Shown here piece after piece: positions 1 through 64,000 of a stretch of 64,000 nucleotides of DNA. Positions within the stretch are counted from its first letter, which is position 1. The number at the start of each line of letters is the position of its first letter. The position numbers and the translations under genes were made by a program. Under the pieces are notes generated by a model, which saw nothing but the letters and a program-made list of their open reading frames with translations, made no database searches and was not told the origin of the DNA. The stretch spans positions 17,684,043 through 17,748,042 of the forward strand of contig CM068839.1 in NCBI GenBank assembly GCA_028554795.2, in the 5' to 3' direction. The DNA comes from Sinohyriopsis cumingii. Taxonomy: Eukaryota; Mollusca; Bivalvia; Unionida; Unionidae.

Positions 1-213
1 AAACCCAGATTATCTATGTAAGGTTAAATGGGCCTATAATAAAACCCAGATTATCTATGTAAGGTTGAATAGACCTATAATAAAACCCAGATTATCTATG
101 TAAGCTTAAATGGGCCTATAATAAAACCCAGATTATCTATGTAAGTTTGAATAGACCTATAATAAAACCCAGATTATCTATGTAAGGTTAAACGGGTCTA
201 TAATAAAACTCAG
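1..213. repeat. Minisatellite, about 41-bp unit, 5 copies
   Basis: Five consecutive copies of a unit beginning AAACCCAGATTATCTATGTA and ending CCTATAATA. Copies alternate between two variants (TTAAATGGGCC and TTGAATAGACC), so the array probably grew by duplication of a two-unit block. It runs off the left edge of the window. No coding potential is seen. Confidence 0.9.
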
Positions 214-379
214 ATTCATTCATTCTACCTGCCATTTATCTGAATGATTTTCATATCCCCAGGGTAAATGATGTTCTATTGTAATGACATTAATAACGGC
301 TAGTAGTAGTTGTGTGATATTTAAGTAACAGTTGGATAAATTAATGTTGGACAGATGAAACTAGACTGTACATGATTAT

Positions 380-705
380 TAATTGTAGGCATAATTAAAG
401 CATGTCCAAAGTTAGCACACTAAGTTAACAATCAACTGTTGGTATAATTAAAGCATGTCTTAGGTTAGCAACACTGAGTTCACAATCAATTGTTGGTATA
501 ATTAAAGCATGTCCTAGGTTAGTACACTGAGTTCACAATCAACTGTTGGTATAATTAAAGCATGTCCAAAGTTAGTACACTGAGTTCACAATCAACTGTT
601 GGTATAATTAAAGCATGTCCAAAGTTAGCACACTGAGTTCACAATCAACTGTTGGTATAATTAAAGCATGTCCAAAGTTAGCACACTGAGTTCACAATCA
701 ACTGC
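380..705. repeat. Minisatellite, about 53-bp unit, 6 copies
   Basis: Six near-identical units containing GGTATAATTAAAGCATGTCC and CACTGAGTTCACAATCAACTG. Most differ only at CCAAAGTTAG versus CTTAGGTTAG or CCTAGGTTAG. Simple tandem array. The stretch 706-1151 after it shows nothing recognisable. Confidence 0.9.
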
Positions 706-1151
706 ATATATGGTTGAATTCAACAATCATTTCTAATATAGTCTGAGGGTTCAAGAGAACCTGTTTGTACAGTGAAGCCTTGTTAATCTAAACTCTATTT
801 ATTAGAGTGCTTGACTGATAAAATTACAGTTTCTGGGAATAGATTATCTCCTCTTCTTTGAAACAAATAAATGACCTGTGTTACCCATTAATTGATCTTC
901 GTTATCCATTATTCCTCATAAAAAACTATAAGAATAACACTGTCTGGATTGTCAGGGATTCACTGTCCTTATGAACACATGCATGCAGTTTGATTTTGTT
1001 TATTGTGCAAAAAGTTGTAATGCAGATTGAAATACATCAACATTCTTAAAATCTATCAAAGACCTTTAGGAAAATAGCAGTTTTCTGTAAATACTAATGC
1101 ATGATCATTACATTCTCTTGGTTAAGTATGTGCATCATACACTAAGTAACA

Positions 1152-1312
1152 TGTTTAAGTGTGTTGGTTTATAGTATCTACAATATTTAGCAATGTTTTC
1201 AAAGTGTGTTGGTTTATAGTATCTACAATATTTAGCAATGTATTCGAAGTGTGTTGGTTTATAGTATCTACAATACTTAGCAATGCTTTTGAAGTGCGTT
1301 GGTTTATAGTAT
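1152..1312. repeat. Minisatellite, about 53-57-bp unit, 3-4 copies
   Basis: Repeats of AGTGTGTTGGTTTATAGTAT followed by CTACAATATTTAGCAATG. The last copy is truncated after TTTATAGTAT. Confidence 0.8.
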
Positions 1313-1642
1313 AGCTTTAGGGAATGGCTTGAATCCCTTCAAGCATGATCAGCTTCATACCAGGCAGTAATATTCTGTAGTGACTTAGTTTTCTTAATCA
1401 AAGGTAAATGTGGAGGAATTAAATATTTTTTCCAGTACCCTGAGTACTTTGATTATATGATCAGTTAGCATTACATTCAGTGCTTACAGAGTATAAGTAC
1501 ATTAGACTGACATCTTTTATTCCTTGGTAAGATTTCATAGATGCTACTTTAGATTTTACCCAAATTTTAAAGATATTCTGTGATAACAACAAATATGTAA
1601 GGCAGTTTTGAAGCTCGGTGTCAAACTCATCTGAATACTGGC

Positions 1643-1848
1643 TGTACTTGCTTATAAGTCATATCCAACTGCAAAAAAACATAGATCCAGATCTGCTGTT
1701 GCATAATGCACCTGCAGATCATAGCCTATGTTGTTTGTTCTACTGATTACTCCTAACAAACTGCACAATCCCAGATGTGCAGGTGCAGTATGCACTGGTA
1801 GATCTGTGTCCGCAGTTTGCAGTTGGACTCATCTTACAAGCGAGTACA
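1643..1848. mobile_element. MITE with about 33-bp terminal inverted repeats (CAGATCTG family), best copy
   Basis: The left end TGTACTTGCTTATAAG and the inverse complement of the right end, TGTACTCGCTTGTAAG, match. Both continue inward to CCAACTGCAAA. The interior holds a second nested inversion around GATCCAGATCTGCTG and GGTAGATCTGTGTC. The element is about 206 bp with no coding capacity, as expected for a non-autonomous TIR element. Related copies or fragments lie at 33040-33215, 36925-37090, 37369-37513 and 38954-39158, with a weaker one near 30605-30725. The superfamily cannot be assigned because no clear target-site duplication is visible. Confidence 0.75.
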
Positions 1849-2399
1849 ATTGGTAGCTGGCTTATTATTCATTGCATAGATCTTTTAAATTTGATAAAAT
1901 AGTAAAATTTTGTTAGATTTTGCTTATTTTGTGGATTGCTAAATCAATAGATTAAAATCCCCACAAAAATATTACTATTCCCAGACATTTGATCAAGTTT
2001 ACATCCGTGAGATTTTATCCTAACAAAAACACTCTCTGATGGGTGTCTATGAAATTCTTTGGACTAAATCGAAGTAAATTTTGACTAAAGTCATATTTAT
2101 CTGTATTAGATGACAGGATGTGTTCACTTTAATGGCCTGGGTCTTGTAGAGAACATGAGTTTAAATAAATGATACTAAGTTATACATTATCCATTCTTAT
2201 GTAACGCAACCATTTTTATTTCAACACACTAAGTACAAGAGAGCTTTTACTGTATCCAGGTGCCATATTGTATATCATCTACATTAGCATAGTTATCTTT
2301 GACATCAGCAGATGTACATCTTGGATGTTTTATCTTGATGTTATTTCCTCAACAGACAAGAATGTTGATTTGTACATGTAGCCTAAGTAGTACACCACA

Positions 2400-2860
2400 A
2401 TAATAAAAGTAAGTCAGTGTGACCAATGTTTAAGACTTCAGTGGCCATATACTCAGTATGTTTTAGTTTATTTTCTTGGACAATAATGCTTTTATTGTAC
2501 AGTCATGAAATAGATATGTACATTAGTAATGCAAAGTATTAGAGAACCATATCAAAAGTAGGTCACTTTCATCTACTTTTAAAGCTCCAAAGAACTTGTT
2601 TACTTTTCATGTTTTAGATGAGTTTTGCAGACACTTATGTTTGCTAATACAGTATGATATGTGATATGTGAACCCAGTTTTTATCCTGAAGGCTACTACA
2701 CAGATGTACAAGTAGGTCACTGTGACCTACTTTTTTTACACTTCTTTGACTTTGTACACCTTTGATATTTATATGAGTTTTTCTATCCTGTTGATTGTAC
2801 AGTCATCAAACAGGATAAGAGTATATGTCTTGAGAAAAGAAACAGCATCACCATATAAAA
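2400..2860. repeat. Dispersed repeat sharing blocks with 28390-28700
   Basis: Contains GTAGGTCACTGTGACCTACT, TGTACAGTCATCAAACAGG and AGCATCACCATAT. The same ordered blocks (GGTCACTGTGACCT, TGTACAATCATCAAACAAG, AAATCACCATAT) occur near 28490-28700. It is an old interspersed repeat. The flanks 1849-2399 and 2861-3064 show nothing recognisable. Confidence 0.6.
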
Positions 2861-3064
2861 AAAAACAAATATAAACATGGCTAAGTTAAGCCAATTGGCA
2901 TGTCTTTGTCGTCACTAAGTGTTGATCACCATTTGAATATTGATGAATACGTAACTCTAATGTCTATATAATGATCTGTAAGCAAACTTTGCCTCCTTCT
3001 GGCAGCATTATATCTTGTTTCTTATTCACTGACAAGGTTATTCCAAATTTTATCCTTGGCTAAA

Positions 3065-3375
3065 TCAGTATATGATAGAAACATTCCACTCAATAATCCA
3101 TGTACATCAGTATAGAATAGAAACATTCCATCCAATAATCAATGTACGTCAGTGTAGGATAGGAACATTCCATCTGATAATCCATGTATGTCAGTGTAGG
3201 ATAGGAACATTCCACCCAATAATCCATGTACATCAGTGTAGGATAGGAACATTCCACACAATAATCCATGTACGTCAGTGTAGGATAGGAACATTCCACA
3301 CAATAATCCATGTACGTCAGTGTAGGATAGGAACATTCCACCCAATAATCCATATACACCAATGTGGTACAGGAA
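3065..3375. repeat. Minisatellite, 42-bp unit, about 7 copies
   Basis: Unit GGAACATTCCACACAATAAT followed by CCATGTACGTCAGTGTAGGATA. The unit length is a multiple of three, so reading frames stay open on both strands (130, 105 and 121 codons). These are repeat artefacts, not genes. Confidence 0.9.
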
Positions 3376-4205
3376 CAATGATAAAAATATACAATCAGTG
3401 TGAACATGTAAAAAAAATAAGCAAAACAGAGAAAAATTATATACTTGATTCAACCTTGATCTAGAACTGATTTTCCTTTTATAATTAATAATGAAAAGAT
3501 GCATTAAAATAACAATTACAGCAGATTTTTTTAGCTCAAAACTGGAACAGAATCTGTACTCATTGCTAGGTCAAAGTGTCATTTTGAGGGACAATAACTT
3601 CAGCTATTGCATGTTGTAGGGTGTAAATGTGATGCAGTTTGTTTGTACCTTTATTGCTGTGTAAGAATTCTCAAGTCATGAAGGAAATCAAGGAGCATTT
3701 GCCAGTTTGTGTGCACTATGATCACAGTAGATTTGGTGGGGGTTTTAACAGCAAACACATAATTGGCTATTTCAAGCTGAGGTATTTCAAGCTAAGTGCC
3801 TTTCTCAAGAAAGACCACTGACAGCTGACATAAGTTGGTTTTAGCAGTTATCGAACCTGTGTCCATTGGATAGTGAGTCTGATGGTCTACCAGGAGGGCT
3901 ACTGTAGCAGGTCACATGATGAAAGATAGAAATACTCCATGTTCTACTTTGGAAAGTATGATGCTACTAGATGTAGATCAAAAGAATCTGTCTTATTTTA
4001 GGATTATGCAAGTCAATATATTTGGCATCATTCATTTGGAGTTGTTTCTCCATATATTAAAACATGCAAATTGTAATTCGAATTTTAATTTTATACAACC
4101 TGATGTAACAAAAATCATATTGTCTGTAAGCAAGAACTGTTAATAGGACCTACTTGGATGAACATATACTGGCATGCCACATTTAACCTTGAGAAAGAAT
4201 ATGCT

Positions 4206-4262
<57 letters not shown>

Positions 4263-4970
4263 TGTAATAAAGACTTTAGTTAGGGAAGTTAACTTAATTA
4301 GTTACATAACTAATCTACCTTGACTCCTTGTTTCTGTTATGTACAATGTAGCATGCAAATTGTTTGATATTGAGCTAGGAATTTACAAAGTATTTCAGTC
4401 ATTTACAGTTTCATTTTGTCACTGTCCACTACATAAATTTCAAATTCAAATCTCAGTCTCTCTTGATTTCTCTCTCACATTCCTTGATATGTTTTTCTTA
4501 TTGTCACAATACATGCACTCATACCAGTACTATTGTATACTATATCACCATACTAAAACTATTGAAAACTATTGTATACTATATCACCATAGTATAATAT
4601 TATATACTGTATCACCATACCTATACTATTATATACCATATCATGATTCTAATACCATGTGTATCTGGTTACAAGTACATCCATCTAAAAACAGTATAGA
4701 TCCTGATCTGCTGTTACTTAGTCTTGGGATATCAGGGCCTATGCTGCTCACAGGAAATTCTACATAGAATAAAAAATATAGACCCTGAATTGCTGTTGCA
4801 TTATATGTGGCAATATCAGCTCTTATAACGCTATCTCAAAATTATCCATTGAATAAATGACACAGACCCAGATGTGCTGGCTAATTATATCAATGCAGAT
4901 ATGTATATAATCTACACTGTTAACATTTAATTGGATTCAATTATTAATATTATTATTATTATTATTATTA

Positions 4971-5023
<53 letters not shown>

Positions 5024-8000
5024 GTCACTGCCAGATGGTATGCATAAATTGCCCCAAGGAAGCAGTTACATGATATGGCTGCCACATATTCTTCATGTAA
5101 CGACTGACTGTTGATTATTTTTAATTCAATGACGTATGAACTGACAAATCTTTTTTGGTCATAGTTCATTGAATTTAAAATAATAAACAGTCAATCCTTA
5201 TAATTAAATTTGACAGCATAAATAGCTAAATAAACTCATAGTTTAACAACATTCTTTTATTTAGACATTTTGAATTTCATTCATAAGGTGCAATGATACA
5301 GAACAATGAAGATTCATGATGTAGCTCTACAGCCAATTAGAGAAAAGCATAGTTTTAAAGCCATGTCCACGTCTCATTTGAAGACAAGGCCACCACTTAA
5401 GTTAAAAAATCAAAATCCATACTTACACAATAGAAATCATTGTCTGCAAAGACTGTTTTGTTGTGTTTGGGCAAAACATGATTTTGTTCTTCATTTTCAT
5501 CAATCTTTAGGACTATATTCAAATCACCCTGCAAAATCCATTTCACACTGTACTGTCATGTCTTCACATCAACATATGTAAGTAGACAATGTTAATTTAT
5601 TCATTTAAAGTGTATTTTAATTTTAACGTTAGCAAAGATAACTCATTTATTTAAAAAGGGTCAAATATTTGGTTAATGATTAAAATCTTACGTAAGAAGT
5701 CTATACAGGCTTTTATATATTATCTAATATGTCAAATGTTTGCTTATCTCAGCTGGGAAAGCATTGAGCTCCTAAAGTAAAGGTTGTGGTTTTGAACCCA
5801 CATGTGGCTGTAAAATATTTTTCTTTTGAATATTATGTACAGAAAAGTAGTACAGGTGGGCATGGCTTTAAAATTAATTGGGTTCATACAGATATAAACC
5901 CAAAATCTGAAAAGGGCCTGGCCAATCAGATTGCAATAAACCATAATGGCAAAAGAAAATTTTAATTATTTTTATATAGTATTTTTATGAGTTATGGAGA
6001 CTAAATGTTACTTACTGTATAACTTACATATAATTTTTTCTAATCAAGCTCAAAATGTATTGTTCAGGGTCAAGGATAGGTAATCATTTTGCAGTAATCT
6101 GTCACATGGGGCAACAGGTGCTAACCCTACACAGATGCAGCCCATATGCTAGTAATGATATAAGAATTGGTTCTAAAGCATGCATCAGAGAAAGACAATA
6201 ATCAATATTTCTATGAACTGAGTGTTATTGAGCATTGTCACTCACACTGCACTGTGGAACACCTTGAATGTTATTGAGCATTGTCACTCTCACTGCACTG
6301 TGAAACACCTTGAGCAACCTTGCTGAAAAACAAGGACAAAAGGAAACACTTTCTGCATTCTTGTAATGTTGTTTAGTTCAGTTGGGTACACAATTGATAA
6401 ATAAATTTAAATACGAAGAGAAATGCATAGATTATGAAAATCAGTGTTCCAAAAAGTGGCTATGAATACTGGAATTAAATTTGTTTTTATTAACAAATTA
6501 TATCTATTTAAAATGACATAGAAAGTTTCAGTATGGTAATTTATACTACTTAGAGTTCTACTCAAAAATGATTGATTTCCATTTCAAATGGCATTGAATG
6601 AAGGCTGTCTTCATATTTTATATAGCATTTGATCTACTATGGTAAGAATGATATACACAGATATATTTATGAAATGGCTGAATTTTAAAAAAAATTACTA
6701 TCATCAAGATAATTCCCATGAATGACTAGTATGGTTCTACCAGTTCTTTACACAATTCTCAAAAGATTACACACACACATACACACACACACACACACAC
6801 AGGTATATGCATGTATGAGTGTATTTTCATATCTGCTAAGCAAATATCTTGAACAAGTTTTTGCGAAACCTTGAAAGCATATTTGGAACATCAGTACAAA
6901 ATAAAATAGAAATTGTCCATGATCTGTAAAATAGAAATTGTCTTTGACCTATGAATGACCTTGACCTATTTCTTTGTCATTCAGGATTCGGGTAGTTTCC
7001 TGTATTATACTGATGTAAGTAAGGATTTTCTCAAATGTGTCATGATGGTTTAATCTAGAAGAGAGTAGAACTAGAATTCTTATTTTGGCATGTTCAAATT
7101 AAAAATGTTGAATGGCAACCTGCAATTTGTCAGATGGAATTAGTGTTTAGTACCCATATTATTGAATAGCTATGGATCAGTTGCATAAAATGACTCAAAT
7201 TTCAGTGCAGCATGCAATAGTTGTATTATTTTAATAAGTGAACTATTATCCAGTTAATCTCTAGTAGCAACTAGCCAACTAGCCTGTGTCTGGCCAGTTC
7301 TGAAAATGTTTGTAGAAAATGTATTGAAAATATATCAGTTTTTAATCATTAGCCATTATTTCTGATCTCAACTTTTGTTTGTTCCAAAATGAATATTGTC
7401 CTCACAAGGAATAAAATGTTGTACATACAAAATTTTATGACAATGGAACCTTAAAGCCTTGAGGCAAAATATGACCTTTGTCACCATGACATTGTCCATG
7501 TCTTTGTTATTACTTATGATGACAGAATTAAAAAGTTTTCTATGTAAATATTATCTGCTGGAAGAATAGATGTGCATGTTTGCAGCGATGCACTCAAATA
7601 GATTTTTTGTTCAGTAATTTGTTAGAATTTCGACAGACATTCTTTCCATATGCACAGCATTTGAGATTGTTTCATTTTAGTCCTTTACTTAATGTAAGAT
7701 TGCATGTTTAAAAACAATTTGTTTTGAGGTTTGTGTAAAAAATAATGTATATATTATAATGTAACCATATTTCATCATGTTTCAACCATAATTGTTTTTA
7801 TGAAATGAACTTGTCAGAAATTAGGGCATGAGAAGTCTAAGGTTTTGCACATTTTTGTGATCTAGTTTTGTGATAGCAATTTGTTATACATGTATTGAAA
7901 CGTCAGGTCAGTTGTTGGAGTCTCCAGAGAGTTCAAGGACATTTTTAGTTTTTGTTTTGAGGAACATGCACTCTAAGCAAATGACCAGAAATTTCAAATC

Positions 8001-8136
8001 TATTTTTCTTTATCTTCTTAAATTGATCCATTGACAGTTTAAAAAGAAATCATGATTTAATGGTTGCCCATTATTTATTCTGACTACACTATTTTCTATT
8101 AAGGATCTGCCTTACATTCCAAGAAGCTTATATTCA
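3376..8136. other. Non-coding stretch with microsatellites
   Basis: Intronic or upstream DNA of the calcium channel gene. It contains an (ATA)n run at about 4199-4262, short CTATTGTATACTATATCACC duplications at 4520-4640, a (TTA)n run at about 4939-5022, two copies of a 58-bp unit at about 6220-6315 and an (AC)n run at about 6772-6801. I see no convincing exon. An open frame at 5306-5581 ends at a good GTAAGT donor-like site but has a poor acceptor and an unconvincing composition. Confidence 0.6.
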
Positions 8137-9190
8137 TCACTCTCTTGCTATGAGGCCCCTTGAAAATAATATAAAGCACTCCATTGTTATAAGGCATTTC
8201 AAACTAATATGCACCTTCTCTTGCATAAAGCCCTTCAAACTGATATTTAGTACACTCTTGATATAAGGCCCCTCACAACTAATGTCCAGTACTTTCTTGC
8301 CATGAAGACCCTTACAAAAAATATACAATACTCTCTTGCTGTGAAGACCCTTACAACTAATATACAGTACTCTCTTTCTACAAAGACCCTTACAACTAAT
8401 ATACAGTATTCTCTTTCTACAAAGACCCTTACAACTAATATACAGTACTCTCTTGCTATGAAGACCCTTACAACTAATATACAGTACTCTTTTGATATGA
8501 AGACCTTTGCAACTAATATACAGTACACTCTTGCTATGAATACCCTTACAACTAATATACAGTACTCTCTTGCCATGAAGACCCTTACAACTAATATACA
8601 GTACTCTTTCTATGAAGACCCTTACAACAAATACACAGTACTCTCTTTCTATGAAGACCCTTACAACTAATATACAGTACTCTCTTGCCGTGAAGATCCT
8701 TACAACTAATATACAGTACTCTATTGCTACAAAGACCCATACAACTAATATACAGTACTCTCTTGCTATGAAGACCATTACAACTAATATACAGTACTCT
8801 TTCTATGAAGATCCTTACAACTAATATACAGTACTCTCTTGCTATGAAGACCCTTACAACTAATATACAGTACTCTCTTTCTATGAAGATCCTTACAACT
8901 AATATACAGTACTCTCTTGCTATGAAGATCCTTACAATTAATATACAGTACTCTCTTGCTATGAAGACCCTTACAACTAATATACAGTACTCTCTTTCTA
9001 TGAAGATCCTTACAACTAATATACAGTACTCTCTTGCTATGAAGACCCTTACAACTAATATACAGTACTCTCTTTCTATGAAGATCCTTACAACTAATAT
9101 ACAGTACTCTCTTTCTATAAAGATCCTTATAACTAATATACAGTACTCTCTTGCTATGAAGATCCTTACAACTAATATACAACAACGTAT
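8137..9190. repeat. Large 39-bp minisatellite, about 27 copies
   Basis: Unit AAGACCCTTACAACTAATAT followed by ACAGTACTCTCTTGCTATG. Thirty-nine bases equal 13 codons, so several frames on both strands stay open for 110-213 codons. Opposite-strand frames are equally open and no codon bias is evident. Copies at the left end (before about 8300) are more diverged than those in the middle and right. Confidence 0.95.
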
Positions 9191-10013
9191 ATTATAGATA
9201 ACATACATTATGAGCACATGCTGCTTTAGTACACTTACATCTGATGTATGTTAATTTTTAATACTGATGATCATGTAATTTTTAAAATACTCAGTGTGGG
9301 ATCCTGTAATTTTTCATACATTATCTCTTCCCCAAAATGAAATATTTTGTACACATTTTTTGTACTTTTGGAGAATTATTTTCCATGTGAAAAATAAGAT
9401 AAAGTGATTTGGATGACATAATCCATATATAAGTTGATTCAGAGTATAAGATGTAGCTAAGATTTTCTGGTCAAAAAGTCTTGTCTTATCGGCAGGCAAA
9501 TATGGTATGGCACAATATGTATGGTATGATTTTGCTAATTCACATGACATCAAATAAGATGGATCATTGTGATTATTTCATTGGTACATGTTAATTTATA
9601 ATTACAGCATACACTTTCTTACATTCAGTCAAAGAGGGTGGCTTGTTGCAAGTCATTTTCATAATGATGAAATTATTGATTTTATTCTTTTTTACAATAC
9701 AGAGGGTTTTTTAAACCATGGAGTACCTGTTGTTGTAGAGATATGCACCTGTCTCTTTACCTGATGAGGATGTGGAACCAGTAAAAAATACACCGATCAT
9801 GTGTCATTATATTTATAGCAATTATTACATATGCTACAATTATGTTGTTCTTATACTTATTATAGTTCAATAGTTTTTGCAATTATCACATTTACAATTG
9901 TCACACTTTATATTTATTACAATTGTTACAAGTATATAATTATTACCAGTATTACAATTGCTACTATTTATAGTTATTACATTTATTGCTATCATGCCTA
10001 CTTGTCATTATAG
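9191..10013. other. Intron sequence upstream of the first recognised Cav2 exon
   Basis: AT-rich sequence with no ORF of interest. The last 200 bases are pyrimidine- and AT-rich (many TTTAT and ATTAC blocks) and end in the acceptor TTGTCATTATAG before the exon. Confidence 0.5.
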
Positions 10014-10129
10014 AGGCATGGACCATCATCATTATTCAAGCGCATAATGGGCGTGATGAAGACTCCATCAGCAATTTTGAGTCAAAGCATTGATTCAGAC
10101 CATTCTGGTGATGAGGTTGACAATCACAG
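10014..10129 (+). CDS. Cav2-type calcium channel alpha-1 subunit, C-terminal tail exon A
   Basis: Internal exon of 116 nt between acceptor CATTATAG and donor CACAG|GTTTGT. It reads RHGPSSLFKRIMG and continues through KTPSAILSQSIDSD to NH, leaving two bases (AG) that join the next exon to make Ser. The segment is basic, then Ser/Asp-rich, as in the cytosolic tail of a presynaptic calcium channel pore subunit after the IQ domain. Assignment rests on the in-phase junction with the later exons, whose motifs are diagnostic. An alternative acceptor two bases downstream (TATAGAG|GCATGG) keeps the same frame but needs a phase-2 upstream exon. Upstream exons encoding the channel domains are not in this window. 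Confidence 0.7.
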
Positions 10130-10686
10130 GTTTGTAATTTTTATTCAGGTCCTGTTGATAATTATATATTAATTACAGTGATACCTACTTTTTTCTTGCT
10201 CATGACAGCCATAAATGTATGACATATCAGGTGAAATCAACCTAGACTGGTTCACATTTAACATGACAATATTGTAATGAGTACTATTTCATATAGAATT
10301 ATGCAGGGTATCATTTCATAATTGACCAATAATTGATCAATAACAATGATTAGGTAAATTAAATTAGCTAGGAATTTGAAGAAGAAAACAAAATTATCTG
10401 ATGTAATGGAGTCCATTAGTATACCTGATTGTATTATTCTGAGATCCTGTATACCATCATTTATTGCTTTATGTTTGTTGTGGACACCTTGTTAAATACA
10501 TCTTTAGCAGTCTCATGACTTTGGTTTTGGGGCATATATTTGTAGATTACACAGTGCTTGTCTCAGCAACTGTGTATGTGTCAATCTGTGGTTTTGTCTG
10601 AAGCTACCTTGGTACATCTGCTCTTCAAGCATTCCAAAGATTTGATCTGCTGCCAGTGCTTTGAAATGATCTTTTGTAAGTTTGGG

Positions 10687-12325
10687 GCATTAGGCTGGTG
10701 TGTAATTAGCATGAATGGGATTCATTTGTTGGGGCATTAGGCTGGTGTGCAACTAGCATGAATGGGATTCATTTATTGGGGCATTAGGCTGGTGTGTAAC
10801 TAGCATGAATGGGATGCATTTGTTGGGGCATTAGGCTGGTGTGTAACTAGCATGAATGGGATTCATTTGTTGGGGCATTAGGTTGGTGTGTAACTAGCAT
10901 GAATGGGATTCATTTATTGGGGCATTAGGCTGGTGTGTAATTAGCATGAATGGGATTCATTTATTGGGGCATTAGGTTGGTGTGTAACTAGCATGAATGG
11001 GATGCATTTGTTGGGGCATTAGGCTGGTGTGTAACTAGCATGAATGGGATTCATTTGTTGGGGCATTAGGTTGGTGTGCAACTAGCATAAACGGGATGCA
11101 TTTATTGGGGCATTATGCTGGTGTGTAACTAGCATGAATATGATGCATTTGTTGTGACATTAGGCTGGTGTGTAACTAGCATGAATGGGATGCATTTATT
11201 GGGGCATTAGGCTGGTGTGTAACTAGCATGAATGGGATGCATTTGTTGGGGCATTAGGCTGGTGTGTAATAAGCATGAATGCGATGCATTTATTGGGGCA
11301 TTAGGCTGGTGTGTAATTAGCATGAATGGGATGCATTTGTTGGGGCATTAGGTTGGTGTGTTACTAGCATGAATGCAATGCATTTATTGGGGCATTAGGC
11401 TGGTGTGTAATTAGCATGAATAGGATGCATTTGTTGGGGCATTAGGCTGGTGTGTTACTAGCATGAATGCGATGCATTTATTGGGGCATTAGGCTGGTGT
11501 GTAATTAGCATGAATGGGATGCATTTGTTGGGGGAATTATACTGGTGTGTAACTAGCATGAATGGGATGCATTTATTGGGGCATTAAGCTGGTGTGTAAT
11601 TAGTATGAATGGGATGCATTTATTGGGGAATTATGCTGGTGTGTAATAAGCATGAATGGGATGCATTTGTTGGGGAATTAGGCTGGTGTGTAATTAGCAT
11701 GAATGGGATGCATTTGTTGGGGCATTAGGCTGGTGTGTTACTAGCATGAATATGATGCATTGGTTGTGACATTAGGCTGGTGTGTAATTAGCATAAATGG
11801 GATGCATTTGTTGGGGCATTAGGCTGGTGTGTTACTAGCATGAATGCGATGCATTTATTGGGGCATTAGGCTGCTGTGTAGCATGAATGGGATGTATTTG
11901 TTGGGGAATTCGGCTGCTGTGTAACTAGCATGAACGGGATGCATTTATTGGGGCATTAAGCTGGTGTGTAACTAGCATGAATGGGATGCATTTGTTGTGA
12001 CATTAGGCTGATGTGTAATTAGCATGAATGGGATGCATTTATTGGGGCATTAGGCTGGTGTGTAACTAGCATGAATGGGATGCATTTGTTGTGACATTAG
12101 GCTGATGTGTAATTAGCATGAATGGGATGCATTTATTGGGGCATTAGGCTGGTGTGTAACTAGCATGAATGGGATGCATTGGTTGTGACATTAGGCTGGT
12201 GTGTAATTAGCATGAATGGGATGCATTTATTGGGGCATTAGGCAGGTGTGTAACTAGCATGAATGGGATGCATTTATTTGGGCATTAGGCTGGTGTGTAA
12301 CTAGCATGAATGGGATGCATTTATT
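10687..12325. repeat. Large 47-bp minisatellite, about 35 copies
   Basis: Unit TGTTGGGGCATTAGGCTGGT followed by GTGTAACTAGCATGAATGGGATGCATT. Neighbouring copies vary at TTGTTGGGG versus TTATTGGGG, at ACTAG versus ATTAG, and at GGGATTC versus GGGATGC. The variants recur in patterned order, for example units with TTGTGACATTAGGCTGATG alternating with TTATTGGGG units near 11990-12230. That indicates unequal exchange of multi-unit blocks. Confidence 0.95.
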
Positions 12326-12829
12326 GGCTTTCTGCTAATTTATCTCTTAAGCCCTCCAAATATATTCTTTAAGTCCTTTGTTTCGCAATACAGATCTATT
12401 TATATGTTCCAATGGGGGACAGTAGTTTTGGTATTAAAGAAGATATTGGATCTGTTTGATCAATCTGGATAAATTTATTTCTGGGATGGAAGTCATTGGC
12501 GAATTGAAAATTAGTTTGAAATTGTCACCTGTTTAGACTGAATTTGATTCTGTCATCAATGTATCTGCACCAGTGTAGATTTGTGTCAGATGACTCTTAC
12601 ATCTCTCCATTGATAATAATGTGAACTCACATGGTTATGCTACGCCAAGTCTCACTTTCTCAGCTTCAGTAGGATAGGACATTGTATTGGAGTGACACCA
12701 GGCTGTATCTGTCTGAGGAATGGTGCTTCAGAGTGTGATAGATTTCTACCCCAGCAGGATACTGTCATATTCCTGGCTCCTTCAGAATCACTGTATGGTC
12801 ACAAACTAGATCATTGAATGGAATAGTTT

Positions 12830-13130
12830 CTGTATCACAGACTGAGTAATTGACAGTTGATTACAGACTGGGTCATCTTTTGTGTTGTGACTGAGTTATT
12901 GACTGGGTCATCATCTGGTTTTCTGACTGAGTTATCAACTGGATCATCTATTGGATTGTTTCCTGGGTCGCTGAGTCATCAACTGGGTAAACTTCTAGGC
13001 CACAAACTGGGTCATCACCTAAGTCATTGACTGGGTCATCTTCTGGGTTGCCAACTGAGTCATCAATTGGTTCACTGACTAGGTCATAGTCTGCATCATC
13101 AACTGAGTCATGGTCATGGGTTGTCACTCT
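12830..13130. repeat. Degenerate short-unit tandem repeat (GACTGGGTCATC)
   Basis: About fifteen imperfect copies of a roughly 15-30-bp unit built on CTGGGTCATC and ACTGAGTCATCAACTGG. The complementary strand gives an acidic open frame (79 codons, Asp-rich), which is a repeat artefact. Confidence 0.8.
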
Positions 13131-15369
13131 CTCAATATCAACTGATAGATGAATTGGGTGAATTAATGAGAGAAGAGAGATCTTCAATTACTATTTATAT
13201 TCTTGCAGGATCATGACAAAAAAAATTCAATGCTGTTTGAACACATCTTGTATAAACTCTATTCTGGTCAATGAAAGATCTAGTTCCTATCATTTCAAGA
13301 TTCCCCGGTCTTGCCTTTTCATGCTCGGTGACCTATGGCCAAATTTGTTTGCTTTGTCTGGGTGGTTTATATTGCTTCACTTGAAAGGGATGTCTTTACA
13401 CCACAACACATTATGCCACACTAACATTGGCCCATATATATTATTATGACTATGATTTTAAACTAAGTAATAGAAAAGAAGCAAAAACCAACAAGCTTTG
13501 TAAAATTCAGCAAAAAATTTATTTCCGAAGAATATAAATTGAAAAATGTAAAAAGAACTTTTGAGCACTTTGTATTTCCAGAGAAGAATAATTTGACTAA
13601 AGTAAATACAAGATGCAACAAATATGCAACAAGTTCTGCTCAGATCTTACAGCATGAATGATTATTTTTTAGATAAGCAAGATCATTTATTCCTCTACTT
13701 GACTTCAGGTCACAATTAGCATTTTCAAAAAAAACTATTACATAATAGAAAATTTCATTCTGGAAGGTTCCAGATGTTTAGAAGATAAAATATAATCTCA
13801 ATTATAACTAGAATGTCTAAAATTATAACATAAAGTATGGAAAAAAATAAGTAGACCTGGCATTTCATGGGGAATTTCCAATGTTCTGGACTTGGAATGA
13901 GATAAACATATTGTTTACATAACCAAAATCATCGATTCAGGTTGGATAGAAAATTAACTTGATTTTGGACAAGGTCAGGTCCAAAATATAATTATCAATA
14001 GCATATAATAATAGCAAAGGTAACAACCAAAATACAATTATCAGTACCATGTAATGAATAATAAAAACTAATAAAAAGTGCAAATTAAATATACATTACA
14101 AAAATACCCAACAGGTGGATGTGTCCTAGAACTAAAATGCTAGATGGTGCAACAAAGCCCGCTAACATTTAAAATCAAAAGATAAGCATTAATGAAACAA
14201 AAATTACTGTACATGTGTTTTCTCATTACAATAACATGCAAATGATGGGCCTGAAAACATACTGCAGGCTAAATACGGATGTAAAATAATGAGCAACATA
14301 TAAAAAATTAAGACAGGAAGGACATGAAGGACATCAATAGTGATGGGGCATTGGTGAATTGATACATACATGTTTTATAATCAGTTTGGGAATAATTGGC
14401 AAAAAATACCTTTTTCTAATGAAGTTGATGCTTTTATTTCATTAAAACTAATATTTAAATTTTTTTCCAATCCTTTAGCAAAACCTCAGTAACAATTTGG
14501 AAATTTTAAAATATCTCAAAAAAAGTTGAACTCAATTCCCAGTCATGAACCCTATCTGTTAAAGTAGGCTTTTAAGGTATTTAGAACTCCTTTCTCTTTG
14601 CCTCCTTACTATCCTTGATCACATTAGCAAATTAGTATCACTGAATAATATTAGATACTTTAATTATGCTACTTACTTGAGGCTATTTAAATCTCTTTGA
14701 TTTCTAAGTTGAAATGTGCTGACTCCACACATTACTGTGACCACTTGCTCTTAAGCAGCTAGAATTTACATGCTTTTGTTCCTTTTAGTTCAGCCCCTTA
14801 GTTGATTTGACATATTATTAGATATAATTAGCATGATAATTAGAGGTGAAACAATACACCTATGCCACATATCAATACATTTCCTGATTTGCAGCCTACA
14901 ATATAATAAATTATCAGCACAGATATCAACTTGATGGACTTTTCGTCTGTCAGTGTTAGGGTGGTGCCAATTTATGTGTTGACATCTTGGGTTTACGTCC
15001 AGTATACAGATTACAGAAAGACGAAGACTTTTTATCTGTTAAACAGATTACCTGTTAGTTATCAGTGATTTTAATTCAACCTGTCAGGTGATTTCAGGGC
15101 TGCTCCATTTGATCAGATTCTATGAAGGTCCAAAACAATGAAAAGTTCTATATATATTCAAAGACCAGACATGTACTGGTCCTCCAAGAATCATGGCAGT
15201 GTCAAGATGTCATTGTCTAGAACTCCTGTCAGTAATTCACAATACCAGTAGTTCCAGAATAATATTATAGTCCAAATAATTAGCACTTTCTGTTTCCACT
15301 TTTCATTGCCAACAAATATGTTTCCTCTTGAATAACATCCAAGGACAAGATAGAACACATCTACAGACT

Positions 15370-16490
15370 TAGACTAATAATAATAATATGAATGAGGACT
15401 TTTTATAGCGCCTAATCTTTAGAACCTCTAAGCGCTTTACAACATTAGACAACACCTACAACATAAAAACATATATAATGATATGATTACAAAAAACAAA
15501 CACCATGAAATTAGAAAACATAAAAAACATGCTGAAAATATTTAAGGTAGGAAACATTATTAGGTCTTAAAGTTTGTTCATGCAGTCAAAATAAGTGAGT
15601 TTTGAGAGCACTCTTGAATGGAATCACTGTGTCTTTGTGTCTAAGTTCAGTGAGCAATTCATTCCACATTGCTGGGCCCTGGTATGCAAAAGAATGTTGT
15701 CCATATGACTTTGTTTTCATAGTGGGAATAATGAGTAAATGATTGTCAGAAGAGGAGTGTAAGTATCTTGCTGGTGTATAGACATGGGTGAGGTCGGATA
15801 GATATGTTGGACTGGAGTCCATCAGTGAAACGTAGCACAGAGAACAAATTTTGTGTTTGATTCTGGATCAAATGAATAGCCAGTATAGGGTACAGAGCAG
15901 CGGGGAGGTGTGCTCTGATTGTAGTACTCTAAGTATAATCCGAGCAGCTGTGTTTTGAACTTTTTGAAGTTCCTGGAGTAGATATTGAGATGAACCAGAC
16001 AGAATTGAGTTACAATAGTCCAGTCTTGAAAGTACTAATTAACACACAAATGTTTCAGTGGTGTTAACTGAAAGATATTTGTGAATGGAGCTGATGCGTC
16101 TCAGCTCAAGATAATCAGCCTTCATATGTTCATGACATGTTGATGCAGTGTGAGAGTACTGTCCAGAGTAACACCTAGGTTTCATACTGACTGTGCAAAT
16201 TTAATGTTGTTGTTGCTGATATTTATTGTTTGAGGTAAAGGATGTGAATGAGAAAGCCTTTGTGTTGTGATCAGAATGGCCTCAGTTTTATCATCATTCA
16301 TCTGCAGCTTGTTACATGTCATCATTTTTTTGCTTAACAGACCCATCACTTTTGTATTGAGACCACTCTTTATTCCAAATTTCCAAATGCCCACCTTAGC
16401 CTCTTTTTGCAAAGGTTCACCTGTCTGTGTACAGTTCAGACTAGTCTGCCTTAGTTCTGAGGCCAAAAAGTTTAAAATCCAGACACAAGA
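15370..16490 (-). mobile_element. Degenerate non-LTR retrotransposon (LINE), 3' end, antisense to Cav2
   Basis: On the minus strand, two frames carry the familiar C-terminal end of a reverse-transcriptase ORF. At 16182-16466 is NKLQMNDDKTEAILI, the segment with N-DDKTE after the polymerase core. In the linking sequence is LHWLFI-like and SRLDYCNS-like coding. At 15586-15822 are SSPTYLSDLTHVYTPAR, SYGQHSFAYQGPAMWN and FKSALKTHLF. The two parts are in different frames, so the copy is frameshifted. The 3' tail contains AAGCGCTTAGAGG and GGCGCTATAAAAAG and ends in an (ATT)n microsatellite near 15372, typical of the CR1/L2 group. Clade assignment is by resemblance only. The 5' end is undefined. 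Confidence 0.8.
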
Positions 16491-17242
16491 TCAGATTCCA
16501 ACCATGGGCAAATTTGTGGTGAAAATAAAACGAGTCCAAACATTGTTTTTCCCTCAGTATTTTGTAGTGCAACTAAAACTTACAAATTGTTTGGTATAAT
16601 TGTAGAGCTACATCTGTCTACCTTTCTATAATACCACCCACTTTAGTTTATCATACATGACCTTGATGCTACAGAGTTTGGCAGTAGGCTACTACCTCCT
16701 GCCACATAAACTTGTCGCCAAGGGTTAATGAGTTAACATCAATATTTCACAGTAGTAACATCAATATTTTGCTGTCTTTCTTTGATCACATGCCATTTCA
16801 TCTTTTAAATCTTTAGCTTCATTCTGTGATAAATGAAAACCACTCTATGTACATAGCAGTAAGGTAGAATATATTACTTTGTGGTGTTCATGTTTCATTT
16901 AATAAATAAACAACATGACAAATATTCAGTGAAACTTTAAATATTTTTCTTTCAGTTGTGTTATTTCAATATCATATACACAATTAACAACATGCTTGTC
17001 TTTCAGTAAATATTAGAAAGGTTATAACCTGTGTAATGAGACATTGGGCCCAATATTTTCTATACTTAGCTAGTAACTGATACATATATTGTTATTTACA
17101 GTTAACAAAATATATGCATTTCTTCCACTTTCATGCCAACATCTGAGCCACTAAGCATATAATGTAGATTATTCAAATCAATATTGTAACATTGGCGTAA
17201 AATTTTAAGTTTTAAGTTTATAAAACAATTTTTTTCTTCCAG

Positions 17243-17360
17243 CCTGGACAAAGATCATGACAGAGTCCCTTGGCAGAGGTCCTTCAGTTTTCTACGTCGT
17301 GGCAGCAGTAAGCGGAAGAAAGCAGCAGCACAACACAATGCTGACACAGCTAGTGTACAG
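17243..17360 (+). CDS. Cav2-type calcium channel alpha-1 subunit, C-terminal tail exon B
   Basis: Exon of 118 nt between acceptor TTTCTTCCAG and donor GTACAG|GTGAGA. Its first base completes a Ser codon with the AG left by exon A. It continues LDKDHDRVPWQRSFSFLRR and GSSKRKKAAAQHNADTASVQ and ends in phase 0. The RRGSS stretch fits a basophilic kinase site (R-R-x-S), followed by a Lys/Arg cluster. These are sequence patterns, not demonstrated sites. The exon is short and strongly basic, like the cytosolic tails of Cav2 channels. Confidence comes from splice signals and phase continuity. Confidence 0.75.
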
Positions 17361-18489
17361 GTGAGAATTAGGGGAGATAACTTCACTTTCAGTAGTTGCA
17401 CCCATATTGTATATTACATTTTAATGCTCTTTACCTAAATAAGTAAATCATGGGGTCTCAGATTAGTACAATATTTTTGACAAGTACGAAAATTTGCATT
17501 ATGGCTCAAACTGAATGTTATGGTGTTCACCAAAGCGTACAATAAAGAGGGACATAAATTCAGTTGGTAATATTAAAAAGTGTACATTATATATGGACAT
17601 AAATTCAGTTGGTAATATTAAAAAGTGTAAAATATATATGGACATAAATTCAGTTGGTAATATTAATTAGTTTTCCCATTTGTTGCATTTGACTTACTTA
17701 TCATTTTCATATTGCCTGATCAATTGCTGTTTCTGTTTGTCAATTGTATCAAAAGAATTAAAGGTCACCTGTTGCAAAACATTGGTTAAAATAATTGAAT
17801 GATCAAAATATTCAAACTGAACACTTATCTACCAGTCAGGACTTTAAAACTTTTACATCTACACAGGACACAGATTAATATATGCTTTTGTTGTATAATA
17901 ATATTTGACTGACAATTTGACATTTGCAAAATATAGTTGGTTCTTGCTGGCAGAGTTAATTTCAGATATAGTAAAAAGACTGTCATTATAATGGTCATAC
18001 CTTTATTTTAGAAGATATACTGCCCTTGTCATAGCATTGTCAAAAAGTATGTATGAATGAGAAGATTGAATTGGAAATGCAAATCTATAATTAATATTTC
18101 ATATTATTCTAATTATGTTTTTAACATCATAATACTATTCCAGCATTTAAAACTTATGTTTGTGGTAAAAACGTGACTACATAGCACTCTTAGTATTTCC
18201 AGAAAATCACAATGATTGAAAAAATGTTGTTATCAAGAATGTTTAATATGTAAAGGGATATCATTCATAAAGAGCAAATTGGTACCAAAGTCAGAAACTG
18301 AATTTCAATTATAAAAAAATGAACATTTCCATTGAACACATTCGTTTCCAAAAACTTTCGGTTGGAACCACAAATACTTTGGCATAAAAAAGATGTCATA
18401 ATTGAAATTGACTTTAGTGGCATTTATAATGCCCATCTCAAAAGTTTATCAAATTTGATTTTTTACTAAAGCTGAAAGAATGCATTTAT

Positions 18490-20195
18490 AATGAATATAC
18501 TAATGATTATATTTATAGTGGATATACAAATGATTATGGTTATAGTGGATATAAAAATGATTATGGTTATAGTGGCTATACAAATGATTATGGTTGTGGT
18601 TCATATATAAAATAATGGTAGTTATAGTGTATATACAAATGATTATGGTAATAGTTCATATACAAAATAATGGTCCTTATAGTGGCTATACAAACAGTTA
18701 TGGTTAAAGTGGATATACAAATGATTATGGTTATAGTTCATATAAAAAATAATGGTGGTTATAGTGGATATACAAATGATTTTGCTTATAGTGGATATAT
18801 ACAAATGATTATGGTTATAGTGGATACACAAATGGTTATGGTAATAGTGGATATACAAAATGATTATGGTTATAGTGGATATACAAATGGTTATGGTTAT
18901 AGTGGATATACAGATGATTATGGTAATAGTTCATATAAAAAATAATGGTGCTTATAGTGGATATACAAGTGATTATGGTTATAGTGGTTATACAAATAGT
19001 TATCGTTATAGTGGATATACAAATGGTTATGGTAATAGTGGATATACAAATGATTATGGTTTTAGTGGATATACAAATGATTATGGTTATAGTGGATATA
19101 CAAATGATTATGATTATAGTGAATATACAAATGATTATGGTTATAGTGGATACACAAATGATTATGGTTATAGTGGATATAAAAATGATTATGGTTACAG
19201 TGGATCTACAAATGATTATGGTTATAGTGGATATAAAAATGATTATGGTTATAGTGGATACACAAATGATTATGGTTATAGTGAATATACAAATGATTTT
19301 GCTTATAGTGGATATACAAATGATTATGGTTATAGTGGATACACAAATGATTATGGTTATAGTGGATATAAAAATGATTATGGTTACAGTGGATCTACAA
19401 ATGATTATGGTTATAGTGGATATAAAAATGATTATGGTTATAGTGGATACACAAATGATTATGGTTATAGTGAATATACAAATGATTTTGCTTATAGTGG
19501 ATATACAAATGATTATGGTTATAGTGGATACACAAATGATTATGGTTATAGTGGATATAAAAATGATTATGGTTATAGTGGATCTACAAATGATTATGGT
19601 TATAGTGGATATAAAAATGATTATGGTTACAGTGGATCTACAAATGATTATGGTTATAGTGGATATACAGATGATTATGGTTATAGTGGATATACAAATG
19701 ATTATGATTATAGTGGATATACAAATGATTATGGTTATAGTGGATACACAAATGATTATGGTTATAGTGAATATACAAATGATTTTGCTTATAGTGGATA
19801 TACAAATGATTATGGTTACAGTGGATCTACAAATGATTATGGTTATAGTGGATATACAGATGATTATGGTTATAGTGGATATAAAAATGATTATGGTTAC
19901 AGTTTATCTACAAATGATTATGGTTATAGAGGATATACAAATGATTATGATTATAGTGGATATACAAATAGTTATGGTTATAGTGGATATACAAATGATT
20001 ATGGTTACAGTTTATCTACAAATGATTATGGTTATAGAGGATATACAAATGATTATGATTATAGTGGATATACAAATAGTTATGGTTATAGTGGATATAC
20101 AAATGATTATGGTTATAGTGGATATACAAATGATTATGATTATAGTGGATATACAAATGATTTTAGTAATAGTGGATATATAAATAATTATAAAT
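18490..20195. repeat. Large 27-bp minisatellite, about 60 copies, with long open frames
   Basis: Unit GGATATACAAATGATTATGG followed by TTATAGT. Twenty-seven bases equal nine codons. One frame (18860-20281) therefore encodes about 45 repeats of GYTNDYGYS, and another (18945-20183) encodes repeats of DIQMIMVIV. Variants (AAAAATGAT, GATTTTGCT, TCTACAAAT, TTATCTACA) recur in identical order, showing duplication of blocks of several units. Both plus-strand frames are open equally, and the array sits inside an intron, so I treat it as non-coding repeat. A Gly/Tyr-rich structural protein would look superficially similar, but there is no signal peptide and no supporting upstream sequence. Confidence 0.9.
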
Positions 20196-20369
20196 TTAAA
20201 ACTAAATGCATGAATGATTTATACATAGGCATATTTCTGCAATGGTGTTCAAGGATATTACAACTCCACTTTTTCAAATGATGATGAAGAAAGTTCTTCC
20301 CCATTTGACAGCATAAGAAAACCTGAGATATATATTATATCTGAACATTTACAGGTATCTGAAAAGTGG

Positions 20370-20960
20370 CGCTTTTGCCATACTGTCATGGTTACTGGGT
20401 TTACTGTTTTTTTATCATACTGTCATGGATACTGGGGTTATTGTTTTTACTATACAGTCATGGTTACTGGACTTTGTCTTACCATATAGTCATGGTTACT
20501 GGGCTTTGTTTTTACCATACAGGCATGGTTACTGGGCTTTGTTTTTACCATACAGTCATGGTTACTGGGCTTTATTTTTACTATGTTTTTACTATGCTGT
20601 CAAGGGTTGCTGGGCTTATTGTGTATTTTACCATACTATCAAGGTTGCTGGGCATGTTGTTGTTTTCTTTTTAACTATGCTGTCATTGTTACTGGGCTTT
20701 AGGTTTTACTTGTTCTTTTTTTCAATGCTATCATGGTTACTGGGATTATTGTTATTTTAACATACTGTTGATTACTGGGCTTAATGATTTTTCACCATGC
20801 TGTCATGGTTACCAGACTTATATATTTATTTATAGTTTATTGTGATACTGTCATGGTTACTGGGCTTATTGTTTTTTTTGTTTTAATGCCATCATGTTTA
20901 CTAGGTTTATTGCTTTTATTACATTTTGTCATGGTTACTGGGCTTATTGCTTTTTTCTTA
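20370..20960. repeat. Degenerate minisatellite, about 33-40-bp unit
   Basis: Roughly fifteen imperfect copies of CATACTGTCATGGTTACTGG followed by GCTTTATTGTTTTTA. Units vary in length through T-tract slippage. Open frames of 70-111 codons across it are artefacts. Confidence 0.85.
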
Positions 20961-21247
20961 CAGTTTATTGCTGTGAGAGATATAAACTTGTAAAAGTTTT
21001 ATTTGCTTTTATTTCTTTTGGTAACTTATGATTTTTCCATTCTTTTAAACCTATCCCTGGTTTGAATTTTGATGATATATTACTTAAACAGTGGCTTTTT
21101 TATCCAATATATTAGCATTAGATTACAGTTTAATTCCTTGTTTTAATGACACTTCAAATGACATCTGACCTTCCGCAAGAGTTGTAAAGGTTCATCCCTC
21201 ATCTGTTAAACTAAGTCGAGTTTATGGGAATACATACCTATCAAAGT

Positions 21248-21444
21248 TCACCTCTGTCTGCGTGGGTTCGAGTCTAGGATTTGGCCAATGTGGGTATGTG
21301 AGAAAGCTTGCCAGTAGCTTCTTGTGGGTCGGTGGTTCTTTCCGGGATTTTCCCAGGTTCTTCCTCCACCATTAATTCTGGCCGCCATGCATAGCCTATC
21401 GTGTGCTGAGAAATGGTGTTAAACCCAACAACAACAACAACAAT
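21248..21444 (+). mobile_element. tRNA-derived SINE, 5'-truncated copy with target-site duplication
   Basis: It starts TCACCTCTGTCTGCGTGGG, inside the tRNA-related head and just before a B-box-like GGTTCGAGTCT. It shares its whole body with the full copy at 38594-38851 (GAGAAAGCTTGCCAGTAGCT, GTGGGTCGGTGGTTCTTTC, TTTTCCCAGGTTCTTCC) and ends in (CAA)n. It is flanked by a direct duplication CTATCAAAGT (21238-21247 and 21445-21454), so it inserted already truncated, by target-primed reverse transcription. The A box is missing, so it cannot be transcribed by itself. Confidence 0.88.
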
Positions 21445-23814
21445 CTATCAAAGTACATCATGTCAGTGAGAAACACACAGGTTTTTACTCCCTGAAGGGC
21501 TTGTCTTTCGAATAACAAGATTTGAATTTATCTTAGGGAAAAAATGTATACATTTGACCACCACTATACATGTCTGAAGCATGTAGCCTGTATAAAGTCT
21601 TAACCTTTGTGCTTAGAGCTCATGTATGATTATCCTATGGGCAGTTTATACAGCTGACTTTCATGGAGACATTTGAAAGGCAAGTTGTCAGAAATAAATA
21701 AGTACCATTTTAGATCCATTATATGGCTGGGAACAGCTTGGATGATGTGATGTGGAGTCCATTGAACATTGCTGTAGGGAGCATATTGCTGGCTAATTTT
21801 CTTTGGGATGTACACTAAGGGGAATGACACAATTCATCTGAGTGGGTACAGTCATGGAGATCCACGTTGAAGAGCAAAAGCTATGTTATTATACATCATT
21901 ACCTAGAATGAGATTGTTTAAGCCATCATTATTTAAAAGTTTGTGATTTGCAAAAATGTTTCTTTGAAGTCAGATTTTATTCCATATATAAAATGAAAAA
22001 CAAGATTATTCAATAGTCAGAACAGTGTACAAATGTGATTCCTATTTTATAATAATCCCTTGAAATGCAGCTGTGACTTATAACAAGATCTGAGCTCTCT
22101 GCAAAATCAGAAAAGCCCAGGAAAACAATTTTTGAACTTCTGGATGGAATTTGGCTTTGTGACAAAATGCAGCATTGTAAAGCTTTTTTTATTTTTTTTT
22201 TGGGACACTCACTGCAAAGATCATATTGACATTATTCATTCTGGAGTTTATGGTATCCATTGACATAGCAGCATTGCGCCACTCCCTGAAAGCAGTGCAG
22301 ATGCAGAAAGATCATTTTCTATCCTGAGTAAACTTCAACAAATTCTTTGGTGACATTTGAAGAACAGTACCATCCAGTCTCAAATATGCACCAAAATGAA
22401 AAAAATTACATTTATATTACCTTCAGCACACGCACAGAGGAAATATTCCACTGCCCAATGGATTTTAAAGACCGAAAAAAGATATTTTATTGTTTTAAGT
22501 TTAGTTTTGTTTACAAGAATATGGGCATGAGTGTAGCAATGATATTGGACAATGTGATGTCTGCCATTTTTGGCTTGCAAGAATATTAAATTCTTTAAAG
22601 AAAATATGTTATTTGCTTTTTTATATAAAATTTAAATTTATATGAAAAGAAAACTTATTTTCAATTGAACAGCATTGCTCTTTTGGGTCACACACTTTGA
22701 ACCCCTCCCCCTCTTGGGACCTCAAAGCACACATTTTGAGTCCCCAGATCCACCCCCCACCCCCAAACAGGCTAAAAATATAAACGTCTTCCAAAATCAA
22801 AGAAATATGTTATTCAATATAAATATTAAGCTTGAATGCACAAATACAAGACAAATTCTGCTACACATATATATTAGTTTTTATTTTATATGAAAGTCAA
22901 AGAATGAGCATCTTCAAAATTTGCTAAGTTTTAAGATGGCTGCCATGGCATCAAATTACCACAGTATAATTTATGTTTAGCCATGTCATGCTTACAGTCT
23001 AAATCAATAAGCATTTAATTTTAATCACTGTTAAAACACATCTGGAAATAATAATTAGAATTAATTTTAAGCAATCAGTTCTCTTTTCATTTATGTTTCT
23101 TAAAAGAATTTTGATATATGATTGCAAAAATGTGAGCATTTTCATTTGCCTGCTTCTGGGACTTTCTACAAAACAGACAATCAAGGCAGTTGTGCTCCAA
23201 TTTTACTGTAGAAGGGAGGTAACTTCGTCATTTATTCTTACAAATGTGCTACCCAGCCAGCTTTGTTGAAGAACAAAGTTGACCACATCAGTACAGTTTT
23301 GCTATATTACAACTCTTTTAAGTCAGTCAAAATTCTAGTACATCATATCTCTTTCTCCAATAAAAGCATATGTCATGAAGGGAATAGATACAGATTTTAT
23401 CTGGGCCCTACATACATGATACTCCTCAGTTTAAGTGCATTCTCAGGCTAAAAGTTTCATAGCTTACTATAAATAATTTATATATTCAATATTTAAAGGC
23501 TGGTTTACATTTAGATATAGATGTCTGCAAACTAGATACATTTTATTTTGTAGCAGATTTAACAATTATAAGGACTATAACAAAAGTAAATTTCAGTAAT
23601 TTCACTGAACACTCAGATTGAAGAGCTTTGTGAATAAGGGGCCTGGTATGATGGTGAAAGTTTTTTGTGCCTTGTGTATATATTATATTTCTTGGTCTAC
23701 CCTGGATTTGGGGAGGATTTTATTATGATGTATTTTGCTGAGATATTCCCAAGGATTTGATGTGAATGAGACTTTGTAGGGTTGTATTGTTAGACATTGT
23801 CTTTCTTCAGTTGA

Positions 23815-24055
23815 TATAATGGTCCTCAGTTGTCAGTATGGTCTTAGTTTTCAGGACAGTCCCCAGTTGCCAGGATGGTCTTAGCTTGTAGGATGGCTCC
23901 CAGCACTTAGAATGTTTTAGTTTTCAAGAATGGTCTTAGTTTTCAGGATGGTCCCCAGTTGTCAGGATGGTCTTATCTTGTAGGATGGCCCACAGTACTT
24001 AGAATGGTCTTAGTTTTCAAGATAATCTTCGGTATTCAGGATGGGTTTTGTCAGC
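23815..24055. repeat. Degenerate minisatellite (CAGGATGGTCTTAGTTTT)
   Basis: About nine imperfect copies of a 25-30-bp unit built on CAGTTGTCAGGATGGTC and TTAGTTTTCAGGATGG. No coding signal. Confidence 0.8.
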
Positions 24056-25947
24056 TGGCATTGCCATAATTTTGTGATTACAATATGTGGGTTATCCAAG
24101 TTTTTCCCTATGTGACCCCCCTACCCCGATGAGGTATGTCCACATGTTCTACAGCTTGATTTCTACTTGTGTTACTCTGTTGTAGTAACATTTTAAAAGT
24201 CTTGTCTCCTATTTCAAACAATGCACCAAGTTCAAAATAGTAAACAAATTTTATGTTGATTACATAATGGAAGTAATGTTTTAAATTTCAGCTAAATATT
24301 TTGAAGTTTAAAGATGATGTGATAACAGGAAGCCAAGCTAAACCTAATAAAATCAACATCTTCATTTTAGTAGCTTACTAATTTATGAAGAGAGGCAACA
24401 ATCTTAAACTGCCATATATAGTTCTAATTCACTGTCATCTTATTTAGATTCAGAGCTACCATAGACAAGGCAACTTTTGGAAGAATTTCACATTTCAGAA
24501 ATTTCATTACAAGTAGTAGTCAACATTATTATTGTTTATTTTAAAATCAGAAAGTGTGTAGTTCATGCCATCTGGACATTATTTTTATAGGTGAAGATTG
24601 TATTGATTTTGAATTACCAGTAACAGATTGGTGCAACTTTGGTCCGGCATTTCAAAATGAGAGCAAGTGGCATCATTGCAGAATGTTTGGGAGAGGAAAT
24701 TAATTATGAATTAACCCAGTTTTGTTGAAACATTTTAGCTGTGGTTTAATGGTAAATAGAAAAGATGATTCACCACACCCTAGTATTTTATACTTTTGAT
24801 CATTTATTATACTTTACAAAAACATGTGAGTTATATAAGTCCACAGGTAATATAATACATTTTTTTACACAAAATAGAAAAACTGCAGGTAATACATGAG
24901 TGTGTGTTATGTTTGGATGCATGTTATATTCACTAATTTTTGGTATATTTTTGCTGCTTTTAAAAAAAAATCAGTACTCAATAGTTTTCAGGTTATTTTA
25001 CAGTGATACCTCTGTGGAATAGCACCTCCTCCCTAGCTATCACCCCCACCCCCATTTTGCATTTAACTGTCAGAAAGTACCCCTCTTGGACAGCAACCCC
25101 TCTAACACAGCTAGCACCTGGCACATCAGTGCAAGAAATTTCAAAGTTACACCTCACAAATGTTGGCATAATTAGATTAGATGGAATCTCATAAATATTT
25201 CTTGATTTTAAATTCAAGACATTAGGATTTCTTCCAACATGCCAATTATGTCCCTAGTATCAATCCATACAAAAGGCAAACTATCATATTATGCATACCA
25301 ATTTTCATCATATGTCAGGTTTTGTCACTTTGATAATTACTGGGATTTTTACTAATAATAATAATTATCAAGATGGCAAAAGCTGACCATCGATAAGCAC
25401 ATTACTATTGTACTGCTCAAGTCAGCATGACACATTCCTGTTGCAGGCTAAAACATAGGCAAATTATATGAGATGACCACTGTATGACACTATATTTCAT
25501 ACAAAGCAAATATCAGTTGCATGTTTATATTCACTGAATTCTTATACAGCTGTAATGTGCTTCTCTTTTTTGCTTAATGACATACTGTTTCTTTCAGCAT
25601 ATATTTGTAAGACTGCTATAAAATGAGTCACAAAACACATTGTCCATTTGTATTATTTTGCCAGTCATGCAGTAAGTTTTTAATACCTTTTATTTAAAAG
25701 CAAATTTAATTTATAGCTTTGCATTCCAAAAGACCTAGGTCAGGTTGAATTTTCATCATTTTTGGTTAATATTGGATGGAGTTGTTTTTCCATGTTTGAT
25801 ATGGCACTTGGCCCTTCAATTGTATAATGTAGGCAAGGACATCCTTGTTGTACTGACAGAGTTTTTTTAATAAAAGTGTACTTTCTATACTTTTGTAAAT
25901 TCACTTTGAACTTTTTACAAGTATTTTATCATTATTTTTTGTTGCAG

Positions 25948-26260
25948 TCTGTAGACCGTCATAATTTTACTGGTGGATTGAAGCCTGAGCATGCCTCTGT
26001 GACTCAGGGCATAACTCGCACTCCATCTGAATCAAGCCAACTGGGTCGGATGAGTCCCTCAGTACCACCTTCTCCCATCTCACCTCATCGCACACCTGCA
26101 TCCAATCACTGCAGCCCATTTGGATCCCCTTCACAGTCACCTGGTCCATACCATCGATCTCCCTCACCCAGGCGGATAGATTTAGGTTTTGCATCGGCTG
26201 TGACAAACTTGGTGGAACAGGCTCATACAATTGCAGAGCAGGAAAGGAGAAAGCACAAAG
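25948..26260 (+). CDS. Cav2-type calcium channel alpha-1 subunit, C-terminal tail exon C
   Basis: Exon of 313 nt between acceptor TTTTTTGTTGCAG and donor CACAAAG|GTGCAT. It encodes SVDRHNFTGGLKPEHASV, a long Ser/Pro stretch (SPSVPPSPISPHRTP, then SQSPGPYHRSPSPRRID), and a short predicted helix with FASAVTNLVEQAH and IAEQERRKHK. The last base (G) joins GT of exon D to make Gly. The Ser/Pro part is typical of disordered Cav2 tails. The short helix resembles a conserved patch that I recall from invertebrate Cav2 tails, but I cannot verify this without a search. The reading continues only three codons past the donor before a stop. Confidence 0.85.
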
Positions 26261-26261
26261 G

Positions 26262-26411
26262 TGCATAGTTCATACATATATTATGATTCTTACATTCCTT
26301 CACAGTTCATACATATATTATGATTCTTACATTCCTTCATAGTTCATACATATGATTCTTACATTCCTTCATAGTTCACACATATATTATGATTCTTACA
26401 TTCCTTCATAT
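26262..26411. repeat. Minisatellite, about 40-bp unit, 4 copies
   Basis: Copies of AGTTCATACATATATTATGA followed by TTCTTACATTCCTTCAT, beginning directly at the exon C donor site. The array starts within two to six bases of the splice junction. Confidence 0.85.
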
Positions 26412-27414
26412 TACATTGTTTGAGTGCAGAAAAAACATTAAGGCAAAGGCCTCACTTTCCTGACACTAGAAATATTCTGTTTAACCCTGACATGCCAATG
26501 CAGTGTCCCAGTAGCCTCATTCAACCAGACTCTAACATGGCTTTGTGACATCTCTGCCCAAAAAATTGCCTGGTAAAAAGTTTTTATTGCCAGATATAGT
26601 TTTTCTAAATTTTGAAAATGATTTGATTGACTGATGAAGTGAAGTGATGTAAAAGGCCATTGAGATGATGAGGCCATGTTATATGCACACATGGACACTT
26701 TCGCTTACAGGGTAGCGACCAAAAACCAAATTACAGTCAGTAAATCTCTGATCTTGTTTATCTTGGGGTTTGGCTTTGAATACCTTAAAATGTTTTACTT
26801 GGAATCTAGCAGGCAAGACTAGTGTTATTATCAATCATATATTTGCATATAAAATATTCATTTGACATGTGTGTGTGTGTGTGTGTGTATTCACTTACAG
26901 TGCTAACTTTTACATTATGCTAATTCATGATTGCTTACCACATACACTATTTCACCCTAGGGGACTTACCTTATAGTATTTTTGAAAATGCTATATGGGT
27001 TAGGGGTGATGGCTTATTGTTCATCAAGGCCTTTCGTGCAAAGTATTTGATTGGCTCTTCATCAGAGATGGTTCCATAATGGGATACTTATGGCAACTGA
27101 TTAGAATACAAGTAAAACTCCCATACAATACATGTATGTCAAACATGCATACTCCACAAAAATCTTTTTGTATATTCAACATAACCTTTTATTTCATCAC
27201 CCAGAAAATAATAACCAAAAAATTGCATTATTTAAACAAAATTATATTATCCCCTGCAAAATGAATTTGGAAATTGATATAGGAGTTGATTCAACCTGAA
27301 TTTGACATCTGATATAGGAATGGAGTCCATCTGAATTTTTATTGGTCCATCCATCTGTCACACTTTCCACAATATAACTCCAAAGCTGATTACGATATGT
27401 CTACGAAACCTGGT

Positions 27415-27800
27415 ATACAAATTAGACTAGTGGCCCAGTTGTGCCTTGGTACACATTTTAGACTAGTGATCCAGATATGCCCTGGTACACATATTAGACT
27501 AGTGGCCCAGTTGTGCCTTGGTACACATATTAGACTAGTGGCCCAGTTGTGCTCTGCTGTCATATTAGACTAGTGGCCCTGTTGTGCCTTGGTACACATA
27601 TTAGACTAGTGATCCAGATATGTGTTTGTACACACATTAGACTAAGTGACCCAGATGTGCCTTTGTACACACATTAACTAGTGGCCCAGGTGTATTTGGT
27701 ACACACATTAAACTAATGATCCAGATGCAACTTGGTACACATATTAGACTAGTGATCCAGATGCAACTTGGTAACACATATTAGACTAGTGGCCCAGATG
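27415..27800. repeat. Minisatellite, about 36-bp unit, about 11 copies
   Basis: Unit TAGACTAGTGGCCCAGTTGT followed by GCCTTGGTACACATAT, with a second variant GTGATCCAGAT. Copies are diverged by a few bases each. Confidence 0.88.
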
Positions 27801-28009
27801 TGTGTTTTGCTGTTCACAATTCTTCAGTTCTAATCTTTTGAAAACTTTCATACATTTGTCTGTTCACTCACAAACTATCATTCACACTTTTGTTTCCAGA
27901 AAATTACTCTGAAACCATTTATAATATTTCTGTAAATCTGCTTTGTTTACATATTCAATTCATAGTCCATGTGTACCTTTTGCTATTCTTAATTTATCAA
28001 TAATTAATA

Positions 28010-28390
28010 TTGGTTTAGACATATCTTAAACTAGTGGCATGCATATCCCTTTGGTTTAGATATATTTTAGACTAGTGGTGTATATATACCTTTGGTTTAT
28101 GCATATTTAGACTAGTGGTGTACATATGCCTTTGGTTTATGCATATTTAGACTAGTGGTGTACATATGCCTTTGGTTTATGCATATTTAGACTAGTGGTG
28201 TACATATGCCTTTGGTTTATGCATATTTAGACTAGTGGTGTACATATGCCTTTGGTTTATGCATATTTAGACTCATGATAGACATATGTCTTTGGTTTGT
28301 ACATATTTAGACTAGTGATATACATATTCATCTGGTTTGTACATATTTAGACTAGAAGTGTATATATTCTTTTGGTTTATACATATTTGT
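28010..28390. repeat. Minisatellite, about 40-bp unit, about 9 copies
   Basis: Unit TTTGGTTTATGCATATTTAG followed by ACTAGTGGTGTACATATGCC. It shares the core TTAGACTAGTG with the array 0.2 kb upstream, suggesting that the two arrays have a common seed. Confidence 0.88.
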
Positions 28391-28700
28391 AATTTTTGTT
28401 GAGGGTCTCAGACAATGTTACTTGTACAGTGATGATATTTGAAATGTGCATGCATTTTCTGTGGAGTACTGCATTCCATTCCAAACAGCAGGTCACTGTG
28501 ACCTCTTTCTCAAACTTCTGTGATCATGTTCATTTTTCTTCTTTAGGTGTGTTTCTCGGACAATATTTTTGTTACAGTCATGATATCTGTTTGCATCCAT
28601 TGATATTTAGATGATCCTTTGGGCCATGGTGCTTGTACAATCATCAAACAAGATAAGAACACTAGGCCCCAGAAGTACAAAATCACCATATTAAAGAAAA
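28390..28700. repeat. Dispersed repeat related to 2400-2860
   Basis: Carries GGTCACTGTGACCT, TGTACAATCATCAAACAAG, GATAAGAACACTAGGC and AATCACCATAT in the same order as the copy near 2400-2860. Diverged old interspersed repeat. Confidence 0.6.
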
Positions 28701-28834
28701 ACAACATTATGACAATACATCAACCACTTGGTTTGTCTTCAGATTTATTTAGATTTGACCTTTTCAAGGGTTGAAAAATGCAGATCTCTTGTGTTTAAAT
28801 AAATAGATGCAGGTGAACTTTGCTGTCTTTTGAC

Positions 28835-30430
28835 AGCTTGATTCCCTATTGGTAGTGATCATAACTCATACTGACTGTTGAAAGCTTGATTCCCTATCGG
28901 TAGTGATCATAACTCATACTGACTGTTGAAAGCTTGATTTCCTATTGGTAGTGATCATAACTCATACTGACTGTTGAAAGCTTGATTCCCTATTGGTAGT
29001 GATCATAACTCATACTGACTGTTGAAAGCTTGATTTCCTATTGTTAGTGATCATAACTCATACTGACTGTTGAAAGCTTGATTTCCTATTGTTAGTGATC
29101 ATAACTCATACTGACTGTTGAAAGCTTGATTCCCTATTGTTAGTGAATCATAAATTATACTGACTGTTTTGACAGCTTGATTTTCTGTTAGTATTGATCA
29201 TAAATCATACTCTTTTGACAGCTTGATTTCTTGCTAGTAGTGATCATAATACTGACTCTTGACAGGTTGATTTCATGTTGGTAGTGATCATAAATCATAC
29301 TCTTTTGACAACATTATTTCCTGTTAATAAGTGATCATAACCCATACTAACTTTATTGACAGCTTGATTTCCTAATAGTAGTGATCATAATTCATACTGA
29401 CTCATTAGACAACTTGATTTCCTGTTAGTAGTGATCATAACTCATACTGATACTTTTGACAGCTTGATTTCTGACTAGTAGTGATCATAATTCATACTGA
29501 CTCTTTTGACAGCTTAATTACCTGTTAGTAGTGATCATAACTCATACTCTTTTGACAGCTTGATTTCCGACTAGTAGTGATCATAATTCATACTGACTCT
29601 TTTGACAGCTTGATTACCTGTCAGTAGTGATCATAATTCATACTGATTCTTTTGACAGCTTGATTTCCGACTAGTAGTGGTCATAATTCATACTGACTCA
29701 TTAGACAACTTGATTTCCTGTTAGTAGTGATCGTAACTCATACTGGTACTTTTGACAGCTTGATTTCTGACTAGTAGTGATCATAATTCATACTGACTCT
29801 TTTGACAGCTTGATTACCTGTTAGTAGTGATCATAACTCATACTGATTCTTTTGACAGCTTGATTTCCGACTAGTAGTGATCATAATTCATACTGACTCT
29901 TTTGACAGCTTGATTACCTGTTAGTAGTGATCATAATTCATGCTGATTCTTTTGACAGCTTGATTTCCGACTAGTAGTGATCATAATTCATACCGACTCT
30001 TTTGACAGCTTGATTTCCTGTTTGTAGTGATCATATATCGTACTCTTTTGACAGCTTGATCTCCTGTTAGTAGTGATCATAACTCATACTTACTTTTTTG
30101 TCAGCTTGATTTTCTTTTGGTGGTGATCATAAATCATAATCTTTTTACAGCTTGATTTCCCGTTAGTAAGTGATCATAACTCGTACTCACTCTTTTGACA
30201 GCTTGATTTCCTGTTAGTAGTGATCATATATCGTACTCTTTTGACAGCTTGATCTCCTGTTAGTAAGTGATCATAAATCATACTCTTATGACAGCTTGAT
30301 CTCCTGTTTGTAAGTGATCATAAATCATACTCTTTTAACAGCTTGATTTCCCCATTAGTAAGTGATCATAACTCATACTGACCCTTTTGACAGCTTGATT
30401 TGATGTTAGTAGTGATCAGAAATCTTACTG
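28835..30430. repeat. Large 48-51-bp minisatellite with dimeric higher-order blocks, about 32 copies
   Basis: Unit GACAGCTTGATTTCCTGTTA followed by GTAGTGATCATAACTCATACTGACTCTTTT. The left part (28835-29150) is a homogeneous GTTGAAAGCTTGATTCCC subfamily. The middle (about 29470-30000) alternates two unit types (GACTAGTAGTGATCATAATT and CTGTTAGTAGTGATCATAA), making a dimer of about 100 bp. The right part is degenerate. Each unit contains the palindrome TGATCA. Confidence 0.95.
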
Positions 30431-31111
30431 ACTCTTTACATTAACTTTCACTACTGTGACAATGACACTGGGTTCACTTTTGAGTTAACAATGTAATAGT
30501 ACAATCAATTTAAGCCAACATTTTATTTGTAAAAATTGATGTGTGGTTAAATTATTTAGATTTGTGTGACATCACAATTTTTTAAAAATAAAACCTCATA
30601 GAATGTCATATATAACCACTTTGAAGTCAAGTCCAACATATATCCTAATAGGCCGTAGCATAATGCAGTGGCAGATCAGAGTCTATGTTGTTTGTTCTTT
30701 TGACTACTCCAAACAATCTAATCTTACTATGTGTAGAGGAATTCTTTGAATTATCAAAAACTAGAAACTAGAATTTTAAAACATAAACTGTTGGCACTTG
30801 CAATATGATCTTTTCTCTTGTCATCTGATATGGTGTTGAAACACAAAATAAGCTCAAAGTACAAACATTTCATATTCAATTGCTTTGCTTAGAGTCAGTG
30901 AGAGTTAGATGGGTTCAGTTAGTGCCACTTTCATTAAACATAGGAAACTTTTCAGTGAACAAATTAAAATATTTGATGAAATATCCCTCCTCAAACTCAA
31001 GCCCTCACAAAGAAATGAAAATTACTGGATCTGGCCCAGAAAGTAAAATTTGAATTATAATGCATTCAGGCTTCTTTGTTTTTTGTGCAGTTTCAGTGGC
31101 ATGAATTGAGT

Positions 31112-31399
31112 TCTGCATTCAGCGGCGTCGCTAGGGTTGGTGTCACCCAGTGCGGTAAACTCATGGTGTCACCCCTCCAGACTTCCAAATAAGCACCAGA
31201 CGCTCTGCAGACTGCATGGTGGTACCCTGTGCCTGCTAGTCATGTATTTAACTATGATCGGTTATCCGCTTATGAAATCTGACTAGACCGAGCAGTGTGT
31301 GCTCTGTAAAATTTGCAATTTTTCATTTTGGTGTCACCCCTCTGAGATGGTGTCACCCGGTGCGGTCCGCACCCCCCTAGCGATGCCACTGTCTGTATT
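31112..31399. mobile_element. hAT-like non-autonomous DNA transposon (MITE) with 8-bp target duplication
   Basis: The body at 31120-31391 has ends CAGCGGCGTCGCTAGGG and, as inverse complement of the right end, CAGTGGCATCGCTAGGG. It is flanked by TCTGCATT (31112-31119) and TCTGTATT (31392-31399), an 8-bp duplication with one mismatch, the size made by hAT transposases. The interior repeats GGTGTCACCC and GTGCGGT near both ends. It is 272 bp with no ORF. It sits about 90 bases upstream of the acceptor of the last Cav2 exon. Confidence 0.82.
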
Positions 31400-31484
31400 G
31401 ATTGAAGGATTTTGAGCATAGGAGCAAACTTTACACTCACATAGTTCAAAATACGGCCCTGACAACAATTTTCTTCAATTGCAG

Positions 31485-32392
31485 GTTCAGTTCTTAAGTA
31501 TGAGGATAGCTCTAGTATACCCAGCTCCCCTCAGATGAGAGGACGGCAAAAGATTCGGCGTCCTCCACTGATGTCTCAGCAAAATGTCATTGGAAGTCCA
31601 TTACCAAGTCCATATTTATCAAGGAAGAGTGATATGTACAGATCTACATCACTGGAGACTCGGTCAAGGAGCCCATCACCCAATCTTACGCCTACACCAT
31701 CACTGACACAAGAATATTATGGTTCTGCAAACTTGACTGACAGATCTCGTAGCCCAAGTCCTAGCCTAAGCAGCCCAATAGAAACACCACCAAGAAGGAC
31801 TTCTCGAAAGCTTCCTCAAATTCCTGGGCTCCCAGCCAAGCCTTCTTCCCTTAATCTTGCTCAACCAAAGCTCAAAGAAAACATGCCTCGTGTGATGCCT
31901 TCACCAACAATACCCCAACCTCCCAGGAGTCCTGGGAGTATAAATTTCCCTAAATTAAATTGCTCTCCTACTCGTAAACCAAAATCAAATGTTCCTACCA
32001 ATCTCCATCATGCCCCTCCTCCGGGGAAACTGGGAAGGCCAGAGCCCTACAGTCCGACAGAGAGGAACAATCTAAACAAACCTAGCTCAGCCTTGCTATC
32101 TAGTCATTCAAATCCTCAAAGGATGCTTAGCAGAGATCATGTGGATGTTTATTCTAGTCACAATGTTCTTGGTCATTCTCCAGAACTTAATAGAAGCTGT
32201 GATAGGAGGTTTATGAATCAATTTGATGAACCTACAGCGGGTTCAGACCTAGGACGAGGGCATAACCTAGGGATATCACCAAGTAATATGCCTAATGGAT
32301 ACAAAAGACGTAAACCAGAAAAGCTAGAACTTCGCAGTGACAGTAATGTTCCTCTCACAAGAGATTCTGATTCAGAGTCTGACTGGTGTTAG
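31485..32392 (+). CDS. Cav2-type calcium channel alpha-1 subunit, last exon with RIM-BP and PDZ ligands
   Basis: Terminal exon. After acceptor TTCAATTGCAG its first two bases complete Gly with exon C, then 301 codons run to TAG. The tail is Ser/Pro/Arg-rich and disordered. Two diagnostic motifs are present. At 31804-31839 is RKLPQIPGLPAK, matching the RQLPxTP-type proline motif of Cav2 channels that binds SH3 domains of RIM-binding protein. At the very C-terminus is DSDSESDWC, matching the D/E-x-WC PDZ ligand bound by RIM and Mint1. Vertebrate Cav2.1 also ends in a Ser/Glu/Asp-rich segment closing in DDWC. Both motifs tether the channel at presynaptic active zones. The four visible exons together encode 484 residues. 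Assignment is strong by motif. Whether the gene is the only Cav2 of this animal cannot be said. Confidence 0.85.
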
Positions 32393-33039
32393 CAATGGAG
32401 AACAATACAATTTATTCAATTCTTCCAATTTATTGTCATTTTTTAAATATATAATTTTATTTAATCTATATATTACATTATCATACGTTACATTATGTGT
32501 TTATTCAATTTAAATTCCAGATTCTAGGATTCAAGACTTACAATTTAAAGCATTATGTGGCCCTTAAAAAGGACCAATGTAAAAGGACCATTATGTGGTC
32601 CTTAGAAAGGACCATTGTGTATTCTAGCTAAAGTATGTTCAGCCCTATTTTGTTTCTTTTCAGTCATCATCAAACAGAAACCTGAATCATCAGGAAACCA
32701 TTTTAGTCGTACAGTGGAACCCTGCTACAACAGTGGTTGGGGGTCCATAAAATGACACCATTGTATATCTGGGAATATATTTTATCATGTGATCAGTGTT
32801 CTAAATTAACACTTGGAACTGCTCAGGTTTTGGGGCCAGAAACTATTGAAATAAATGGCAATTTTTTTGAAAGAAATGATATGGTCCATCCTGAAAGTTG
32901 CCAGTTTTGGATTACTGGGCTAATGGCAAATTAGAATTTTGAACATCATGGTCCTAACCAAACAGGAAATGTTTGTAATCACATGATGAGATGGGAATAA
33001 ATATCAACTTTTGATTATAAGTTCAGTCCAAAATTAATC
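32393..33039 (+). other. Cav2 3' untranslated region (probable)
   Basis: AT-rich sequence after the stop codon. An AATAAA at 32996-33001 is a candidate polyadenylation signal, giving a 3' UTR of about 0.6 kb. A second AATAAA lies near 33880. Short duplications of AAAGGACCATTATGTGG occur near 32565-32620. The true end cannot be decided from sequence. Confidence 0.4.
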
Positions 33040-33215
33040 ATCACACAGCATGATCTGAAATTTCATGATGTACTGGCAGAACAGGATCCATATTGGTTGT
33101 TCTAATGATTGCTTCTAATAAACTGCATAGACCTAGATCTGCTATCACATTATTTTACAACAGATCTGGGTCTGTGCAGATTGCTGTTGGACTCTACTTG
33201 TAATTAAGTATGGCA
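33040..33215. mobile_element. CAGATCTG-family MITE, partial copy
   Basis: Holds ACTGCATAGACCTAGATCTG and the inverse segment CAGATCTGGGTCTGTGCAG, followed by GCTGTTGGACT, matching the right half of the 1643-1848 element. The left TIR is not recognisable. Confidence 0.6.
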
Positions 33216-34599
33216 TATTATTACCAATTTGAAAACAAATTTTTCTGAGGTTGGAACTGATCATCAGCATGTATCAAATAACTTTTCATGTCTATTTTCT
33301 TAATGTCAGAGATCAAAAGAAACTGACATGATTTAAATATGATTCATTATATGACAAAAAAGACTTGTTGAAATTTGCTGTAGATCTGGCTGTGTGAAAC
33401 ATTGATTGTACCTGAAAATGTACTTAATCCACTAGGATGAGTATCCATGTAGACAGATTTGCTTACTATCAATCTTGTTTTGCTGTTAATTTACTGGACA
33501 AGGGACCAAAAGTCCAGGCAATGTCATCCTACTTGCATTCTATGAATGTATGTTTTAGTACTTTTGATGCACAGTGTTGTATTTTCTGTTTAGCAGTAAA
33601 TAACAGTAGCAGTGGAGTCATGTTTTGGGGAAACAAATACAACAATTATATTGTGACAGAGAATATATTTTCCTGGTGAACTTCAGACTGATACATCTAA
33701 AATGTATGGCTGTAAATGAACAGATAGTGGCCATTATTTTTGTTGAGCCTGCCTTTTCAGCAGCTTAATGTAATTCCATCATCTGTGTGCATGTATATCC
33801 ACTCATCTGCCCACACCTGACATTATACTTAATCTTATTGTTTTTTACTACATTTTTATGTTTGTCTTTCCTTGCCAAATAAATGACAGGCTACTAAAAA
33901 TGGGGATCTCTTGTGCAGAGTATTAATCAAACCTAACACTACTGACTGTCACAGTTAAACATGTACCATCTGGGACTAGATTTGTTTAGCTAAATTTCTG
34001 ACAGCTAACCATTCTCAACTTATTTTAAACAATAAATTTTTTGGAAGGAAGAGCATTTTTTGAAGATAGTTAATGAAGTCCTCATTAGTACATAAATAGA
34101 ATTGCTCCAAAAGCCTTGAAACTGGTTTCACAAAGCAAGTAAAGATTATTCAGTCTTGTTTTTTTAATATTTTTTTGACACAGTTTTCATACACAAACAC
34201 ATAGCCATCATTTGCTTCATGTAACATAGCTAATTATATTACTTGGCAATTTTTATTACAAAGGAAATGATGATAGTCTAAAGCTCAGTTCATATGTGCA
34301 GTTGTTGTATTCATATTGGCAACAGTGAACAGTATTTATAGTCTGCAATCTGTAGGCTGCTTTATAAATAATGATGCACTCAAACAAAAAAATTAGAACC
34401 ATTATGTGTCTGTGTTTTATCTTAAGTCATACTGTTATAGCCAGGTCCCCCTTAGTATTCATATTTAATTGTTATGGGTAAGTGACTTAACTGGAATACA
34501 TGGTACCTTTATTGATTGTTGTCATCTTTGTGAATAATGAGACACAGAAATGACTTATTTGGTATCGATGGTAGCAATGGTCACATTATTGATAATTGT
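33216..34599. other. Intergenic stretch, nothing recognised
   Basis: AT-rich DNA. An 80-codon open frame at 33437-33679 has no recognisable motif and probably arises by chance. Confidence 0.5.
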
Positions 34600-34800
34600 A
34601 AGATCCTTTATTAAATCACATGACTTCTACATCAGCTACTATATTCAAATGAATCACATGATTTCTACATCAGCTGCTATATTCAACTGAATCACATGAT
34701 TTTAAACATCAGCTGCTATATTCAAGTACTGATCAGCTGCTATATTCAACTGAATCACGTGACTTCTACATCCACTGCTATATTCAACTGAAATTTTGGT
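34600..34800. repeat. Minisatellite, about 38-bp unit, 4-5 copies
   Basis: Unit AATCACATGATTTCTACATC followed by AGCTGCTATATTCAACTG. Confidence 0.8.
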
Positions 34801-34849
34801 ATGATTATACTATGTACATATAGATTGTGTCTTGATATGCTACAAATGT

Positions 34850-35440
34850 TTTGCTGATTGGAATAGTAAAAGTGTCTTGCTAATTGGACTTTTATAACTC
34901 CTATCTTGTTAATTGAACTAGTACAACCATCTTGTTAATTGAACTAGTACAACTCATGTCTTGTTAATTGACTAGTACAACTATTGTCTTGCTAATTGGA
35001 CTATTACAATTCCTATCTTGTTAATTGGACTAGTACAACTCCTGTCCTGCTAACTGAACTAGTACAACTGTCTTGTTAATTGGACTAATACAATATCTGT
35101 CTTACTAATTGGACCAGTTCAACTCCTATCTTGTTAAATGGACTAGTACAACTCTTGTCTTGCTAATTGGATTATTATAATTTGATTATTAGAGCTCCTG
35201 TCTTACTAATTGGACTAGTACAATTCATGTCTTTTTAATTGGACTAGTACAACTCCTGTCTTGTTAATTGGAGTAATACAATTTTTATCTTGCTATTTGG
35301 ACTAGTACAACTTCTGTCTTGCTAACTGGACTAGTACAAATCTTGTCTTGCTAATTGGATTATTACAATGCCTGTCTTGTTAATTGGACTATTACAACTC
35401 CTGTCTTGATAACTGGACTAGTACAACTCCAATCTTGCTA
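34850..35440. repeat. Minisatellite, about 29-bp unit, about 19 copies
   Basis: Unit CTTGCTAATTGGACTAGTAC followed by AACTCCTGT. Individual copies vary in GGACTATTAC, GAACTAGTAC and TTGTTAATT. Confidence 0.88.
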
Positions 35441-36924
35441 TTATGTGTCCATCTCAGTATGATAAATGATATTCATGTCTGTAGCTCAGTGAATTTTCAT
35501 GTGAGTGTCTTGAAATGTAGATAATGTATTTTATGCGTGAATAATTTAAACACCTCTTGTTTCAACATATTGAGCAACACCACACATTCAATAAATGCTG
35601 AAAAAGTGCCCTATGTCATTGGAATCTGTCATGTAGGTCTTGGAAGAGTACATACTTGCTACAGTGGTTAAGGAAGCTATTGTGTGCCACAAGTAAACAG
35701 ACATCATTTGCATCATCTAGTTTTCACTAAACTATTTAAATTTCAACTTAATATATGTTTATTATATGATTTGTCTAATGAACTGATGTAAGAGAGATAA
35801 CTGTCACTGGCAAAAAGTCTGGCAGATCAAGGCCAATATGACAGATATATGCAAGAAACAATAGCAGTCCTAGAACTGAACACGGCAGTACTGAATTGTA
35901 GATTCTGCAGTTTTCACAGCAGCTGCTTGTCTTCTTTCAGACAGATAATTTGTATCAGATATGATTCTATTCCATTGATTTGAGCTTACTGATAAGACTG
36001 CTATACCAGAGACAATATATAAAACAAATGTCATATCCAGTAATGAATGCTTCACGAATACAATGATAAATAGAATCTATTTTAGTTTCTACGCTGAGTG
36101 ACTGGAAAGAAAGGCCTATTGATACTTGTAAATAAGATTATGTGAGGTGAAGTACAGCAGTGAAAACACTGCGCTTAAACTTTTGCTACATTTTATCACT
36201 GATATAGGTAGGTTTTGAGTGCTATAAGGACTGAGAGTTGCTGTTGCTATTCATAGATTTTGAGTGCTATAAGGACTGTGAGTTGCAGTGGCTATTTATA
36301 GGTTTTGAGTAACATAAGAACTGAGTTGCACATGCTAATATTGAAAATCCCTTTTCTTCCTATAATTTCTGTGATGTATTGAGTCTGCATGCACGTCCCA
36401 TGAAAAGTTTTCCCTTAAAGCTCAATGTGTGTGAGTATAAATGCATGTTCATATGTGAACATTATTCTATTGAGTGACTGATTTGACATGATTCTGTAAC
36501 ATTTCACCAGAGTGATTCAATTATATCTATTCTGTGATGAGTATTTCTATATTTTATTTCAGTGTTCAAAATATTTTAATGTTCTCGATGTTTTTCAATA
36601 AGTTTTATTATATGGATAAACATCAATTATAATAACTGTTATTTAACAAATAATGCAAATCATTAATCTTCTGTGTGCAAATTAACTTATTTGTTCTGTA
36701 CATTTGAAATGATCAACTTAAGTTTTTTTAATACATATACTTACATGCAACATGTGGCAACTTTGCTGGAACCTAATTATAAAAAAACACAAAGGAGCTG
36801 GTGAAGCTTGTGTCTTAATATAGAATCTATCTAGAAATATAAAGGAATAATTAATCATGCATGCTTTACTGTTAGCTTGCTTTATCCAACAATTAGTTAA
36901 AAATACAAGTTTGTTAAGGTTATT
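35441..36924. other. Intergenic stretch, nothing recognised
   Basis: AT-rich DNA with a small tandem duplication of GGTTTTGAGTGCTATAAGGA near 36210-36320. No gene seen. Confidence 0.5.
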
Positions 36925-37090
36925 GTATGTACATGCTCATAAGTTAGATCCAATTGCAAACTACATTGACCCAGATCATCCCTGGCAGATCTGGGTCTAT
37001 GCAGTTTGTTAAGATGAGTTAGTAGAACAAACAACTTGGACCCTGGTTTACTGGTACATTATGTGATAGCAGTTCTATGTCTGTGTATTT
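36925..37090. mobile_element. CAGATCTG-family MITE, left-end copy
   Basis: Left end TACATGCTCATAAGTTAGAT, then CCAATTGCAAACTACATTGA and the inverse pair around CCAGATC and GGCAGATCTGGGTC. The right TIR is missing or eroded, and the sequence runs into the 40-bp array. Confidence 0.6.
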
Positions 37091-37094
37091 ATTA

Positions 37095-37295
37095 TATGGT
37101 AATACCATCTAGCAAAGCTTTCATCTGACCAAGATGTGGTAATACCAACTAGCAAAGCTTTCATCTGACCAAGATGTGGTAATACCAACTAGCAAAGCTT
37201 TCATCTGACCAAGATGTGGTAATACCAACTAGCAAAGCTTTCATCTGACCAAGATGTGGTAATACCAACTAGCAAAGCTTTCATCTGACCAAGAT
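37095..37295. repeat. Minisatellite, 40-bp unit, 5 nearly identical copies
   Basis: Unit TGGTAATACCAACTAGCAAA followed by GCTTTCATCTGACCAAGATG. The copies are almost perfect, so the expansion is recent. Confidence 0.92.
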
Positions 37296-37368
37296 GGTAT
37301 CTAAAGGAAAATCTTGAGTCACTGACAGTACATTTTTTATTGCTATGGACAAATGAAGATACCATTTT

Positions 37369-37513
37369 TGCTCACTTATAAGTCAATTCAAACTGCAAAT
37401 AAAGATTTTGTTTGTTCAACTGGTTACTCTTAACAAACTGTACAGACCCAGATCTGCTGGTGCATTGTTTGAGTTTGTGCAGCTTGTGGATGGACTTGAC
37501 TTATAAGTGAGTA
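37369..37513. mobile_element. CAGATCTG-family MITE, short copy
   Basis: Ends GCTCACTTATAAGTCAATTC and, inverted, ACTCACTTATAAGTCAAGTC enclose about 145 bp with CCCAGATCTGCTGGTGCAT. This copy gives the clearest terminal consensus, CTCACTTATAAGTC. Confidence 0.75.
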
Positions 37514-38582
37514 TATACGGTAGATGGTGCAGTGCATTTGACTGAGTTTTATCAATTACTAATACTGTGGTCTTTTACTGACAACATTGTCCCATGTGCT
37601 ACCACTTGGTAGAATGCAACCATGCATGTACCATCATTGGTCAACTGCATTTATCAGGTATCATTTCAGACAAATGCAAAAGCTGAAAAATGGTATCTGC
37701 CTTGTGATATTTGTTTCACTTGTGGGGTTTGAGACTGTACATGAAACATTTCATTTCCAAAGTAAATGGTTAAGAAATTCCGAAATATGACATCATATCG
37801 GCTTTGCATTTCACTTGCTCATGTAATAATTATGAGCAAAGGCTAACTTCACTGAAACTATGCTGGTGGCTTAAGACAACTTGCTGGAAATTTATTATAC
37901 ATCCCCCCCCATCCCCATAATAAAACAAGTTATTATATCATAATTTATATTTATGCAGATTTTTTTTTTCTGTCATACCATGCAAATCTTAAAATTAACT
38001 TCATTATAAATCGTCTCCAATTGTATGTCCATCCTTGAAGATAAACCCATGCTCAAAGATAAGCCCATCTTTGAAGAAAAGACCATCCTCAATTGTGCAA
38101 AATTTTGCCAACTTTTTATTAAATCCAATCCCCAGCTTCACCAAAGTTTAGCAAATATTATCAAAGGATATCTTTGTATGATATTACACACCCCCACCCC
38201 CCAATAGGCCCCAACTATATTTATTTTAAACAGTTTTTCTAGGCAGGCCCTGGTTGTTATTATTGGATAAATATTGTGATAGTACTTCTTCCAATAAAGC
38301 ATTCCACTCACCACTGTTTACAAAATAGTATTATACATTTGGCCAGCCAAGCATAAAAATATGTACATGTATGCCTAAATCTGGTTTAATGAGCATATTG
38401 TCATTGTATCATTCTGTCCTCTTGAGATATTTTTTCCAATGCATAGAAATAAAATCCAGAGACAAAATCAAGAAAATATTTCTTGCTATTACATGATTTT
38501 GATTGTTTCATTTAATTTTATTGCACATATATTCTTCAAGACTCTGCATTTTTGTTAATATAATTGAAAATATATTTATAAT
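37514..38582. other. Intergenic stretch, nothing recognised
   Basis: AT-rich DNA with a small GAAGATAAACCCATG repeat near 38034-38090 and C-runs at 37900 and 38190. Open frames of 60-67 codons are not convincing. Confidence 0.5.
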
Positions 38583-38593
38583 AATGATAATAA

Positions 38594-38851
38594 CATGGGC
38601 CCCGAGTGTCCGAGTGGTCTAAAGCACTATTCGTTACAGATCATTGCCATCTCACCTCTGTCTGCATGGGTTCGAGTCTCAGATTCAGCTAACGTGGGTA
38701 TGTGAGAAAGCTTGCCAGTAGCTTCTCGTGGGTCGGTGGTTCTTTCTGGGGTTTTCCCAGGTTCTTCCCCCACCATTAATACTGGCCGCCATGTATAGCC
38801 TATCTTGTGCTGACAAATGACGTTAAACCCTACAACAACAACAACAACAAG
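38594..38851 (+). mobile_element. tRNA-derived SINE, full-length copy with 11-bp target duplication
   Basis: The head resembles a tRNA with a long variable arm: A-box-like GTGTCCGAGTGGTCTAAAG and B-box-like GGTTCGAGTCTC about 50 bases later. The body carries GAGAAAGCTTGCCAGTAGCT, GTGGGTCGGTGGTTCTTTC and TTTTCCCAGGTTCTTCC. The tail is CGTTAAACCC followed by (CAA)n. The direct repeat AATGATAATAA flanks it (38583-38593 and 38852-38862). An intact internal Pol III promoter and perfect duplication point to a recent insertion. It may belong to the molluscan SINE families already described (for example RUDI of the V-SINE group), but I cannot confirm this. Confidence 0.88.
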
Positions 38852-38953
38852 AATGATAATAATATTACGACATTTTGGGACAACTGATTTTTTTTTTGGT
38901 ACATGAAAATATTCGACATTCTAAATCTAATTAAAAAAGAGTCAAGTACCAAA

Positions 38954-39158
38954 TATGCTCACTTATAAGTCAGGGCCGGTTGAAACAACATAGACCATGA
39001 TCTAGCACTGTGTCATTCACTGACGAATTGGGGTTCATGTTATTTGTTTGACTAATTGCTAGGAAACAAACTGCATAGACCCAGATCTGCTGGTGCATTA
39101 TACACCAGCAAAACTGAATCCATGCAGTTTACAGTGGGATCTGACCTACATGAGTGCA
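38954..39158. mobile_element. CAGATCTG-family MITE, full-size copy
   Basis: Left end TATGCTCACTTATAAGTCAG. The right end, read inverted, is TGCACTCATGTAGGTCAGAT. The interior includes CCATGATCTAGC, TGCATAGACCCAGATCTGCT and GGTGCATTATACACC. The size (205 bp) equals the first copy. Confidence 0.7.
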
Positions 39159-39538
39159 CAATTTTTTTCCAGTTTTAAATAATAATTACAAACTTAGACA
39201 TAAAAAATCCAGGATTTAGAGCAAGTGAAAAGATTTCATTTTCAGTTTAAAATATAACTTGTAGCAGACAATGGCATTGTTAGTTTGGCAATTATTTCTG
39301 GGTGTGACTGGTATTGAGTTATTCTTTGAAATAATTTGCTTTGGTGTAAGAGGTGAGCATTTAAAATATAGCATGGTACCAGTTTTACCCATAATGCCTT
39401 TTAGAGATTTACCCACAATACCTTGTATAAATGGTGCTAATTGCACAGGAATTTTGGTATCTGCGATCATTTATTACAAGTTATACTTCTAACAAGAACT
39501 AAAAATGAGATACTTGCTCTAAAAAAAATAAAACTGAG

Positions 39539-39651
39539 CTCACATGATGCCACTATTTGTAATTATCAGTACTGGGCTCACATGATGCAACTATTTGTAA
39601 TTATCAGGACTGCACTCACATGATGCCACTATTTGTAATTATCAGTACTAA
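39539..39651. repeat. Tandem repeat, 38-bp unit, 3 copies
   Basis: Unit CTCACATGATGCCACTATTT followed by GTAATTATCAGTACTGGG. Two or three substitutions separate the copies. Confidence 0.88.
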
Positions 39652-40254
39652 TTATTGCAAAATCTGGATGGATAAACTTAGTGTTTTTTTAACTTGATTT
39701 TAAATTGTATGGTTGAAATAATTTTTCCCTAAGATGTTGGGAAAAATAATAATCAAAGAATAATTGTGATGTCAAGGGAGAAATTATTCTGTGGCAATTG
39801 AAACCATGGAGATTATATTAAATAATTACAAGCATTTACATTCCTTTATATTAAAATAAAAGCCTTTAAAATTATTTCTATTGATATAAATATCCAATGC
39901 TTTAGATTATGATGTTTTCTTCACTGAATGTACATTTCTAAGTGTATTTCATGCATGCCATACTTTTTATACATTACCTTTAGTTAATAACTTCATTAAT
40001 TAAAGTCATTGGAAGTGTAAAAACAAAGTGTAAATACATTCATATAGTGTCACATTTTGTGCAACAATTTTATAAAATGATTTTTAAATTTTAACTTACA
40101 ATCTATGCTAGCTTATCTTCATGTGCTTTCATTTATTTTTTGCATTCTTAACAAACATATTTTGTAGTCATGTACAGTGTGTGGCCATAAGTAATTTTCC
40201 AGTTGGAAATATCTTACTGACCTGGCGTGTAATTGACATTTTTGTATTTTATAT

Positions 40255-40980
40255 ACTTATATATAATCCACACCCAGATATTGTGAACTACATAGTCCTA
40301 GATCTGCTACAACAGATGGTTTGAACCCACAACCAAATTTTCTGAACTGCAAAGATCCAGATCTGTCATTACATACACTTTTTTTAACCAACACTCATTA
40401 TTGTGAACTGCATAGACCCAGATCTGCCATTGAATAATCTCTTTAGACCACATCCAGTATTGTTAACTGCATAGACCCAGATCTGCCATTGCATAATCTA
40501 CTTAGACCACATCCAATATTGTGAACTGCATGGACCCAGACCTGTTCTTACACTATTTACTTAACCCACACCTAATGGTTTTCAACTACATAGACCTAAA
40601 TATGCCATTGCATAATCTCCTTAGACCACACCCTTTATTGTGAACTGCATAGACCCAGATCTGCCATTGCATAATCTCCTTAGACCACATCCAATATTGT
40701 GAACTGCATAGACCCAGACCTGTTCTTACACTATTTACTTAACCAATACCTAATAGTTTTCAACTACATAGACCTAAATCTGCCATTGCATAATCTCCTT
40801 AGACCACACCCATTATTGTGCATTGCATAGACCCAGACCTGCAAATGCAAATCTTCTTAGACCACACCCAGTATTGTGAACTGCATAGACCCAGATCTGC
40901 CATTGCATAATCTCCTTAGACCACATCCAGTATTGTGAAACTGCATAGACCCAGACCTGCAACTGCATTATCTCTTATAT
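40255..40980. repeat. Minisatellite apparently built from MITE sequence, about 59-bp unit, about 12 copies
   Basis: Unit ACTGCATAGACCCAGATCTG followed by CCATTGCATAATCTCCTTAG and ACCACATCCAGTATTGTGA. The segment TGCATAGACCCAGATCTGC is the same as in the interior of the TIR elements at 37369-37513 and 38954-39158. The array therefore looks like tandem amplification of an internal piece of that element. Some units carry ACCTGTTCTTACACTATTTA instead and recur at regular spacing. Confidence 0.88.
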
Positions 40981-41089
40981 GATGATTCACAGTAACCACA
41001 AAAATGGTGATTACATAAATTGAAGTAAGATTAAGAAACTTAAATTTTAAAAATAGTAGAATTTGTCAACAACCTAAAATTTGGTATGG

Positions 41090-41405
41090 ACATAGTGATA
41101 CTTGTAACAAGGTAAGCCCATACTTATTTCCTGTGTATATAGGATACTTGTAACAAGATAACCCTTGTAATTATTTCATGGGTACATAGAGATACTTGTA
41201 ACAAGATAACCCTTGTAATTATTTCATGGGTACATAGAGATACTTGTAACAAGATAACCCTTGTAATTATTTCATGGGTACATAGAGATACTTGTAACAA
41301 GATAACCCTTGTAATTATTTCATGGGTACATAGAGATATTTGTAACAAGATAACCCTTGTAATTATTTCATGGGTACATAGAGATATTTGTAACGAGCTA
41401 GCCCT
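41090..41405. repeat. Minisatellite, 48-bp unit, 6 copies
   Basis: Unit GATACTTGTAACAAGATAAC followed by CCTTGTAATTATTTCATGGG and TACATAGA. Forty-eight bases equal 16 codons, so the minus strand stays open (41124-41447) with a 16-residue repeat. The middle copies are identical. Confidence 0.92.
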
Positions 41406-41656
41406 CATAATTTTCATGATTGACACAGTACATTTAGTGAGAATCAAATTTTTTTAAAATTTGAACACGGTTAATTATTTGCCTTGTACATTTTAAGGGC
41501 CATGGTTTCTCTGTGTATAAATATCAATGAGAACTCTGATTTTTTTTAGTGTATATGGACTTATGGTCAGTTATATGGACTCTGTACTAAACAGTCAGCT
41601 GTATGGACTCATGTATTGAATAGTCAGTTATATGGATTAATGTAATCAAGAGTCAT

Positions 41657-41796
41657 TGGTATTTGAGAAAGCTTACCATGGGTCAGATGTTCTTTTGTGG
41701 GTCTTCCAAAGTTCTCCTCCAACAAAAAATATAAAACTGGCTGCCATGTATAACCTGTCATGTGCTGAAAATGGTGTTAAATTCTACAAAACCAAA
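41657..41796 (+). mobile_element. SINE fragment, degenerate
   Basis: Matches the body and tail of the SINE at 38594-38851: TTTGAGAAAGCTTACCATGG, GTGGGTCTTCCAAAGTTCTC, CTGGCTGCCATGTATAACCT and TGGTGTTAAATTC. Much more diverged than the other two copies. No head is present and no target duplication is visible. Confidence 0.7.
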
Positions 41797-41849
41797 CTTT
41801 CTATATTTGTCTGTACTCCAGAATAAATTGCTAAAATACCTGGACATCT

Positions 41850-42260
41850 TTGTGCATTACTCATTTGAATATGTACATGACTCAGTTGAATATGTACATG
41901 ACTCAATTGAATATGTACATGACTCAATTGAATAGACATAACTCATTTGAATATGTACATGACTCATTTAAATATGTACATGACTCAATTGAATATAGAT
42001 ATAACTCATTTGAATATGTACATGACTCAGCTGAATATAGACATGATTCAATTGAATATAGACATAACTCATTTGAATATGCATATGACTCAGTTGAATA
42101 TAGACATGACTCAATTGAATATATATAATATATATGACAAGTGAATATAGACTCAATTCAATTTAATATATATATATGACTCAACTGAATATATATACAT
42201 GACTCAATTGAATAAACATATATGACTCAATTGAATATATACATGACTTAATTGAATATA
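41850..42260. repeat. Minisatellite, about 21-bp unit, about 18 copies
   Basis: Unit ATGACTCAATTGAATATGTAC with variants ATAACTCATTTGAATATAGAC. The right part degrades into TATATA-rich copies. Open frames on both strands (60-92 codons) are artefacts of the 7-codon unit. Confidence 0.9.
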
Positions 42261-42489
42261 TCTATATATGGCTGAACAGAATATATCAAATAATAAAACC
42301 CCATGACTTTTAAAATGTGTCAATTACTACAGACCAGTATTTTTAAGTGGGAATATACCTATAGCCACATATCATAAATCCCTCAGGGAATGCTGTATTA
42401 CATATTCACTGCATGATCTTTAATATGGGGACTCCCTAAATATTAGATACTGTTTCTGTAAACGTGTGTAACATTTGTCACTTCTTTTT

Positions 42490-42712
42490 TTTAAAATTAT
42501 AAATAACAGTTAACTGAAGTGTTTTGCATTGCCATTGTCATGTTTTAGTCGTATACAAATACTTAAAAATTATAAATTACAGTTAACTGAAGTGTTTTGC
42601 ATTGCCATTGTCATGTTTTAGTCGTATACAAATACTTACAAATTATAAATTACAGTTAACTGAAGTGTTTTGCATTGCCATTGTCATGTTTTAGTCGTAT
42701 ACAAATACTTAT
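42490..42712. repeat. Tandem repeat, about 73-bp unit, 3 copies
   Basis: Unit AAATTATAAATTACAGTTAA followed by CTGAAGTGTTTTGCATTGCC and ATTGTCATGTTTTAGTCGTA. Copies are nearly perfect. Confidence 0.9.
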
Positions 42713-43355
42713 TCTCAGTCAAATTTAAAAAGATGTTCTATCGAAGCATTCCACTAAAATAACAAGTTTATGGCTTTCCTATTCCCTTCTGTGTTGTTTC
42801 TAAACCAAGTGCAATGTGTGTAACTTCTGTTAAGTTTGAATGACATTTCACCATGTTTTTTTATTTTTTATTTTGATGGTATATACATTAGAAATTTTAG
42901 ACAATAATGGCACATATTTTGTTGCTCGGTTACATTTTTCACTGTTCACAAATGTTAGGGTTGGAATTGTAGTTTATGATTCTAGCCATTTGTATGTTGC
43001 TATGATTGAAATGTTGGGAATGATCCATTGACCAGTATCTGCTATAGGAAGAGGTCTGTTTTTGATATAACGTCTGTATAAACTGTCTATGGAGAAGTCT
43101 ACATGAGACCAATACAACTGGTTTATTACTAATAAAAAGCATGCAGAAATACAAATATAATTTCCAATCCATTACATCAATTCTAATTTCTAATGAAATT
43201 GTGTTGAGAGTCTTTCTTTTGTGGAGTATGCAATTAAATTACACAAGTTTTGAGGGAGGGTGAGAATGTGACCAGATCTAAACCTTCCTATGTACAAAGA
43301 GGAATCTAACTACATTGTCTGTTGTTTTTTTATGTCTGTCCCACCATTATCATTG

Positions 43356-44748
43356 TTAGCTCACCTGTCCATGAGACCAAGTGAGCTTTTGGCATGGCCC
43401 TGCATCTGCCATGTATCGTCACTAAATGCATCAACATTTTGCTTTTTACAACTTCTTCTCAAACACCACTAGAATGTTTTTTAATTCAGCCTGGCATAAA
43501 GGGCTTTACAAATAATGATGATCTGCCATCAAATATGGTCACCATTCAGAAATATAAAAAAAAACAAACTTTAAATGACTTCTTAAAAGCCAGTCAGTAG
43601 AATTTGAGCAAATTGACAGAAAATTATTGAAAATGGGTACAACTTTTAACAGCTTTACAAAGACAACAAAACAGAATTTTGACAAAGTTTGACCAAGTGC
43701 TTTCGAATCCAAATGATGCAGATTTGCTTTTAAATATAGCTGTTGTTCCTAAATTAGACAAACAAGGAAGTAAATTATATTAAAATCTGCATAACAGATA
43801 TTTACCAGATTTTACAGGAAACATTAAGGCATGAAGGGCTTTCAGATTCATTCCAAATATGACAAAATACCATCAAATATGACTACTGTTATGCATACTA
43901 CAGAAACAGTTAAACACTTTCTCTCAATAACTGTTACAACAAAATTTAACACCATGCACGCTGATGTAAAGGGCTTTAGAGATGTTGTAAATGTTGCCAA
44001 TTTGCCATCTAATATGACCATCATTAAAAACATTAGGAAAAAAGCAATGACTACTCTTCATGAGCTGCATAAAAGAATTTTATGACATTTATCAGAAATT
44101 ATTTTGGCATGAATGGCTTTTTGTACAAATTTCTGATGATTTGCCATAAACATATGGCCACCATTACTAAAACATAAAAGTCCTGTAAGCAACGTTTTGT
44201 GTGAAAAACTGCTCAGAAGAATTTGACCAAATTTGTCCGAACATTAATATGTTATGGGCTTTTAACTTTCTTCACGTGACTCTGATCTATTATTAGATAG
44301 AGTTGCTGATATTTTGAGAAATGAGGGTCATTAAACAAAAGGAAAATAAAAACCAATCAGCACAATTTGATGAAATTTAATAGAAAACACCATTAAAGCT
44401 TGAAAGTTTTTCATATTTATACAAATAATGTTGACCCAATATCCATAATCAAGATTATTACCAGAAATATAAAAATGTTTAAACAAAATTATCTGTTAAC
44501 AAAATGCTAAACAGAAATTGACCACATTTGACTGAGGGCATCCTGGTATGAAAGTCCTTTCAATCTTGAACAAGTTATCTTCATTGCCATCAAATTAAAT
44601 GATGATAAAATCCCAGAGAAAGTTTGAAAGTTTGTTTTCATAATATGTACAGTCAGCAGTATTGTATGAATCAGGTATGTTGCCATGTCCTTTTACATTT
44701 GGCCATTAGGCAGATATCAGCAATCTGAGACTCACTTGGGCCTCTTGT
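43356..44748 (+). repeat. Old dispersed repeat of bivalve type (AGCTCACCTG ... GGGCCTCTTG)
   Basis: It starts TTAGCTCACCTGTCC, continues CCAAGTGAGCTTTTGGCATG and ends CTCACTTGGGCCTCTTGTTC. I recognise these ends from repeats that are very common in bivalve genomes. The interior is a string of diverged modules of about 170-200 bp containing GGCATGAAGGGCTTT, CCATCAAATATGACC and TTTGACCAAATTTG. Open frames (60-84 codons) inside are accidental. The recognition is from memory and should be tested by a repeat search. Confidence 0.6.
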
Positions 44749-46244
44749 TCTATTATTACTTCAAAATCAAAGATATTCATCAAAGTAGATGTTACTGTTA
44801 CTGTTTTATTTTTATGCTTATCAAATGTTTATTATAAATATCCTGCTTGGGTGATAGAAGCTATACCGGATTTGTGTATCTAAATGTAATGAAGTGTGTG
44901 TGTGAGTGTGAGTGTGTGTGTGTTTCATATATATGGTATATATTTCCTTATCACTAATTGTCATTTTTATTTATTGATATTAAAACATGCTTAAAATTAT
45001 TAAATAAACCATTTAATCACATCCAAGGCTGTTGTGCTTTTACAAAACAATTAGAACTTAATTGAATGTAAATTCATCAAAATGTAGCTGGTTGTTATTA
45101 ATACCAGAAAGTTATACAATCCTCATGAATGTTAATTTTATTGGACGTTTCTTGATAAAAGGCAAAGTGGCACATATAGGTGTATTCAAAAACTGATAAT
45201 GTATAGGGGAAAATTCACCCTACCACTAGCAAGAAGGGAGAATTTTGAGAAAAAAATTAGCAAAAAAATTAAAGGTTGGGCTTTAAATTATAAGATGTTG
45301 GGACATCTGGCATTTCAAAGAATTAAGTACTTGAATAGACCATGGCATCATGTTTATGAAAAATGACCAGATATTTAATAGACCAACTACTGAACATATC
45401 ATGACATTATATTTATCAAAAGTGACTAAACATTGAATCAACCATGACACCATGTTTATGAAAAATGACCAAAAATATAAATAGACCATGACATCATGTT
45501 TATGAAAAATGACCAAATATAATTACGATGAGTAAAGACAAAATCAGTGGAAAGCAATATATTAAGTGCCACTGATTTCTTAAGATAATTCAGGGTATTC
45601 TGCTGTTCTAATAGGATTTCATTTTTTTCTGAAATAAAATGTCAGTTAGTGTAAACGTCAACTTGTGGATATTGTGTCACTTTCCGTCTGTCGTACAGTG
45701 CTTACTCCTGCTGGTCAAGACTGTTACCAGCATAAGTTGCCCTACTTTCTTAATTTACTTTATGTACAAAATAAATTGTACAACAAGTTTAAAGTTGTAT
45801 GGAATTGGCTTGACAGCCTGTTTGGTTGCCCGAGGTGGACTGAATCAGAGAATTTGTAGGGTTCCAATAATATGGCAAATAGGAATATTGATACAATGTT
45901 ACACCAATACAATATCATTCATTACCAACTCTGTGCTACAAAGCACTTATGAAATTGCCTTTCTGGTACACACTGGTACTACACTGAAACACTGTATAAC
46001 AAGACAAATTTATATTTGATAACCAATGGGCAATAGTTTTGCAAGAAACTGGATAACAAACAGCATTCCTGGCAATATTGCCAGTCTTTTTAAATATGGG
46101 TTGAGAAACATGGAAGAAGCTCTTGGAGCCCAGGACATATGTCAATAACCTGGCCAAGATAAGCTTGAACATTTTTCATTACAAGATAAATTTGATTATA
46201 CAATTAATTTTCACTGCATATGTCTGACAATACACAACACAGTG
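44749..46244. other. Intergenic stretch with short repeats
   Basis: Contains a (TG)n-like run at 44890-44923 and, at 45330-45525, four copies of a unit with ACCATGACATCATGTTTATG followed by AAAAATGACCAAA. A 126-codon open frame at 45639-46019 has no motif and overlaps other open frames; I do not call it a gene. Confidence 0.5.
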
Positions 46245-47130
46245 ACTAATCTTAGTTTGTGAATTGACATTATTAGACCCAGTGGCAATTCAGTGACACT
46301 AAACTTAGTCTGAGAATTGACATTAAATCAACTGGCAATACACTGACACTAATCTTAGTCTGAGAATTGATATTAGATCAACTGGCAATACACTGACACT
46401 AATCTTAGTCTGAGAATTGATATTAAATCAACTGGCAATACAGTGACACTAATCTTAGTCTGAGAATTGATATTAAATCAACTGGCAATACACTGACACT
46501 AATCTTAGTCTGAGAATTGATATTAGATCAACTGGCAATACACTGACACTAATCTTAGTCTGAGAATTGATATTATTTGACCCAGAGGCAATTCACTCAC
46601 ACTAAAAGTAGTCTGAGAATTGATATTAAATCAACTGGCAATACACTGACACTAATCTTAGTCTGAGAATTGATATTATTAGACCCAGAGGCAATATACT
46701 CACACTAAACGTAGTCTGAGAATTGATATTAGATCAACTGGCATTACACTGACACTAATCTAAGTTTGAGAATTGATCTTATTAGACCAACTGGCAATAC
46801 ACTGACACTAACCTTAGTCTGAGAATTGATATTATTAGACCCAGAGGCAATATACTCACACTAAACGTAGTCTGAGAATTGATATTAGATCAACTGGCAT
46901 TACACTGACACTAATCTAAGTTTGAGAATTGATCTTATTAGACCAACTGGCAATACACTGACACTAACCTTAGTCTGAGAATTAATATTATTAGACCCAG
47001 AGGCAATATACTCACACTAAACGTAGTCTGAGAATTGATATTAGATCAACTGGCATTACACTGACACTAATCTAAGTTTGAGAACTGATCTTATTAAATC
47101 AACTGGCAATACTCTGACACCACAGGTAAT
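46245..47130. repeat. Minisatellite, about 50-bp unit, about 17 copies with higher-order structure
   Basis: Unit ACACTAATCTTAGTCTGAGA followed by ATTGATATTAGATCAACTGG and CAATACACTG. In the right half, units carrying CCCAGAGGCAATATACTCAC and AAACGTAGTCTGAG recur every third unit, giving a trimer of about 150 bp repeated three times almost identically. Confidence 0.92.
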
Positions 47131-47870
47131 CTTAGAACTGACATTAGATCAAATGACAATACACTGGGATTGATAAAATGCAGCAGTTTCAGTCACTTAT
47201 TCAAAAAAGATCCTGTTACCAGTGTTTTATTGGTTTATTTTCTTAGTGATCTGAGTTTCCACAAGTTATCCTCTTCTTTGAAGTGATCCTTTCTCTCTTA
47301 GTTTTTGATTCACTGATTTTAAAAGAACCACAAATTTAAAATGTGTACATCTTTTTGCTCAGCCAGTAGAATTGCAATTGCTGCCAGCTTGTCTTTTATC
47401 TTTGGTAAAATTAAAGAATCTCATCCTGACATAGAAAATCTGAGAGTAAATGAATGTACAATGTGCAATTGCATTCGGTGCACAAAATAGATGGCAATTA
47501 AGGTAATTATGGTAACAAGAAAAATATATCCCCTACCGCCACTTTATTAGGTTGGAAAGGATCTCTTTAGGCTGTTTTCTTAAGCTGATAATACTGATCT
47601 ATGTTGGAGTGAATCTTGTTAGGCACCTATCTGAACCTGTTGTTAATATTTTAGGTTGGAGTTCATCTTATTTGGTACCTATCATAACCTAATGTATTGA
47701 GTTAGGTCAGAATTGACCTTATTAGGCACCTATCTTATTGGTTTAGGTTAGGGTTGACCTTAACCTGATGTCAGTGATTTAAATTGGAATTGATCTTATT
47801 AGAAACCTATTTTAACATAAATGTTGTTGATTCATTTAGTAAATTATCAAATTGTAGAATTATTTAGCCA

Positions 47871-47873
<3 letters not shown>
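47131..47873. other. Intergenic stretch with weak repeats
   Basis: Contains several diverged copies of GGTTGGAGTTGATCTTATTA-like and GGCACCTATC blocks at 47550-47830. No gene. Confidence 0.5.

Positions 47874-47951
<78 letters not shown>
47874..47951. repeat. (TA)n microsatellite, about 38 repeats
   Basis: An uninterrupted alternation of T and A for about 77 bases. Such tracts can extrude into cruciforms and are often miscounted in assemblies. Confidence 0.97.
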
Positions 47952-47952
<1 letters not shown>

Positions 47953-48056
47953 GTAAGGTATGATTACACATATTTAAAACAGTTGACAATTATTATATAA
48001 ACTTTGCATTCATAAAAGTCAATAATATGCTACTTGCCTAAACATAATTTTCTTGT

Positions 48057-48205
48057 CAGACTATGTAAATAGCAGTGTCACAGTGTGTTGCCAGATTGTG
48101 TAAATAGCAGTGTCACAGTGTGTTGCCAGTCTGTGTAAAAAGCAGTGTCACAGTGTTTTGCCAGAACATGAAAATAGCAGTGTCACAGTGTGCTGTCTGA
48201 CTATG
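48057..48205. repeat. Tandem repeat, 36-bp unit, 4 copies
   Basis: Unit GACTATGTAAATAGCAGTGT followed by CACAGTGTGTTGCCA, with small changes between copies. Confidence 0.85.
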
Positions 48206-50829
48206 TAAATATCAAACACAATGTGATCAACTGGACTAAAATGTAATCTAGCCGGTTTATTTATCATATTATCAGATTTAGTGATAAAATGGAATAAATG
48301 TGTCAGCTTAATGGCAATTTACTACTGAGAAACTGGCAGTCTGTTGTTAGATCTGGCAATAAACTATGAAGAAACTTACAACAAGTTATTATTATAAACA
48401 TTTAAATGCTGAACAACATTATTTTCTCACAACTGAGTAAGTCTCACTTTTGACACTTGGATTATAAAACCTTTGCTTGGATAAAAAATTTAATTTCATT
48501 CATTTCCAATGATAACATTTCACCCCCAAAGAAAGTTCTGTGACAGTGAATATGCTTTTTTAACACAGAAAGTCCATAAGTTGGTTTCGAGGAAAGCTGT
48601 CAGCCCTCCTCCAACTTGCCAACAAGATTTCTCTTTGGCATATTTCTTGGATCCATATGCATAGATGGATTCTGAACCTCAATCAATACACAGAGAAGCA
48701 TTATTTTAAAATGGAAACATTACCTTTTGCAATCAAGCCAATGAAAAAATACCACCGGTCTGCCTTCAGTCCCATACTAATTCAAACAGACCGTAGTCAG
48801 ATTTTCAAGGGATAACAGTTTATTAATTGTACATGCCTTCCAAATGGCTTATGCTCTGCTCAACGAGTTTTCAAAACGCAATTAAAGCCAGTTTATTTAT
48901 ATCTACACAAACTTGGTCATTGTAATATGGTGTACATTGATGACATTGGGAAAGCTCATCCAATGGAAGGCTGATTTTCAATCGTGCAAGTTAAACTTTG
49001 ATTCTGTATGGATATTGCGACATGCAATATTTGAGAAGCTGTCACAATATATTTAATAATTAATAGCAAGCAGATCTCCAAGCTTCTCTTGTTGATGCCT
49101 TTTTCTGCATCTTGGAATAATTTCACTCCATCATATATTTTCCCGCTTTCAGTGTAATTGTCAGAACTTACAGAAACTTTTGGAGGATTTGGGTAAGGCG
49201 GTGATGGTTTCACATTCTGGAATATTCAGCCGTGGTTCCCCTAACTGCTGTCTTGTGTCAGATCAGTTGAACATAATGTCTAAAACACCAATGACTGTTG
49301 TTCCACAGGACCCTACCCTTCCTTAATGCATCCATTAAAATTCTCTGATTGGGAATATTCTGATTATTAATCAGGCAAGCTATGGAAACAAAAGCTACTG
49401 CAAGCTGATATTTTATGCTCCCAGTTGGAGAAAATCAACAAAGTTTCAACATCGAGCATATCTCCATGATTGATGTACTTTTGTGACCAGAGACAGATTA
49501 AACCATTTGTCTGATCTGTAAATTGTGTCCTCGACTTTTTAGCTTGAGTTTTTATAATGGCTTAGGATATAGTGCTATAAATAAAGCCAAATTTGCTTTT
49601 GGCACGGTGCTAGTTTTATTAGATGGTTCTAATTATTGTCAACACCCTTTGTCTAATGAGGTGTGTTTAGCAAGAGGTCTTATTTGCCTAAGAATGTCGT
49701 CACATGGGATGTTAATACTTTGATAAGTGACCTGCAATCTCTTTCACCCATCTGTAAGCTGTCCTGGAAATTTCTATCATAAAATTATTTATGTTTGTTA
49801 CTTTCTGGGCAAAGAGGGGTAACTCTTCATTATTTAGAAATTAGAAATTTTCCGATATGTATAAAGTGAGAAAAGGACTGATAATGTTTTTACTAACAGT
49901 TTCAATCAATATTTATATTTCATAATTTGAAATAATTTTGTGTAGTAATTCATTTTACATAACATTTACATAGCATTTAATATATTTTAATATAAAGTGT
50001 TAAAAATGTATCCTGTTCGCAAAAAGAACTTACCTTTAACAAATAGGACTCAGTACGTTTTTACTAACAGTATAAATCAATGTTTCTATTTCACAAATTA
50101 CATTATTACGTGTAGTAACTCATTTCACATTGTATTTAATACATTCTTTTTAAATATAGTATTGAAAATGGTTCCTTTTTGTGAAAAGGTTCAGTTTCAC
50201 GAAAGGACTAACCATCTGCGAAAATGACCGAGTATGCTCTTCCAAACATTTTCAATCTACATTTATACTTCATGAGTTAATTTAATTTGTTTATTAACTC
50301 AAGTTACATAACGTTTTATATATCTTTTTGTATTAAAAAGGGAAAAGGTAATAATATATCTCATCATGACAATAAAATAAGCATAATAACGTTCCGAATA
50401 CACACCTGATTGCAGGGACGAATTAAAAGCAACACAAATAATAATATAAAAAAAATGTTGCATATTGAATTCAAATATAATTTACAGCCTTTGGCTACCT
50501 GCCACCCACCTTAGATTTGATGATGGTTCATCATTACCTTGGACTGAACAACCATTTTATACAGGATGTATCAAAAACAAACAAAGAAGACTTAATGGCT
50601 TTAGTGTTGATGGTACAGCTATAATTTTTCCTAGGCAGACATTTCAATTCCTGTCTTAAAGGGGTTTACACTCTTTCTTTTTTACAATTACTTACTATAT
50701 TCAAACCCAAACTCATACAGCTGTATAATGTCCCGATTTACACCAGAAGTACAATGTCCATATATCGATATATGAAAAATGCTGCATTTCTTAAAACAAT
50801 ATAAGTGTCTGTATCACAAAATAAAGGCA
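48206..50829. other. Intergenic stretch, no gene recognised
   Basis: Higher-complexity sequence without tandem arrays. Open frames of 64-85 codons exist on both strands (for example 48956-49213 minus and 50465-50659 plus) but show no known domain, no consistent composition and no clear splice context. A diverged duplication (TTTTTACTAACAGTTTCAAT and TTTTTACTAACAGTATAAAT) lies at 49880-50110. Confidence 0.45.
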
Positions 50830-51890
50830 TATGAGTATTCCACATCATCACATCAGTAGTCGTCCCTCATTTATGCATTTGGATTGCTTCGTCACATCAG
50901 TAATCGTCCTTCATGTATACATTTGGTTGCTTCACCACATCAGCAGACATCCTTCATTTATCCATTTGGAATGCTTCATCACATCAGCATACATCCTTCA
51001 TTTATACATTTGGATTGCTTCATCACATCAGTAATCGTCCTTCATTTCTGCATTTGGATTCCTTCATCACATCTGTAGTCGTCCTTTATTTTTATACATT
51101 TGGATTACTTCATCACATCACTAATCGTCCTTCATTTATGCATTTGGATTGCTTTATCACATCGGCAGACATCCTTCATTTATGCATTTGGAATGCTTCA
51201 TCACATCAGTTGTCGTCCTTCATTTGTGCATTCAGATTACCTCATCACATCAATAGTTGTCGTTCATGTATGCATTTGCATTGCTTCATCAAATCTTTAG
51301 TCGTCCTTCATTTATGCATTTAGATTGCTTTATTCCATCAGCAGACATGCTTCATGGATGCATTTGGATTGCTTCATTACATCAATCAGTGGTCGCCCTT
51401 CATTTCTCCATTTGAATTGCTTCGTCACATCTGTAGTCGTCCTTCATTTCTCCATTTGGTTGCTTCATCACATCAGCAGACATCCTTCATTTCTCCATTT
51501 GGATTGCTTCATTACATCTGTAGTCGTCCTTCATTTACGCATTTGGATTGCTTCATCACATCAGTAATCGTCCTTCATTTGTACATTTGGTTGCTTCATC
51601 AAATCTGTAGTCGTCCTTCATTTTTGCATTTAAATTGCTTCATCACTTAGCAGTCATTCTTCATTAATGCATTTGGATTGCTTCATCACGTCAGCAGACA
51701 TCCTTCATGTATGCATTTTGATTGCTTCATCACGTCAGTAGACATCCCTTATTTATGCATTTGGATTGCTTCATCACATCAGTAGACATTTCTTATTTAT
51801 GTATTTGAAATGCTTCATCACATCAGCAGACATCCTTCATTTATTTATGCATCTGGATTACTTTATCACATCAGTGGTCATCCTTTAAGC
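50830..51890. repeat. Large minisatellite, about 44-47-bp unit, about 24 copies
   Basis: Unit GCTTCATCACATCAGTAGTC followed by GTCCTTCATTTATGCATTTG and GATT. Two alternating spacer types (GTAGTCGTCC and GCAGACATCC) are interspersed along the array. Several overlapping open frames of 64-136 codons result and are not genes. Confidence 0.93.
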
Positions 51891-52365
51891 CTCACAGCCA
51901 CTAATCCAAGACGACGAAAACGTATTATTTCCGCTGAGTAAATGGAGTGTCACATAACAGCTGCTTTTCAATTTTCCCCGTGTCACTATTTTGATACAGT
52001 GTTATGCTAGCGATAGATGACACAACAGATCACTCTCCAACAGTGAGATGCAAGTGACAGAGCATAAGTATGTTTTCCTTATCTGATTATCATAGAAACA
52101 AAATCCGTGCCCATTCATTCACAATATGACTATAATTTAAATTTTAGGTTGACAAAAACGACATTTTTTATATAAAAAAAAACTGATGTAGAGCGCGCGA
52201 CAGAGTTTAAAGGTCACTGGGAGGAGCTATGTGCTCATGAATATTGATATACCTACGGTTGTGAATTTAATTTGGAATAAAACATAAATTCAATTACATT
52301 GTTTCTTGTAATGTCTTTTATTGTTAAGCCTTAGGTAGTTAAACAAAATAAGCATATAATACAAA

Positions 52366-52492
52366 GGTTACTGTATTTGTATGGGATAATATGAACTCAT
52401 TTTTGGCAAAATACTACACTCAGCAAGGTCGTGCAGTATTTTCCAGAAAGAAAAAAGAACTCGTTCATATTTCCCATGAAAATGCAGTAACC
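52366..52492. mobile_element. Fold-back MITE, about 127 bp
   Basis: The left half GGTTACTGTATTTGTATGGG and the inverse of the right half GGTTACTGCATTTTCATGGG match. Pairing continues through ATATGAAC and ends near AAAATACT, so almost the whole element folds into one hairpin. No ORF. No clear target duplication. Confidence 0.75.
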
Positions 52493-52670
52493 TATAAATG
52501 CAAAGTTATAATAGCCTGTCGATAATATACGGTAAATTTCTTGGTTACAAGCCAAAAATACTGTAACGTATTTAATGCTTTGTTGTTGTTGCTGCTGTTT
52601 CTTAAACCTAGTATTATGTTCTAAAAATCGATTTATTAATAATTAAATACGAAAATGTCAAAAGAACCTA

Positions 52671-52673
<3 letters not shown>

Positions 52674-52713
<40 letters not shown>

Positions 52714-52821
52714 ATCATTGTAGCAAGATACTGGCGAAAATCCACGAAAAGACGAGCTTGTGTCATACGATGATGGCAAAAGTTAGGTCAAACCGATCAA
52801 AGAGAGAGAGAGAGAGAGAGA
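52674..52821. repeat. (CT)n and (AG)n tracts in inverted orientation, about 90 bp apart
   Basis: A (TC)n run of about 18 repeats (52676-52711) is followed by TGGATCATTG. The matching GATCAAAG precedes an (AG)n run of about 10 repeats (52799-52820). The arms can pair, and the element may be a small hairpin transposon whose ends are simple repeats. Confidence 0.7.
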
Positions 52822-53788
52822 ACAATGTTATGGTCGGTAGTAATTAGTAATGTTAATTAAAGCAGAACAATTACTTTGATCAACTGTGAATATATTAAAT
52901 ATTTTATCTAACTCTTGTTAGTTTGTCATTTCGCTTTGTTTCTACGCCATATTTATTTTCATGAGCCGGTACGTGAATGGCTGAGCGTTCAGTGTTTGTT
53001 TATACTCTACTTTCTTCATTAAAACCATCTTTCATATTTAAATCATTATTGTGTCTTAAATGGATTTAATCAATGCGATTAAAAACAGAAACTCAAAAAA
53101 GTAAGCAATCAACTTATCAATATACACCGGTGATTGTGGATAGCCATAAAAGGCACAGAAGTACATTTTGTAACGGACACACTCGGCAGGTATGTGAGGA
53201 GTTCATTCTCTCAGTCAATACACATTTGCCTGTAGTCAATCTTAACTCCGTTCAAAGGGAAAATATGTGTATTTGTGTAATCTAAATAGAATATATGTAT
53301 AGTATGTACGCTGTATCAATGCTATTATGACATTTTCTTACTTGAGTGATATAGTTTAAAAGGCCTGAGATGGGACAGCTGGCATAGTGGTATAGACGGG
53401 TAGGGTGAGTCTTTTAACTCCAATACACTCACATATACTCAAATACATCATTTGTTATATTACAATTATATTTATATTGTGTTATTGATGTATTCAAACA
53501 AAAGTTAAGTTATATTTTTTCAAATATTATTAATATGTATTAATAACTTTCGGCGTTCTACTGATCGTGGGACGATGGAAATATAGTTTAAACCTGCAGT
53601 TGAATCCGTGTCAGTTGATTTCCCTATTTGGTACCTTTTTGCACTGTGTACATGTTAATAATTAATATATTCTTTGTATTTGTCAATAATCATTTCATTG
53701 CACACTGGCATCAGAGTTTTATTGTTATGTGTGTGTATGCATGCTTATCAACTACTTTCTTAACTAAAGATTTTGAAGGATTCCACAC

Positions 53789-55234
53789 AGCACCGGTCTT
53801 AGCAAACGCGGGGCCCGATTTGGATCATTTTGGCGGGGTACGTGGATTTAAACGTGGGACTCCTCTGTGAGCTCGTCATTTGAAGAAAAAAAAAAAACAA
53901 CAACTTTTAAACCAGTTTAATATGATATGGAACTTTATGAGGCGCCGTAGCGGACAAAAGCTAGTCCAATCAGAACGTTGCCGTTGAAATTTTGATGTCA
54001 TATGTCCAGAATTCCAATTTCACGTGTTGTATCAAAAATGCGTGTCCTTATAGTTCCATTTTCTAGATCGAGATTTTAGATAGTGTCTGTTGAATTAAAC
54101 AGTAGTGCTTGTAAGTTATATTTTCTATGTCAAGGTTTTTGGTTGTGACTTTTGAATTACACGGCAGTGGTTGACATTTCAATGTCATACGTCGAGACTT
54201 CCTAATTTACGTATTGGTTCAAAGAGTTTATGTTGAAAGTTCCATTTCATATGTTGAGTATTTAGATTTCATCTGTTGAATTACATAGCGCTGGTGGAAA
54301 TTTTGATGTCCAATGTCGAGCTTTTAGATTTTATCTTCTGATTTACGCGGCGGTTATTGAAATTTTAAATTCATATGTCTCGAGTTTCAATTTAACTTGT
54401 TGAATCACATTGATTGTAATGAAAATTCCATTTCGTATGTTGAACTTTTAGATTGTATCTGTTGAATTGCACAGCGGTGATTGGACTTGTGCTTGTCAGA
54501 ATTGTTCTTTTTATATGGTGAAATTATGTGTTGCATTTAAAAGTAACGTTACACAATGCCCACTTTAATAATTCAAAATAATATCAAGTGTTAAGATACA
54601 TCATTCGTGTATTCAATTATGAGGCACCATTACATTTCATGCATTTACAACATAAAAGTTACCATTCACAGGTCAAGAATTACTATGAATTTCTTCGCTA
54701 GAGGTCGCTCTGGCGAACGGACCGCTTTAGGTTTTAAACAAGGAGGCTGCTTCTTATTACTGTGAAATTCAACAGTTGAAATCTAAATACTCGCCATATG
54801 AAATGGAACTTTTATCACAAACAGTTGCATACAAAGTATGAATTAGGGACTTTAGACATCTGATATTGGAATTTCAACCATCGCTGTGTAATTCAAAATA
54901 TACACTGTAAAACGTCGATGTAGGAAATAGAACTTTAAACCACCACTGTATAATTCAACATATAAAATCTAAACTCTCGATATAGAAGATGGAACGTTAA
55001 GGACATGCAATTTGATCCAACACGTGCTGTTGGATTTCTCGACATACGACATCGAAATTTCAGCTGCAAGTTTCTGACTGGATCAGCATTTGTCCGCTAC
55101 GACGCCTCATAGAACTTAAAATTTTCTTCCATCGCTTTAACATTGCTTTCTCTCTATAGATATACTTTTTAAAATTAGTAACGCGCGGAGCCCGATTGGG
55201 CCAATTCGGTCCAAGTGGCCTAAGGCCAACCCTG
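53789..55234. mobile_element. Probable outer TIR element interrupted by the fold-back element
   Basis: The left part CACCGGTCTTAGCAAACGCG, GGGGCCCGATTTGG matches the inverse of the right part: TTGGCCTTAGGCC, CCCAATCGGGCTCCGCGCG. The two ends appear to belong to one element family with CAG-type TIRs. The second element (53931-55117) lies between them. The flanking sequences ATTCCACA and ATTCCGGG agree only partly, so the target duplication is unproven. Confidence 0.45.
53931..55117. mobile_element. Long fold-back DNA element with more than 150-bp inverted repeats and internal subrepeats
   Basis: The left end TATGAGGCGCCGTAGCGGAC and the inverse of the right end TATGAGGCGTCGTAGCGGAC match. Similarity continues through CCAATCAGAA/CCAGTCAGAA, ATTTTGATGTCATATGTC/ATTTCGATGTCGTATGTC and CACGTGTTG to TTCCATTTTCTAGATCGAG/TTCCATCTTCTATATCGAG. 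Inside each arm, units of about 100 bp built on TTTAGATTTTATCTGTTGAA and TTGAAATTTTGATGTC repeat in tandem. There is no long ORF. The structure fits a Foldback-like non-autonomous transposon of about 1.19 kb. The unpaired centre (about 54640-54770) contains GGTCGCTCTGGCGAACGG. Confidence 0.8.
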
Positions 55235-55300
55235 ATTCCGGGATTATTCGACCCATAACAGAGTCGGCCCTCAATGAACTCGGCCTACTCAAATCGGCCC

Positions 55301-55308
<8 letters not shown>

Positions 55309-55335
<27 letters not shown>
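55309..55335. repeat. (GA)n microsatellite
   Basis: About 13 GA repeats directly after TCGGCCCATAAC. The preceding 120 bases are rich in GGCC and CTCGGCC motifs. Confidence 0.9.
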
Positions 55336-55338
<3 letters not shown>

Positions 55339-56586
55339 TTTGATGTTATTTGTGAGTTAGATCTGGCTTATGAAAAATGCAAATTCATATAAAATCTTTG
55401 ATTGCATCATACACAAAAAGTGTCAAAACAGCAAGAGCATACCGTGCATGCATTTATGGATGTAAATAATTGCATGACAATATTTTAATTTACATTGTCT
55501 TTTTACTTTTACGTACAAAAACAGAGAATTTCCAATAATACTCGTATATTTATCAAATTGTTTGCATATCGCGCATGCACAATTATTAAAAGAAACACAA
55601 GTTGTTCTTTGAAAAAAGTAGGTAATTTTTGTACTTGCCCTATCCCCCCCCCCCTTCTCAATCACATTATCAATCAGTAGCTGGAATTGGATTTAGAAGG
55701 GGTTTTGCATGCGAGTCAGCATATATCTCCAGTTCACTTATCAGTAAGCGATAAATCTGATTAATGTAATAATTGTATTTTACAGGGCTTCCGTGCAAAT
55801 AGATGTAAGAGCACATAATGCAAGAAAGTTGTCGGCTTGTGAGCTTTATTTTAATGATAATTAGCATATCTGCCGAAAGTTGATTTATATATGGGTTGAT
55901 TGCAGGTGTTTAATTTGTTAAGTTTAGCTGATTTGATTAATGTTAAAGTTTGTAGGAACACGTTAGTTTCAATGCAGCTAAATACAAACTGTACTAAAAA
56001 TGTCATTATTTTAATGCGAGTTTGTTTTAATTTGGGTACGTTTTCACGTGAGTACGTTTTAACTTGGTTACGTTTCGGTCTGGGTTCGTTTTATCTGTAA
56101 ACTTTACATGTTCGGCCCACGATTTATATAATAGTAATGTGGGTGCAATGTTCTTTTCTTTTTAAACGGACAGTAGTGAAAGGGGGTGACATATGGACAA
56201 TGGGACTTCCATGTTAAAAAGTGTCGCGGGACTATAAAGGAGTGGGCTACTATACGGGCAAGGGAATTTAAATTAGTGAATGTATGGCGATAATGTATTG
56301 GGCCTGTCTACGGACAGTATGAATTGGAGAGGGGTGACGTCAGTGTACTGGACACTGGGGAAACAATGGCAACAATGTTGCAAAGGGCTGACCTCAATCG
56401 GGCGGAACAGTGTTGCAAGGGGCTGACCTGAATACGCGCTACTCTAGGGACTAATAGAGACAAACACAGAGACGTGGTCAGAGACAGGGTTAGAGACATA
56501 GAGACACGGACATACATAGATTTATCGACATAAATCTATCACACAAAAAGACGACTAAAACATTTTTATGCAAGAGAAAATAGGCA
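55336..56586. other. Transition zone; left limit of the virus-like element lies here or just to the right
   Basis: AT-rich until about 56150, then a stretch with CGGGACTATAAAGGAG, two copies of GTTGCAA(A/G)GGGCTGACCT (about 56375 and 56410) and a GAGACA-rich run (56455-56515). Nothing here is coding. The region may include the terminal inverted repeat of the element, but its partner would be outside the window. Confidence 0.4.
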
Positions 56587-56622
56587 TCTTTTCGAGACAA
56601 TTGAAGGGCACTGAAAAGCGCC
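56587..56622 (-). terminator. Histone-type mRNA 3' stem-loop and downstream element, copy 1 (minus strand)
   Basis: On the minus strand, CCCAAA leads into GGCGCTTTTCAGTGCC (56607-56622), a 6-bp stem (one G-U pair) with loop TTTC. Ten bases later comes CTCGAAAAGA (56587-56596). This is the layout of replication-dependent histone mRNA ends: an SLBP-bound stem-loop, cleavage a few bases later, and a purine-rich downstream element for U7 snRNA. It lies about 140 bases after the stop of the 68-residue gene at 56761-56967. Confidence 0.8.
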
Positions 56623-56760
56623 TTTGGGTTTCTTCTTCTAATTTCTATCTTCTCTTCTTCTCCACCAACTTGTCATCTTCTCCATCACATTTGTCTCCTT
56701 TTTTCTTTTCATTTTCTTCTTGTTTCATTAGCTTATCATTGTATCTTCTAATCTGTTATT

Positions 56761-56967
56761 TTACTCCAAATCCTCCTGTTTTTCTTTTTCCTGTTTTATA
56801 AGGTCTTTTAATATTTCCTTCCCTCTCCTTAAATTATTGATTTCCACTTTCAATCTGTGAGGGCTATATGAACCATATTCCAACCTTGTAAGCATTTCTT
56901 CAACTGTCCCTAAGGTATCCACAACCTTTTGTAACTTCTGCGTTTTGTCGACGTAGTTCGTTGCCAT
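56761..56967 (-). CDS. Small coiled-coil protein (68 aa) of the virus-like element
   Basis: An intact ATG-to-stop frame of 68 residues. It is highly charged and predicted helical throughout: LQKVVDTLGTVEEMLTRLEY with heptad-like leucines, then LRRGKEILKDLIKQEKEKQE. No signal peptide or membrane segment. No known domain is recognised. Its reality is supported by context: a TATA box (GGTATATAATATG at 57011-57023) lies about 45-55 bases before the ATG, and a histone-type 3' end follows the stop at 56587-56622. It could be an oligomerising accessory or a small structural protein. Function unknown. Confidence 0.65.
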   Translation of the reverse strand: MATNYVDKTQKLQKVVDTLGTVEEMLTRLEYGSYSPHRLKVEINNLRRGKEILKDLIKQEKEKQEDLE

Positions 56968-57010
56968 CGCTTTGAAAATTCACAGATGAAGTGCGCAAAG
57001 ACGAACACTA

Positions 57011-57023
57011 CATATTATATACC
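57011..57023 (-). promoter_or_regulatory. TATA box for the 68-aa gene
   Basis: Minus strand GGTATATAATATG. With the usual spacing of about 30 bases, transcription would begin near 56985, leaving a leader of about 20 bases before the ATG at 56967. Confidence 0.6.
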
Positions 57024-57576
57024 TCAAAAACGGACGTGAAGGAAAACATCCCCTCTCGCCAACTACACACACCGAGCAATCCACATAGATAAGAGTGCTA
57101 AACTAAAATAATTTTTTTTTACAAACCAATACACTAATACCAACAAAATCCGAAATACCAGTACTCTAAGCATAAAATGTCTTTGTCCATGTAAGGCCAC
57201 TTTTGTCATTGAGTTAAATAGATTTTTTTTCTTCAAAAAGATAAGCAAAGAGACAAAGCAAACATGTCAAACTATTTAATTTTAGTATACAATTTTTTAT
57301 TTTTGCCCATCATTGCCCTTTCTTATTCCTTCTTTCAATAGTAATTGCAGTAAAATGATTTATGTACATAAGTATGAAGGATCACAAATAGAAATTAAGG
57401 TTTCACTTAGATTATTATTTACTACAAACATTCTGTGAATGTTCAGGTATTCATCCAGACAACTACCTCTTATTCTAGTTGACTATACAAATACGCTATT
57501 AAGTGTATAATGAACAGACGTTTAAGAACCTCTATAAACAGCATAGAACATCCCCCCTCCTTTTAGAACATTTTGA
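57024..57576. other. AT-rich spacer, nothing recognised
   Basis: No supported gene. A 61-codon minus-strand frame (57063-57248) is hydrophobic and T-run driven, and I do not call it. Confidence 0.45.
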
Positions 57577-57948
57577 AGAAGAAAAAAAAATCGAAAAAAA
57601 AAAATTAAAAAAAAAAAGAAGAAAAAAAATTTAAAAAAAAATCGCAAGAAACACCAGGCAAATGCAACAAGAAACCAGCGATGTAAAGCAAGCAGGACCG
57701 TTCCCGAGTTCTCCTTCCCACTAATGACAGCCAACCATTCAACTGTAGGGACCTTTATGGACCCACAGATTGAGGCCAAACTATCAGGGTTCCTTGAATC
57801 CATAAAAGCCTGGGGGAGGTGGCACCATCTTATTCCCCAGGAACAACTAGCAGGCTGCGGTGCAGTCAGAAAAAAGTGGCACAAGCACAATTGTGCGCAC
57901 GCCACTATAATTAAACTCGACAACAACAAGACGTCCAAAATATCGTGA
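57577..57948 (+). CDS. Possible basic protein fragment, no clear start
   Basis: A frame of 123 codons is open from just after a stop at 57574 to TGA at 57946-57948. The first 25 residues are almost all Lys, Arg and Asn, coded by A-runs. An ATG at 57724 gives 74 residues with STVGTFMDPQIEAKLSGFLE, then IKAWGRWHHLIPQEQL and a Cys/His-containing end (RKKWHKHNC). The part after 57724 has a balanced composition unlike the surrounding AT-rich DNA. No family recognised. It might be an exon, a truncated gene of the element or chance. The opposite strand is also open, so confidence is low. Confidence 0.3.
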   Translation, partial: RRKKNRKKKIKKKKKKKNLKKNRKKHQANATRNQRCKASRTVPEFSFPLMTANHSTVGTFMDPQIEAKLSGFLESIKAWGRWHHLIPQEQLAGCGAVRKKWHKHNCAHATIIKLDNNKTSKIS

Positions 57949-58389
57949 AGTCAATTTATTTTTCTTAGACATGTGCTCAGAACTAAGACAATATCCTTTG
58001 TTGTTGAATTAGTGTTTTATTTATATTATTTTAATGATGTTATAACATCACTTGATCAAAAGGAAGAATAAAATTCAATCAAAACGTGCATAAGATGTAA
58101 ATGTTCTTCAACTTAATTAAAGTTTTCGTGAATTTCAATTATTATTATAAGCTACTAAGAATATCCATCATATTCTTTATTACTTCTTTTTGCTTTCAAA
58201 CCATAAAGCATGTCCAGTACATTTGAATTATTAGTTAGATATGTTGTGAAGCGTTTACATTCATCAAATAACGATTAACAACTGGTCTACGTATATGAAT
58301 ACACCTCCATAGATTGGAGTATATTTTAGTGTATTTGGGTAAAAAGACGTGCTGTTGCTTTTGTCGTGAGTAGTGAAGGGGGATCCTAT
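57949..58389. other. AT-rich spacer, nothing recognised
   Basis: No ORF or RNA gene visible. Composition resembles the host DNA, so it may be a host-derived insertion into the element or simply its intergenic DNA. Confidence 0.4.
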
Positions 58390-58635
58390 GGGTCTATGGG
58401 ATTTATCATTAAAAACACCCTTGGGAACATATAGGGTCTATGTAAATTTAACATGGAGAAAAATCGTGGGAACATATAGGGTCTATGGGAATTTAACATG
58501 GAGAAAAACCCTGGGACAATATAGGGTCTATGGGAATTAACATGGCCAAAAACCCTGGGACAATATAGGGTCTATGTATATTTAACATGACCAAAAAAAC
58601 CCTTGGGACTGTATAGGGTCTATGTAAAATTGAAA
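58390..58635. repeat. 45-bp tandem repeat in the virus-like element, 6 copies
   Basis: GGGTCTATG occurs at 58390, 58434, 58479, 58524, 58568 and 58615, a spacing of 44-47 bases. The unit is GGGTCTATGGGAATTTAACA, TGGAGAAAAACCCTGGGACA, ATATA. A 40-base A-rich tract (AAATAAAAAATAAAATAAA) follows at 58636-58675. Confidence 0.9.
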
Positions 58636-58700
58636 CATAAAAAAATAAAAAATAAAATAAAAAATAAAATAAAAAAGGGGTAGGCAATGGAAAGGCTATC

Positions 58701-58736
58701 TCTTTTCGAGATATATGGCTGGCCCTGAAAAGGGCC
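58701..58736 (-). terminator. Histone-type mRNA 3' stem-loop and downstream element, copy 2 (minus strand)
   Basis: Minus strand: CCAAA then GGCCCTTTTCAGGGCC (58721-58736), a perfect 6-bp stem with loop TTTC. Then exactly 10 bases and CTCGAAAAGA (58701-58710). It matches the metazoan histone mRNA consensus GGYYCTTTTCAGRRCC. It lies about 23 bases after the stop codon of the 76-residue gene, the short spacing usual for histone genes. Confidence 0.9.
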
Positions 58737-58758
58737 TTTGGTTTATGTTAATATGCCC

Positions 58759-58989
58759 TTAACATAAAGGGCATTTGCGACATCTTCTTGTCCTCAAACT
58801 TCGTCTTACAGCAGGGCCATACATCAGAGTTCTCTTGAGGCAACCTTGTCTCTCTATATAGACTCTTCTTATCCACAGGCTGCTGCTGGTCCTGTGGACA
58901 ACGGTCCACTTGGATCGGACATACATGAGCATGTCCGTCCTGAACATCATTGTTGACACAAGGGTTGAAGATTCAACGTCTGTCCACAT
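58759..58989 (-). CDS. Small basic protein (76 aa) of the virus-like element
   Basis: Intact 76-residue frame, MWTDVESSTLVST at the start, becoming strongly basic in the second half (SLWIRRVYIERQGCLKR, then AVRRSLRTRRCRKCPLC). Net charge is clearly positive, with four Cys, three of them in the last eight residues (RCRKCPLC). No known domain recognised. Basic Cys-containing small proteins could bind DNA or act as core proteins in a capsid, but this is inference. Promoter and 3' end are both visible: TATAAATA at 59034-59041 and a histone-type stem-loop 23 bases after the stop. It is divergent from the Gln-rich gene that starts at 59209. Confidence 0.65.
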   Translation of the reverse strand: MWTDVESSTLVSTMMFRTDMLMYVRSKWTVVHRTSSSLWIRRVYIERQGCLKRTLMYGPAVRRSLRTRRCRKCPLC

Positions 58990-59028
58990 GTTGAGGCTCC
59001 GACAATAGGTGAATCAATGCAGTGAACT

Positions 59029-59161
59029 GCGCTTATTTATAGGGACAGAAAGGATTGAAACGGATTGAGTTCATTCACCAATCCGAACACGCGTTACAGA
59101 ATTCAGTCAGCCCGCATCCAATCTGAAGAGAGCAGTCTGTGACGTCACGTAGTCTATATAG
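59029..59161. promoter_or_regulatory. Divergent promoter with two TATA boxes, CCAAT boxes and a CRE
   Basis: For the minus-strand 76-aa gene: TATAAATA (59034-59041, minus). For the plus-strand gene: CTATATAG (59154-59161), with an initiator-like GCAGTCA about 25 bases later. Between them are CCAAT at 59078-59082 and 59118-59122 (plus) and a perfect TGACGTCA at 59140-59147. CCAAT plus TATA and CRE elements are common in cell-cycle and histone promoters. Binding is predicted, not shown. Confidence 0.7.
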
Positions 59162-59208
59162 ATTCGCTAGCGCTTGTGTGCAGTCAATCTATGCGACAGT
59201 GATTCAAC

Positions 59209-59793
59209 ATGACGGAAACTCAGAAAACGATCCAATGGGGTGCACAAACAGGGGAGACCGCCCAAGGGAACCCGGACTTACTTTCAGAAGAGGTGAATTG
59301 GGATTTTGTGGATTTTCTCTCCTCGCAAGAATTTGTTCCGGAACCTTCGTTACCTTCTTCATTACCGCAAGTGGAAAATTTTAGACAGAGACAGAAAGAA
59401 GAATTGGAGAAATTTATACAACGACAAAAGGAAGCGGAACAGGCTTTTCTCCTACAGCAACAGCAACAAGAAGAAGAGGTAAGAAAAAAACAACAGCAAC
59501 AACAGCAAGAAGAAGTAGCAGCAAAGAAACAAGAGGGTGAAAATCAAACGGTCACGGTACTGTTGGACATTTTAGCGGAGTTAAGAAGTCTGAAACAAAT
59601 GTATCAGACTTCTTTATCACGGCCGAAGAGAATACGACCTTCCCGAGCTAAACACGTCAACCCTGTGACTAAACCTACCGTACCACCCTTAGTGATTTCA
59701 ACCCAATCATTATCATCATCATCAACATTACGCAGTCCAGAAGTAGGCCTTGGCCGTGGCAAAGGCAAAAGGCAGTTAAAGTTGATTGCTTAA
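59209..59793 (+). CDS. Gln-rich coiled-coil protein (194 aa) of the virus-like element
   Basis: An intact ATG-to-stop frame of 194 residues. The N-terminal third is acidic with aromatic residues (EEVNWDFVDFLSSQEFVPEP), similar to a short activation-type segment. Residues about 58-110 form a charged, Gln-rich coiled coil (FRQRQKEELEKFIQRQKEAE, then runs of five and seven Gln). A short hydrophobic helix follows (TVLLDILAELRSLKQMY). The C-terminus is basic and Ser-rich with a possible nuclear localisation cluster (RPKRIRPSRAK) and ends GRGKGKRQLKLIA. No catalytic domain recognised. Start chosen because it is the first ATG after the TATA box. A histone-type stem-loop follows 28 bases after the stop. 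It may be a transcription or scaffold factor of the element. Function unknown. Confidence 0.75.
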   Translation: MTETQKTIQWGAQTGETAQGNPDLLSEEVNWDFVDFLSSQEFVPEPSLPSSLPQVENFRQRQKEELEKFIQRQKEAEQAFLLQQQQQEEEVRKKQQQQQQEEVAAKKQEGENQTVTVLLDILAELRSLKQMYQTSLSRPKRIRPSRAKHVNPVTKPTVPPLVISTQSLSSSSTLRSPEVGLGRGKGKRQLKLIA

Positions 59794-59820
59794 ACTCACC
59801 CCTTCACCATGAAGAAAAAA

Positions 59821-59856
59821 GGCCCTTTTCAGGGCCACCCACATTTCTCGAAAAGA
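59821..59856 (+). terminator. Histone-type mRNA 3' stem-loop and downstream element, copy 3 (plus strand)
   Basis: GGCCCTTTTCAGGGCC (59821-59836) is followed directly by ACCCA, as in canonical histone mRNAs. After a 10-base spacer comes CTCGAAAAGA (59847-59856). It lies 28 bases after the stop of the Gln-rich gene. An AATAAA occurs about 30 bases further on, in AAAAAAATAAACCCC near 59886-59893, and could be a back-up polyadenylation signal. Confidence 0.92.
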
Positions 59857-60088
59857 AATACAATTTCAATTTGCCAATAACTCAAAAAAATAAACCCCAC
59901 CCATTTTACCCTTATAGTACGTGTCTGTGTATGAGTGCGTGAGTGTAGCTTCTTATTTTAAAATCAAAACTCAAAGACACTTACCTTATATCATTAATTT
60001 ATTCTTTTCTCCATTTTTTACAATCCAATTCACAATTCACAACACAACACTTTAATTAAAAGTTCATTGACTTCTTCTTTCTCCTTGT

Positions 60089-60562
60089 TTAGTCTCTCTG
60101 TTTTTTGAATTTCTTCACCGTCTTTTCCTCATTTTCTTCCCTTCTTCTTTTCTTCTTCTCCTGTTGCTTTGCCTCTTGTAAATAGAATTGTCTTTTTTCT
60201 TCCTCTTCTTCCTCTAAAGAATCCCTCTCTTCTTTCGAAGAATCCCTCTCTTCTTCTGAAGAATCCCTCTTTTCTTCTGACTCCTCTTGTTTCTTTTTTG
60301 GGCAATCTGGAGACCAATGTCCTTTTTCTTTACAATAATAACAGGTATCTTGACTTTTGTCTTTTTTAGTCCCTGTTTTTGTTCTTGTTTGACGGTCTGG
60401 ACACTCTGAAGACCAATGCCCTTTCTTCTGACAGATATTGCAAGTATCTTGACTTTTATCTCTAAAGGAAGGAGAGTAGTCCGTAGGCTGGTCTGAAGAG
60501 AATTTTCTAATGACCCCTCGCAAAGCTCTGACGAAACGTTCCATCTGGTTAGTCTCTTCCAT
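60089..60562 (-). CDS. Double zinc-knuckle (CCHC) protein of the virus-like element, 157 aa
   Basis: Start chosen at the first ATG (60562), about 30 bases after the expected transcription start. A longer frame from 60610 would need a GTG start. It begins MEETNQMERFVRALRG. Two perfect CX2CX4HX4C knuckles follow: CNICQKKGHWSSEC (C41, C44, H49, C54) and CYYCKEKGHWSPDC (C74, C77, H82, C87). Each is preceded by the same DKSQDT, so the module was duplicated. Then come three RDSS/RDSL-EEE acidic repeats (about 99-122) and a strongly basic end (KKKRRREENEEK, KKFKKQRD). Zinc knuckles bind single-stranded nucleic acid, as in retroviral Gag. A free-standing one beside a PolB gene is unusual. It lacks a histone-type end; an AATAAA on the minus strand at 59998-60003 may serve instead. 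It is divergent from the polymerase gene. Confidence 0.85.
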   Translation of the reverse strand: MEETNQMERFVRALRGVIRKFSSDQPTDYSPSFRDKSQDTCNICQKKGHWSSECPDRQTRTKTGTKKDKSQDTCYYCKEKGHWSPDCPKKKQEESEEKRDSSEEERDSSKEERDSLEEEEEEKRQFYLQEAKQQEKKKRRREENEEKTVKKFKKQRD

Positions 60563-60613
60563 CGTTGTGCTCGGTTTGAGAGTGAAATGAATAGTGAAAG
60601 GACAAGACACACA

Positions 60614-60649
60614 CCCTTTTATATACGCTGGTCTGCTATGACTATAAAG
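60614..60649. promoter_or_regulatory. Back-to-back TATA boxes for zinc-knuckle and polymerase genes
   Basis: Minus strand TATATAAAAG (60616-60625) points to the zinc-knuckle gene (ATG at 60562). Plus strand CTATAAAG (60642-60649) points to the polymerase (ATG at 60697). Only 134 bases separate the two coding starts, so the two genes share one divergent control region. Confidence 0.7.
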
Positions 60650-60696
60650 AAGCTCATGGTGTTTGAACTTGAGTCATTTGACTTTTTGCTTTCAAG

Positions 60697-63600
60697 ATGA
60701 AACGATCTAATTCATTCGAGAAGAAAGAAGAAGAAAGTAAGAGGCAGAAACGTGATCTATCGCCTCGAACCAGGACTGAAATCTTGGCACAAATTCATGC
60801 CAGTGATTTTGAAGAGGACATGAGTGAACCAGAATTTGAAACCTCTAAACCAATTTCACCACCCTTAGTCAACCCTGAAAAATACTATTCCATTCGAGAG
60901 ACGGAAAAGCGTTCCTCTAGAAAATTTAGAACCACGGCTTACAAATACACGGTGAAGTTTAAAGATTTCAAGTCCGAAGTACCGTTAGAGAAAGCAGAAG
61001 GGTTCATCACCGGAGTGTGGGATTCTCTGCTCACTTCACTCAAGCGACAATGTCAACCCAAAGAAGACGATCGCTTGAGACTTTCCATACAACACGACGG
61101 TTTGAAATCCCCTGTTTGGATCGAGTTTAGCACCCCTGCAGAATTGACCGCTTCCAAAGTCATGGACAAGATTCAACACGTGCAACAATCTAATGACCAG
61201 TTTGACATCACCGATGGAAAAGCCACATTGGACATGACCCACGTCTCTCCTCCTCAAGGGACCGGACGCAAAAAGATGTTATTGGTGAACGACCTTCGCA
61301 GCATTAAGCGTAGCCTTGTCCAAATTCACAATCCTCATGACCAGATGTGTTTAGCCCGTGCCATCGTGGTGGGACGAACCTATGTCAACAAGAACGACAC
61401 GGCAGAATGGAAAAGAGACTGGGAGAACATTCGACAATCGGACCGAGCCAAACAACGAAGTGAAGCAGAACTCCTGTTACGACAAGCTGGCATGTCCAAA
61501 GACACACCCTGTGGCATTCCTGAGATGCAAAAATTGCAAGATGCCCTAGCTCCACGATACACTTTGAAAGTGCACCCTCAAGAAGTGCGCGGGTCTCTGT
61601 TGTTTCGAGGTCAAGATTTTAAGGACGGAAAATACATTCACGTTTATCATCACGATGACCATTTCGATACCATTACCAGTATCACCGGATTCCTGGGATA
61701 CGGTTATTACTGTGAGAAATGTGACCATGGTTATAATAATCGAGAGCAACACAAGCATTGTGGATCGAAATGCACAGGATGTTTGGCCTCTTCACCCTGT
61801 CTGAGCGAAGAACCAGTGCCTTGTTCGACTTGTCTGCGCACGTTTGTCAGCCCTACCTGTTACCAACAACATTTGAAGACGCAAGGTTCACAGAAGAAAT
61901 GCGCTTGTCAACTGCTGAGATTGTGCTCTACGTGTGAACAAGTCATACGTACCAATAATACCAAGGCACACGTATGTTCAGGAAAGAAAAAATGTCACAT
62001 TTGTCACCACATCGTGGACTTGGAACACCAATGTTACGTGCAAAAATACCAACCCCCACCAGAGAAAGAGGACGGTCACAAGAAGAAAGGGAATTTCATC
62101 TTTTTCGATTTCGAATGCATGCAAGAGACCGGCATTCACATTCCTAATTTCTGCGTGGCTCATCGAGCGTGCGAGAAGTGCATTCAAGAACCTATCTTCA
62201 GTCATTGCCCTCACTGCAGCAAAATTCCTGGAGGGCGTGAAAAAATCTTTCGGGGGCCGAACACGTTAGCCGATTTTGCCCAATGGGTCTTAGACCCCGT
62301 CGACAAGACGTGGAGCCAAGAGGATATCGAAAGTTACGGAGATTGTCATCGTCATGCCACGGTGATGGCTCACAATTTCTCCGGATACGATGGACAGTTT
62401 CTTTTGAGGTACTATACGGAACAAGGCACCGAGCGTCCTAAAGTGACTTTGAACGGAGCCAAAATCATTTTCATGCAAGTGGGACAAGTACAGTTTAAAG
62501 ATTCGATGAGTTACTTGGCCATGCCTTTGAGTCGAATGCCTAAAACGTTTGGAATGACAGAAATGGCTAAAGGGTACTTTCCACACTTTTTCAATACGGA
62601 AGCCAATCAACAGGCCGTTCTACCCCATTTACCTGAGGCTCACTATTACGACCCCGACAACATACGTACCGAACAACGAGAAGCTTTCTACGCTTGGTAC
62701 CAGGCTCACGCCTCGGACCCTTTCGACTTTCAGGAAGAAATGCTAAAGTATTGTCGTTCCGACGTGGACATTTTACGGCGTTGCTGTGGAAAATTTCGAG
62801 AACTGTTCATGGAACACGGAGGGGTTGATCCTTTGAAAGAAGCTTGCACCATTGCCAAAGCGTGTTCCTTAGTGTATCGACAACGATTCATGCCTGAAAA
62901 CACCGTGGCTGTCATCAGTCCTCAAACGACCCACTTTGTCAAACGTCAATACTCGGTCAAAGCCCTACGTTGGTTACATTACTTGTGCGACAAGGAAGAC
63001 AAGTGGATTCAACATGCCCGCAACGGAGGGGGCGAAAAGACCATCGGAACGTATTCGGTCGATGGCTGGGACTTAGAAAACCCCAAGATCGTGTACGAGT
63101 TTAACGGTTGCTTATTTCACGGATGTCCCGTCTGTTACCCTGACCGTGGCACTAAAAATCAGTTTTTGCAACGAACCATGGAAGACTTGTACCAGGACAC
63201 TTGTCAGCGGCGCCTAAAGTTAGAACAGGAAGGATACCAAGTGGTGGAAATGTGGGAACACGAGTACGATCACCGTATGAAAACCGATCCCGAGTTTAAA
63301 CGCCTCGTGGAAAGTTACCAGTTCATGGACCCGCTGAACCCGAGGGATAGTTTGTACGGAGGAAGGACCAATGCCACCTGTTTGCTGTACCAAGCCGACG
63401 AAGAGAAAGGAGAAGAAATCAAATACTTGGACGTGTGTTCGCTGTATCCCTACGTGTGCAAATATTGTCGCTTTCCTGTAGGGCACCCGCAATTGTTCAC
63501 GGAACACATCGACCTGAAAAACATTCCACAATACGAAGGCTTGATCAAGTGTAAAGTTTTGCCTCCCACGAACCTATACCATCCCGTCTTACCTCACCAT

Positions 63601-64000
63601 TGTCAAGGCAAACTGATGTTTCCCTTGTGCCGTACTTGTGCCGAAACGTGCAACCAAGACCAACCTTGTCAGCACAGCCAGGAAGAACGTGCCTTGACGG
63701 GAACCTGGGTCAGCGTAGAATTGTTCAAAGCTCTGGACATGGGATACCAACTGTTAGAAGTGTACGAAATTTGCCACTTTCCCAAGACACAACAATACCA
63801 CAAGGGTGACCCTACTCAGAAAGGCATTTTCGCAGACTACGTGGATGCCTTTTTGAAACTGAAGCAAGAAGCCAGCGGCTATCCGTCCTCGTGTCACACT
63901 CCCGAAGACCAAATAAAATTCAAAGAGAAATACTACGAACAAGAAGGCATCACTTTAGACCACATCGAAAAAAACGAAGGCAGGCGATCGTTTGCCAAAG
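60697..64000 (+). CDS. Protein-primed family B DNA polymerase (Polinton/adintovirus type), 3' end beyond window
   Basis: An uninterrupted frame of 1101 codons from ATG at 60697 to the window edge. Residues 1-330 form an N-terminal region of the kind found before metazoan Polinton/adintovirus polymerases, judged by resemblance. Residues 339-446 are Cys/His-rich (from CEKC to CHICHH and HQC), probably zinc-binding. Exonuclease motifs: I FFDFE (D471, E473), II HNFSGYD (N560, D565), III YCRSD (Y685, D689). At 801-856 lies a Vsr-like nuclease insert: EFNGCLFHGC then VVEMWEHE. Polymerase motif A is LDVCSLYP (D912). Motif B and the catalytic YxDTDS come after the window. All visible catalytic residues are intact with no stop, so the copy may be recent or functional. 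It replicates linear DNA from a protein primer in this family. A linear mitochondrial plasmid is less likely given the linked TATA/histone-type genes. Confidence 0.88.
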   Translation, partial: MKRSNSFEKKEEESKRQKRDLSPRTRTEILAQIHASDFEEDMSEPEFETSKPISPPLVNPEKYYSIRETEKRSSRKFRTTAYKYTVKFKDFKSEVPLEKAEGFITGVWDSLLTSLKRQCQPKEDDRLRLSIQHDGLKSPVWIEFSTPAELTASKVMDKIQHVQQSNDQFDITDGKATLDMTHVSPPQGTGRKKMLLVNDLRSIKRSLVQIHNPHDQMCLARAIVVGRTYVNKNDTAEWKRDWENIRQSDRAKQRSEAELLLRQAGMSKDTPCGIPEMQKLQDALAPRYTLKVHPQEVRGSLLFRGQDFKDGKYIHVYHHDDHFDTITSITGFLGYGYYCEKCDHGYNNREQHKHCGSKCTGCLASSPCLSEEPVPCSTCLRTFVSPTCYQQHLKTQGSQKKCACQLLRLCSTCEQVIRTNNTKAHVCSGKKKCHICHHIVDLEHQCYVQKYQPPPEKEDGHKKKGNFIFFDFECMQETGIHIPNFCVAHRACEKCIQEPIFSHCPHCSKIPGGREKIFRGPNTLADFAQWVLDPVDKTWSQEDIESYGDCHRHATVMAHNFSGYDGQFLLRYYTEQGTERPKVTLNGAKIIFMQVGQVQFKDSMSYLAMPLSRMPKTFGMTEMAKGYFPHFFNTEANQQAVLPHLPEAHYYDPDNIRTEQREAFYAWYQAHASDPFDFQEEMLKYCRSDVDILRRCCGKFRELFMEHGGVDPLKEACTIAKACSLVYRQRFMPENTVAVISPQTTHFVKRQYSVKALRWLHYLCDKEDKWIQHARNGGGEKTIGTYSVDGWDLENPKIVYEFNGCLFHGCPVCYPDRGTKNQFLQRTMEDLYQDTCQRRLKLEQEGYQVVEMWEHEYDHRMKTDPEFKRLVESYQFMDPLNPRDSLYGGRTNATCLLYQADEEKGEEIKYLDVCSLYPYVCKYCRFPVGHPQLFTEHIDLKNIPQYEGLIKCKVLPPTNLYHPVLPHHCQGKLMFPLCRTCAETCNQDQPCQHSQEERALTGTWVSVELFKALDMGYQLLEVYEICHFPKTQQYHKGDPTQKGIFADYVDAFLKLKQEASGYPSSCHTPEDQIKFKEKYYEQEGITLDHIEKNEGRRSFAK

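Follow-up and report, generated by a model that had tools for sequence, protein, structure and literature searches.

Histone-type 3'-end signals behind several non-histone genes of a Polinton/Maverick element in the genome of Sinohyriopsis cumingii

Replication-dependent histone genes of animals are typified by intronless open reading frames (ORFs), TATA boxes, divergent gene pairs, and a short distance between the stop codon and the 3' stem-loop of the mRNA. In animals, such 3' ends are not known to occur to any real extent outside histone genes. Polinton/Maverick elements and adintoviruses encode a polymerase of the DNA_pol_B_2 family, an integrase with rve and chromodomain, and a capsid-like protein, and they feature terminal inverted repeats ending in AGTAGT and 6-bp target-site duplications; the (AGT)2 end motif of Mavericks is described in the accessible part of PMC8097293. 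The element described here, identified in a 64-kb stretch of the S. cumingii genome (hereafter, the window), shares these features, with a candidate for the capsid-like protein, but differs from Polinton/Maverick elements and adintoviruses in that several of its genes end in histone 3' signals. With animal replication-dependent histone genes it shares the stem-loop and its flanks (Rfam Histone3, RF00032), a downstream element at the spacing seen in host H2B, intronless ORFs, TATA boxes, and a divergent gene pair. However, the products of the genes so marked are those of a mobile element and not histones (no Pfam match).

The polymerase ORF (60697–64000, plus strand, continuing past the window edge) matched PF03175 (E 8e-37) and is predicted to be a family B polymerase of the protein-primed type. 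It has 1169 relatives, and the best named ones among the 120 matches listed were mostly from bivalves. The rve and Chromo domains of a retroviral-type integrase were identified in another copy (C1:320-338 kb), the corresponding part of the window copy lying beyond the window. Terminal inverted repeats of 323 bp were 99.4% identical in one copy, and an exact-word search recovered the end AGTAGTGAA in 18 rows (of which L019 and L020 represent a single end). A 6-bp target-site duplication was perfect in two of the three copies tried and matched at 5 of 6 positions in the third. A 437-aa protein was 32% identical to a protein of a distant element (L009, below); both were called capsid by eye, and the 437-aa protein had no sequence match in Pfam, PHROGs, or PDB. 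A protease-like ORF was likewise recognized by eye (L071), and no packaging ATPase was matched among ten proteins from the part of one element that was read (L067). The element is estimated to be present in thousands of copies in the host genome, far above the counts for vertebrate Mavericks in the accessible part of PMC8097293.

Three histone-type stem-loops (HSLs) were identified in the window as exact 16-mer matches, at 58721–58736 (minus), 59821–59836 (plus), and 56607–56622 (minus). Only 0.02 such matches are expected by chance on average, and three were reached in none of 100 shuffles. The sequence CTCGAAAAGA occurs three times in the 64 kb (0.07 expected), at the HSL sites only (58701–58710, minus; 59847–59856, plus; 56587–56596, minus), with a gap of exactly 10 nt from the HSL in each case, and an ORF in matching orientation lies 5' of each HSL. 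These results bear out what a sequence-only reading had claimed of the three stem-loops, namely their places and strands, a shared element exactly 10 bases after each, and a correctly oriented ORF ahead of each. Against the RF00032 gathering cut-off of 34 bits, the regions 59816–59860 (plus) and 58696–58741 (minus) scored above it, at 41.2 and 35.6 bits, and 56582–56627 (minus) scored 21.7 bits, below it.

The claim that the three genes belong to one virus-like element stood in part. The HSLs at 58721 and 59821 belong to a single Polinton/Maverick copy with its left end at 58369 that extends beyond the window, but the third, at 56607, belongs to an older neighboring copy with its end at 56172 (terminus AGTAGTGAA, 56172–56180). 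Thus, the HSL genes of the window are two from one copy and one from another. In the younger copy, the terminal inverted repeat on the left (58369–58744, delimited by its likeness to that of a different copy) has the terminus AGTAGTGAA and holds an HSL at its inner edge. This HSL lies 22 nt past the stop codon of p76 (58759–58989, minus), a 76-aa basic protein with a pI of about 11. Divergent to p76 is p194 (59209–59793, plus), a 194-aa glutamine/glutamate-rich protein of no known family, whose stop codon is 27 nt ahead of its HSL. TATA boxes were identified 52–54 nt upstream of three window ATGs, including TATAAA at 59036–59041 (minus; 52 nt, p76) and TATATA at 59155–59160 (plus; 54 nt, p194). 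In the older copy, the HSL follows by 138 nt the stop codon of a 68-aa ORF (56761–56967, minus), the truncated counterpart of a p128-type gene that encodes ~110–130 aa in other copies.

Rearranged fragments of host histone genes, which the sequence-only reading had named as an alternative source of these loci, do not account for them, as the window HSL ORFs had no Pfam histone match and are under purifying selection (pooled dN/dS among copies of 0.12 for p76, 0.12 for p128, and 0.40 for p194). In full-length copies, the stop codon precedes the stem-loop by 18–24 nt in p76 and, in all but one copy, by 17–28 nt in p194. The genes followed by an HSL comprise p76 and p194 together with, at the opposite end, two or three small genes that mostly belong to the p128 type. 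In the copy at C1:320-338 kb, however, the terminal gene is not p128 but a 198-aa ORF, which was absent from the p128 matches.

Screening of the 2.9-Gb assembly from which the window derives revealed 36,592 exact HSL matches, compared to 4 for the reversed pattern. With the H2B array excluded, CTCGAAAAGA was exactly 10 nt downstream of the HSL at 54 of 60 distinct sampled ends; related copies thus carry the stem-loop plus CTCGAAAAGA, for which the sequence-only reading had suggested a scan of related elements. Each of two better-sampled copies has an HSL and downstream element at five small-gene ends. The downstream element is ~98% conserved among copies, compared to 82–89% in the spacer and flanks; the stem-loop is 99% identical, but copies were sampled by the stem-loop itself. 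The host H2B gene has an HSL identical to that of the element, followed at the same 10-nt spacing by CTGTAAAAGA, which in this one host histone gene type is identical to CTCGAAAAGA at 8 of 10 bases and differs at 2. The 1851-bp array was rejected as another element because it encodes H2B, and no further histone genes were seen near it among ORFs of at least 90 aa in 36.9 kb. An element adjoining this array (L072, with AAA and integrase-like ORFs) had no HSL in the 10 kb read, indicating that the signal is not in every large element of the host genome. An Rfam search of the host genome for U7 returned three weak candidates, none over the cut-off and with nothing recognizable in them.

As annotated from sequence, a set of small intronless genes of the element carries histone 3'-end anatomy, with a stem-loop, 10-nt spacer, and purine-rich downstream element. 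We consider it probable, at roughly 0.85, that these constitute a functional histone-type 3'-end regulon in this Polinton lineage, in which the steps involving SLBP, U7, and S phase are those we infer. SLBP would bind the element stem-loops, the U7 snRNP would pair with the downstream element, and the RNA would be cut between the two and left without a poly(A) tail. The HSL gene set would then be produced, stabilized, and translated while SLBP is available, that is, during DNA replication of the host (or of the element). The predicted structural gene cluster, unlike the HSL genes, ends in a poly(A) signal: the capsid/protease cluster of the two better-sampled copies has AATAAA instead of an HSL. 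The zinc-knuckle (CCHC) gene of the window (157 aa; 60089–60562, minus) is likewise without an HSL and has ATTAAA 32 nt and AATAAA 85 nt past its stop codon.

SLBP and U7 might recognize these signals and yet downstream poly(A) sites might form the main ends, histone ends being minor or conditional. AATAAA is found 52 nt downstream of the p194 stem-loop and 108 nt past the stop codon of a 118-aa HSL gene, such that some HSL genes may use poly(A), and there is precedent in a human H2A gene that uses both kinds of 3' end, according to the accessible part of PMC9756948. However, the 200 nt that follow the p76 stem-loop and the older-copy stem-loop in the window contain neither AATAAA nor ATTAAA, and the short distances from stop codon to stem-loop resemble those of histone mRNA, which leads us to regard mainly polyadenylated ends as unlikely, if a serious contender.

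The position of some HSLs might instead point to a DNA site of the terminal repeat, serving integrase, replication, or packaging, with only superficial likeness to histone ends. Within a copy, the terminal repeats duplicate one another and hold two of the HSLs; those of p76 and the other-end gene lie at the inner edge of the repeat, 243–451 nt from the terminus in all 18 rows whose end was located. Nevertheless, the p194 stem-loop lies ~1.08 kb farther inward, outside the repeat, as do those of the 118-aa and 125-aa genes; nearly all HSLs lie shortly past a stop codon, in the sense of the gene; and the loop, flanks, and downstream element agree with a host histone gene at equal spacing. A DNA site is thus very improbable.

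That the HSLs are passive relics of a host histone 3' end that was caught once, spread with the element, and is now unused is hardly credible, since, although the stem-loop matches its host H2B counterpart exactly and any passenger would be multiplied by thousands of copies, HSLs follow genes of three or more kinds, the downstream element is conserved more strongly than its surroundings, stem pair 1 is A-U in place of G-C in paralogous genes, and the distant element L009 also has a stem-loop. The A-U variant comes from three paralogous rows, which may reflect a single event, and in a covariation control two pairs changed on both sides also occurred in 68 of 500 shuffles and the number of pair types in 284 of 500. 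Capture of a host histone 3' end may nonetheless have been the evolutionary origin of the signals.

Together, these comparisons suggest that the element borrows replication-linked RNA machinery of its host. We lean toward a broader reading in which a virus-like lineage of animals runs one gene class as 'pseudo-histones', comprising the divergent promoter pair and the group of small genes at the opposite end, all with histone 3' signals and all expressed by way of SLBP and U7 while DNA is replicated, and runs its capsid-type genes through poly(A). With HSLs numbering in the tens of thousands in a single genome, the copies may outnumber host histone signals and load or titrate the machinery. If a functional regulon is confirmed, a mobile virus-like DNA element with histone ends on several non-histone genes would represent a new viral route to couple expression with DNA replication, could account for poly(A)-based RNA surveys overlooking such genes, and would provide natural non-histone substrates with which to probe SLBP and U7 requirements.

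Among eight related polymerase contigs from other sources, all partial, an HSL was found in one (L009, CALIZB010000033.1) and none was seen in the parts present of the other seven. L009 comes from a bacterial bin and is a distant relative of the present element, with identities of 37% for the polymerase, 34% for the integrase, and 32% for the capsid-like protein. Its HSL (35.8 bits, gathering-level for RF00032) lies 28 nt past the stop codon of a small gene, as in the present element, but the gene encodes a C2H2 zinc finger, the purine-rich downstream stretch is AAAAAAGAGA, and a TBP-like gene is also encoded. Scans of IMG/VR with the polymerase, the capsid-like protein, and two stem-loop patterns yielded no useful related element. 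Two stem-loop pattern matches (L014, L015) lay inside phage-like ORFs, as judged by eye, and were rejected; RF00032 did not match them with an E of 0.1 or less, and a model built in this analysis gave an E of 0.18. The polymerase profile matched two stretches (L001, L002) of one 316-kb viral contig in IMG/VR, at 31–33% identity over short segments.

The three 16-nt histone-type 3' stem-loops reported in the sequence-only reading, at 56607-56622 (minus), 58721-58736 (minus), and 59821-59836 (plus), were recovered at those positions (0.02 expected by chance), as were the three copies of the purine-rich downstream element CTCGAAAAGA (0.07 expected by chance). The Rfam histone 3' stem-loop model (RF00032) identified 59816-59860 (plus) and 58696-58741 (minus) above its gathering score, and assigned 21.7 bits to 56582-56627 (minus), under the cut-off of 34. 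A covariance model constructed from 16 such ends, all three window ends among them, had no further match across the 64 kb of the window at E<=1. The earlier assignment of all three to genes of one virus-like element holds for the pair at 58721-58736 and 59821-59836, which belongs to one copy, but not for the third stem-loop. This was assigned to an older copy because it lies 2 kb outside the pair, not 13-21 kb inside, and is associated with its own terminus.

The ORF at 60697-64000 (plus) encodes a DNA_pol_B_2 polymerase, the best named relatives of which (among the best 120 of 1,169) were mostly from oysters and clams, which suggests a molluscan host. An rve+chromodomain integrase was identified inside another copy (C1:320-338 kb, C1 being a contig of the assembly), and a protein of that copy is 32% identical to the capsid-like protein of a distant element, L009. 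Copies terminate in AGTAGTGAA, with the exact end found in 18 rows; in the window, the younger copy has its left end at 58369 and the older copy ends at 56172. The terminal repeat, evaluated in one copy, is 323 bp and 99.4% identical, and 6-bp target duplications were perfect in two of three copies tried and agreed at 5/6 bases in the third. Vertebrate Mavericks have (AGT)2 ends and 6-bp duplications, as described in PMC8097293. Judged from sequence, the feature set of the element matches that of Polintons/Mavericks, agreeing in polymerase, integrase, ends, and 6-bp duplications, and putatively in the capsid-like protein. Five tandem copies of a ~45-bp unit occupy 58390-58645 within the terminal repeat, and self-alignment of the terminal repeat from another copy shows the same offset.

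Screening of the 2.9-Gb assembly with the pattern GGYNCTTTTCAGNGCC revealed 18,071 + 18,521 exact matches, as compared to 2 + 2 for its reversed control. The layout was drawn from the first 100 places listed, all on C1. Among these listed matches, 28 minus/plus pairs were 1066-1104 bp apart, and an array of histone H2B genes accounted for 7 places. The other 37 places were single, 20 of them with a pair 13-21 kb behind. The remaining 17 singles, not explained by this spacing, may be truncated copies. The 13-21 kb spacing of pairs and singles therefore indicates an element in which a divergent gene pair occupies one end and the opposite end carries a gene directed outward. As a rough estimate, derived from the counts and not a measurement, the genome holds about ten thousand copies.

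The stem-loop and downstream element were both present when related elements were scanned, at five small-gene ends in each of two copies (C1:320-338 kb and C1:33-55 kb). The genes so terminated in each were the divergent pair p76 (76 aa) and p194 (194 aa), the terminal gene (198 aa in the former copy and of the ~110-130-aa p128 type in the latter), and two p128-like genes adjoining it (118 and 125 aa in C1:320-338 kb). These two neighbors carry AGCCCTTTTCAGGGCT or AGCACTTTTCAGGGCT, followed ~10 nt on by CTAGAAAAGA. The p194 ORF of the C1:33-55 kb copy is broken (147 aa) and its stem-loop is intact. AATAAA without a stem-loop was identified behind the one-strand clusters ending in a capsid-like gene (C1:320-338 kb) and a protease-like gene (C1:33-55 kb), and behind the zinc-knuckle gene of the window. 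The 118-aa gene has AATAAA farther downstream besides its stem-loop and the p194 gene of the window has AATAAA 52 nt past its stem-loop, so that either type of 3' end may be used by these genes; no AATAAA was found in the window within 200 nt behind the p76 and older-copy stem-loops. In loci L067 and L071, several small genes adjoin the terminal one, some recognizably alike between copies and all with histone-type ends, perhaps comprising a small gene family inside the element.

Outside the H2B array, CTCGAAAAGA was positioned at exactly +10 in 54 of 60 distinct ends, the exceptions being in loci L021, L036, L040, L048, L061, and one end in L065. Pairwise identity among p194 ends (n = 26) was 84.7% before the stem-loop, 98.6% in the stem-loop, 87.0% in the spacer, 98.5% in the downstream element, 88.7% in the next 20 nt, and 82.5% in the next 40 nt; the corresponding values for p76 ends (n = 24) were 81.7, 99.5, 85.9, 98.3, 87.1, and 81.6%. 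Because loci were picked by exact stem-loop, the downstream element is the sole unbiased measure of conservation. Pairing was analyzed in 16 ends (15 distinct) picked to include variants. Standard pairs filled 97.8% of pair cells, versus 6.7-63.3% with the partner slid 1-3 columns. At stem pair 1, 12 distinct rows had G-C and 3 had A-U; in one row, both sides of pair 4 were changed. Of 500 shuffles, none attained the covariation score and none the number of changed cells, whereas 68 attained two pairs changed on both sides and 284 the number of pair types. The three A-U rows are paralogues and thus may reflect one event.

Pooled dN/dS (NG86) among copies was 0.12 both for p76, from 136 pairs of 18 distinct intact proteins, and for the p128 gene, from just 18 usable pairs of 9 proteins; for p194 it was 0.40, from 112 pairs of 16 proteins. 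By this measure of their sequences, all three are real genes. The stop codons of full-length copies preceded the stem-loop by 17-28 nt for p194 (except locus L053, where the reading frame continues) and by 18-24 nt for p76; for p128-type copies the distance was 25-63 nt. Stops were farther away in shortened copies (e.g., 138 nt for the 68-aa remnant in the window). TATA boxes were identified 52-54 nt upstream of all three window ATGs. None of 20 p194 relatives had an informative name. The contigs of the one p76 relative and of one p194 relative have the same size (1455) and sources; that the divergent pair was kept in another host is suggested, not proven. The small size and basic character of p76 (pI about 11) prompt the guess that it binds DNA and is produced in parallel with DNA synthesis. 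Long tandem-repeat ORFs in several frames at 3072-3504, 8137-9208, and 18860-20281 are probably satellite-like DNA and not genes.

Host histone genes, proposed earlier as a comparison, bore out the resemblance. An array at C1:5.073-5.085 Mb (5073417-5084538, in part locus L063) has seven stem-loops spaced 1851 bp apart, and in the three units read it encodes H2B as its sole histone rather than a mixed cluster. The H2B 3' end comprises GGCCCTTTTCAGGGCC, 10 nt, and CTGTAAAAGA (RF00032, 37.2 bits). The stem-loop is identical to that of the element, and CTGTAAAAGA differs from CTCGAAAAGA at two bases, H2B being the sole host histone gene type compared. In the clam Lucina pectinata, PMC6210712 reports the stem-loop in all histone mRNAs and a purine-rich element in several. 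Beside the H2B array, a different large element (C1:5053000-5062999) without histone stem-loops encodes a 1036-aa AAA-domain protein and, by eye, ATPase-like and integrase-like ORFs.

SLBP, the U7 snRNP, and the histone downstream element in histone mRNA are described in PMC9756948. By the anatomy of these ends and established histone mRNA processing, the RNA would be cut between stem-loop and downstream element, and the product would be without poly(A). Host SLBP would be the likely binder of the element stem-loops, in which case expression would be coupled to S phase. Within the literature covered, titles and abstract openings of the papers listed described no histone-type 3' ends in Polintons, Mavericks, adintoviruses, or viruses, nor such ends under U7 with mollusc, non-histone use, or RF00032 with virus; the title and abstract opening of PMC12220804, retrieved with histone stem-loop and adintovirus terms, likewise describe none. 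The words 'histone' and 'stem-loop' are absent from the main text of two Polinton/animal-virus papers (PMC8097293, PMC11071308). A third such paper, PMC11071296, refers to histone-like proteins of other viruses and has no mention of a stem-loop, and PMC10294476, on bivalve transposons, mentions Mavericks and no histone.

A polymerase profile search of bacterial and archaeal assemblies yielded 11 loci. One of the eight long-match loci, L009 (CALIZB010000033.1, in a bacterial bin), has an Rfam histone stem-loop (35.8 bits) behind an 89-aa C2H2 gene, 28 nt past its stop codon; the other seven contigs (3-13 kb) had none at E<=0.1. L009 is a distant relative, given its 37% identity to the element in the polymerase, 34% in the integrase, and 32% in the capsid-like protein, and its stem-loop suggests that the histone-end trait probably extends beyond a single host. 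This Polinton-like element also encodes a TATA-binding-protein-like gene at 7189-7695 (minus; PF00352, E 1e-27).
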